30,783 nucleotides of DNA from the IMG/VR virus record IMGVR_UViG_3300028393_000244, positions 1 to 30,783 of that record; one strand, 5' to 3'. The DNA comes from a virus. The position numbers and the translations under genes are program-made. A model generated the notes under the pieces. It did no database searches, was not told where the DNA came from, and saw only the letters and a program-made list of their open reading frames with translations. Positions 1 through 30,783 of the stretch are shown piece after piece. The number at the start of each line of letters is the position of its first letter. Position 1 is the first letter of the stretch.

Positions 1-531
1 GTACGACAATTATTCCGTCGTAGTATTGGTTCGCGTTCGGGCGGCGGCGACGGTGGTACATTATTTGAACCATTTAACCTGGCATACAGTAATACATATC
101 TATTGGCCAGTACCAACATGGGCGGATTGGCCACATATTATGCGTTTGCCAGTTATCAAAAGCAAGTGGGTAAAATGTTTGGTACTGATATTAACTTTAC
201 CTTTAATAAGACTAGTAAATTACTGACTATAATGCAACGTCCCCGGGGGCCAGAAGAACTATTGGTATGGATGTATAATTATCGTCCGGACTTTAGTTTA
301 TTATCGGATCCTTATGCTGGACAGTGGTTAAAAGATTATGCCTTGGCCAACTGTAAAGTAATCTTGGGTGAAGCCCGCGAAAAGTTTGGTAGTATCGCTA
401 GTCCACAGGGTAGTACAACATTAAATGGAACTGCTTTAAAGACCGAAGGCAAAGCAGAGATGGAAACACTCGAACTAGATCTAATCAACTACAAAGAAGG
501 CTCAACACCTCTTACCTGGATTACTGGATAA
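1..531 (+). CDS. Virion structural protein, 5'-truncated (C-terminal 176 residues)
   Basis: The frame is open from the first base of the window, so the start lies upstream. The TTG at 103 is just an internal codon. The visible part begins with a Gly/Ser-rich stretch (SRSGGGDGG) and a long Tyr/Phe/Asn-rich segment. It ends in a conserved-looking block with DPYAGQWLKDYALANCKVIL followed by REKFGSIASPQGS. I remember this C-terminal pattern from structural proteins of marine T4-like phages, where it is usually unnamed or called neck-like. No enzymatic motif is visible. Its place just upstream of the kinase/sheath/tube genes fits a tail, neck or baseplate role. The exact function is unknown, and the virion assignment is inference from family memory plus context. 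Confidence 0.6.
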   Translation, partial: VRQLFRRSIGSRSGGGDGGTLFEPFNLAYSNTYLLASTNMGGLATYYAFASYQKQVGKMFGTDINFTFNKTSKLLTIMQRPRGPEELLVWMYNYRPDFSLLSDPYAGQWLKDYALANCKVILGEAREKFGSIASPQGSTTLNGTALKTEGKAEMETLELDLINYKEGSTPLTWITG

Positions 532-545
532 CGGTAATCAAATAA

Positions 546-574
546 TTGACATAGTCATTTAAATGTAATAAATT
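546..574 (+). promoter_or_regulatory. Candidate sigma70-type early promoter before the dNMP kinase gene
   Basis: A perfect -35 box TTGACA lies at 546-551. A weak -10 (TAAATT, 4 of 6) follows at 569-574 after a 17-base spacer. The 64-base gap between the structural gene and the kinase gene contains little else. Gene 1 of T4 is not a late gene, so a host-type promoter here would make sense. The -10 is poor, and AATAAATT at 567-574 could instead be a degenerate late promoter. Confidence 0.35.
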
Positions 575-595
575 ATAGTATCACTTGGGGATTCT

Positions 596-1273
596 ATGAT
601 TATTGGTTTTGTGGGGTTAATTGGCGCAGGCAAAGACACTGCCGCAGATTATTTGGTTAATACGCATGAGTTTAGAAGAGATAGTTTTGCCAATACACTA
701 AAAGATGCTGTGGCCTGTGTGTTTGGGTGGGATAGAACACTACTAGAAGGTCGAACTAAAGAAGCACGAGAGTGGCGAGAACAGCGCGACGAATGGTGGA
801 GTAACCGGTTGGGCATGGACATCACTCCACGATGGATTCTACAATACTGGGGTACTGATGTTTGTCGTAAATCTTTTCATAATGACATATGGATTGCCAG
901 CCTAGAAAATAAAATACGTAAAACCGGCGACAACATTGTCATTAGCGATGTAAGATTTCCTAACGAAATTGATGCTATTCATAATGCCAGTGGTCTAGTA
1001 GTTCGAATTAAACGTGGTAATGACCCCAAATGGTTTTCCGATGCCCAGGCATACAATCGCGGCCCTAATGGAAATGCTAACTGGGCGTTAAGCAAAGGTA
1101 AGTTGGATAAATTAAAAATACATGCCAGCGAGTATTCTTGGGTAGGTGGAAAAATTGATCACACAGTCTATAATGATTCTACAATCGATCAACTGTATGA
1201 GCAAATTGAATCGTTGGTGGTGCCGTCTGGCGAATTATCATTGAGTACTAAAATAGTATTGGACTTAGTTTAA
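596..1273 (+). CDS. 1: Deoxynucleoside monophosphate kinase (T4 gp1-like)
   Basis: This 225-residue protein starts directly with a beta strand and a P-loop: IGFVGLIGAGKDT at residues 3-15, with the catalytic Lys at 13. That is the arrangement of the T4 gene 1 dNMP kinase (241 residues), which phosphorylates dNMPs for phage DNA synthesis in the cytoplasm. Further family-like landmarks are the Trp/Arg-rich lid-like region around residues 55-82 and VISDVRFPNEID at 115-126, a hallmark of this phage kinase family. The ATG at 596 follows a weak GGGG ribosome site. The gene converges on an antisense HNH-type gene, and the two stop codons overlap by 4 bases. A candidate host-type promoter lies just upstream. 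Substrate range cannot be read from sequence. Confidence 0.88.
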   Translation: MIIGFVGLIGAGKDTAADYLVNTHEFRRDSFANTLKDAVACVFGWDRTLLEGRTKEAREWREQRDEWWSNRLGMDITPRWILQYWGTDVCRKSFHNDIWIASLENKIRKTGDNIVISDVRFPNEIDAIHNASGLVVRIKRGNDPKWFSDAQAYNRGPNGNANWALSKGKLDKLKIHASEYSWVGGKIDHTVYNDSTIDQLYEQIESLVVPSGELSLSTKIVLDLV

Positions 1274-1605
1274 AAATCTGGAGTTAAATCTCCCTGACGC
1301 CATTTAACTCCTTCTTTGTGTAACACTCGTTGGCAGTTGGCACATACAGTTTTCAAGTTTGAAAATCTACAATTGGTGAGATCGCCATCAATATGGTAAA
1401 CATTAAATTGTTCAACATACTTACTGGTATGTCCACACTTATCACACGTTGATTTTTTCTTATAGCCCGCCTTGGCCCATAAAGGTCTTCCGTCTTTTTT
1501 ATTGCGGGCACAATGATCACATATAGATCTATAAAATATCTTATTTTCTTTTCGATAGTTTATAGCTACAGGTCTTTCTCTGCACTTTTTACATAAATTC
1601 CTCAT
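1270..1605 (-). CDS. HNH-type endonuclease-like zinc protein
   Basis: A small basic protein of 111 residues. It has four CxxC pairs (residues 5-8, 29-32, 54-57, 88-91), enough for two structural zinc sites. Near the C-terminus is an HNH/His-Me-finger signature: HIDGD at 71-75, N at 83 (SNL) and the closing CANC. These suggest a DNA nuclease, but activity is unproven. I chose the ATG at 1605, since it is preceded by AAGGGGC on the minus strand. An in-frame extension to 1716 would run through the sheath promoter and ribosome site. It is antisense between the gp1 and sheath genes, the type of position where free-standing homing endonucleases lodge in T4-like genomes. A GGTAAATA box at 1638-1645 could drive it. 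Confidence 0.62.
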   Translation of the reverse strand: MRNLCKKCRERPVAINYRKENKIFYRSICDHCARNKKDGRPLWAKAGYKKKSTCDKCGHTSKYVEQFNVYHIDGDLTNCRFSNLKTVCANCQRVLHKEGVKWRQGDLTPDF

Positions 1606-1637
1606 TACCTGCCCCTTTTTGCTGCCCTTTTGACAAG

Positions 1638-1645
1638 TATTTACC
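1638..1645 (-). promoter_or_regulatory. Possible late promoter for the HNH-like gene
   Basis: GGTAAATA on the minus strand is one mismatch from the NATAAATA pattern. The expected transcript start near 1632 would give a leader of about 27 bases containing AAGGGGC before the ATG at 1605. Confidence 0.25.
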
Positions 1646-1665
1646 CATATTTTTTTATTGTATAT

Positions 1666-1673
1666 GCTAAATA
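1666..1673 (+). promoter_or_regulatory. Possible late promoter for the tail sheath gene
   Basis: GCTAAATA resembles the T4-type late -10 (TATAAATA). A transcript starting about six bases after it would carry a leader of about 25 bases with a good AAGGAG ribosome site at 1691-1696 before the ATG at 1704. This is a conventional leader, unlike the other late promoters in the window. Confidence 0.35.
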
Positions 1674-1703
1674 AAATGAAGCAATCCATTAAGGAGTTTA
1701 AAG

Positions 1704-4667
1704 ATGGCAACAACACTACAATCCCCGGGCATACAGGTTACTGTAATCGACGAAAGTTTTTACACACCTCCGGCTGCGGGAACAGTTCCAATGATTTTTG
1801 TGGCAACAGGCCAAGACAACAAGAATTCTTCCGGAACAGGAATAGCGCAGGGTACAACAGCAGCCAATGCTGGTAAAGTTTGGGTAATCACTAGCCAACG
1901 TGATTTAACCGATACATTTGGTACTCCATATTTTGAAACAGATGCCGAAGGCAATCCTGTACACGGTAGCGAAATTAACGAATACGGATTACAAGCAGCC
2001 TACAGTGCTCTTGGCGTCAGCAGCAAGGCTTATATTGTAAGAGCTGATGTTGACTTAAACGCTCTAGCACCATCCGCTAGTCCAAAAAGTGGTCCTCCTA
2101 CTTCAGGAACATATTGGATTGACACATCTAATACACGATTCGGAATCAACGAATGGGATGCGGCAGCACAGAAATTCAGTGTTAAAACTCCGATCATCAT
2201 TGATGATAGCAATTCCGATCAATATCTATCAGGATATAATCCAAGCTCATCGGTTGGAACAGTTGGCGATTATGCCATGATAGTCAACACGTATAACACC
2301 AATAGACTATTTTACAAAACTGGAACAGGTTGGGTTGCTGTAGCAAATACCTTCAACACAGGTAAAAAGCTAGCAATTTCTCCACACTATCAGTATCCAG
2401 ATACTGCTACATGGCCTACTGGAAGTGTTTGGATCAAAACAACCACTCCTGGATACGGAGCAAACTGGGCTGTAAAATACTGGAAGAGCAGTACACAGAC
2501 TTGGACATCAGCACCTACTTACCTATTCCCAAGTACATGGGATGCTATTGGAGCACTTGATCCTGTAAACGGCGGAGCAAATATTCCATTGGGTACTGTG
2601 GTTATTGCCACAGATTACGATCTTGGCGTCGACAGCGGTCACGCAGTTGCTAATTTCCAAGCATGGATTCGTTACAGTAATGCGCCAACTGCTGTTTCGT
2701 CCATATATTCAGGTACACTAAATTCTTCTAGCCAAATTCTTATCAGAGAAAGTATGGCCAACGGAGCATTTGGAGGTGATATCACAGTCAATATTTCTGC
2801 TTCCTCGTCGATCAAGCTAGGTTTACAAATTGCTACCGCTATCAATTCAGATCCTCAGTTTCTGCACATGAAAGCAAGCTGGAATGAAAATAGCAATCAA
2901 CTGTCTATCACACATAAACTAGGTGGTGATTTTGAAATGGCCGATGTAAGTGGTACTCCACTATATACCATGGGATTTGTTCCTGGTACAACACCGCATT
3001 TGACAACCGCTCCAGCGGGTGACACAGATTACACCATGATAGCGTCTAACTTTAAACCGTTAACATATGAATCACTTCCAACAGCGCCAGTGACTACTCC
3101 AGTTGACGGAACACTATGGTTTGATTCTGAACTTACCGCTGATATCATGTACAACGACGGCACACAGTGGGTTGGATACAAAAATCAATTTGGCGGTTCT
3201 AACGACACAGGTCCGATCATTGGTGCTACTATGCCATTGAAGCAGAGCGATGGAATATCAAGTCTAACAATTGGTGATATTTGGATTGATACATCTGATC
3301 CTGACATGTACGGTAAAAATATCTATGTATTTGACGGAACCAACTGGGCACTACAAGATGTAACCGATCAAACCAGCCCTAATGGATGGGTATTCCATGA
3401 CGCACGTTGGGCCACAACAGGAACAACTCTAGTAGCCAGCAGCATCATGGATTTGTTAATGAGCGATTATGTTGATCCAGATTGTCTTGATCCACTATTG
3501 TATCCAAAAGGCACACGTTTATTCAATACACGCCGTAGCGGAAACAATGTTAAGAAATACAATTCCGGATATATCAATGTCAATGCCAACAATGGAGTAA
3601 ACATCCGCACAGGTGGATCTTTAGCCGGCGATGTAAGCGATCGTTGGGTAACAGCAAGTCCAAATAACGTAGATGGTTCTGGTAACTTTGGCCGTAAAGC
3701 TCAACGTATTGTTGTAGTCAAAGCATTAGACGCCATGATTGGCACAAACCAAACTATCCGTGATACTGACACATTGAATTTCAATCTAATCGCTTGCCCT
3801 GGATATCCAGAAGCAATCGCACCAATGGTTGCGTTTAATACAGATATCGGACAAACTGCTTTTATTATCGGAGATACACCATTCCGTCTAGAGCCAACCG
3901 GAACCATGCTACACTCATACGGTAGTAATGCTGTAAAAGCCGAAGACAATAATGAGCAAGGAGCAGTTACATTTGATACACATCTAGCCATGTTCTATCC
4001 AAGTGGTTACACAAATGACAACAGAGGTAATAAGATTGTTGTTCCTCCAAGCCATATGATGTTGAGAACATTTATTAATAGTGATAACAAGAGTTATCTA
4101 TGGTTTGCTCCAGCAGGAACACGTCGTGGTAACGTAGATAACGCTACATCAGTGGGTTATATCACCGGTGAAGGCGAATTTAAAACTGTATCATTGTATG
4201 AAGGTTTAAGAAATATATTGTCTGAGTCCACAGTGAGAATCAATGCTATTGCTACACTCCCGGGAGTTGGTGTAGTTAACATGGGTCAATATACTAGAAC
4301 CAGTACTGCTAGTAGTCAAGACCGTATCAATGTAAGTCGATTAGTATCTTATCTACGTAGACAGTTAGGAATCTTGGCCAAACCATATTTGTTTGAACCA
4401 AACGATGCTCAAACTAGAAAAGAAATTAAATCAGCTGCTGAGAACTTGTTGTTAGAACTAGTAGGTCAAAGAGCATTGTACGATTTCATCGTAGTTTGCG
4501 ACACTAGCAATAATACTCCAGCAAGAATTGACAGATCTGAACTTTATTTAGATATCGCTATTGAGCCTACCAAGGCAGTAGAATTTATCTACATTCCACT
4601 AAGATTGTTGAATACCGGTTCTATCAAGGCTGGAAATTTTGGATCATTATCCAAGGGTACCAAATAA
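1704..4667 (+). CDS. 18: Tail sheath protein gp18, enlarged
   Basis: The contractile sheath subunit, which polymerises around the tail tube and contracts on infection. The C-terminal third (about residues 660-987) carries the recognisable sheath core: KALDAMIGTNQTIRDTDTLNFN, the ACPGYPEA block, WFAPAGTRRG, and an ending rich in VEFIYIPLRLL as in T4 gp18. The N-terminus (SPGIQVTVIDES) is also typical. The protein has 987 residues against 659 in T4. The extra length sits at about residues 120-600 and holds four degenerate copies of a small W-rich module, GT/DxW(I/F)(D/K)T...W, starting near residues 135, 240, 469 and 524. The start is set by AAGGAG at 1691-1696. The tube gene follows after 17 bases with its own AAGGAG. 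Confidence 0.92.
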   Translation: MATTLQSPGIQVTVIDESFYTPPAAGTVPMIFVATGQDNKNSSGTGIAQGTTAANAGKVWVITSQRDLTDTFGTPYFETDAEGNPVHGSEINEYGLQAAYSALGVSSKAYIVRADVDLNALAPSASPKSGPPTSGTYWIDTSNTRFGINEWDAAAQKFSVKTPIIIDDSNSDQYLSGYNPSSSVGTVGDYAMIVNTYNTNRLFYKTGTGWVAVANTFNTGKKLAISPHYQYPDTATWPTGSVWIKTTTPGYGANWAVKYWKSSTQTWTSAPTYLFPSTWDAIGALDPVNGGANIPLGTVVIATDYDLGVDSGHAVANFQAWIRYSNAPTAVSSIYSGTLNSSSQILIRESMANGAFGGDITVNISASSSIKLGLQIATAINSDPQFLHMKASWNENSNQLSITHKLGGDFEMADVSGTPLYTMGFVPGTTPHLTTAPAGDTDYTMIASNFKPLTYESLPTAPVTTPVDGTLWFDSELTADIMYNDGTQWVGYKNQFGGSNDTGPIIGATMPLKQSDGISSLTIGDIWIDTSDPDMYGKNIYVFDGTNWALQDVTDQTSPNGWVFHDARWATTGTTLVASSIMDLLMSDYVDPDCLDPLLYPKGTRLFNTRRSGNNVKKYNSGYINVNANNGVNIRTGGSLAGDVSDRWVTASPNNVDGSGNFGRKAQRIVVVKALDAMIGTNQTIRDTDTLNFNLIACPGYPEAIAPMVAFNTDIGQTAFIIGDTPFRLEPTGTMLHSYGSNAVKAEDNNEQGAVTFDTHLAMFYPSGYTNDNRGNKIVVPPSHMMLRTFINSDNKSYLWFAPAGTRRGNVDNATSVGYITGEGEFKTVSLYEGLRNILSESTVRINAIATLPGVGVVNMGQYTRTSTASSQDRINVSRLVSYLRRQLGILAKPYLFEPNDAQTRKEIKSAAENLLLELVGQRALYDFIVVCDTSNNTPARIDRSELYLDIAIEPTKAVEFIYIPLRLLNTGSIKAGNFGSLSKGTK

Positions 4668-4684
4668 AGAATAAGGAGCATTAA

Positions 4685-5320
4685 ATGCCAATCGCAAGTT
4701 TATCAAGATTCACAGTTCCACTGGTAACAGACCAAAGCAATTCTAGCCAAGGTTTGTTGATGCCAAAGTTGGCGTATCGCTTTCGCGTAACGCTGTTTAA
4801 CTTTGGAGTAGGTGGAGAACCATCAACAGAACTAACCAAACAGGTTATGAGCGTTGATCGTCCAAAACCAAAATTTGAAGAAATCAAATTAAGTGTTTAT
4901 AACAGTACAGTAAAATTAGCCGGCAAACCAAGTTTTGACGATATTAAATTAACTGTAAGAGACGATGTTACCAACGCTGTAACATTTAAAGTAGGACAGC
5001 AAATGCAGAAGCAGTTTGATTTCTTCGAACAGGCTAGTGCAGCTTCTGGATTGGATTACAAATTTAGGACCATTATTGAATTACTTGACGGTGGTAATGG
5101 AGCATATCAAGCCAACGTACTTGAATCATTTGAAGTACAAGGTTGCTGGCTAAAGAATGTGACTTATGCAGGCGGTGATTATAGCAAGGCAACAGATGCT
5201 ATGAGTATCGACTTAACAATCTGTTACGATAATGCAATACAACTCAACGGTGAAGGTGCTGTACGAGGTGTCGGACAGCCAGTAGGACGTACATTAGGAG
5301 CACTATCAGTTGGTACCTAA
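4685..5320 (+). CDS. 19: Tail tube protein gp19
   Basis: A 211-residue protein with the T4-type tail tube fold, which stacks in rings as the inner tube through which DNA is ejected. The sheath-tube gene order (18-19) is the T4 order. The core shows MLPK/AYRFRVTLFNF near the N-terminus, VDRPKPKFEEIKLSVYNSTV and FDDIKLTVRDDV in the middle, and FEVQGCWLKNVTYAGGDY...MSIDLTICYDNA near the end, the last being a family hallmark. It is somewhat longer than T4 gp19 (163). AAGGAG lies about 8 bases upstream of the ATG. A strong terminator follows 17 bases after the stop, so the sheath/tube transcript probably ends here. Confidence 0.88.
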   Translation: MPIASLSRFTVPLVTDQSNSSQGLLMPKLAYRFRVTLFNFGVGGEPSTELTKQVMSVDRPKPKFEEIKLSVYNSTVKLAGKPSFDDIKLTVRDDVTNAVTFKVGQQMQKQFDFFEQASAASGLDYKFRTIIELLDGGNGAYQANVLESFEVQGCWLKNVTYAGGDYSKATDAMSIDLTICYDNAIQLNGEGAVRGVGQPVGRTLGALSVGT

Positions 5321-5337
5321 TATCTGATAGAACACTC

Positions 5338-5367
5338 AAAAAAGCCCAGTTTATCCTGGGCTTTTTT
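5338..5367 (+). terminator. Rho-independent terminator after the tail tube gene
   Basis: A perfect hairpin: AAAAAAGCCCAG (5338-5349), a 6-base loop, then CTGGGCTTTTTT (5356-5367). The stem has a GC core and its right arm ends in a T run. The A run on the left would make it work in the other direction too. It separates gp18/gp19 from the next unit, whose late promoter begins 6 bases later. Confidence 0.93.
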
Positions 5368-5372
5368 GTTGG

Positions 5373-5380
5373 CATAAATA
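5373..5380 (+). promoter_or_regulatory. Late promoter CATAAATA, predicted start at the ATG
   Basis: CATAAATA fits the NATAAATA late pattern. In T4, transcription starts six bases after the last A, which here is position 5386, the A of the ATG of the next gene. There is no Shine-Dalgarno between the terminator and the ATG. Confidence 0.6.
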
Positions 5381-5385
5381 ATCAT

Positions 5386-6495
5386 ATGAGCGACTCTTTC
5401 ACAAATTGGTTAAGCAGTAGTGGCAATACTATTTTTAGAAGTTATAGCCATGCCACTGGCCTTTATGTCAATAATAACTACGCTAGAGCGCCTAAACTGG
5501 GATTTTTATATTTTGTATCATTTGATATAAATCCTGAAGCAGTATTGGATAATGTGTGGAAAGATTCCAGAAGAGATTTAGGATTATTAGTCAATAAAAT
5601 TGATCTTCCTAAATTCAAGATCAAGACAGAAACTGTAAATCAATATAATCGTAAAACACAAGTAGCTACTGGATTAACTTACGATCCGGTTAACATCGAA
5701 TTCCACGACGACAATAGTGAAATAACCAACGGGTTATGGAAAAATTATTACAAATATCATGTTGCTGATAGTAATTATGGCGATGACCGCGGCGGGATAA
5801 AATCTTTTGCAGATACCAAGTACGGAACCGTTGATTATTCATACGGTTTAGACAGTTATCCTATTAAGAGATTTTTTAATGCTATAGACATATATGTATT
5901 ACATCAACAAAACTTCACTCGGATGAGTTTAATAAATCCTAAAATATCTTCTTGGGATCACGCCACGTTAGATCAAGATCCAGGAAATAATATATTAAAA
6001 AATAAAATGACAGTTGTCTACGAAGATGTTTTATATTTTCAAGGAAAAATAGTTAAAGAAGACGAACCGTTAGGTTTTGCTGCCAAATATTATGATAATA
6101 CACCGAGTCCTATTTCAGTAGGGGGAAGTAAAAAATCTACACCGAGTGGAAAAGTAGATGTGTTTGGCCCTAACCCTGGGGAGTCTCGAGAAGTACGGCT
6201 GCCGGAGAAACAACCAGTAGGAGTAAATTCTCCTAGTGTTAGCCAATTACAAAAAGCCAAGGCCAAGAATAATGGCGCGGATAAATTAACCAGTAAATTT
6301 AAAAATGGTACTCCTGTGGCTAAACAGTCAGACCTACAAAAAGCCAACGGCAAGAATACAAGTATGGGGACTATTCAGAATTCAACTGGAGCAAAACCCA
6401 ATAATTCAAATTCCGGACTTTGTATCTATTCAGGAAGATCAAATACTACAGCAGCCGATACTGGAAATCCTGTAAAACTTACAACTAAAAAATAA
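5386..6495 (+). CDS. Tube-domain tail protein (gp19 paralogue; gp48/gp54-like)
   Basis: A 369-residue protein. The first 240 residues look like a tail-tube domain: GFLYFVSFDINPEAV near residues 39-53, then LPKFKIKTETVNQYNRK and YDPVNIEFHDDNS, which parallel the tube strands of gp19. The C-terminal 120 residues are low complexity (Lys, Asn, Ser, Gly), probably disordered. In T4 the tube initiator and cap proteins gp54 (320) and gp48 (364) also carry tube-like domains, so a baseplate/tube-initiator role is the best guess. The length is close to gp48, but I cannot choose between them. It starts its own transcription unit between the terminator at 5338-5367 and the next gene, and its stop overlaps that gene's ATG (TAATG). 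Confidence 0.6.
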   Translation: MSDSFTNWLSSSGNTIFRSYSHATGLYVNNNYARAPKLGFLYFVSFDINPEAVLDNVWKDSRRDLGLLVNKIDLPKFKIKTETVNQYNRKTQVATGLTYDPVNIEFHDDNSEITNGLWKNYYKYHVADSNYGDDRGGIKSFADTKYGTVDYSYGLDSYPIKRFFNAIDIYVLHQQNFTRMSLINPKISSWDHATLDQDPGNNILKNKMTVVYEDVLYFQGKIVKEDEPLGFAAKYYDNTPSPISVGGSKKSTPSGKVDVFGPNPGESREVRLPEKQPVGVNSPSVSQLQKAKAKNNGADKLTSKFKNGTPVAKQSDLQKANGKNTSMGTIQNSTGAKPNNSNSGLCIYSGRSNTTAADTGNPVKLTTKK

Positions 6496-6863
6496 TGGCA
6501 ACATATAACAATTTACCTCCCACTCCCTCTCGGCAAGATTCTACAATAAGAGCGTTTGATAATTATTACGAACAGCCATTTGAATTGAATGCTGGCACAT
6601 TCTATATGATGAAGGGATTTTTTCAAAAACGCGGTTTTGCGGACAGCGCAGCAGAATCTGTTGCTGTGACCTTAATGAAACAGGCCAAGGTTGATGGTTA
6701 CAATCCTTTAGAAGTATTAGATAATCTAGGAGCAATAGATAATGTAGAATTAAACTCTGTTGTTTCGGAGATATTGAACTATAATAGATTTAAAACCAGT
6801 TTCATTGGATATGCCAACGGCTTTCAACCCAATGCTGAGGTAGCAAGAAATATCATAGCATGA
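6495..6863 (+). CDS. Small conserved T4-like virion or assembly protein
   Basis: A 122-residue soluble protein with no enzymatic motif. Visible blocks are FELNAGTFYMMKGFFQKRGF (residues 30-49), ESVAVTLMKQAKVDGYNPLEVLDNL and VVSEILNYNRFKTSFIGYA. I recall the same blocks from an unnamed protein of marine T4-like phages next to tail and head completion genes. It is translationally coupled on both sides: TAATG with the tube-domain gene, and ATGA with gp4. A structural or assembly role is inferred from the neighbours only. Confidence 0.6.
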   Translation: MATYNNLPPTPSRQDSTIRAFDNYYEQPFELNAGTFYMMKGFFQKRGFADSAAESVAVTLMKQAKVDGYNPLEVLDNLGAIDNVELNSVVSEILNYNRFKTSFIGYANGFQPNAEVARNIIA

Positions 6864-7303
6864 GCCTAAAATTCAGCCAAGGTATATATACCTTAAAGAA
6901 TCCTGAAAAATATGCAGGAAACAAACTGCCCTATTGTAGAAGCAGTTGGGAAACTACCTTCTGTATGTTTTGTGATAATAATCCTAGTATACAACAGTGG
7001 TCCAGCGAACCTGTAAAAATTCCCTATCAAGATCCACTAACAGGCAAACATACTGTATATGTTCCTGATTTCTTGATCACATATGTTGATAAGAATATGA
7101 AGAAACATGTAGAGATGATTGAGATCAAACCTGCTAACCAAACACTAATAGAAAAAGTCGGTAAAAATCCCTACAATCAAGCACAGTTTGTCAAGAATAT
7201 GGCCAAGTGGGATGCTGCTAGCAAGTGGTGTCGGAATCAAGGTATCAAATTTCGCATCATAAACGAATCCGATATATACCATAATCCCAAAAAAAAGAAA
7301 TAA
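6860..7303 (+). CDS. 4: Head completion protein gp4 (PD-(D/E)XK nuclease fold)
   Basis: A 147-residue protein matching T4 gp4 (gp50/gp65 family), which completes filled heads before tail joining. The nuclease-like core is readable: RSSWE with E31 in the first helix, VPDF with D70, and MIEIKP with E88 and K90, a full PD-(D/E)XK set like that of TnsA-type nucleases. The C-terminal KWDAASKWCRNQGIKFRIINESDI is also typical of the family. It overlaps the upstream gene by ATGA, and gp16 follows after 8 bases. Whether the nuclease trims packaged DNA ends is inferred from the intact residues. Confidence 0.8.
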   Translation: MSLKFSQGIYTLKNPEKYAGNKLPYCRSSWETTFCMFCDNNPSIQQWSSEPVKIPYQDPLTGKHTVYVPDFLITYVDKNMKKHVEMIEIKPANQTLIEKVGKNPYNQAQFVKNMAKWDAASKWCRNQGIKFRIINESDIYHNPKKKK

Positions 7304-7311
7304 GTAAGTTT

Positions 7312-7788
7312 ATGACTAAAAAACTTCAAGAAATATTTGATCTGCCCGCCGATACAGATCCATTAGTTACTCCTGACAAAGAAACTACTCCTGTTACTAC
7401 TATTAATTTAGAGGATCGATTAGAAGAATTTGATAAAATTGCCGCAGCATTGCCTAGAGTAAAAGGCCTAGGCGACATGGCAGACACCGAATTAGATGCG
7501 CTGGCCGCCAAAGCAGAACAAGCATATGACGACTTGATGGACCTAGGCATGAACGTAGAAGCTCGATATAGTACACGTATGTTCGAAGTAGCGGGGCAGA
7601 TGTTGAATGCTGCTATCACCGCTAAAACCAATAAAATAGATAAGAAATTAAAGATGGTCGATCTGCAACTTAAGAAATTGGCCATAGATAGGAAAAACGG
7701 CGGCGGCGAAGGGGCAGTTGAAGGTGAAGGATACATACTTACAGACCGTAATAGTATCTTGGAAAAACTTAAGAATATGAATAAATAA
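7312..7788 (+). CDS. 16: Small terminase subunit gp16
   Basis: A 158-residue acidic-to-basic helical protein. T4 gp16 is 164 residues. The central region (about 65-125: EQAYDDLMDLGM, YSTRMFEVAGQMLNAAITAKTNKIDKKLKM) matches the long helical hairpin of T4-like small terminases, which form a ring that recognises DNA and stimulates the gp17 motor. The N-terminus (EIFDLP...) is the usual start of this family in marine relatives. It lies in the packaging cluster, separated from gp17 by two capsid-interior candidates. AATAAATA at its 3' end overlaps its last codons and serves the next gene. Confidence 0.75.
   Translation: MTKKLQEIFDLPADTDPLVTPDKETTPVTTINLEDRLEEFDKIAAALPRVKGLGDMADTELDALAAKAEQAYDDLMDLGMNVEARYSTRMFEVAGQMLNAAITAKTNKIDKKLKMVDLQLKKLAIDRKNGGGEGAVEGEGYILTDRNSILEKLKNMNK
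7780..7787 (+). promoter_or_regulatory. Late promoter AATAAATA inside the end of gp16
   Basis: AATAAATA lies over the last codons of gp16. The T4-type spacing predicts a transcript start at 7793, two bases before the ATG at 7795. No Shine-Dalgarno is present upstream of that ATG. Confidence 0.5.
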
Positions 7789-7794
7789 TATATT

Positions 7795-8397
7795 ATGAAA
7801 ACATTCAAAAACTACCTACAAGAAAGCACACTGGCCAAAAAATACGACTTCCGTGTTAAAGTAGCCGGAGACTTTACTTCTGATCAAGAAGGTAAATTGA
7901 AGACTATGCTTGCTAGATACCAAGTAGAAACTTTTAAGAAAGTCGGAACAACTCCTATCCAGGAACTTCCATTAGATTTTCCTCAAGTTAAAAACTGCGA
8001 AGTATCTATATACGAAGTTAGTTTGAACTACCCTACCACACAACAAGAGCTAACAGAATATCTTACATCGGGGTTAGAAGTTAGTCGGCAAAATCTAGTT
8101 GTTCGTCGTCCTGGCGAACCCAGTGAAGAATATCAGCATGTTGAAGCAAATCCAAGAACTGGTGCTTTGCTAGATGACCCAAATTATAAAGAAGCAGGTG
8201 ATCCTAAGTTTGAAGATTACTACGGAGACAAATACAACAGTGGATTTGTCAAAGAGTTAAACGACATACTAAAACTACAACGCAAAGCACGTGGTGAAGA
8301 AATCCCAACAGAAGGCGCAGCGAAATATAACACTGATAATCCTGCCCATACAGAAAGTCCAATCAAACAGTCGGACTATAATCCCATAAGGAAATAA
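7795..8397 (+). CDS. Probable head-interior protein with T4-type capsid-targeting N-terminus
   Basis: A 200-residue protein of unknown function. Its first residues, MKTFKNYLQES, closely match the capsid-targeting sequence of T4 internal proteins (IPIII begins MKTYQEFIAEA). They include the L-x-E followed by a small residue that prohead protease gp21 cuts. The rest holds FRVKVAGDFTSDQEGKLK and VSIYEVSLNYPTTQQELTEYL, a ferredoxin-like alternation of strands and helices, then a polar and probably disordered tail. I recall homologues in marine T4-like phages without assigned function. It sits between the two terminase genes. Cargo status is inference from the N-terminal motif. Confidence 0.6.
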   Translation: MKTFKNYLQESTLAKKYDFRVKVAGDFTSDQEGKLKTMLARYQVETFKKVGTTPIQELPLDFPQVKNCEVSIYEVSLNYPTTQQELTEYLTSGLEVSRQNLVVRRPGEPSEEYQHVEANPRTGALLDDPNYKEAGDPKFEDYYGDKYNSGFVKELNDILKLQRKARGEEIPTEGAAKYNTDNPAHTESPIKQSDYNPIRK

Positions 8398-8399
8398 TT

Positions 8400-9506
8400 A
8401 TGCAGATGATTGATGTAATGAAGCGTTTAGCAGAGCTGGACAGTACAAACCCTACTATTGTTAAAGAAAATCAACAAGTAGATGAATGCGGAATAATGCC
8501 AGGAATGATGGGCGGTATGGATCGTCCCGGAACACCTGCTAATATCAGTATCACTGCAGGCAGCGGTCCTGAACTAAGCGGCATGCTAAGAGATATCATG
8601 CAACTAGCAGGCGTACATAAAGTAGAGCCCGGCCATATGGGCATGGAGCACGATCCAGTGGCATTGACAGCAGAACCTGCCATGGTCGCTGGACCACACG
8701 CAAGTGACGGCGAAATGATGCGTAGTGTTATTGATAAAATGAACCCAGAAGGGGGCGACGATGAAGTCGGCGATGTTGATCACGACATGGACGACCGCGA
8801 AGGGGAAGAAGAAACCGACGAAGGTCAATATGACAACAGTCCTAATGACCCACGTAAGCCTCCTCCTTTCAAGGCCAACCAATTTGCTCATCAAGAAAAT
8901 CAACCCGGACAAGGTGATAGAATGGATGGCAATATGCCTAAGGCCACAATGGAAGAAAAATTAATGGCCGATTACCAAGCGTTTTTAGCCGAAGGTGTTA
9001 TGGACACTATCAAAGGATTAGCAGCCAAGGCCATGAAAGCGTTAGGTGGTGATGCTATCGCTGATATTGCCGATAAAGTAAAACAAGCAACCGGCGGCGA
9101 TTATAGTGCAACTCCGGAGAATGCTAAAAAAGTTGCACAAGCATTGGGTTTGGCCAGTATGGCAAAAGGCTCAGCAGGACAGACTCCACAAGAAGTTGCC
9201 GAAGGTTGGGGACTTGCCGGCAATTGGCAAGGCAAATTACTTCAGTTAGCACATGTGGCTGTAGCCGGAGCCGGACTTGCTCAATTTTTTGGCGGACAAG
9301 CATTAACTGGCATGCAAGGATTTGGTGGCGGCGGTGAGCTCCTAGTAGGCGCCGGCTTAATCGCATTAATGCTGGCAGAAACTTTCTGGAGCCAAAATAA
9401 AGGCATGGTAGGCTCGATGGGCAACAATGGCAATACAGGAATGTCAACTGCTGCCGGTCCAACTAGTTCAAGATCGATTGCTGACAGAGGTATTCCTGCC
9501 AGATAA
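8400..9506 (+). CDS. Unknown virion protein with internal prohead-protease-like site and two hydrophobic helices
   Basis: A 368-residue mosaic. The N-terminal half is Met/Gly- and Asp/Glu-rich and looks disordered (GIMPGMMGGMDRPG; a very acidic run near residues 120-145). At residues 190-199 is DYQAFLAEG, almost the T4 capsid-targeting and cleavage motif (YQEFIAE then a small residue), predicting a cut after E198. The C-terminal part is Ala/Gly-rich with two hydrophobic stretches (about 280-298 and 313-330, LLVGAGLIALMLAETFW) that could be membrane segments. TAAGGA supports the ATG at 8400. A UUCG-loop terminator follows. A head-interior or DNA-ejection role is inference; the family is unknown to me. 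Confidence 0.55.
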   Translation: MQMIDVMKRLAELDSTNPTIVKENQQVDECGIMPGMMGGMDRPGTPANISITAGSGPELSGMLRDIMQLAGVHKVEPGHMGMEHDPVALTAEPAMVAGPHASDGEMMRSVIDKMNPEGGDDEVGDVDHDMDDREGEEETDEGQYDNSPNDPRKPPPFKANQFAHQENQPGQGDRMDGNMPKATMEEKLMADYQAFLAEGVMDTIKGLAAKAMKALGGDAIADIADKVKQATGGDYSATPENAKKVAQALGLASMAKGSAGQTPQEVAEGWGLAGNWQGKLLQLAHVAVAGAGLAQFFGGQALTGMQGFGGGGELLVGAGLIALMLAETFWSQNKGMVGSMGNNGNTGMSTAAGPTSSRSIADRGIPAR

Positions 9507-9524
9507 TAGATCGGTATGCGATCC

Positions 9525-9552
9525 AAATAGCCCCTTCGGGGGCTATTTTTTT
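9525..9552 (+). terminator. Rho-independent terminator with UUCG tetraloop
   Basis: AAATAGCCCC (9525-9534), loop TTCG, GGGGCTATTT (9539-9548), then further Ts to 9552. Ten paired bases capped by the extra-stable UUCG loop make this a confident terminator for the 5386-9506 unit. A small GATCG...CGATC hairpin lies just before it. Confidence 0.94.
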
Positions 9553-9553
9553 C

Positions 9554-9561
9554 ATTAAATA
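9554..9561 (+). promoter_or_regulatory. Late promoter ATTAAATA for the large terminase
   Basis: ATTAAATA is one mismatch from NATAAATA. T4 spacing puts the transcript start at 9567, exactly on the ATG of gp17. No Shine-Dalgarno is present. It begins immediately after the terminator's T run. Confidence 0.5.
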
Positions 9562-9566
9562 ACATT

Positions 9567-11144
9567 ATGGTAGCTGAAAATAAACTGGTCAAATCGGCCA
9601 ACATAACACAAAAATGGACCGAACAAGATATTGAAAACTTGATACGTTGTCAAGATCCTGTCAATGGACCGCATTTCTTCTTAGAACACTTTTTCTATAT
9701 TCAACATCCCATTAGAGGAAAATTGCTGTATCAGCCTTACGAATATCAAAAACGTTTAATTGACAGTTATCACAATCATAGATTTAATGTAAACCTACTA
9801 CCTCGACAGACAGGTAAGACAACCACTGCTGGCGGATATCTATTGTGGTTTGCCATGTTTGTTCCGGACAGTACTATTCTAATTGCTGCGCACAAGTACA
9901 CAGGTGCTCAAGAAATTATGGCACGTATCCGCTATGCTTACGAATTGTGTCCGGATCATATTCGTTGTGGCGTCAAAAGTTATAATAAACAAAGCATTGA
10001 CTTTGACAACGGATCACGTATTATTGCTCAAACAACAACTGAAACAACAGGTCGTGGTCTTTCCCTATCATTATTATACGCAGACGAGTTTGCGTTCGTA
10101 CCGCCTAATGTGGCCACAGAATTCTGGACTTCTATTTCACCTACATTGGCCACAGGTGGTAAGGCGATTATCACTTCAACACCTAACAGTGACGAAGATC
10201 AGTTTGCCTTGATATGGAAAGAGGCTAATAAACGCTATGATGAACATGGTAATACTACAGAAGTAGGTATCAACGGATTCTTTCCATTCAAAGCACATTG
10301 GACAGAACATCCTGATCGTGACGAAAAATGGGCCAATGAAGAACGCAGTCGGATCGGCGAAGAACGATTCCGCCGCGAGCACGATTGCGAATTTCTTGTA
10401 TTCGACGAAACATTGATCAGTAGTATTAAACTGGCAGATCTAGAAGGACGAGAACCCATTATTAAAATGGGGCAGTGTAGATGGTATAAGAAAATTAATC
10501 CCAAGAATACTTATATTATAGCATTGGATCCTAGCTTAGGTACAGGCGGTGACCCTGCAGGTATACAGATTATCGAATTACCTACATTTGATCAAGTAGG
10601 AGAATGGCATCATAATTTAACTCCTATACAAGGGCAGGCCAGGATATTGCGTGACATTTGCCAATATATTTCCGATGAATGTACCAAGAAAGATACACAG
10701 CCTAGTATATATTACAGTGTAGAAAATAATAGTGTAGGAGAAGCAGCATTGGTTGCTATCAATGAAATAGGCGAAGAAAGTATTGCCGGATTATTTCTAA
10801 GTGAACCCATTAGAAAAGGTCATGTGCGTAGATATCGCAAAGGATTTTATACAACGCACACTAGTAAGATTGCTGTTTGTGCCAAACTAAAACATCTAAT
10901 TGAATCTGATCGAATGAAACTCAACAGCAAACCTTTAGTCAGTGAGTTAAAAACTTTTGTGGCCAAAGGCATAAGTTTTGAAGGAAAAACCGGAATGCAT
11001 GACGATCTTGTATCCAGCCTATTACTGGCCATACGCATGATCATGCTACTACAAGACTGGGATCCTGCCATATACGATAAAATGCGTGAAGAACGAGAAG
11101 ATGAGTGGCTCATGCCCATGCCTGTTTATATAAGCTCATTTTAA
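9567..11144 (+). CDS. 17: Large terminase subunit gp17 (packaging ATPase/nuclease)
   Basis: A 525-residue headful-packaging motor that cuts concatemers and pumps DNA into proheads through the portal. Walker A is LPRQTGKTTT (residues 78-87). Walker B with the catalytic carboxylate is LLYADEFAFVP (D173, E174), followed by the coupling motif SPTLATGGKAIITSTPN. The C-terminal RNase H-like nuclease domain shows IIALDPSLGTGGDP (D321) and GMHDDLVSSLLLA (D479, D480). It is shorter than T4 gp17 (610), mainly at the ends, as is common in marine T4-likes. It is flanked by a terminator and its own late promoter and followed after 15 bases by the next late promoter and gene. Confidence 0.96.
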   Translation: MVAENKLVKSANITQKWTEQDIENLIRCQDPVNGPHFFLEHFFYIQHPIRGKLLYQPYEYQKRLIDSYHNHRFNVNLLPRQTGKTTTAGGYLLWFAMFVPDSTILIAAHKYTGAQEIMARIRYAYELCPDHIRCGVKSYNKQSIDFDNGSRIIAQTTTETTGRGLSLSLLYADEFAFVPPNVATEFWTSISPTLATGGKAIITSTPNSDEDQFALIWKEANKRYDEHGNTTEVGINGFFPFKAHWTEHPDRDEKWANEERSRIGEERFRREHDCEFLVFDETLISSIKLADLEGREPIIKMGQCRWYKKINPKNTYIIALDPSLGTGGDPAGIQIIELPTFDQVGEWHHNLTPIQGQARILRDICQYISDECTKKDTQPSIYYSVENNSVGEAALVAINEIGEESIAGLFLSEPIRKGHVRRYRKGFYTTHTSKIAVCAKLKHLIESDRMKLNSKPLVSELKTFVAKGISFEGKTGMHDDLVSSLLLAIRMIMLLQDWDPAIYDKMREEREDEWLMPMPVYISSF

Positions 11145-11152
11145 GATAAATA
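11145..11152 (+). promoter_or_regulatory. Late promoter GATAAATA
   Basis: GATAAATA directly follows the gp17 stop. T4 spacing predicts a transcript start at 11158, two bases before the ATG at 11160. No Shine-Dalgarno is visible in the 15-base gap. Confidence 0.6.
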
Positions 11153-11159
11153 AATTATT

Positions 11160-13457
11160 ATGCAAGCCATACAAATTATTTCACAAGATCTATTCGACAA
11201 AATACGTAGCCGTTTTCAAAATTTGGAAATGGGGAACGAAGCAGGTGCTGTTACTATTGATCCTGTAGACGCACGTTTTTTTGATTTTGACTTTGTATTA
11301 GAAGGTAACAATTTAGGTCGTGTTAGCATCAGTCTAAATGATCTTGGTAGCCTCAAAGTTTACTACAGTCAAGGTATAACAGAAAATCAAGATGATCCTA
11401 CCAAACAGTTATGGTACAAATTCTTGAAAGAAATGAGATTTTTCGCAATGCGTAGACTATTACGTTTTGACACAAGAGACATTAGCAAGACCAATCTTGA
11501 TAAAAATGATTTCCAACATTTAGCTACAACACAGCCTCCTAAGGAAGAAACAGATATGACCACTATGAACGAATCACGCTGGAACAATAAGAGCACAAAG
11601 AAAACTAGCCGAGCAGTCGCTGGCCGCACAGAAGTTATTGTTCGACACGCACGACCAGTAGATGAAGAATACGCAGGCTCACGCAGTCAAAAGAAAAATA
11701 TCAAAGCAATTTTTATCCAAAATCAAGACGGTGAACGCTTCAAGTATCCATTCATACATCCAGCAGGAGCATTCGCAATGGCACAGCATGTGGATCACGG
11801 CGGTATTCCGCATGATGCAGCAGGTAAGGCAATTATTAAAATGAGTGAAGAAATCGCCCAACTAGGCGAATTCCAACGCAAAGTACATTCTGCTACTCTA
11901 CATGACGATGCTACAGGTATTACAGAGCGTGCCATAGGCCGTATGAATGAACTCAAATCGCAGATAGCAGCATTAGGCAAAAGACATCACTATGAATCAT
12001 GGATGTCTGAATTTACTGGCACAACAGACGAAGGTGACATGATGTTAGACGCTGTTACCATGGAAGAATACAAACAAAAATTTACACAAACAAATTTCCA
12101 AGAAGAATTGGCTTCTTACTTTCCACTACTACATAAGATCATGAGTGAAACTAATACAGTTGATCTTGAAGAATATGTATCAGAGCAAAGCGTAACAGAA
12201 GATCCGGATAGATTAGGAATTGGCCAACAAATGGCTCGTGACGGAATAAAATATAGTCCAGATAAAGAAAACGAACTTATTGATTTAATGGCTCAATACA
12301 TGAAGAAAAATGGGATGAGTTCAAAAGAAATTCGATATCATCTAAATTACGATGAGGATTATATCCCCGATCAACTAAGTAACTTGCCAAAAGAAGGTAG
12401 TAGTGAAGAACCGCCATTTGAACCAGATGAAGACTCTAATTTTAAAAAATCAAACAATCCAAATCGTACAGGCATGGATTCTGCTCGAGCATTAGCACAA
12501 CGTGGCATGTCACCAGCAGAAAGTATTGATGCGTTTGAAACATGGGCAGAGGCAGTAGAACAAGGCAAACTAACAGACGATCAAGTTCAAGAACTAAAAG
12601 CAGCAATCGAGCAATTACCAATGGGTGCCGAGGGCCCAGAATTAGAACTAGGTCAAGACGGTCAAACTGCTATACAGTTTTTCCAAGGTCTAGGATTAGA
12701 CGATAGTGAGTTAGAAGAAAAACTCAAAGATATGGCCAATGTTGATCCAACAACAGACGCATTAGAAGTATTAAAATTATGGGCAGATGAAAGCTATCCG
12801 GAGTTATCAGTTGCGTTAGGTATCAGTAGTGCTGGCGAAGAACCTGCTGACGAACCGGCACCTGCTGAACCTGCGCCAGCACCTGCTGAACCGGCTCCAG
12901 AAGAACCTACAGCAGAAAATGACGACATGGCAATGCACAAAGGTACTATGGAAGGTGGTAACAAATCTTCCGAGATGATTAAGATGATTGCCGAGCGTGT
13001 CAAGAGTTTCTACAATAGAGATAATCCAGAAGTCGGTCCGTTCCGCGGAGAAGGTAACATTGCTACTGAAATTAAGAAAGAATGCTCTGAGAAGTTTGGA
13101 GATCAAGCAGGACAACGAGCATACGAAATGGCAGAAGCATTCATGGAAAAACTTACACACCAATGGCACCAACGTCATGGTAAAGTAGATCACGGCGATG
13201 GGTTGAGCGTCGACGGATTGAAAGAAATTTTAGGTAGAATCAAACAAAAAGTCGAAGGTATGGGTCAGCCCGAAATGGAAGGTTCCAAAGATGATTTTAG
13301 AACACATGGTATGGACAGTCAACCAAGTAAGGAAAATCCAAAAGGAAATCCAGCTCCGACAGATTACAAAAGAGATCCTATCGCAGCTACAACCGACAGA
13401 GCATACGATGCTGGTAAAGCAGCACTACAAAGATTAGCAGGTATTGGAAAAAAATAA
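11160..13457 (+). CDS. Large mosaic virion protein of unknown function
   Basis: A 765-residue multi-part protein. Residues 1-120 form a folded-looking segment (FDFDFVLEGNNLGRVSISLN, YKFLKEMRFFAMRRLLRFD). Residues about 160-290 form a second, with VIVRHARPVDEEY, AIFIQNQDGERFKYPFIHP and AFAMAQHVDHGG, which I recall from structural proteins of marine T4-like phages. A helical acidic middle follows. A Pro/Ala/Glu repeat linker lies at about 562-583, then a helical C-terminal domain (EMIKMIAERVKSFYNRDN...). YESWMSE at 278-284 and EEYVSEQS further on loosely resemble prohead-protease sites. It is alone between its late promoter and the gp32 leader hairpin. Virion location is inferred from context; no enzyme motif is seen. 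Confidence 0.6.
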   Translation: MQAIQIISQDLFDKIRSRFQNLEMGNEAGAVTIDPVDARFFDFDFVLEGNNLGRVSISLNDLGSLKVYYSQGITENQDDPTKQLWYKFLKEMRFFAMRRLLRFDTRDISKTNLDKNDFQHLATTQPPKEETDMTTMNESRWNNKSTKKTSRAVAGRTEVIVRHARPVDEEYAGSRSQKKNIKAIFIQNQDGERFKYPFIHPAGAFAMAQHVDHGGIPHDAAGKAIIKMSEEIAQLGEFQRKVHSATLHDDATGITERAIGRMNELKSQIAALGKRHHYESWMSEFTGTTDEGDMMLDAVTMEEYKQKFTQTNFQEELASYFPLLHKIMSETNTVDLEEYVSEQSVTEDPDRLGIGQQMARDGIKYSPDKENELIDLMAQYMKKNGMSSKEIRYHLNYDEDYIPDQLSNLPKEGSSEEPPFEPDEDSNFKKSNNPNRTGMDSARALAQRGMSPAESIDAFETWAEAVEQGKLTDDQVQELKAAIEQLPMGAEGPELELGQDGQTAIQFFQGLGLDDSELEEKLKDMANVDPTTDALEVLKLWADESYPELSVALGISSAGEEPADEPAPAEPAPAPAEPAPEEPTAENDDMAMHKGTMEGGNKSSEMIKMIAERVKSFYNRDNPEVGPFRGEGNIATEIKKECSEKFGDQAGQRAYEMAEAFMEKLTHQWHQRHGKVDHGDGLSVDGLKEILGRIKQKVEGMGQPEMEGSKDDFRTHGMDSQPSKENPKGNPAPTDYKRDPIAATTDRAYDAGKAALQRLAGIGKK

Positions 13458-13500
13458 TTGGCAAAATAAAATCAAATTTAGCAATCACCGAGGTTGCGAT

Positions 13501-13508
13501 GATAAATA
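13501..13508 (+). promoter_or_regulatory. Possible late promoter in the gp32 leader
   Basis: GATAAATA has the same sequence as the promoter at 11145. Here the predicted start (13514) would fall inside the stem of the hairpin at 13511-13538, and the ATG is about 90 bases away. So either this is a promoter for a structured leader or a chance match. Confidence 0.35.
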
Positions 13509-13510
13509 GA

Positions 13511-13549
13511 TGTGTGTATACTTAACCGTATGCACACATTTTTCTTTTT
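13511..13549 (+). terminator. Hairpin plus T run upstream of gene 32
   Basis: TGTGTGTATAC (13511-13521) pairs with GTATGCACACA (13528-13538) over 11 positions with one G-U wobble and a TTAACC loop. TTTTTCTTTTT follows. It could terminate the 11160-13457 transcript. It could also be a processing or stability element in the gene 32 leader, since T4 gene 32 mRNA is processed and its leader is structured. Confidence 0.7.
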
Positions 13550-13574
13550 AGTCAGTTGGCTTTAAAGAAGAGGC

Positions 13575-13605
13575 ATAATTAAAACATTTATTAAGGAAAA
13601 ACATT
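13575..13605 (+). promoter_or_regulatory. Putative autogenous operator and ribosome site of gene 32
   Basis: The bases before the gp32 start are a G-poor, A/T-only-like stretch (AATTAAAACATTTATTAAGG) running into AAGGA at 13593-13597 and the ATG at 13606. T4 gp32 represses its own translation by binding an unstructured A/U-rich stretch over its ribosome site. The resemblance is by composition and position only. Confidence 0.4.
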
Positions 13606-14610
13606 ATGGCAACTTTAGCAGAAATTCGCGCAAAGCTTCAAGCAAGCTCTCAACAAAACACCGGTAGCGCAGGCGGTGGAGACAACGGCATTTATCCACA
13701 CTGGAATATGCCAGAAGGTTCAACTACAACAGTTCGATTCCTTCCTGACCAAGACCCAAACAACACTTTTTTCTGGATCGAACGAGCAATGATCAAATTG
13801 CCCTTCGCTGGTATTAAAGGGGAGACCAACAGCAAACCTACTTTCGTACAAGTTCCTTGTATGGAAATGTGGGGCGAAACTTGTCCAGTATTGACAGAAG
13901 TACGTCCTTGGTTTAAAGATAAATCTTTAGAAGACATGGGTCGTAAGTACTGGAAAAAGAAATCTTATCTATTCCAAGGTTTTGTCATTGATAGCAAACT
14001 TGTAGAAGATGGTAAGACTCCAGAAAATCCAATTCGTAGATTCATTATCGGATCACAAATCTTCAACATCGTTAAGAACGCACTGATGGATGCTGAGATC
14101 GAAGAATTGCCAACTGACTATGTTCGCGGTCTTGACTTCAAGATTGCTAAAACTAGCAAAGGTGGTTATGCTGACTATTCTACTAGCACTTGGGCTCGTC
14201 GTGAACGTGCTCTTGCCGAAGCAGAACAAGCAGCCATTAAACAATTCGGGTTGTTTGATTTGAAATCCTATTTGCCTAAAAAGCCAGGCGAAGTTGAACT
14301 CAAAGTTATCGCAGAAATGTTCTCAGCATCAGTTGATGGTGAAGCATACGATGGCGATCGTTGGGGTCAATACTTCAAGCCAGCAGGCTTTGGTGGTAGC
14401 GGTTCGGCAACAGGCAGCGCCAGTACAGCCGCTCCGAAGGCAGCACCAATAGCAACACCAATCGGAGATGATGACATCCCTTTTGAAAGTGCGGCAGCAA
14501 CTCCCGCTAAAGTGGTTGCCAAGGAAGAATCCAAGCCAGCAACCGGCGAAGCAGGTTCTCGTGCCGCAGACATTATTGCAATGATCCGCAGTCGACAAAA
14601 CGCCAGTTAA
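13606..14610 (+). CDS. 32: Single-stranded DNA-binding protein gp32
   Basis: A 334-residue SSB that coats ssDNA in replication and recombination and recruits UvsY/UvsX and gp61/gp41. The N-terminal basic segment (MATLAEIRAKLQ) is the cooperativity region. The core shows YPHWNMPEGSTTTVRFLPD, VQVPCMEMWGETCPVL and GRKYWKKKSYLFQGFV, as in T4-like SSBs. In the zinc region only C85 and C93 are evident, so the T4 zinc knuckle (H-C-C-C) seems incomplete. The C-terminal tail is Ala/Pro-rich with an acidic patch, DDDIPF, at 288-293, then a helix AADIIAMIRSRQ. A 148-base leader with a hairpin precedes it, and uvsX follows after 10 bases with AAGGAG. Confidence 0.92.
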   Translation: MATLAEIRAKLQASSQQNTGSAGGGDNGIYPHWNMPEGSTTTVRFLPDQDPNNTFFWIERAMIKLPFAGIKGETNSKPTFVQVPCMEMWGETCPVLTEVRPWFKDKSLEDMGRKYWKKKSYLFQGFVIDSKLVEDGKTPENPIRRFIIGSQIFNIVKNALMDAEIEELPTDYVRGLDFKIAKTSKGGYADYSTSTWARRERALAEAEQAAIKQFGLFDLKSYLPKKPGEVELKVIAEMFSASVDGEAYDGDRWGQYFKPAGFGGSGSATGSASTAAPKAAPIATPIGDDDIPFESAAATPAKVVAKEESKPATGEAGSRAADIIAMIRSRQNAS

Positions 14611-14620
14611 GGAGTAACAG

Positions 14621-15676
14621 ATGGGAAAAGCATTTGATATTTCTAAGTTTAGAAAGTCAATTACTAAGTCCATTGACGGACTTGGTATTGGCTTTAACGA
14701 TCCAACTGATTGGATTTCGACTGGTAATTTTGCTCTTAACTATCTTATCTCGGGGGACTTCTTTAGGGGAGTTCCTCTTGGTAAAGTTACAGTATTTGCC
14801 GGTGAAAGTGGTGCTGGAAAGAGTTATATCTGCTCCGGAAACATTATTCGTCACGCACAAGAACAAGGTATTTTTGTTATCCTAGTTGATAGCGAAAACG
14901 CCCTTGACGAAAAATGGCTGTTGGATCTCGGTGTTAACACTAGTGAAGATAAACTACTCAAACTCAATATGGCCATGATTGACGATGTGGCAAAAACCAT
15001 CTCTGAATTCATGAAAGAATACAAATTGATGCCAGAAGAGACTCGTCCAAAGATTCTTTTTGTCATCGATAGTTTGGGTATGTTGTTGACTCCTACTGAT
15101 GTGAATCAGTTTGAAGCAGGTGAAATGAAGGGAGACATGGGCCGTAAGCCCAAAGCACTAACAAGTTTGGTTCGCAACTGTGTAAACATGTTTGGTTCGT
15201 GGAATGTTGGTATGGTTTGTACCAATCACACATACGCAAGTCAGGACATGTTTGACCCAGATGATAAAATCTCAGGTGGACAAGGTTTCATCTATGCTAG
15301 CTCTATTGTAGTTGCTATGCGTAAATTGAAACTGAAAACTGACGAAGATGGTAATAAGACTACCACTGTAAACGGTATTCGATCGGCTTGTAAGATCATG
15401 AAAACACGTTATGCCAAACCCTTTGAAAGTGTACAAGTTGAGATTCCATATTCGACAGGTATGAGTCCATTTAGTGGTTTAGTTGATTTGTTTGAAGCCA
15501 AAGGCAAGTTGAAAAAAGAAGGCAATAGTCTTGTTTACACAACCAAGGACGGCGAGATCATCAAGCAATTCCGCAAGGCATGGAACAGCAATGACAAAGA
15601 CGGACTAACTACAATTATGGCTGAATGGGAAGAAATTGATACTCCGGCAGTCGTGGAAGAAACTGAGGAAGCATAA
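14621..15676 (+). CDS. uvsX: UvsX recombinase (RecA-like)
   Basis: A 351-residue RecA-family strand-exchange ATPase for recombination-dependent replication. T4 UvsX is 391 residues. Walker A is FAGESGAGKSYIC (residues 59-71). The strand VILVDSENALDEKWL carries the RecA-type glutamate region. Walker B is ILFVIDSLGMLLTP (about 145-158). SSIVVAMRKLKLK and the later GIRSACKIMKTRYAKPF are also characteristic. The acidic C-terminus (EEIDTPAVVEETEEA) resembles regulatory tails of recombinases. AAGGAG lies 7 bases before the ATG. It sits between its partners gp32 and UvsY-like, with only one base before the next gene. Confidence 0.95.
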   Translation: MGKAFDISKFRKSITKSIDGLGIGFNDPTDWISTGNFALNYLISGDFFRGVPLGKVTVFAGESGAGKSYICSGNIIRHAQEQGIFVILVDSENALDEKWLLDLGVNTSEDKLLKLNMAMIDDVAKTISEFMKEYKLMPEETRPKILFVIDSLGMLLTPTDVNQFEAGEMKGDMGRKPKALTSLVRNCVNMFGSWNVGMVCTNHTYASQDMFDPDDKISGGQGFIYASSIVVAMRKLKLKTDEDGNKTTTVNGIRSACKIMKTRYAKPFESVQVEIPYSTGMSPFSGLVDLFEAKGKLKKEGNSLVYTTKDGEIIKQFRKAWNSNDKDGLTTIMAEWEEIDTPAVVEETEEA

Positions 15677-15677
15677 A

Positions 15678-15926
15678 ATGGAAGAACAATTAATTATTGA
15701 TGTATGGGACACTTTTAAGGATTATATTCCTGAAAAAAATCGTGAGACCGCAGCAAGTCATTATGTAGACTTTCTTGTAGGACAAGATGTAGAACTTTCT
15801 GTTCTAGAGTCTGTCATGGGATATGATGCTAATCTAGACTCTGCTATTGAACTCGTTGTTGAAGAATACAAAGACGAAGACGATATTGACGAAGACGACG
15901 ATTACTCCTACGACGAAGAGGACTGA
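15678..15926 (+). CDS. Small acidic conserved protein downstream of uvsX
   Basis: An 82-residue protein. The ATG at 15678 is one base after the uvsX stop; an upstream in-frame ATG at 15636 lies inside uvsX and is less likely. The body is helical (EQLIIDVWDTFKDYIPEKNR, ASHYVDFLVGQDVELSVLES). The last 25 residues are almost entirely Asp/Glu/Tyr. It is a familiar but unnamed neighbour of uvsX in marine T4-like phages. The acidic tail could mimic DNA or contact gp32/UvsX, but that is speculation. Confidence 0.75.
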   Translation: MEEQLIIDVWDTFKDYIPEKNRETAASHYVDFLVGQDVELSVLESVMGYDANLDSAIELVVEEYKDEDDIDEDDDYSYDEED

Positions 15927-15928
15927 AC

Positions 15929-16384
15929 ATGTCCTGGTATGCTCGTGTCAGTAAAGACATAGCGCATCTCCCGGGTTGTTTAGATCACTTTTACAACGAA
16001 ATCGAAGAAGCAAGGAAAGAGGTCAAAATCTACGGAAACGTAGAAAAGGCCTCTGCCTCTTTGCCGGGTATTGTTGAACAGAGATTTAATCAATTACAAG
16101 AGATTGAGGCTATACTCGAATATCTAAATATAGAACTGCGAAGAATCAAATCTAAATCTTTTAAAAAGTTTTTGGAGCAATATCAACGTGCCCTGAGCAG
16201 CAGAGATTGTGAAAAATATGTTGAAGGAGAATCGGATGTTGTTGATATGGAAAAAATCATCAATGAATTTGCCATGCTACGAAATCAGTGGTTGGGTATC
16301 ATCAAAGGTTTGGATATCAAACAGTGGCAATTAAGCAACATTATTAAATTACGTGCCGCGGGACTTGAAGATATTACAATTTAA
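15929..16384 (+). CDS. uvsY: UvsY-like recombination mediator
   Basis: A 151-residue helical protein, slightly longer than T4 UvsY (137). UvsY loads UvsX onto gp32-coated ssDNA. The second half lines up by eye with T4 UvsY: SSRDCEKYVEGESDVVDME, then LRNQWLGIIKGLDIKQWQL and a final IIKLRAAG, matching T4's LQYWGILLDFC...IKHIQDMRAFEAG. The N-terminal half (ARVSKDIAHLPGCLDHFYNE) is more divergent. Position between uvsX and uvsW supports the call. It starts two bases after the previous stop. Similarity is low, so another small UvsX accessory protein remains possible. Confidence 0.6.
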   Translation: MSWYARVSKDIAHLPGCLDHFYNEIEEARKEVKIYGNVEKASASLPGIVEQRFNQLQEIEAILEYLNIELRRIKSKSFKKFLEQYQRALSSRDCEKYVEGESDVVDMEKIINEFAMLRNQWLGIIKGLDIKQWQLSNIIKLRAAGLEDITI

Positions 16385-16393
16385 GTGTATAAT
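16365..16393 (+). promoter_or_regulatory. Candidate sigma70 promoter at the uvsY/helicase-like junction
   Basis: TTGAAG (16365-16370, 4 of 6), a 17-base spacer, and a perfect TATAAT at 16388-16393. A start seven bases after the -10 falls at 16400, the A of the next gene's ATG. It overlaps the end of the UvsY-like gene and could drive the helicase-like gene and uvsW early. Confidence 0.45.
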
Positions 16394-16399
16394 ATAAAG

Positions 16400-17584
16400 A
16401 TGACCATAGAAGATATTGTAATTCACTTACGCTTGTTAAAAATCAACCTCCCATTATGGGAACAACAGTTGATGTCAAGTATTGCTGATCAAATTTCGCA
16501 AGGCTCCAGTCTGTCCGAAAAACAAGATGTTGTGGTTAGAAGGATTTTAAGTAAAAATAAATCTCATATATCAACTTCGATGGCACAAGACATATCCCCG
16601 TACTTGGAAAATCCCACTTACCGTAATTCTATTAGAAAAATCTCGTATGCGAAGAAAATTTCAGTGAAAAATGACGAGTATCAAAATAAAGATATCAAGG
16701 TAGTATTTCCTTACAACGAGGATTATGTAGATCAAATTAGAAAACATAGGGACGAATCTATTGGCAACAGAGCCGAATGGAACAAAGAGGAAAAATCCTG
16801 GAATTTTTCTCTCTCCGAAGGAAATATAAAATTTTTGATGGATTTTTCTCAAAAAAATGAATTTGAATTCGATGATGAATTTAATAATCTAGTCGGTCAA
16901 ACAAAAGATATCGTAGCCAACATGGAAAAATATGTCACAACATTGTCCATTGCTGATTCAATTCCTTATTTGAAAAATTCCAACAAATTTATCCCAAAAT
17001 TAGAGACAGAAAATATTTTACAGGCAATTTTTGAATCTCGTAAAAGAGGAATTTTCACATGGGATGACAATATTTCTGAATTTGTTGATACGATTGAAAA
17101 CACAGTAACCAAAGAATTTCTAAAATCTGCTGCTGACGCACAGATGCAAGTTGACCCTGAAAATCACTCAATTTCTTCACTGGAAGATGTGATAAAATAC
17201 ATGGGCCCTGTTTTGTTTGTTATCCCAGGAGTTGAAGAATTAGAAAAATTGAAAGAGGCCTTTAACTGTTTGAAAGAAATCGGAATCAAGAACGAAGAGA
17301 TGAGTGTGGTGTTTAGATTGCCAACAGAAACCGGCGGAATTTTCAATAATTTTGTCAAGGAACACCAATTGAACTCGCCCTTGACAGATCGAACTCGAAT
17401 AGTGTTTGTTAGCGGAAAACTTCCCAAGCCAATTTTAAAAAGTAAAATTAAATTTCACACCATAATAAACATGGGATTTCCTAATGTACATTATACTCTA
17501 AAAAATTACGTTGAAAATCAGGAAAATGTGGTGTTTTTTGTTCGTAAGAAAGAATACAGGAATAGAAATTTTGTCCTCATGTAA
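16400..17584 (+). CDS. Helicase-like protein without a P-loop (HARP-like domain), upstream of UvsW
   Basis: A 394-residue protein. The ATG at 16400 is preferred over a GTG at 16385, which lies inside a good -10 box. Residues about 23-50 contain QISQGSSLSEKQDVVVRRIL. Residues 98-150 (IKVVFPYNEDYVDQI...EWNKEEKSWNFSLSEGNIKFL) read like the HARP/SMARCAL1-type DNA-structure-binding fold. The last 130 residues resemble the second RecA lobe of an SF2 helicase (GPVLFVIPGVEELEKLKEAF, TRIVFVSGKLPKPI, FHTIINMGF). No Walker A or DExH is present. It overlaps the uvsW start, so it is probably a non-catalytic partner or a decayed duplicate. Confidence 0.55.
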   Translation: MTIEDIVIHLRLLKINLPLWEQQLMSSIADQISQGSSLSEKQDVVVRRILSKNKSHISTSMAQDISPYLENPTYRNSIRKISYAKKISVKNDEYQNKDIKVVFPYNEDYVDQIRKHRDESIGNRAEWNKEEKSWNFSLSEGNIKFLMDFSQKNEFEFDDEFNNLVGQTKDIVANMEKYVTTLSIADSIPYLKNSNKFIPKLETENILQAIFESRKRGIFTWDDNISEFVDTIENTVTKEFLKSAADAQMQVDPENHSISSLEDVIKYMGPVLFVIPGVEELEKLKEAFNCLKEIGIKNEEMSVVFRLPTETGGIFNNFVKEHQLNSPLTDRTRIVFVSGKLPKPILKSKIKFHTIINMGFPNVHYTLKNYVENQENVVFFVRKKEYRNRNFVLM

Positions 17585-19025
17585 AGTTATTATCAAAGAT
17601 GAAGTAAATATCAAGATTGAAAATTTAGATCTTGACACTCGTAAGGCTTTGGTCAAAAAATTCAAGTACGAAGACCCTACTGCCCGCTTTAGACCCAGCT
17701 TCAAATTGGGTCGATGGGACGGCAGTATTAGTTTTTTTGGTCTCGGCGGAACTACATATCTCAGTATGCTTGGACCTGTGTTAGAGTATCTTGAAAGCAA
17801 GAACTACTACATAGAACTAGAAGATCAGCGGACCAGTACAACCCTGGAATTTTCCGAGATTTTTGAAGATTTTTGGGGTGAAAAAACGTGGCCTGTAGGA
17901 CATAGATTTGCAGGAGAACTTATACGTTTACGCGATGACCAAGTTGATGTCATCAATAAGTTTTTAGAAAATCCTCAATGTCTCCAAGAAATTGCCACCG
18001 GTTTTGGTAAGACAATTACCACCGCAACTTTGGCGAAAATTTGTGAAAAATACGGTCGAACAATAACCATCGTTCCTAACAAAAGTCTTGTCGAACAAAC
18101 TGAAGAAGACTTTGTCAATGTTGGTTTAGATGTGGGTGTTTACTATGGAGACAGAAAAGATCTCAATAAAACACATACAATCTGTACTTGGCAAAGTTTG
18201 AATATTTGGGATAAAAAAAGCAAAAATGATGAGGACGTTTTACAGATTTCTGAGTTCTTAGAAGACGTAAGAACTGTTATGGTTGACGAGGTACACATGG
18301 CCAAAGCTGATGTATTGAAGAAATTACTGACACAGAATCTCAGTCATGTACCAATTCGTTGGGGACTTACAGGAACTATTCCAAAAGCGGAACATGAGTT
18401 TCAAGCACTTAGAGCAAGTCTGGGAGAAGTGGTAAATGTTGTCAAGGCACACGAACTACAAGAAGCAGGTATATTGAGCGATTGCCATGTCAATATTGTA
18501 CAAACAGCAGAATGGAAAGAATTTGGAAGTTACGCAGAAGAATTAAAATATCTTGTTACTGATACCACAAGAATGACACATATCAGTAATATGATTCGCA
18601 ACATCGCAACATCAGGCAATACCTTGGTCTTGGTTAATAGAATTGACTCAGGTAAGTTTATTATTGAACAAATACCAGAAGCGGTGTTTGTTTCGGGCGC
18701 AGTTAAAACTAAAGACAGAAAAGAAGAGTATGATGAAATTAGAACAAGTGATAACAAGATTATTGTGGCGACTTTTGGTGTGGCCGCTGTGGGTATTAAT
18801 ATTCCTAGGATTTTTAATCTGGTTCTTCTGGAGCCCGGAAAGAGCTTTGTCCGAGTTATACAGTCGATTGGGCGAGGTATTCGAAAAGCAGACGACAAGG
18901 ACTTCGTCCAGATCTGGGACATAACCGCAGCCAGTAAATACGCTAAAAGACACCTGACAGAAAGAAAGAGGTTTTATAAAGAAGCCCATTACCCATTTAA
19001 CATTGAGAAAGTAAAATATATATAA
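17571..19025 (+). CDS. uvsW: UvsW SF2 DNA/RNA helicase
   Basis: An SF2 helicase that processes R-loops and branched DNA and helps switch T4 from origin to recombination-dependent replication. I chose TTG at 17571, with CAGGAA about 9 bases upstream. It makes the protein begin MSSCKVIIKDEVNIKIE, matching the start of T4 UvsW; in-frame TTG 17511 and ATG 17526 are alternatives. The N-terminal domain has RFRPSFKLGRWDGSI. Helicase motifs (numbered from 17571): I TGFGKT (143-148), II DEVH (239-242), III GLTGTI, VI QSIGRGIRK (from 431). Length is 484 residues (T4 about 500). It overlaps the upstream pseudo-helicase by 14 bases and the next gene by TAATG. Confidence 0.92.
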   Translation: MSSCKVIIKDEVNIKIENLDLDTRKALVKKFKYEDPTARFRPSFKLGRWDGSISFFGLGGTTYLSMLGPVLEYLESKNYYIELEDQRTSTTLEFSEIFEDFWGEKTWPVGHRFAGELIRLRDDQVDVINKFLENPQCLQEIATGFGKTITTATLAKICEKYGRTITIVPNKSLVEQTEEDFVNVGLDVGVYYGDRKDLNKTHTICTWQSLNIWDKKSKNDEDVLQISEFLEDVRTVMVDEVHMAKADVLKKLLTQNLSHVPIRWGLTGTIPKAEHEFQALRASLGEVVNVVKAHELQEAGILSDCHVNIVQTAEWKEFGSYAEELKYLVTDTTRMTHISNMIRNIATSGNTLVLVNRIDSGKFIIEQIPEAVFVSGAVKTKDRKEEYDEIRTSDNKIIVATFGVAAVGINIPRIFNLVLLEPGKSFVRVIQSIGRGIRKADDKDFVQIWDITAASKYAKRHLTERKRFYKEAHYPFNIEKVKYI

Positions 19026-19528
19026 TGCAGATCCTAACATTAGAAGATCAAATATTCCATTTGAACGAATTGCCCGACGAAATTGAGGAGGATTTGAGAT
19101 TTGCTGTCTTGGATAATTCAGACAATTCTAACCCTGATCACTTTTTTATTCCATTAATTTTCTTGGAAAGTTTTACCGGACCTGCTGCTGTATTAAGAAT
19201 AGGTCAATATGAACTCAGTATGCCACTAGATTGGTGTACCATAGTAGGCGATCCAGAAGGGCCCGATATGGAAATATTGCCATTGACTAGTCTGAATGAT
19301 CGTGGATTCAAAACATTTTGCTTCAATCCATTGAGTGGATTCCGTCCTGAATTTTTAGAAATAGACATTGTTGATGTTTATCAAGATGTCAAATGGTATT
19401 TTCCCAAGATGAAACCGGGTCAACTATTGTGTACTCCATTACACACTGGACCCAAGCCAACCTGTGCTTATTTTGTCAAAGAAGTTAGCCGTCAAAGTGA
19501 ATTAGTTGATTATACAAAGTGTTGGTAA
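19025..19528 (+). CDS. Conserved protein of marine T4-like phages, unknown function
   Basis: A 167-residue soluble protein beginning at the TAATG overlap with uvsW. Landmarks are FFIPLIFLESFTGPAAVLRI, ELSMPLDWCTIVGDPEGPDM, LPLTSLNDRGFKTFCFNPL and VYQDVKWYFPKMKPGQLL, a beta-rich pattern. I recall an unnamed protein with these blocks downstream of uvsW in marine T4-likes. No catalytic motif is evident. Its stop touches the next gene's ATG, so it belongs to the same operon. Confidence 0.75.
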   Translation: MQILTLEDQIFHLNELPDEIEEDLRFAVLDNSDNSNPDHFFIPLIFLESFTGPAAVLRIGQYELSMPLDWCTIVGDPEGPDMEILPLTSLNDRGFKTFCFNPLSGFRPEFLEIDIVDVYQDVKWYFPKMKPGQLLCTPLHTGPKPTCAYFVKEVSRQSELVDYTKCW

Positions 19529-19789
19529 ATGGCCAAGATATTTGAAAGCCCCGATGGTGGTGAAACTGTGTATGTCAGGGAAGCGGGTTCAACTGACCAA
19601 GCTCTACACTCAGAGAGTGAAAAAAGAAAAAGTCTTCACGATGATATAAAAGAATCTCAGCTCTGGGGAAATATTCATCGTGCGGCAAAGACCAATCCTG
19701 CTTTACAAGAAGCATTAGATCGTGTTAAAGTAACATACTACCTAACAGCAGACTACGAGAAAAGATATGGCAACCGCCGCAAAACTTGA
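19529..19789 (+). CDS. Small conserved protein, unknown function
   Basis: 86 residues, starting immediately after the previous stop. It opens MAKIFESPDGGETVYVREAG, a beta-hairpin-like start, and continues as a charged helical stretch (LWGNIHRAAKTNPALQEALDRVKVTYYL). It overlaps the next gene by 23 bases. I remember similar small proteins in T4-like phages but no function. Confidence 0.7.
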   Translation: MAKIFESPDGGETVYVREAGSTDQALHSESEKRKSLHDDIKESQLWGNIHRAAKTNPALQEALDRVKVTYYLTADYEKRYGNRRKT

Positions 19790-20237
19790 TATCAAACGCG
19801 AACTACGTGGTGTAGATCAAAAAGACTACAACTTCTACGACAACCTCACAGATGAGGAAAAGAAAGCATTCAGTCCTTACATACTAATGCGATATACCGC
19901 TAGTGTACAGATGCCCGATAGAGACATACAAGAATGGTATCTAGAAATGACTAACGAAATGGTCAATAAGAATCATTGGGATTTAAGTAAAGATCACAAG
20001 GCATTATTGTGGAAATTGTTTGCTGCCACAGGCACAGGTGTTAATTGTTATCATCCGTATTTGGCAGCAGGTAAGAAGGAAAAAGCCAACAAGATTGAAA
20101 AACTATTAGCCGAACTTAATCCAGCAATGAAGATGGCAGATATCAAACTCATGGCCTCTATGATGGATAAGAAAGACAAGGAAGAACTGTTTGACAAGAT
20201 GGGATTTGATAAGAAACAACGGAAAGAATACGAGTGA
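19767..20237 (+). CDS. gp62-like clamp loader small subunit (tentative)
   Basis: 156 residues (T4 gp62 is 187). The layout, with a helical N-terminal half (FSPYILMRYTASV, EMTNEMVNKNHWDLSKDHKALLW) and a C-terminal part (NKIEKLLAELNPAMKMADIKLMASMMDKKDKEEL), parallels T4 gp62, whose C-terminus has IIKLLAKRYQVNTNDAINYK. Gp62 clamps the gp44 ATPase ring that loads sliding clamp gp45. Against it, gp44, gp45, regA and gp43 are not in this window, whereas they normally adjoin gp62. It may be a paralogue of the clamp loader A family. It overlaps its upstream neighbour by 23 bases and the next gene by TGATG. Confidence 0.45.
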   Translation: MATAAKLDIKRELRGVDQKDYNFYDNLTDEEKKAFSPYILMRYTASVQMPDRDIQEWYLEMTNEMVNKNHWDLSKDHKALLWKLFAATGTGVNCYHPYLAAGKKEKANKIEKLLAELNPAMKMADIKLMASMMDKKDKEELFDKMGFDKKQRKEYE

Positions 20238-20443
20238 TGGAATATTCTAAAGAAAATACTATGCGGGTTTTGAAAGGTCAGTTTCCTATTCAGAAACTGC
20301 GTTGCCGTATGAATTGGCATCGATGGACCAGTTGGGAAGTAATTACAAACCCTAATTTTGGAAACACATATGCCCACTGTCATTGTGCAGACTGTGGTAT
20401 GCCACGGCAAGAACTTCCGTACACCAAAAGTAAGAGAATATGA
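20237..20443 (+). CDS. Small zinc-binding protein
   Basis: 68 residues from the ATG overlapping the upstream TGA (a GTG three bases earlier is possible). The C-terminal half holds AHCHCADCGMPR with C48, C50 and C53 plus H47/H49, and C23 lies upstream, so a zinc ribbon is likely. Trp-rich segment NWHRWTSWEV. Nothing more can be said of its role; it lies in the overlapped run of small genes between the gp62-like gene and dCMP deaminase. Confidence 0.65.
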   Translation: MEYSKENTMRVLKGQFPIQKLRCRMNWHRWTSWEVITNPNFGNTYAHCHCADCGMPRQELPYTKSKRI

Positions 20444-21135
20444 TCGCATTAGTAGAACAGCCTTATAATTGCATACATTGCGGCAAGAGTTTTATGAAAG
20501 ATAAAACTCTAGTAGCGCACATGTGCGAGCGTAAGAGACGTGCTCTACAAAAAGACGAGAAGCGTGTGCAAGCAGGTCTCATGGCATTTAATAGATTTTG
20601 GAAACTGACACAAGGTGCCAAGAAATCTAAGACATACGACGAATTTGCCGATAGTAGTTACTATAATGCTTTTGTCAAATTTGGCGGTTTTGTCAATAAC
20701 ATCAATCCATTATATCCAGATAAGTTTATCGACTTTGTGATTAAAAGCGGTATTAAGTTAGATCATTGGTGTAGAGATGATTTATACGAAAGATATCTTT
20801 ATGAAATAATCAAAGTAGAGCCAGTTGAAAGTGCTGTACAAAGAACATTAAAAACTATGATGGAATGGGGAGATGTTCAGAATGCCAATTTTGCCCACTA
20901 CTTCAAATATGTTAGTTTGAATAGAGCAGTACATGATATAAGTAACGGAAATATATCACCCTGGGTTATACTAAACAGTAATACAGGGCAGACTATGGTA
21001 AAGGGAATGAGCGACGATCAATTGGACATGATTGCACCTGCATTTGATATACCATACTGGCTACGTAGATTTCGAGAACTACCGGCCGATGTTATGCTGG
21101 TAAAAGAAATATGCTCAGAGGCAGGAATCGAATGA
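20440..21135 (+). CDS. Zinc-finger conserved protein, unknown function
   Basis: 231 residues. The N-terminus has a C2HC-type finger: C11, C14, H27, C29 (YNCIHCGKSFMKDKTLVAHM). The remainder is a helical region with conserved-looking blocks FVKFGGFVNNINPLYPDKFI, LDHWCRDDLYERYL and ISPWVILNSNTGQ. I recall this protein as widespread and unnamed in T4-like cyanophages. The finger suggests nucleic-acid or protein binding. ATGA couplings join it to both neighbours. Confidence 0.75.
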   Translation: MIALVEQPYNCIHCGKSFMKDKTLVAHMCERKRRALQKDEKRVQAGLMAFNRFWKLTQGAKKSKTYDEFADSSYYNAFVKFGGFVNNINPLYPDKFIDFVIKSGIKLDHWCRDDLYERYLYEIIKVEPVESAVQRTLKTMMEWGDVQNANFAHYFKYVSLNRAVHDISNGNISPWVILNSNTGQTMVKGMSDDQLDMIAPAFDIPYWLRRFRELPADVMLVKEICSEAGIE

Positions 21136-21518
21136 ATGACAATGTTAAAAAATTTGTAGAGCATCATCGAATCAATATCATTGATGATAACAAACGTGCT
21201 CATAAATGTATACCTATGAATACCAAATTTTTTCAGTTTCCCGATGACTATAATACAGTGACTGCAAAACAAACGATACAATACGAAACTGTAAAACTAT
21301 TAACAGTAGAAATTACTGAAGATACATTAGAAAGAATAGCAGACTTTGAAGCTGAAGTTTTCAACAACATGCGAGATCAAGGTCATTATAGAATGTTTGA
21401 AACCTTGATGGAACAGAAGGAAGAAGAAAAATATCTACGGAACAAATATCCGGCAGTAAAGAAGGCTTACGAACACTATAGTCTCATGTTAAAATTAGCA
21501 GAAAGCGGTGAACTATGA
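21132..21518 (+). CDS. Conserved protein, unknown function
   Basis: 128 residues from the ATG of the ATGA overlap at 21132-21135; an in-frame TTG at 21111 inside the upstream gene is unlikely. Beta-rich first half (INIIDDNKRAHKCIPMNTKFFQF), then charged helices with a KEEEKYLRNKYPAVKKAYEH stretch. No recognised motif. Its end overlaps the next start by ATGA. Confidence 0.65.
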   Translation: MNDNVKKFVEHHRINIIDDNKRAHKCIPMNTKFFQFPDDYNTVTAKQTIQYETVKLLTVEITEDTLERIADFEAEVFNNMRDQGHYRMFETLMEQKEEEKYLRNKYPAVKKAYEHYSLMLKLAESGEL

Positions 21519-21703
21519 ATATACCAAAAATAGGAAGCAAATGGACAGGACACGGAACTCATGAAGTATTTCGAGTATTGAATACTATCAACATGAATGA
21601 TGGACATACTTGGATACATTATTGCCTTGACAGTGATGGCGATCAATCGTATAGTTGTTATGTAGAAAGTTTCTTAGAACGATTTAGAGAGATCCTTAAT
21701 TGA
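21515..21703 (+). CDS. Very small conserved-looking protein (SH3-like?)
   Basis: 62 residues, beginning at the ATGA overlap. The pattern IGSKWTGHGTHEVFRVLNT...WIHYCLDSDGDQSYSCYVESFLERFREI reads as a five-strand small barrel with a short C-terminal helix, similar in outline to SH3-like mini-proteins. Function unknown. The stop overlaps the TTG start of dCMP deaminase (TTGA). Confidence 0.6.
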   Translation: MNIPKIGSKWTGHGTHEVFRVLNTINMNDGHTWIHYCLDSDGDQSYSCYVESFLERFREILN

Positions 21704-22128
21704 AACAAAAATTCAAAGATCTTTATATGGCGTGGGCTGAGCGTACAGCACAATTAAGTCACGCACGTAGATTACAAGTAGGTGCTGTCATTGTCAAAGA
21801 TGACAGCGTGATCAGTTATGGCTACAATGGTATGCCCGCTGGTTGGGAAAATGACTGCGAAAATATTGTAGGCTATGACACGAAGGGTCCTGTACTTAAA
21901 ACTAAGCCGGAGGTATTACATGCGGAATCTAATTCGATTGCCAAATTGGCTCGATCTACGAACAGTGGTTTGGGCGCTACTATGTTTGTTACCCATGCTC
22001 CATGTTTGGAGTGTGCCAAACTTATACACCAAAGTGGTATTAGCCACGTTCTATATCGTAGTGCTTATCGGGATTCTGGTGGCGTTGCGTTTCTCGAAAA
22101 ATCGGGTGTAAAGGTCGATCAAGTATAA
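21700..22128 (+). CDS. cd: dCMP deaminase
   Basis: Zinc enzyme converting dCMP to dUMP, supplying thymidylate synthesis during phage replication. 142 residues beginning with TTG at 21700 inside the upstream stop (TTGA). The deaminase signature is complete: HAE at 74-76 (zinc His and proton-shuttling Glu) and PCLEC at 101-105. The substrate-side motif SYGYNGMPAGWENDCE is the dCMP-specific version. It is shorter than T4 Cd (193), lacking some of its insertions. Coupled by TAATG to the mini Pol III alpha gene. Confidence 0.92.
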   Translation: MKQKFKDLYMAWAERTAQLSHARRLQVGAVIVKDDSVISYGYNGMPAGWENDCENIVGYDTKGPVLKTKPEVLHAESNSIAKLARSTNSGLGATMFVTHAPCLECAKLIHQSGISHVLYRSAYRDSGGVAFLEKSGVKVDQV

Positions 22129-22703
22129 TGGACATCGATATTGACTTTCCTGATAGACGACAAGTGCTGGATATAATCCGGCATATTCCGGCACGTCTTG
22201 AAGATGGAAAGAAACATAACACAGGTGTCTATTGTCATAGTATTCCTTACAATCCCATAACTGATACTGCTAGCATTGATTATAAATCTGCCGAGACGCG
22301 CGGATATTTTAAGATTGATTTCTTGAACGTCAGTGCTTATAACGGTGTCAAAGACGAAGCTCATCTTGTTCAACTGCTCAATACTGAACCACTGTGGGAT
22401 CTGTTATATGAGAAAGATGTGTGTGATCAATTGTTCCATGTCAATGGATATCACAATTTGTTGGCTGAATTACGACCTACAAGTATTGTGGAATTAGCCA
22501 CGGTACTGGCCATGATTAGACCCGGCAAAAAACATCTCATCCCAGTATGCAAGGAAAAAGGATTCAATGCCATTGATAATGAAATATGGACCAAGACTGA
22601 GGATGCCTATTTCTTCAAGAAGGCCCATGCCGTATCTTATGCGTCGGTTATTGTAGTTCAACTTAACCTCCTATGTGAACGAATTAGTTACGAGAACTCT
22701 TAG
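22128..22703 (+). CDS. Miniature DNA polymerase III alpha-like catalytic core
   Basis: A 191-residue protein whose motifs follow the bacterial C-family polymerase core in order. MDIDIDFPDRR (D2, D4, D6) matches the MPDFDVDF active-site block of E. coli DnaE (D401, D403). KKHNTGVYCHSIPYNPITD (28-46) matches KHAGGVVIAPTKITD. YFKIDFLNV (60-68, D64) matches LVKFDFLGL (D555). FHVNGYHNLLAELRP...VLAMIRPGK (to 134) matches FQLESRGMKDLIKRLQP...ALFRPG. YFFKKAHAVSYA (161-172) matches YGFNKSHSAAYA. PHP, tau-binding, clamp-binding and OB parts are absent, and the core is several-fold shorter. I recall unnamed homologues in T4-like cyanophages. Polymerase activity is unproven. It starts at the TAATG overlap with dCMP deaminase. 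Confidence 0.72.
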   Translation: MDIDIDFPDRRQVLDIIRHIPARLEDGKKHNTGVYCHSIPYNPITDTASIDYKSAETRGYFKIDFLNVSAYNGVKDEAHLVQLLNTEPLWDLLYEKDVCDQLFHVNGYHNLLAELRPTSIVELATVLAMIRPGKKHLIPVCKEKGFNAIDNEIWTKTEDAYFFKKAHAVSYASVIVVQLNLLCERISYENS

Positions 22704-23067
22704 GAATTCTCACCAATTGTATAGATTTCCGTTTGATTCTTTTCTCGGCAATCTCGCTTAGATTCACTGTTGGTCCGAATATTAATTCGGCATCTTTGCT
22801 ATTGAATGTTTTGATAGCATATCTAAATATCTGTATTTCTCTTTTTAAAAATATATTAATTGGAATTTTTCGATTGCTTTCCCACCACCAAATTTCCCCA
22901 AGTTCTAACAATAATTTCTTTTCTTCTTCGGTTTTTATTGTTGATATATCGTACATACTGCTCACATATGAATCAAAGTTTATTACAATTCCTACATATT
23001 CTATATCGTTGGATTTGATACAGGATACAAAAGGATAGTTAGTTTGAAAGGTACTGCTAGTGGTCAT
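22684..23067 (-). CDS. Conserved antisense protein, unknown function
   Basis: 127 residues on the minus strand, converging on the mini-polymerase gene with a 20-base overlap. Blocks: FVSCIKSNDIEYVGIVINFD, LLLELGEIWWWESNRKIPIN and FNSKDAELIFGPTVNLSEI, ending in a basic RIKRKSIQLVRIP. I recall an unnamed family with the same WWWESNR and RIKRRSIQLVR signature in marine T4-like phages, which supports this strand over the plus-strand reading. Divergent from the gene at 23089, with a TATAAATA box on the minus strand at 23107-23114. Confidence 0.75.
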   Translation of the reverse strand: MTTSSTFQTNYPFVSCIKSNDIEYVGIVINFDSYVSSMYDISTIKTEEEKKLLLELGEIWWWESNRKIPINIFLKREIQIFRYAIKTFNSKDAELIFGPTVNLSEIAEKRIKRKSIQLVRIPKSSRN

Positions 23068-23075
23068 CTTTATTC

Positions 23076-23083
23076 AATAAATA
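23076..23083 (+). promoter_or_regulatory. Late promoter AATAAATA, predicted start at the ATG
   Basis: AATAAATA with T4 spacing gives a transcript start at 23089, exactly the A of the downstream ATG. It also argues for ATG 23089 rather than the in-frame TTG at 23044, which would put the promoter inside the gene. Confidence 0.55.
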
Positions 23084-23088
23084 CAAAT

Positions 23089-23925
23089 ATGCAAAATTTA
23101 CCAATCTATTTATACTCCAACACACTCGATGTCATACTAGATTTGGACGTTACTACACGGGGAGTTAATCAAGTTATGTACCAACGCGATCTAAAAATAC
23201 AAAAAGGTATCAAGAATAAAGTAAGAATACAATTCAAGAATAGCGATCAGAAAAGAATCAATATCAGCAATACCGCAACCTATGTTTTTAGCATGTTTGA
23301 TGCTATAAATCAAAGATTACTGTTACAAAAAAATCTTGACGTAATCGATGATGGATCGACATTGAATCTTCGCGGAGTGGCAGAATTAACACTGGCCGAA
23401 AGCGACACTATTGACCTGGACAAATCCAGTTATCAATACGCTGTAACATATCAAGATCCTGCCGATGGTACTAGTTTACCTGCTTATGTTAATACATATT
23501 ACGGTATGGCAGGAACTGTTATATTGAACGAAGATATATATCCTACACTACAACCTAGCCAAGAAATAGTGTCTTTTTTAAAGACATTTGATGGTACAAG
23601 ATATATACATCCTGGCGGCAATATCTATGCTTATCCAGAATATAACAGTAATTCAGCATTACACACAGTGGCCCTGTATATGACTCAATTTCGAGGTGAG
23701 GTGATTATAGAAGGTACACTATATAATACACCGGCAACTTTTAATAGATACGCCACGATAGAAACCAGAACATATTCAGGATTTAGTGGTATTGATTATG
23801 TGAATTTTAATGGTATTTTCAGTTATATCAAAATAACTTATATTCCGGCTAGGGCGCCAGCCGAAAGCCAAAATGACAATCCTAATTTCTTCGGATCATT
23901 TGACAAGGCACTATATAGATGTTAA
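23089..23925 (+). CDS. Predicted virion protein with beta-rich N-terminal domain (BppU-like)
   Basis: 278 residues starting at ATG 23089 next to a late promoter. The N-terminal part (PIYLYSNTLDVILDLDVTTR, IKNKVRIQFKNSDQKRINIS, ATYVFSMFDAINQRLLLQK) has the immunoglobulin-like pattern of baseplate upper (BppU-type) N-terminal domains. Later blocks are GVAELTLAESDTIDLD and YVNTYYGMAGTVIL. This suggests a tail-fibre adaptor or baseplate decoration. I recall similar proteins in marine phages without a fixed name. It is a late-type gene directly followed, after 9 bases, by primase, which is unusual. Confidence 0.6.
   Translation: MQNLPIYLYSNTLDVILDLDVTTRGVNQVMYQRDLKIQKGIKNKVRIQFKNSDQKRINISNTATYVFSMFDAINQRLLLQKNLDVIDDGSTLNLRGVAELTLAESDTIDLDKSSYQYAVTYQDPADGTSLPAYVNTYYGMAGTVILNEDIYPTLQPSQEIVSFLKTFDGTRYIHPGGNIYAYPEYNSNSALHTVALYMTQFRGEVIIEGTLYNTPATFNRYATIETRTYSGFSGIDYVNFNGIFSYIKITYIPARAPAESQNDNPNFFGSFDKALYRC
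23107..23114 (-). promoter_or_regulatory. Possible late promoter TATAAATA for the antisense conserved gene
   Basis: A perfect T4 late box on the minus strand. Transcription would start near 23101 and give a 33-base leader before the ATG at 23067. It lies inside the first codons of the divergent gene, so the match could be chance. Confidence 0.4.
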
Positions 23926-23934
23926 AATTAGCAG

Positions 23935-24942
23935 ATGAACGAAATACAGTCTGCTGTTTTAGCTCTCCTACCACCATCTAGGAAGCAGACTCCTAGCGGC
24001 TGGATTTCGTTTAATTCGGCCTGTTGTCATAATCGAGGCGAAAAAAGAGATACTAGAAAACGTGGAGGAATAATGACCACACCTGAAGGTGGGTGGAGTT
24101 ATCATTGTTTCAATTGCGGATTCAAAGCCGGCTGGAGTCCTGGTAAACTGCTCAGTAAAAATACCAAAGATCTATTCCGTTGGTTGGGCATGAGCGATAC
24201 TGACATAGGCAAACTGAATCTAGTAAGTCTAAAACTCAAAGACGATCAACCAGTATTCAAAAAGCCATTAAACTTTACGTTAGAAGAACGACCTTTACCA
24301 GAAGGCGCCATGCTGCTCAAAGAGTGGGCATTGGCGGTTTGGCGTCCTGGCCAAGATGCAGACATGGTTCAAGTGTTTGAATACCTTGTCAGCAGAGGCA
24401 TGGATTTAGATTGGTATGATTGGATGTGGACACCTGCTGCTGGATACAAGGATCGATTACTTATACCTTTCTATCACGATGGTCGGATAGTCGGCTATAC
24501 CGGTCGTAAGATAACAGATGGCAAACCAAAATATCTAACAGATGCTCAACCGGGTTATGTGTTCAATATAGATCGGCAGACTGCTGATAGAAAATATGTA
24601 ATAGTTGTAGAAGGCCAGTTTGATGCTATAGCAGTTGATGGCTGTGCCATAATGCATAACGAACCTAACGAAACACAGATCATGCGTATAAACTCATTGG
24701 GTCGTGAAGTTATCGTTGTACCAGATAGAGATCGTGCTGGTGCCAAAATGCTCAAAGCAGCAACCGATCATAATTGGTCAGTGAGCTTACCTCCGTGGGA
24801 AGATGATGTCAAGGATGTGGCAGACGCTGTGAAAAGATATGGACGATTGTATACGCTATCCACGATATTACACTATCGTGTGTCAGGCGAGATAAATTTA
24901 CATCTAATGAAGAAAAAACTTGAAAGTATAACTGATGAATAA
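23935..24942 (+). CDS. 61: DNA primase gp61
   Basis: 335 residues (T4 gp61 is 342). It makes RNA primers on the lagging strand with helicase gp41. The N-terminal zinc module shows SACCHNRGEKR (C30/C31/H32) and YHCFNCGF (C58, C61). The TOPRIM domain has YVIVVEGQFDAIAVDG (E226) and the metal-binding VVPDRDRAGAKM about 40 residues later. LLIPFYHDGRIVGYTGRKI is also typical of DnaG-type primases. It overlaps gp41 by 8 bases (the ATG at 24935 lies inside its end), consistent with coupled production of the primosome. Confidence 0.93.
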   Translation: MNEIQSAVLALLPPSRKQTPSGWISFNSACCHNRGEKRDTRKRGGIMTTPEGGWSYHCFNCGFKAGWSPGKLLSKNTKDLFRWLGMSDTDIGKLNLVSLKLKDDQPVFKKPLNFTLEERPLPEGAMLLKEWALAVWRPGQDADMVQVFEYLVSRGMDLDWYDWMWTPAAGYKDRLLIPFYHDGRIVGYTGRKITDGKPKYLTDAQPGYVFNIDRQTADRKYVIVVEGQFDAIAVDGCAIMHNEPNETQIMRINSLGREVIVVPDRDRAGAKMLKAATDHNWSVSLPPWEDDVKDVADAVKRYGRLYTLSTILHYRVSGEINLHLMKKKLESITDE

Positions 24943-26413
24943 AAAAGCACCCAAACCCAATTACGATTACTCGATGCAGAAATTGTATCTAGAGATGTTT
25001 CTCTCTGATTCCGAAACATTTATTAGATGTCAAAATATATTTGATCCATTGAACTTTGATCAACGACTACAAACAGCAGCAGAATTTATCAACAAATATG
25101 TTGACGAATACAAAGTCATGCCCGAAGCCAATATCGTAAATGTTTCTACAAAGAGCGACTTCCAGCCAGCAGCATTGCCAAAAGAAAACTACGAATGGCT
25201 CATGGACGAATTTGAAAACTTTAGCAGACACAAAGGATTGGAAAGAGCCATTATCGAATCCAGTGATTTGTTGGAAGCAGGGGATTACGGTCCAGTAGAA
25301 AAACTAATCAAGGATGCTATCCAGATCAGTTTGAACAAGGACATGGGCACTGACTATTTTGAAGATCCGCGTGGCAGACTCGAAGCACTCAAAGACGGAA
25401 ATGGACAAGTTAGTACAGGCTGGCCCACAGTTGATAAGAAATTGTATGGTGGATTTAACCGTGGTGAACTCAACATTTTCTGTGCTGGATCGGGCGGTGG
25501 TAAGAGTTTGTTCTTGGCCAATCTAGGTGTGAACTGGGCACTGGCCGGACTCAACGTATTGTATCTGACTTTTGAATTGAGTGAGCGTTTGGTCAGTATG
25601 AGGCTTGATAGTATGACCACTGGTATTGCCACAAGAGAGATTTTTAAAAATATCGACGATGTAGAATTAAAAGTCAAAATGATCGGAAAGAAGGCAGGAA
25701 ACATACAAGTCAAGTATATGCCCAGCGGCAAAAATTGCAACGATATTAGAGCCTATTTGAAGGAATATCAGGTCAAAAAAGGTGTGAAACCTGACGTTTT
25801 GTTAATAGATTACCTGGATTTGATGATGCCTTTATCTGTGAAGGTCAGTCCTAGTGATCTGTTCGTAAAAGACAAATATGTGTCAGAAGAGATCAGAAAT
25901 CTAGCAATGGAGACACAATGTGTTACTGTAACTGCTAGTCAATTGAATCGTAGTGCTGTTGAAGAAATTGAGTTTGATCACAGTCATATTTCGGGCGGTT
26001 TGAGTAAAATCATGACGGCAGATAATGTCATAGGTATCTTTACCAGCAGGGCTATGAAAGATCACGGACGCTATCAAATACAGTTTATGAAAACTCGTAG
26101 CAGCAGCGGAGTAGGACAAAAGGTCGAGCTGGAATTCAATCTTGATACATTGAGAATCACTGATTTAGGCAACGAAGGTGAAGTTGAAAATATCACACAG
26201 AACAAGTCCAGCAGTGGTACTAGTTCAGTTATGCAAGCATTTAAGAGAACCAGTGTAGTCAGCACCAGTACAGACGACGAAGGATTGCGTGGCAATAAAT
26301 GGGAAAGAGCCACACCCAAAGAAGGATGGAGTTTGGAGAAACCTAATCCAGTGAAAACTGGTGCTCCATTGATCCGGAATATGTTGAATAATCTCAATCC
26401 AGAAAAGGATTAA
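24935..26413 (+). CDS. 41: Replicative DNA helicase gp41 (DnaB-like)
   Basis: 492 residues (T4 gp41 is 475). A hexameric 5'-3' helicase at the fork. The N-terminal helical domain (about 1-150) contacts primase. The RecA-like domain has GWPTVDKKLYGGFNRGELNI, Walker A GSGGGKS at 185-191, LYLTFELSERLVSMRLDS (catalytic Glu strand), Walker B VLLIDYLDLM, and TASQLNRSAVE with the sensor Gln. FMKTRSSSG near the end of the core is the arginine-finger region. The C-terminal 70 residues are Ser/Lys-rich and probably flexible. Its stop overlaps the stop of the convergent YqgE-like gene by 4 bases. Confidence 0.95.
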   Translation: MNKKAPKPNYDYSMQKLYLEMFLSDSETFIRCQNIFDPLNFDQRLQTAAEFINKYVDEYKVMPEANIVNVSTKSDFQPAALPKENYEWLMDEFENFSRHKGLERAIIESSDLLEAGDYGPVEKLIKDAIQISLNKDMGTDYFEDPRGRLEALKDGNGQVSTGWPTVDKKLYGGFNRGELNIFCAGSGGGKSLFLANLGVNWALAGLNVLYLTFELSERLVSMRLDSMTTGIATREIFKNIDDVELKVKMIGKKAGNIQVKYMPSGKNCNDIRAYLKEYQVKKGVKPDVLLIDYLDLMMPLSVKVSPSDLFVKDKYVSEEIRNLAMETQCVTVTASQLNRSAVEEIEFDHSHISGGLSKIMTADNVIGIFTSRAMKDHGRYQIQFMKTRSSSGVGQKVELEFNLDTLRITDLGNEGEVENITQNKSSSGTSSVMQAFKRTSVVSTSTDDEGLRGNKWERATPKEGWSLEKPNPVKTGAPLIRNMLNNLNPEKD

Positions 26414-26964
26414 AACCAATTTTCTACGCGAAATTGTGCTGCTTCATCTATGGCGCCGCGCCATTGATCTGTGCCATCTGATCCAAAAACATTCTCCAGT
26501 GTGGCAGGAACTATTTCCCATTTGTAAGAATCTTCTTGGTATTTTGGATCCAATTGCTGATCTAATTTACCATCACTCCAGGCACAAAATCCAGCACATG
26601 CCCTAAAGTATTTGGGACCCTCTCCTTGTACCAGGGCTGCTATCACACCAATGTCATTGGTAACAGATATTTCATCTGTTAATGATACTGTGCTGAGTCC
26701 TTTCCAATCGGACGAATGTACAACATGTATTTTGTTTTGACTGACATTGCCACCATAATATAGTGGATCATCTGCTAGATATTGTAGATTGATACGTTCA
26801 GCAATGGTTCTTAGATTCAGTTGATCCACAGCATTATTAACTTGTAATGCTATGGCATTTTGCGGAGTATGCGTCACCAGTAGTAAAACACTTTTGGCCA
26901 ATTCGTCTCTGGGATTGTTAGGATTGGCTACTAGCAAATGTCCAAGGTATCTTTTCTTTGTCAT
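26410..26964 (-). CDS. YqgE/AlgH family protein (DUF179, UPF0301)
   Basis: 184 residues covering the whole YqgE/AlgH family length (E. coli YqgE is 187). Family blocks: GHLLVANP at the start, then KSVLLLVTHTPQNAIALQVNN (E. coli: [22 protein letters not shown]), PLYYGGNVSQNKIHVVHSSD (E. coli: [20 protein letters not shown]), a catalytic-free sheet SVTNDIGVIAAL, and FCAWSDGKLDQQL (E. coli: YASWEKGQLEQEI). The cellular role of the family is poorly defined; AlgH is linked to regulation in Pseudomonas. Finding it in a phage is unusual. It is divergent from the nucleotidyltransferase gene and has a GGTAAATA box 9 bases upstream of its ATG. Confidence 0.82.
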   Translation of the reverse strand: MTKKRYLGHLLVANPNNPRDELAKSVLLLVTHTPQNAIALQVNNAVDQLNLRTIAERINLQYLADDPLYYGGNVSQNKIHVVHSSDWKGLSTVSLTDEISVTNDIGVIAALVQGEGPKYFRACAGFCAWSDGKLDQQLDPKYQEDSYKWEIVPATLENVFGSDGTDQWRGAIDEAAQFRVENWF

Positions 26965-26973
26965 ACGTAGAAA

Positions 26974-26981
26974 TATTTACC
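26974..26981 (-). promoter_or_regulatory. Possible late promoter GGTAAATA for the YqgE-like gene
   Basis: Minus-strand GGTAAATA, one mismatch from NATAAATA. The predicted start near 26968 gives a 4-base leader before the ATG at 26964. Paired back-to-back with the plus-strand TATAAATA at 26983. Confidence 0.4.
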
Positions 26982-26982
26982 G

Positions 26983-26990
26983 TATAAATA
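26983..26990 (+). promoter_or_regulatory. Late promoter TATAAATA (perfect T4 consensus)
   Basis: Exact TATAAATA. T4 spacing puts the transcript start at 26996, two bases before the ATG at 26998. No Shine-Dalgarno in the intergenic 33 bases. Confidence 0.72.
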
Positions 26991-26997
26991 CTCTATT

Positions 26998-27687
26998 ATG
27001 ATAGCAAATGAATTCGCAGATCCGATAGAGTTACACAGTGATTTAAATCCTAAACTATGGACAGGAGATGATCTGAAACCAGAAGTACGTCAAGGACTGT
27101 TAAGAATAGCCCAGGATTTTAAAGATTATATCGATGTACCTTTCCAGGTGGTAGATGTACAGGTTGCTGGAGGAAATGCCAATTATACCTATACAGAACA
27201 CAGCGATCTTGATTTACATTTGATAGCAGATTTTTCCAGTATCGCCTGCGACAGAGAAGTAGCAGAGTTATTTGACAGCAAGAGATTGCTGTATAAAGAA
27301 CGTTATGATGTCAAGATAAATGGAATTCCTGTAGAATTATATGTAGAAAATCTAGATCATCCAGCAGTTAGCAGCAGTTACAGCATATTGAAAAACCAGT
27401 GGATTAGAAAACCAGAGAAAACGGTAGCAGAAATAGACCGAGCAGAATTAGAGCGCATGGTTGATATTTGGCACACTGTCATCCAACATGCTATTCAAAC
27501 TGCTGATATGCCCAGTCTACAACGAGTTTTGAAAATGTTGAGACAATATAGAAAATTAGGACTGGCCAAACAGGGAGAATTCAGTGTTGCCAATCTTGTT
27601 TATAAAAGCCTACGCAACGACGATACTCTTAAAGGCTTGACCAAACTGCTGGATCGATTACACGATCGTGAACTGAGTATAGGTTAG
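26998..27687 (+). CDS. Nucleotidyltransferase-fold protein
   Basis: 229 residues. The pol-beta-type nucleotidyltransferase signature is complete: VAGGNANYTYTEHSDLDLHLI with G58-G59, D70 and D72, and the third carboxylate in IPVELYV (E113). The C-terminal half is helical (about 145-229, HTVIQHAIQTADMPSLQRVL, VANLVYKSLRNDDTL), like the helical partner of many stand-alone transferases. What it transfers (AMP, other NMP) and onto what cannot be read; candidates are a protein, tRNA or small molecule. It begins at a perfect late promoter, so it acts late or is packaged. Its stop overlaps that of the convergent GNAT-like gene by 4 bases. Confidence 0.72.
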   Translation: MIANEFADPIELHSDLNPKLWTGDDLKPEVRQGLLRIAQDFKDYIDVPFQVVDVQVAGGNANYTYTEHSDLDLHLIADFSSIACDREVAELFDSKRLLYKERYDVKINGIPVELYVENLDHPAVSSSYSILKNQWIRKPEKTVAEIDRAELERMVDIWHTVIQHAIQTADMPSLQRVLKMLRQYRKLGLAKQGEFSVANLVYKSLRNDDTLKGLTKLLDRLHDRELSIG

Positions 27688-28127
27688 GGATAAAGATAGT
27701 TAACAGTTTCGGGATTTATCCTAAAAACCTCAGCACCATTCCTTAGATGGAATATCCTGGCCATGTCAGTTGGTGGACTCAAAGTTACAAATTCCGTGAT
27801 ATTCTTTCTGTTACGATTAATCCAGGTGCGTGCCTGTAGTATCAATTTCCTACCGGCTCCAGGGCGATAACTCCAGATAGTGTAGAATACTGCCACATGG
27901 GTATCTTCATCGGGTTTGGCTGCTAGTTCCAAAACATCACCGGGTATCTTGGATCTGTAAGCCACACATACAACTGCCTCGGGTTCCAGTGTTTGTTCAT
28001 GTTGTAATACAAATATTTCGGTTGTGTCCGAAACTCTAAATTCTGCTGGAATTTCTGGGCGAACAGGATCGTCTGCTAATAGATTTAGCAAAGGATCGGT
28101 TAATGCTTGTATTATGTGTAAAGGCAT
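27684..28127 (-). CDS. GNAT-like acetyltransferase
   Basis: 147 residues with the order of a GNAT fold: EIFVLQHEQ..AVVCVAYRSK (strands 2-3), THVAVFYTIWSYRPGAGRKLILQA with the acetyl-CoA loop RPGAGR at 88-93 (the R/QxxGxG/A motif), and EFVTLSPPTDMARIFHLRNGAEVFRI (strands 5-6 with the usual FxxxNGA). It is shorter than many GNATs at the N-terminus. The substrate is unknown. It lies between the nucleotidyltransferase gene and the large fibre gene; a 7-bp inverted repeat (28128-28134/28146-28152) sits directly before its ATG. I recall similar predicted acyltransferases in marine T4-like phages. Confidence 0.6.
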   Translation of the reverse strand: MPLHIIQALTDPLLNLLADDPVRPEIPAEFRVSDTTEIFVLQHEQTLEPEAVVCVAYRSKIPGDVLELAAKPDEDTHVAVFYTIWSYRPGAGRKLILQARTWINRNRKNITEFVTLSPPTDMARIFHLRNGAEVFRINPETVNYLYP

Positions 28128-28192
28128 AGTAAGGCTTGATAATAACCTTACTTATGACTTTTATCAAAATATACCCAGTTAATGAGAATTTA

Positions 28193-30783
28193 TTAAGGCG
28201 ATGTGCCCACATTGGTACTTGGGAACTGTCTAACCTGTCCTGGCCAGATGATACGAACTGCGCCGCTAGCACCTTGGCCATAGGTTCCGCAGGATGTAGT
28301 TCCGCCCGATCCGACTGTCACTGTAAAATTGCTGCCCGATGTAACAGTATAATTATTGATGTATCCTAAAGCACCACCGCCTCCGCCGGCCAAGGCGCCA
28401 CTGCCACCTGAGCCACCACCACCACCATACAATCCGCCATTTCCGCCGCGGTTGTTTGTAACGCAACGATTTTGTCCGGTCGCGCCGCCGCTACCGCCAC
28501 CACCACCTTTACAGCCGGCAGCGATACCAGCGGCACCGCTAGCACCTTCGCCATATAATCCAACACCACCACCGCCACCGGCAGCGTTATTTGGACTCCT
28601 GCCACCGGCACCACCACCACCTCCGCCACCGGCGCCTGCTGATCCATCTAACCCGGCACTTGCACCTGCACCACCTGCTCCTGAGTATCCACCAGCACCT
28701 CCGCCGCTGCCTTGATTACAAGCGCCGGCAGCACCACCAGCACCACCAGAACCACCGCTGCCAACGCTAACAGTACCACCAGAACCACCGCTCGGTGAGG
28801 TGGTGCCGCCGCCGGCGGTAAGAAGATTAGTGGTAGCCACCGGTGCCTGTGGCGCAGTATAGAAAGAACTAAGAGTTCCGGAAGTAGGTGTATTTGGCGC
28901 GACCGTCCTTGCTGCTCCGCCGCCGCCTACTGCAACCACACTAACTGATGTAACTCCAGAAGGTACTGTCCATGTATAACTGCCTGCTGAAGTATACAAC
29001 TGGCTACCGTTTTGTATATATGTAGCAGCAGTAAGACTATTACTACTAGTACTATTACCATACGAGTTAGTGGCATATCCAGATATTGAATATGTGGTAA
29101 GTTGAGTCAGCCCGGATATTACCACGGTAGTACTAACAGAGGTACTTATAAATGTTGTAGTACCTGTAGTGGCCACTGCGGTATAACTGGTAACAGCTGA
29201 TCCTCCCGAATATGTTGGTGCTGTGAAACTGGCTGTAATCGCTGTAGAACTATTTGGTGTTACAGATGATAAAGTGGGTGCGCTAGGCACATATGTTTGA
29301 TTTATAGTTGCTGTATCAGTTTCGTAACTCTGAGCTACATTGGTACTTGGGAAAGATCTAGCCTGACCTGGCCAAATGATGCGAACTGCACCGCTAGCAC
29401 CAGTACCGCCAGGTGAAGCGCCTCCGCCACCAACTGTTACAGTATAAGTAATGCTCGGAGAAACTGCGTAGTTGTTGATGTATGCTAAATGACCACCAAA
29501 ACCACCGCATGATGCGCCGTTAGGTGTTGCGTTATTTGCGCCACCGCCGCCACCAAACAATCCGCCAACTCCGCCAATATTAGGAGTAAAGTTTTGTCCA
29601 GCAAGACCACTACTTCCGCCACCGCCGCCGCGACAGCCGGCAGCAATTCCGCCGGTGCCGCAACCGCCTTGGCCAAATAATCCAACTCCTCCGCCACCTC
29701 CGCCGCCCTTGCCCGGATTAGTAGTGGTGCCAGATGCTCCACCACCACCGCTTCCTCCGGTTCCGGCAGTTCCATTTGCGCTTGAATTGCCACTCGCGCC
29801 GGCGCCACCTGCTCCTGAGTAACCACCGGCACCGCCGCCTCCTGACATACCACACGCTGTGCTGGATGTTCCACCGGCGCCGCCGGCATAAGAAACATAG
29901 CCAGGTGCGCCGGAGCTGGACGTGCCCGGCGTGCGTGACGTGCAACCACTACTGCCGCTGCCGGCAGTAACAATATTAGTAGATGCTTGTGGTGCAGGCG
30001 GAGAGGAATAAAACGAACTAAGCCCACCAGCAGATGGAGCGACAGGATAACCTTTACCACCACCACCGCCACCTACAGCAACTACACTAACTGATGTGAC
30101 ATTTATTGGGGCTACCCAGGAATAAGTTCCTGGAAAAATAAACACGGTACTACTACTTGCCACAAGTGTTGAAGTACTAAGACTATTACTGCTGGTACTG
30201 TTTCCATAAGCATTGGTGGCGTACACAGATAATGAATATGAGGTAAGTGGTGCTAATCCACGTACTAGAACAAAGTAACTACCTGCTGTGGATATATTAC
30301 CGGTACTTACAACTGTCGTGCCCGAAGTAGCCACAGCAGTATAACTGGTAACGGCCGATCCTCCTGCATATGTAGGTGCTGTGAAATTAACTGTAATTGC
30401 TGTGGAACTACTTGGTGATACTGATGTTACAGTAGGCACACTTGGTACATATGATTGGTTCAAGGTTACAGTATCTGTTTCAAAAGCACCTACATTGGTA
30501 CTTGGAAATTGTCGAACCTGTCCAGGCCAAACGATACGTACAGCTCCTTTTCCACCATCACCAGTTAATGGTGCTGCTCCACCGGCACCTACTACAACCG
30601 GATAACTTGATCCAGGAGTTACTGAATAATTATTGATGTATGCCAGCGCCCCGCCTCCACCAGCACCACCGGCACCTGCGCCAGGACTACCACCGCCACC
30701 TCCACCGCCAAATAGGCCGCCTGCTCCTCCGCCGTTTCCAGGAGAACTTGCGCCGTTAAGACCTCCAGAGCCGCCTCTTCCTC
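28193..30783 (-). CDS. Glycine-rich/fibronectin-III tandem-repeat fibre or adhesin protein, N-terminus outside window
   Basis: The minus-strand frame is open to the right edge (863 codons seen); the TTG at 30463 is internal. The protein is built of repeats of about 376-385 residues. Each has (a) a boundary segment WPGQVRQFPSTNVG...ETDT, (b) NQTYVPSAPT plus an Fn3-like domain (SSTAITVNFTAP...GGSAVTSYTAVA...YATNAYGNSTSSNSL), (c) a YTWTVPSGVTSVSVVAVGGGG strand, and (d) 150-180 residues of Gly/Ala/Ser-rich sequence closed by YINNYTVT..TVTVGGGG. One unit plus the boundary of the next ends at the stop, WPGQVRQFPSTNVGTSP. Gly-rich domains of this type occur in phage tail fibres as polyglycine sheets. 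Host-recognition adhesin is the best inference; a host-like surface protein is less likely here. Confidence 0.75.
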   Translation of the reverse strand, partial: GRGGSGGLNGASSPGNGGGAGGLFGGGGGGGSPGAGAGGAGGGGALAYINNYSVTPGSSYPVVVGAGGAAPLTGDGGKGAVRIVWPGQVRQFPSTNVGAFETDTVTLNQSYVPSVPTVTSVSPSSSTAITVNFTAPTYAGGSAVTSYTAVATSGTTVVSTGNISTAGSYFVLVRGLAPLTSYSLSVYATNAYGNSTSSNSLSTSTLVASSSTVFIFPGTYSWVAPINVTSVSVVAVGGGGGGKGYPVAPSAGGLSSFYSSPPAPQASTNIVTAGSGSSGCTSRTPGTSSSGAPGYVSYAGGAGGTSSTACGMSGGGGAGGYSGAGGAGASGNSSANGTAGTGGSGGGGASGTTTNPGKGGGGGGGVGLFGQGGCGTGGIAAGCRGGGGGSSGLAGQNFTPNIGGVGGLFGGGGGANNATPNGASCGGFGGHLAYINNYAVSPSITYTVTVGGGGASPGGTGASGAVRIIWPGQARSFPSTNVAQSYETDTATINQTYVPSAPTLSSVTPNSSTAITASFTAPTYSGGSAVTSYTAVATTGTTTFISTSVSTTVVISGLTQLTTYSISGYATNSYGNSTSSNSLTAATYIQNGSQLYTSAGSYTWTVPSGVTSVSVVAVGGGGAARTVAPNTPTSGTLSSFYTAPQAPVATTNLLTAGGGTTSPSGGSGGTVSVGSGGSGGAGGAAGACNQGSGGGAGGYSGAGGAGASAGLDGSAGAGGGGGGGAGGRSPNNAAGGGGGVGLYGEGASGAAGIAAGCKGGGGGSGGATGQNRCVTNNRGGNGGLYGGGGGSGGSGALAGGGGGALGYINNYTVTSGSNFTVTVGSGGTTSCGTYGQGASGAVRIIWPGQVRQFPSTNVGTSP
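28244..30529 (-). repeat. Two tandem repeats of about 1.13-1.16 kb inside the fibre gene
   Basis: The Trp codon of the WPGQ boundary occurs at 30527-30529, 29372-29374 and 28244-28246, giving units of 1155 and 1128 bases (385 and 376 residues). Both units share the Fn3 and Gly-rich order. A third, incomplete unit fills 30530 to the window end. Confidence 0.85.

Follow-up and report, generated by a model that had tools for sequence, protein, structure and literature searches.

The internal proteins IPI, IPII and IPIII of phage T4 are optional and DNA-associated, vary between phages and have been proven to be injected. They are small proteins with capsid-targeting sequences (CTSs) of 10–19 residues; in the T4 record, both IPII and IPIII begin with MKTYQEFIAEA, and IPI begins with MKTFKEF and has an LxE-type site, ITE^A, at residue 19. 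Two further T4 proteins, the non-cargo head protein gp24 (MAKINELLRES) and the DNA-end protector gp2 (MAIFQIINES), likewise have brief N-terminal leaders, each with an (L/I)xE^S-type site at its end. In IPIII, targeting is carried mainly by residues 4 and 7 and processing by residues 8 and 10, and an aspartate at position 10 blocks processing while targeting is still possible (PMC9026906, section 2.6). N-terminal targeting propeptides taken off by the prohead protease are also found in SPN3US and phiKZ, where, unlike the leader described here, the head propeptides are mostly longer than 100 residues and have AxE/SxE sites (PMC5694885).

The window, which denotes the whole 30,783-nt stretch of viral DNA analysed (IMG/VR record IMGVR_UViG_3300028393_000244), contains an open reading frame from the ATG at 7795 to the last stop base at 8397, with a product of 200 aa whose codons 1–11 (7795–7827) encode MKTFKNYLQES. 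The features of the region are as follows.

6860–7303, + strand: gp4-like head-completion/closure protein with a TnsA-like fold, a conserved upstream neighbour
7312–7788, + strand: small-terminase-like (TerS-like) protein, the immediate upstream neighbour, assigned by phrog_16202 (unknown), a weak phrog_445 TerS match and synteny
7795–8397, + strand: coding sequence (200 aa) of a conserved virion protein with an N-terminal leader of the T4 capsid-targeting type
7795–7824, + strand: the leader, residues 1–10 (MKTFKNYLQE), in which, by analogy with T4 IPIII, F4/Y7 would serve targeting and L8/E10 processing
7822–7827, + strand: predicted prohead-protease cut LQE^S, between E10 and S11, from the site consensus of T4 and of the relatives' scaffold and capsid proteins
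7843–8106, + strand: predicted ferredoxin-like (beta-alpha-beta-beta-alpha-beta) domain, residues 17–104 (AlphaFold2, Foldseek)
8242–8289, + strand: predicted amphipathic helix, residues 150–165, beyond a disordered linker
8329–8364, + strand: conserved short motif NTDNPAHTESPI in the disordered tail, TTNDxPxxTSP in distant clades
8400–9506, + strand: next gene (368 aa), with an internal CTS-like/cut-site module
8964–8996, + strand: the internal module MADYQAFLAEG of the 8400 gene
9567–11144, + strand: large terminase (TerL, gp17-like)

Compared with the IPIII start, the leader is identical at four of 11 positions (M, K, T and E) and conservatively matched at four others (F/Y4, Y/F7, L/I8 and S/A11), and five of its first seven residues are shared with IPI. 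Like IPI–III, the window protein is small and combines an MKT-aromatic start with an aromatic residue 7, an aliphatic residue 8, E10 and a small residue next. F4 and Y7 belong to the aromatic or bulky hydrophobic class expected at CTS positions 4 and 7, and L8, E10 and S11 provide the aliphatic P3, the glutamate P1 and the small P1′ of a gp21-type site; therefore, all four T4 determinants (positions 4, 7, 8 and 10) are matched. The first-pass annotation had likened this leader to the IPIII start and recognised a prohead-protease site in it; both points were supported against sequences taken from the T4 record, the site LQE^S being of the gp21 type. The likeness to gp24 and gp2 lies in the leader, whereas their bodies are unrelated to that of the window protein, with no homology found.

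Chance resemblance to T4 was ruled out by leader conservation, synonymous codons and a permuted-pattern control. Within the first 12 residues of the 1,391 non-redundant ORFs of the related loci, there were 37 occurrences of the motif [FYW]xx[FYHW][LIVM]xE[SAG] versus 0.25 in shuffles, nearly all 37 being members of the 7795–8397 family. In 64 distinct leader DNA sequences of homologues recovered from IMG/VR, taken from loci outside the leader-scan recruits but not fully unbiased, part of them having been found using search patterns that included a leader peptide, F4 was encoded by TTT/TTC, Y7 by TAT/TAC, L8 by CTA/TTA/CTT/CTG and E10 by GAA/GAG; for the L029 query, no search pattern was taken from the leader. 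Residues 4, 7, 8 and 10 are kept via synonymous codons across the near clades, and this variety indicates selection on the residues and not on the DNA. Further, when IMG/VR was scanned for the leader pattern on any body, there were at least 120 matches versus 1 for the same codons permuted, and every match listed was an ORF start or was cut off by a contig end. Generic LxE[AGS] sites were weakly enriched in N-termini (22/165 versus 13 expected in the related contig G001, and 8/89 versus 7.3 in G003); thus, it is the complete [FY]xx[YF]LxE pattern that is diagnostic and not LxE[AGS] alone.

The 7795–8397 family comprises conserved virion proteins of giant-type, T4-like phages. PA5oct gp282, whose record is marked ESI-MS/MS, matches the window protein at 33.6% (E 6e-12), and PHROG 14802 (GAP32_204, CBB_210, RaK2 ORF047 and 121Q_557), annotated ‘virion structural protein’, matches its residues 7–112 (E 3e-4). 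A profile including PA5oct found homologues in GAP32, BF, RaK2, 121Q and XaC1, the first four at about 1e-13 or better; 13 unique peptides of CBB_210, whose homology, like that of GAP32_204, is based on this profile and on synteny, were detected in purified virions, covering 60.5% of the protein (PMC5259590). These relatives have a homologous body, reside in virions and occupy the same interval between the TerS-like and TerL genes. Thus, the profile match and the MS detection of the PA5oct and CBB homologues support, by homology, the virion residence that had been proposed for the product; the earlier label “unknown protein” is only partly right, as the protein groups with PHROG 14802. In Atu_ph07 gp113 (L289:3001-3756), a family member with a canonical site, the annotated start lies 29 codons 3′ of an in-frame ATG, from which the leader MKTLQDYLTESKK, missed by the public annotation, can be read. 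A virion protein could also be a neck or tail component that is not inside the head, and the gene does lie just 3′ of tail-tube and head-completion genes, while virion MS, which does not separate head from tail, by itself gives no placement. Such a location is nevertheless very improbable, because the leader and cut site are typical of the prohead core, no tail family was matched and PHROG 14802 is assigned to the head and packaging category.

In a set of 87 distinct leaders, position 4 is always F/L and position 7 always Y/I/H/F, a statement that is partly circular because leaders were picked by regular expression; in alignment A1, which is independent of that expression, F4 and Y7 are among the columns conserved at ≥90%. 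Residue 10 and the next differ between clades: near clades have E-S/A, the L029 clade has D-L, S-R or E-R, PA5oct has A-S, and RaK2-like phages have E-L, D-N or E-K. Leaders without a canonical cut site include MKSFRDYYDAS of PA5oct, those of the L029 clade (e.g. MKSLNEYIADL) and MNKLQKILTEL of RaK2-like phages. PA5oct gp282 and PHROG 14802 therefore differ from the window protein in leaders (YDAS, LTEL, LTDN and LTEK) that have no canonical protease site, so targeting without trimming is expected for them. Since some of these site-less members are found in virions, cutting cannot be a general requirement for function, and since residues 4 and 7 persist in distant clades that have lost the site, import without trimming is predicted there; the split between positions 4/7 and 8/10 matches the expectation from T4 mutants. 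Canonical leaders, MKTFREYLNEA and MKTFKHYLQES, were also seen on proteins unrelated to the family (L063:18933-20009 and L073:18908-19468), in a clade whose own family member has lost its cut site.

The window is a fragment from which the protease, the capsid gene and the capsid cluster are absent, so we infer the cutter from a related phage contig, the 200-kb G001 (locus L085), whose family protein is 53% identical and starts with MKTFKEYLSES. The head genes of G001 encode a portal, an acidic gp67-like protein, gp21 (PF03420, E 1e-26), a gp22-like scaffold and gp23 (PF07068, E 2e-81). Its scaffold contains 10 [LIVM]xE[AGS] sites versus 0.99 expected (Poisson 1e-7), ranking first among 187 genes in this enrichment. 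G003 and G007 resemble G001 in scaffold site enrichment, and a gp21-type protease with a gp22-type core was seen in all three and in PA5oct. In G001 gp23, HLIE^S stands a short way ahead of the conserved capsid core, close to where T4 has FLTE^A in an alignment that is gapped and inexact around the cut site. The scaffold and capsid sites of these relatives indicate that the leader shows the same protease consensus as its phage group. At the sequence level, packing of the product in the head, as first proposed, is well supported by the leader, the relatives' gp21/gp22/gp23 and the virion homologues. The leader is likewise well supported as a putative T4-type head-import tag, and trimming after E10 is likely.

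A T4-type CTS is expected to be portable, and the leader was here found on unrelated proteins: among the matches listed in the IMG/VR scan, 117 complete leader carriers fell into 37 clusters with unrelated bodies, the biggest being the 7795–8397 family with 51 members. A 247-kb phage contig (G018; L217, L297 and L301-L304) has a gp21 gene and five CTS-like N-termini, of which MKTYQEFISEA, MKTFKEFLEEA and MKTFKEFIEES each stand on a different protein; MKTYQEFISEA is one residue off the T4 IPIII leader, and its presence beside the other two on one contig directly links the MKTFK form to the T4 form. This distribution bears on another reading of the leader, namely as a portal/terminase docking peptide of a packaging accessory factor with only a secondary likeness to LxE[SA] sites, which would agree with a gene lying between the TerS-like and TerL genes, with the persistence of the leader's hydrophobic pattern in several clades that have no cut site, and with the high rank, at modest scores, of nucleic-acid-binding folds (S6 and the E1 DNA-binding domain) for the body. 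We consider it unlikely, because no fewer than 36 unrelated protein types besides this one bear the leader, some of them enzymes without a packaging role, and because near clades keep the canonical cut-site residues via synonymous codons.

Several of the other carriers could be assigned a domain. The anti-CBASS phosphoesterase Acb1 bears the leader MKTFKDYLIES/T at L220:8603-9130 (+), L285:3001-3528, L286:3001-3528 and L287:3001-3531, with PF23474 at E 4e-12 and 1e-12, above the curated cut-off, and two HxT motifs; in L285 its gene is directly 3′ of the gp22 scaffold (PF25623) and gp23 (PF07068) genes. The N-terminus of T4 57B/Acb1 is MMEFKDFSTG, without a cut site. The leader-bearing form suggests that an anti-CBASS enzyme is packed in the virion, and our literature search, whose coverage was incomplete, uncovered no earlier description of MKTFK-type leaders or of Acb1 packaging. 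Two neighbouring genes, L166:6302-6889 (−) and L166:6889-7389 (−), both start with MKTFKQYFLES but differ in their bodies: the first-named type is a GNAT acetyltransferase (PF13508), whereas the other matches PHROG 2579 (ParB C-terminal domain) and contains an IYRAVP motif that looks ADP-ribosyltransferase-like by eye. Further carriers (L240:6695-7522, L283:6199-6618, L214:2326-3558 and L272:5457-6701) have a phage lysozyme with LysM (PF00959, PF01476), a double-psi lytic transglycosylase-type domain (PF03330) and, in two cases, DUF6267, one of the latter with a KWDGAPA motif reminiscent of nucleotidyltransferases.

The body of the window protein was modelled with AlphaFold2 on a 41-sequence alignment, with a mean pLDDT of 66 and mostly about 69–84 in the folded core; the single-sequence model (pLDDT 34) was useless. 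In the alignment-based model, a helix at residues 4–14 precedes the ferredoxin-like domain, which is followed by a disordered linker, the helix at 150–165 and a disordered tail, whose conserved motif is possibly a docking peptide. Foldseek returned ribosomal S6-type ferredoxin-like folds from the PDB with modest scores and a target-normalised TM of about 0.5, and uncharacterised phage proteins from BFVD; with matches of this kind only, no function was inferred from the fold. Profile searching of the PDB gave chance matches only, and an Rctr41k terminase match (E 0.1) was also taken as chance.

The gene neighbourhood is highly conserved. A gp4-like gene lies within 1.5 kb upstream in 145/146 family loci with enough upstream sequence, a TerS-like gene is directly upstream in 141/146, and TerL is within 6 kb downstream in 31 of the 43 loci with enough downstream sequence; no second copy of the family gene was seen within any family locus. 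The order gp4, TerS-like, 7795–8397 family, structural genes, TerL also holds in PA5oct and is varied in jumbo phages. Such single-copy, syntenic and conserved placement indicates the behaviour of a core head gene. PA5oct gp281, the positional counterpart of the 8400 gene, is a virion protein, and relatives of the 8400 protein keep LMA[DE]YxxF[LV]xE[GS], mostly near their C-termini. Homologues mostly end soon after this module; the part after LAE^G (8964-9506) had no relative in the fetched loci, and a test of kinship between this extension and the 121Q_558/GAP32_205 proteins gave no match. Elsewhere in the window, a long open-ended glycine-rich ORF with fibronectin-like repeated segments (28193-30781, −) is probably a tail adhesin.

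This placement weighs against the suggestion of the first-pass annotation that the protein may be anti-defence cargo, which the leader would load into the head to be trimmed and ejected with the DNA against host defence, like IPI–III. The leader type is common to T4 IPI–III, GmrSD restriction enzyme inhibitors (PMC12373910), and anti-CBASS Acb1 is among the other leader carriers. However, the family is single-copy, syntenic by the terminase genes (145/146 loci) and kept over very large divergence, whereas the T4 internal proteins are variable, poorly conserved accessory genes; the mature window protein has a pI of 5.25 and a net charge of −5 and so is acidic, as are its relatives (pI 4.5–6.0), whereas those of T4 are called basic (PMC9026906); it differs from them also in its predicted ferredoxin-like fold; and searches of PADLOC and NCBIfam gave no match. 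For the single-copy, syntenic, conserved and acidic nature of the protein and the lack of a PADLOC or NCBIfam match, an anti-defence role is not supported, is rejected as the leading reading and is regarded as improbable.

The window protein is therefore best described as a prohead-core client or conserved head protein with a T4-type CTS. We propose, with a probability of roughly 0.7, that it is a conserved head protein whose leader directs it through F4/Y7 to the scaffold core and is cut after E10 by a gp21-type protease, so that the mature protein lies inside the head. Residues 1–10 would form a short helix binding the scaffold core of the assembling prohead; F4 and Y7 would mediate this targeting, making the protein part of the core; and once cut at LQE^S, the mature protein with its ferredoxin-like fold would be free within the head, most likely serving there in structure or DNA packaging. 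On a broader view, for which we see about even odds, the CTS would be a general head-loading code of environmental T4-like phages, with the TerS-adjacent protein as its commonest and most conserved carrier and the clades as a natural series in which targeting is kept and trimming is variable; the same tag would also load enzymes, including Acb1, for delivery at infection.

These findings provide a sequence rule, checked against a permuted control, that predicts head-packed and possibly injected proteins of uncultured T4-like phages, and they make a testable prohead-core client of a virion protein that is widespread but unnamed. The site-less clades are natural mutants in which head targeting should be uncoupled from trimming by proteolysis.

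What the first reader, a model, noticed from the sequence alone, without database searches (positions are those of the whole stretch)
22128..22703. A 191-residue miniature of the DNA polymerase III alpha catalytic core in a T4-like phage
Seen: five motifs in the same order as bacterial DnaE, namely DIDIDF (D2/D4/D6), KHNTGVY...ITD, FKIDFL (D64), RPGK (131-134) and FKKAHAVSYA (163-172). These align by eye with E. coli blocks containing catalytic D401, D403 and D555. Known: C-family polymerases are about 1,100 residues and are not T4 replisome parts (T4 uses B-family gp43). Here 58 residues separate the first and third aspartates, against about 150 in E. coli. Inference: this is a stripped-down palm/fingers piece. 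It might be a tiny polymerase or nucleotidyltransferase, a decoy that binds host clamp loader or primer ends, or a DNA-end sensor. Its start is fused by TAATG to dCMP deaminase, tying it to nucleotide metabolism. I recall unnamed relatives in cyanophages, so the family may be widespread but undescribed.
Basis: partly seen in the sequence, partly recalled or inferred. Interest (0 to 1): 0.88.

Follow-up and report, generated by a model that had tools for sequence, protein, structure and literature searches.

The report
Half of a split mini-polymerase
A phage carries the catalytic half of a stripped-down bacterial replication polymerase whose other half is encoded by a distant gene in its relatives; this two-piece design has been described from sequence before, and whether it makes DNA is still to be tested.

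Summary
Window 22128-22703 is a real gene (191 aa, 'B') under strong purifying selection. It is related to the palm and fingers of C-family DNA polymerases (Pol III alpha) by sequence profile and predicted fold. The catalytic aspartates (D2, D4, D64 = E. coli D401, D403, D555), K62 (K553) and the steric-gate histidine H167 (H760) are the same in 142 of 142 distinct homologues.

The preceding palm piece, with the Gly-Arg-Gly-Ser loop, is a separate gene ('A', about 170 aa). It is absent from this 30.8 kb fragment but lies about 150 kb from B in the closest relative with a long contig. A's model covers E. coli alpha 278-393 and B's covers 403-784, without overlap. In 92 of 92 A loci the protein ends 35-44 residues from the start of GxGRGS, the DnaE junction just before MPDIDIDF. 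In named phage records, 62 of 63 with B also have A.

Iyer et al. 2021 already described this split minimal Pol III alpha in jumbo phages, so this is a new member of a known kind. Most likely A and B assemble into an auxiliary DNA polymerase beside the B-family replicase. Assembly and catalysis are inferred, not shown.

The parts
22128..22703 (+). Half B of a split minimal C-family DNA polymerase (catalytic palm strands plus reduced fingers), 191 aa
22131..22145 (+). D-I-D-I-D motif: D2, D4, D6 = E. coli alpha D401, D403, D405; first catalytic strand
   Evidence: the three Asp identical in 142 of 142 distinct sequences; strand 2-6 of the model
22215..22226 (+). H30..G33 = E. coli H511, G514; joined almost directly to the first strand because the thumb (about 433-510) is missing
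   Evidence: identical in 142 of 142; hhalign residues 28-133 to E. coli 509-641
22311..22319 (+). K62 and D64 = E. coli K553 and D555, the third catalytic aspartate
   Evidence: identical in 142 of 142; strand 62-66
22518..22529 (+). R-P-x-K: R131 = E. coli R639; K134 where E. coli alpha has P642
   Evidence: R131 and K134 identical in 142 of 142; alignment of DnaE
22614..22640 (+). F-K-K-x-H-x-x-x-Y: F163, H167, Y171 = E. coli F756, H760 (published steric-gate residue), Y764
   Evidence: identical in 142 of 142; H760 role from PMC8485763
22684..23067 (-). Convergent neighbour gene, 127 aa, phrog_11637 (unknown function), overlapping the 3' end of B; conserved context, not shown to be a part
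   Evidence: in place in 144 of 149 eligible loci; PHROG E 6.9e-31
23935..24942 (+). DNA primase; conserved downstream context
   Evidence: phrog_47 2.3e-38; in place in 121 of 123 eligible loci
24935..26413 (+). DnaB-like replicative helicase; conserved downstream context
   Evidence: phrog_19 2e-71; in place in 95 of 103 eligible loci
17511..19025 (+). UvsW-type helicase; conserved upstream context
   Evidence: phrog_16 1.2e-76, UvsW_N below cut-off; in place in 87 of 105 eligible loci

Best explanation
The gene encodes the C-terminal half (B) of a two-chain, minimal C-family DNA polymerase. Its partner, half A, is a separate gene far away in related phage genomes; A carries the first palm helices and the Gly-Arg-Gly-Ser loop. 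I infer that the chains assemble without covalent joining into one palm. A would supply the loop that in DnaE handles the incoming nucleotide's phosphates (role recalled). B would supply the two-metal site (D2, D4, D64), K62, and a short fingers segment ending in the helix with the steric-gate histidine. The enzyme lacks PHP, thumb, the middle of the fingers, and everything after the fingers. I therefore expect a slow, distributive enzyme that makes short DNA, for example extending primers or filling gaps beside the phage primase-helicase, while the phage's B-family polymerase copies the genome. Shown here: homology, complementary coverage, constant active-site residues, purifying selection, A/B co-occurrence and replication-module context. 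Inferred: assembly, catalysis and the job.
For: Fold: in B's model the first 13 rows are C-family chains (E. coli 2hnh Z 9.6, rmsd 4.9, 181 aligned, chain 403-784; best unrelated row Z 3.4). In A's model the first 16 rows are (5lew Z 12.1, rmsd 2.1; 2hnh Z 10.0, chain 278-393; next Z 2.8). Sequence: B 96.3%, E 1.6e-9; A 97.8%, E 1e-12; A's profile finds only Pol III alpha in the PDB (9 sequences, E 0.007-0.01). The split point is constant: in 92 of 92 A loci the ORF ends 35-44 residues from the start of GxGRGS, 72 of them at 35; in 137 of 168 B rows the nearest Met is 1-2 residues before the first aspartate. Constant residues: R362, G363, S364 equivalents in A (55 of 55) and D401, D403, D555, K553, H760 equivalents in B (142 of 142). 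H760 is the proposed sugar-selecting residue of Pol III alpha (PMC8485763), which suits dNTP use. omega 0.05-0.13 in the 12 of 13 comparisons with the window sequence that gave a value, 0.02-0.16 in 9 further non-identical pairs. Co-occurrence: 63 named records with B, 62 of them with A. A B-family polymerase is present in 4 of 4 and 12 of 13 records. Context: primase in place in 121 of 123 loci.
Against: Several residues that are invariant in the 8 DnaE compared are gone: R390 is E or D in 55 of 55 A sequences, Q610 is H in 136 of 142; Q687, E688 and R709 of the fingers lie in a deleted stretch (compare). An enzyme without them may not polymerise. Part of the residue constancy is by construction: the scans used patterns that include GRGS, DIDIDF and FKKxH, though either of several patterns sufficed and the named phages, found without patterns, agree. 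No complex could be modelled: the tool takes single chains only. Foldseek E-values are modest (best 2.6e-3 for B, 4e-2 for A), B's rmsd is 4-5 A, and the aligner warns that Z under 8 can mean only a common arrangement. Large contigs with one half only exist: B without A in G042 (280 kb) and G043 (199 kb), A without B in G020 (191 kb); they may be fragments. The A/B distance correlation (Mantel r 0.78, 0 of 10,000 permutations, 16 genomes) has no control gene and would follow from shared descent alone.
Confidence: 0.72

Rival explanations
1. A and B assemble into a nucleotidyltransferase-fold complex that is no template-copying polymerase: a terminal transferase, an end-tailing enzyme, or a nucleotide- or DNA-end-binding regulator of the phage replisome.
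For: The fingers stretch with Q687, E688 and R709, and the thumb, are missing. R390 is replaced by an acidic residue in 55 of 55 A sequences. The phages already have a B-family polymerase.
Against: The steric-gate histidine and its helix are kept in 142 of 142, which a non-polymerase would not obviously need. The gene sits beside primase and helicase.
Confidence: 0.18
2. B alone is a stand-alone 191-residue polymerase or transferase.
For: B's model is confident without a partner (pLDDT 89.1), and B holds all three catalytic aspartates.
Against: B lacks the GRGS loop and the palm helices before it. A protein holding exactly those ends at the point where B begins and is found in 62 of 63 named records with B.
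Confidence: 0.05
3. Both halves are catalytically dead and act as a decoy or scaffold that binds host clamp-loader or polymerase partners.
For: Only that the large accessory regions are gone and that a second polymerase seems redundant.
Against: The metal ligands and the GRGS loop are constant in the halves that bear them (with the pattern caveat above). A decoy would keep surfaces, not the active site, and the C-terminal parts of alpha that bind clamp and tau (recalled) are absent.
Confidence: 0.05
4. B is a decaying remnant of a full DnaE.
For: It is short, and DnaE-like matches are common in other phages (1322 records, 1257 of them over at least 80% of the query).
Against: omega 0.05-0.13, a constant split point and conserved synteny.
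Confidence: 0.01

Closest known systems
Split minimal DNA polymerase III alpha of group 2.2 jumbo phages (Iyer et al. 2021, Viruses 13:63, PMC7824862)
   Same: [quoted passage not shown] Their text gives Atu_ph07 as a group 2.2 phage, and I find both halves in Atu_ph07.
   Different: No difference of kind. Added here: exact split point, residue map, fold comparison of both halves, selection, counts, an acidic residue at the R390 position, and occurrence in two 141 kb phages (Alishewanella phages Slicko01 and Slickus01). I read passages of the paper only, so some of this may be in its figures or supplements.
Bacterial Pol III alpha (DnaE) and PolC, C-family DNA polymerases
   Same: Palm and part of the fingers; catalytic Asp triad, K553, H760, GRGS; best fold matches.
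   Different: Two chains; no thumb, central fingers or C-terminal region; no PHP domain in 14 of 14 records searched.
Full-length phage DnaE
   Same: C-family, phage-borne.
   Different: Single chain of 1,029 to 1,251 residues in the seven annotated examples fetched, whereas A and B together are about 360 residues.
Split DnaE of cyanobacteria (trans-splicing intein; recalled)
   Same: DnaE encoded in two genes.
   Different: There the break lies elsewhere and inteins rejoin the chains (recalled). Here A ends, and B mostly begins, at the junction itself, which leaves no room for an intein.

Membership tests
C-family DNA polymerase catalytic core (as one half of it) | Catalytic aspartate triad D401, D403, D555 and K553 | tested here: met
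   Identical in 142 of 142 distinct B sequences
C-family DNA polymerase catalytic core (as one half of it) | C-family palm/fingers fold | tested here: met
   B: first 13 rows C-family, Z 6.0-9.6, next 3.4; A: first 16 rows, Z 7.5-12.1, next 2.8. Entries 9qrn, 9qpc and 9qrl are titled only 'DNA polymerase'; I take them for PolC from their numbering
C-family DNA polymerase catalytic core (as one half of it) | GxGRGS loop of the palm | tested here: met
   Not in B, and no half A in the window; in half A of relatives, R-G-S in 55 of 55 (GRGS was one of two scan patterns) and in the four named phages found without it
C-family DNA polymerase catalytic core (as one half of it) | Fingers residues Q687, E688, R709 and palm residue R390, invariant in the 8 DnaE compared | tested here: not met
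   Stretch deleted in B; R390 is E or D in 55 of 55 A
Full bacterial Pol III alpha (DnaE) | PHP domain | tested here: not met
   PF02811 in 0 of 14 records; found in 14 of 14 control genomes
Full bacterial Pol III alpha (DnaE) | Thumb domain between D403 and D555 | tested here: not met
   60 residues from D4 to D64 against 152; B residue 30 corresponds to E. coli 511
Split minimal Pol III alpha of jumbo phages (Iyer et al. 2021) | Two separate, distant genes for the N- and C-terminal parts | tested here: met
   Relative G001 (B 91% identical): A at 50188-50703, B at about 202.7 kb; 62 of 63 named records have both. The window itself holds only B
Split minimal Pol III alpha of jumbo phages (Iyer et al. 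2021) | Accompanied by a family B DNA polymerase | tested here: met
   4 of 4 named phages; 12 of 13 further records, including relative G001. Not testable in the 30.8 kb window itself
Split minimal Pol III alpha of jumbo phages (Iyer et al. 2021) | Jumbo phage genome over 200 kb | tested here: inconclusive
   The window is a 30.8 kb record; relative G001 is 221 kb
DNA polymerase (activity) | Template-dependent nucleotide addition by the A-B complex | not testable with these tools
   Needs purified proteins

The most novel reading that the evidence does not exclude
A and B form a working two-chain DNA polymerase of about 360 residues, a minimal C-family core, which takes primers from the neighbouring phage primase and makes short DNA before the B-family polymerase takes over. 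It uses an active site rebuilt around the loss of R390 and R709, with phage-specific constant lysines (K134, K164) in their place.
Probability: 0.3. Interest if true: 0.8.

Novelty: new member of a known kind. Interest (0 to 1): 0.5.

Why it matters
If the two small proteins reassemble into an active enzyme, they would show how little of the bacterial replicase is needed for DNA synthesis, and would give a system of about 360 residues for studying C-family catalysis, otherwise a matter of proteins of 1,000 residues or more. They would also bear on why these phages keep a second polymerase type beside a B-family enzyme. Iyer et al. read the split form as a model of an ancestral polymerase; a later reduction is equally open, and biochemistry of the pair would inform that choice. 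For annotation: public records label either half 'DNA polymerase', 'DNA polymerase III alpha', 'putative membrane protein' or 'hypothetical protein', which hides that the two belong together.

Tried and rejected
Pfam alone was uninformative: DNA_pol3_finger at E 0.03, below cut-off. PF07733, used to look for a second DnaE, gave one match in each of four named phages, half A, and none at B; that led to the partner. Decay was rejected by omega 0.05-0.13 (one of 13 comparisons with the window gave no value because synonymous sites were saturated; of 11 further pairs two were identical and nine gave 0.02-0.16). A dCMP deaminase link was rejected: 16 of 158 loci. A DnaQ-like proofreading partner: RNase_T (PF00929) is over its cut-off in 5 of 14 records, weak in 3, absent in 6 including relative G001, so it is no constant companion. 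In PBECO4 it lies between UvsY and a DEAD/DEAH helicase; the 399-aa gene at the corresponding place in the window matches nothing in PHROGs at 1e-3 or Pfam at 0.01. Plasmids: two weak matches only, one annotated dnaE. DNA_pol_A: 0 of 4 over cut-off, one weak match.

The evolutionary question (ancestral minimal form or later reduction) was not settled. I fetched eight phage DnaE loci and 80 bacterial DnaE loci, but these 80 are a best-hit list of Gammaproteobacteria with a few other proteobacteria, and I had no PolC, so I built no tree. The Mantel test has no control gene and is not used as proof of complex formation. No A-B fusion was seen among 92 A loci. A was not found in 14 of 16 B contigs (those 14 are 38-93 kb), nor in 2 of 4 further large ones, and B not in 17 of 24 A contigs (those 17 are 38-191 kb). 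At looser thresholds an A query also hits hundreds of other records (528 at E<=1), many of them DnaE-bearing Mycobacterium and Streptomyces phages, so the A count of 60 rests on the E<=1e-15 cut; I did not examine the rest. In one search the script picked a wrong frame in 3 of 92 loci (L151, L163, L182); one search found their A reading frames. The viral fold library was not searched.

Full report
1. The observation. ORF 22128-22703 (+) is real: 191 aa, ATG, overlapping the dCMP deaminase stop by one base. The motif series is as described. PHROGs gives phrog_11778 'DNA polymerase' over residues 1-185 (4.4e-62) and the 1190-position DNA polymerase family phrog_405 (4.2e-7). In the phage collection 142 records match at E<=1, 63 of them at E<=1e-10. 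The strong matches are mostly large myophages at 31-51% identity (PA5oct, 121Q, PBECO4, RaK2, CBB, GAP32, Atu_ph07, Phosso, SCTP-2 among them). Of the weak ones 68 are Streptomyces phages, annotated in the rows shown as DnaE-like DNA polymerase III or DNA polymerase.

2. Conservation and selection. Among 142 distinct sequences (from 168 loci, none dropped for lack of the motif), D2, D4, D6, H30, G33, K62, D64, L66, R131, K134, F163, K164, H167 and Y171 are the same in all. Mapped on E. coli alpha these include D401, D403, D405, H511, G514, K553, D555, L557, R639, F756, H760 and Y764. Part of this is by construction: one of six patterns held DIDIDF and one of two patterns held FKKxHxxxY. The named phages were found without patterns and agree: an alignment of six keeps D4, D6, H30, G33, K62, D64, R131, K134, F163, H167 and Y171; D2 could not be scored there because one row was cut short. 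dN/dS of the window's gene against 13 relatives is 0.05-0.13 in the 12 that gave a value, and 0.02-0.16 in nine further non-identical pairs.

3. The missing half. In four named jumbo phages a search with Pfam PF07733 found one small gene each, elsewhere in the genome. It is annotated 'DNA polymerase' or 'DnaE-like' and lies near a clamp-loader gene in three of them and near an AAA-ATPase gene in Phosso. Its product (169-177 aa) ends in G-[VL]-G-R-G-S ... E-F-L-x, with one more residue in PBECO4. That is the DnaE sequence up to a few residues before M-P-D-I-D-I-D-F, where B begins. Over 92 loci the distance from the start of GxGRGS to the stop codon is 35-44 residues, exactly 35 in 72 (the 92 include five second copies of the same record, and 80 come from a scan with GRGS as one of two patterns, which does not fix where the protein ends). 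B carries a methionine 1-2 residues before its first aspartate in 137 of 168 rows; in 31 it is further away or absent. The window does not hold A: nine A queries gave nothing below E 0.2, while a control locus was found by all nine. The closest relative with a long contig, G001 (221 kb, B 91% identical), has A at 50188-50703, about 150 kb from B.

4. Co-occurrence. Named records: B in 63 (three unlisted rows inferred from the tallies and); A in 60 at E<=1e-15, all of which are B records, plus two Alishewanella phages with a divergent A. So 62 of 63 B records have A. The exception, PP728206, is a 109.5 kb record of a Klebsiella phage; most other Klebsiella records in the list have 346-360 kb, so it may be incomplete, which I did not check. 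Many of the 63 are near-identical, so independent lineages are far fewer. Metagenomic contigs: A in 2 of 16 contigs chosen for B, namely the two of 200 kb or more; B in 7 of 24 chosen for A, including 6 of 6 of 259 kb or more; A in 2 of 4 further large B contigs. Most misses are short fragments; G042 (280 kb), G043 (199 kb) and G020 (191 kb) hold one half only and remain unexplained. The two Alishewanella phages have 141 kb genomes, with A and B about 11 kb apart, so the split enzyme is not confined to genomes over 200 kb.

5. Structure. AlphaFold2 on the window protein with 85 homologues: best model pLDDT 89.1, pTM 0.75, the five models 80-89. The structural aligner places residues 3-189 on E. 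coli alpha 403-784 (2hnh, Z 9.6, rmsd 4.9, 181 aligned, 19% identity). The first 13 rows are C-family (Z 6.0-9.6; three titled only 'DNA polymerase', which I take for PolC), the next row, unrelated, is Z 3.4. Half A (from L179, 71% identical to G001's A): pLDDT 91.6, pTM 0.68; residues 76-172 lie on E. coli 278-393 (2hnh, Z 10.0), best 5lew Z 12.1 at 2.1 A; 16 C-family rows, next Z 2.8. Residues 1-75 of A lie outside every aligned range there. Foldseek's own E-values are modest (2.6e-3 and 4e-2). Profile comparisons agree: B 28-133 with E. coli 509-641 (96.3%, E 1.6e-9), A's last 76 residues with E. coli 320-395 (97.8%, E 1e-12). The two halves therefore tile one polymerase core without overlap.

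6. What is kept and what is lost. Kept: the metal ligands, K553, the GRGS loop, and the helix with H760, which Mol. Microbiol. 2021 (PMC8485763; passages only, part of the abstract among them) models as the steric gate against ribonucleotides. Lost: PHP (0 of 14 records, found in 14 of 14 controls), the thumb, and the fingers stretch with Q687, E688 and R709. R390, invariant in the 8 DnaE compared, is E or D in 55 of 55 A sequences, and Q610 is H in 136 of 142 B sequences. Constant lysines K134 and K164 stand where E. coli alpha has P642 and N757. Which DnaE residue touches which part of the substrate, beyond H760 and the catalytic aspartates, I recall only and did not check.

7. Context. B lies in a conserved replication block (163 loci, near-identical ones included): a 231-aa zinc-finger-like gene upstream (125 of 141 eligible loci), UvsW (87 of 105), a convergent 127-aa gene (144 of 149), a structural-type gene (128 of 134), primase (121 of 123), DnaB helicase (95 of 103). 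The dCMP deaminase is next to it in only 16 of 158. Parts of the block also stand beside B in PBECO4, Paride, Phosso and Atu_ph07. A B-family polymerase is in 4 of 4 of these phages and in 12 of 13 further records.

8. What is known. Iyer et al. 2021 (PMC7824862; [quoted passage not shown] They suggest that the proteins reconstitute an enzyme that might cooperate with the B-family polymerase in synthesis of one strand or in repair, and read it as a model of ancestral forms. The CBB paper (PMC5259590; passages) notes one truncated alpha-like protein of 172 aa, and the Atu_ph07 paper (PMC6102473; passages) names gp316; by place and length both are what I call A (compare). A survey of marine jumbo phages (PMC9123017; passage) found PF07733 in 51.9% of one large group. 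In the listings of five literature searches in the held library (one search showed 15 of 53) I saw no paper whose title or abstract start reports a test of the activity; the library lacks most subscription journals.

9. Verdict. New member of a known kind. The mechanism offered (A and B assemble into an auxiliary DNA polymerase) fits the sequence evidence, but assembly, catalysis and role are inference. The loss of several DnaE-invariant residues is the main reason for caution.

Noticed in passing
window 22684-23067 (-): A convergent 127-aa gene of unknown function (phrog_11637) overlaps the 3' end of the polymerase half and is in place in 144 of 149 eligible related loci.
   Followed up: partly
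window 20440-21135 (+): A 231-aa protein (phrog_11058) with a sub-threshold C2H2 zinc-finger match at its start is conserved just upstream in 125 of 141 eligible loci.
   Followed up: partly
window 16385-17584 (+): A 399-aa ORF between UvsY and UvsW, where PBECO4 has an exonuclease gene, matches nothing in PHROGs at 1e-3 or Pfam at 0.01.
   Followed up: no
window 26410-26964 (-): An AlgH-like (DUF179, PF02622) protein, E 1.3e-20, in a phage genome.
   Followed up: no
window 27684-28127 (-): A 147-aa ORF scores above the Pfam cut-off for the malonyl-CoA decarboxylase C-terminal domain (33.7 against 23.2 bits).
   Followed up: no
window 4685-5320 and 5386-6495 (+): Two tail-tube-like genes lie side by side after a large 987-aa tail sheath.
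   Followed up: no
Pseudomonas phage Paride 88906-92683; Agrobacterium phage Atu_ph07 212336-213688; Alishewanella phage Slicko01 3529-5033: The B-family polymerase matches lie in two separate open frames in these phages, as if that polymerase were interrupted or split too.
   Followed up: no
L179:4204-4719 (half-A protein, residues 1-75): The first 75 residues of half A are confidently modelled but lie outside the region aligned to any listed chain; they may be a phage-specific addition.
   Followed up: no
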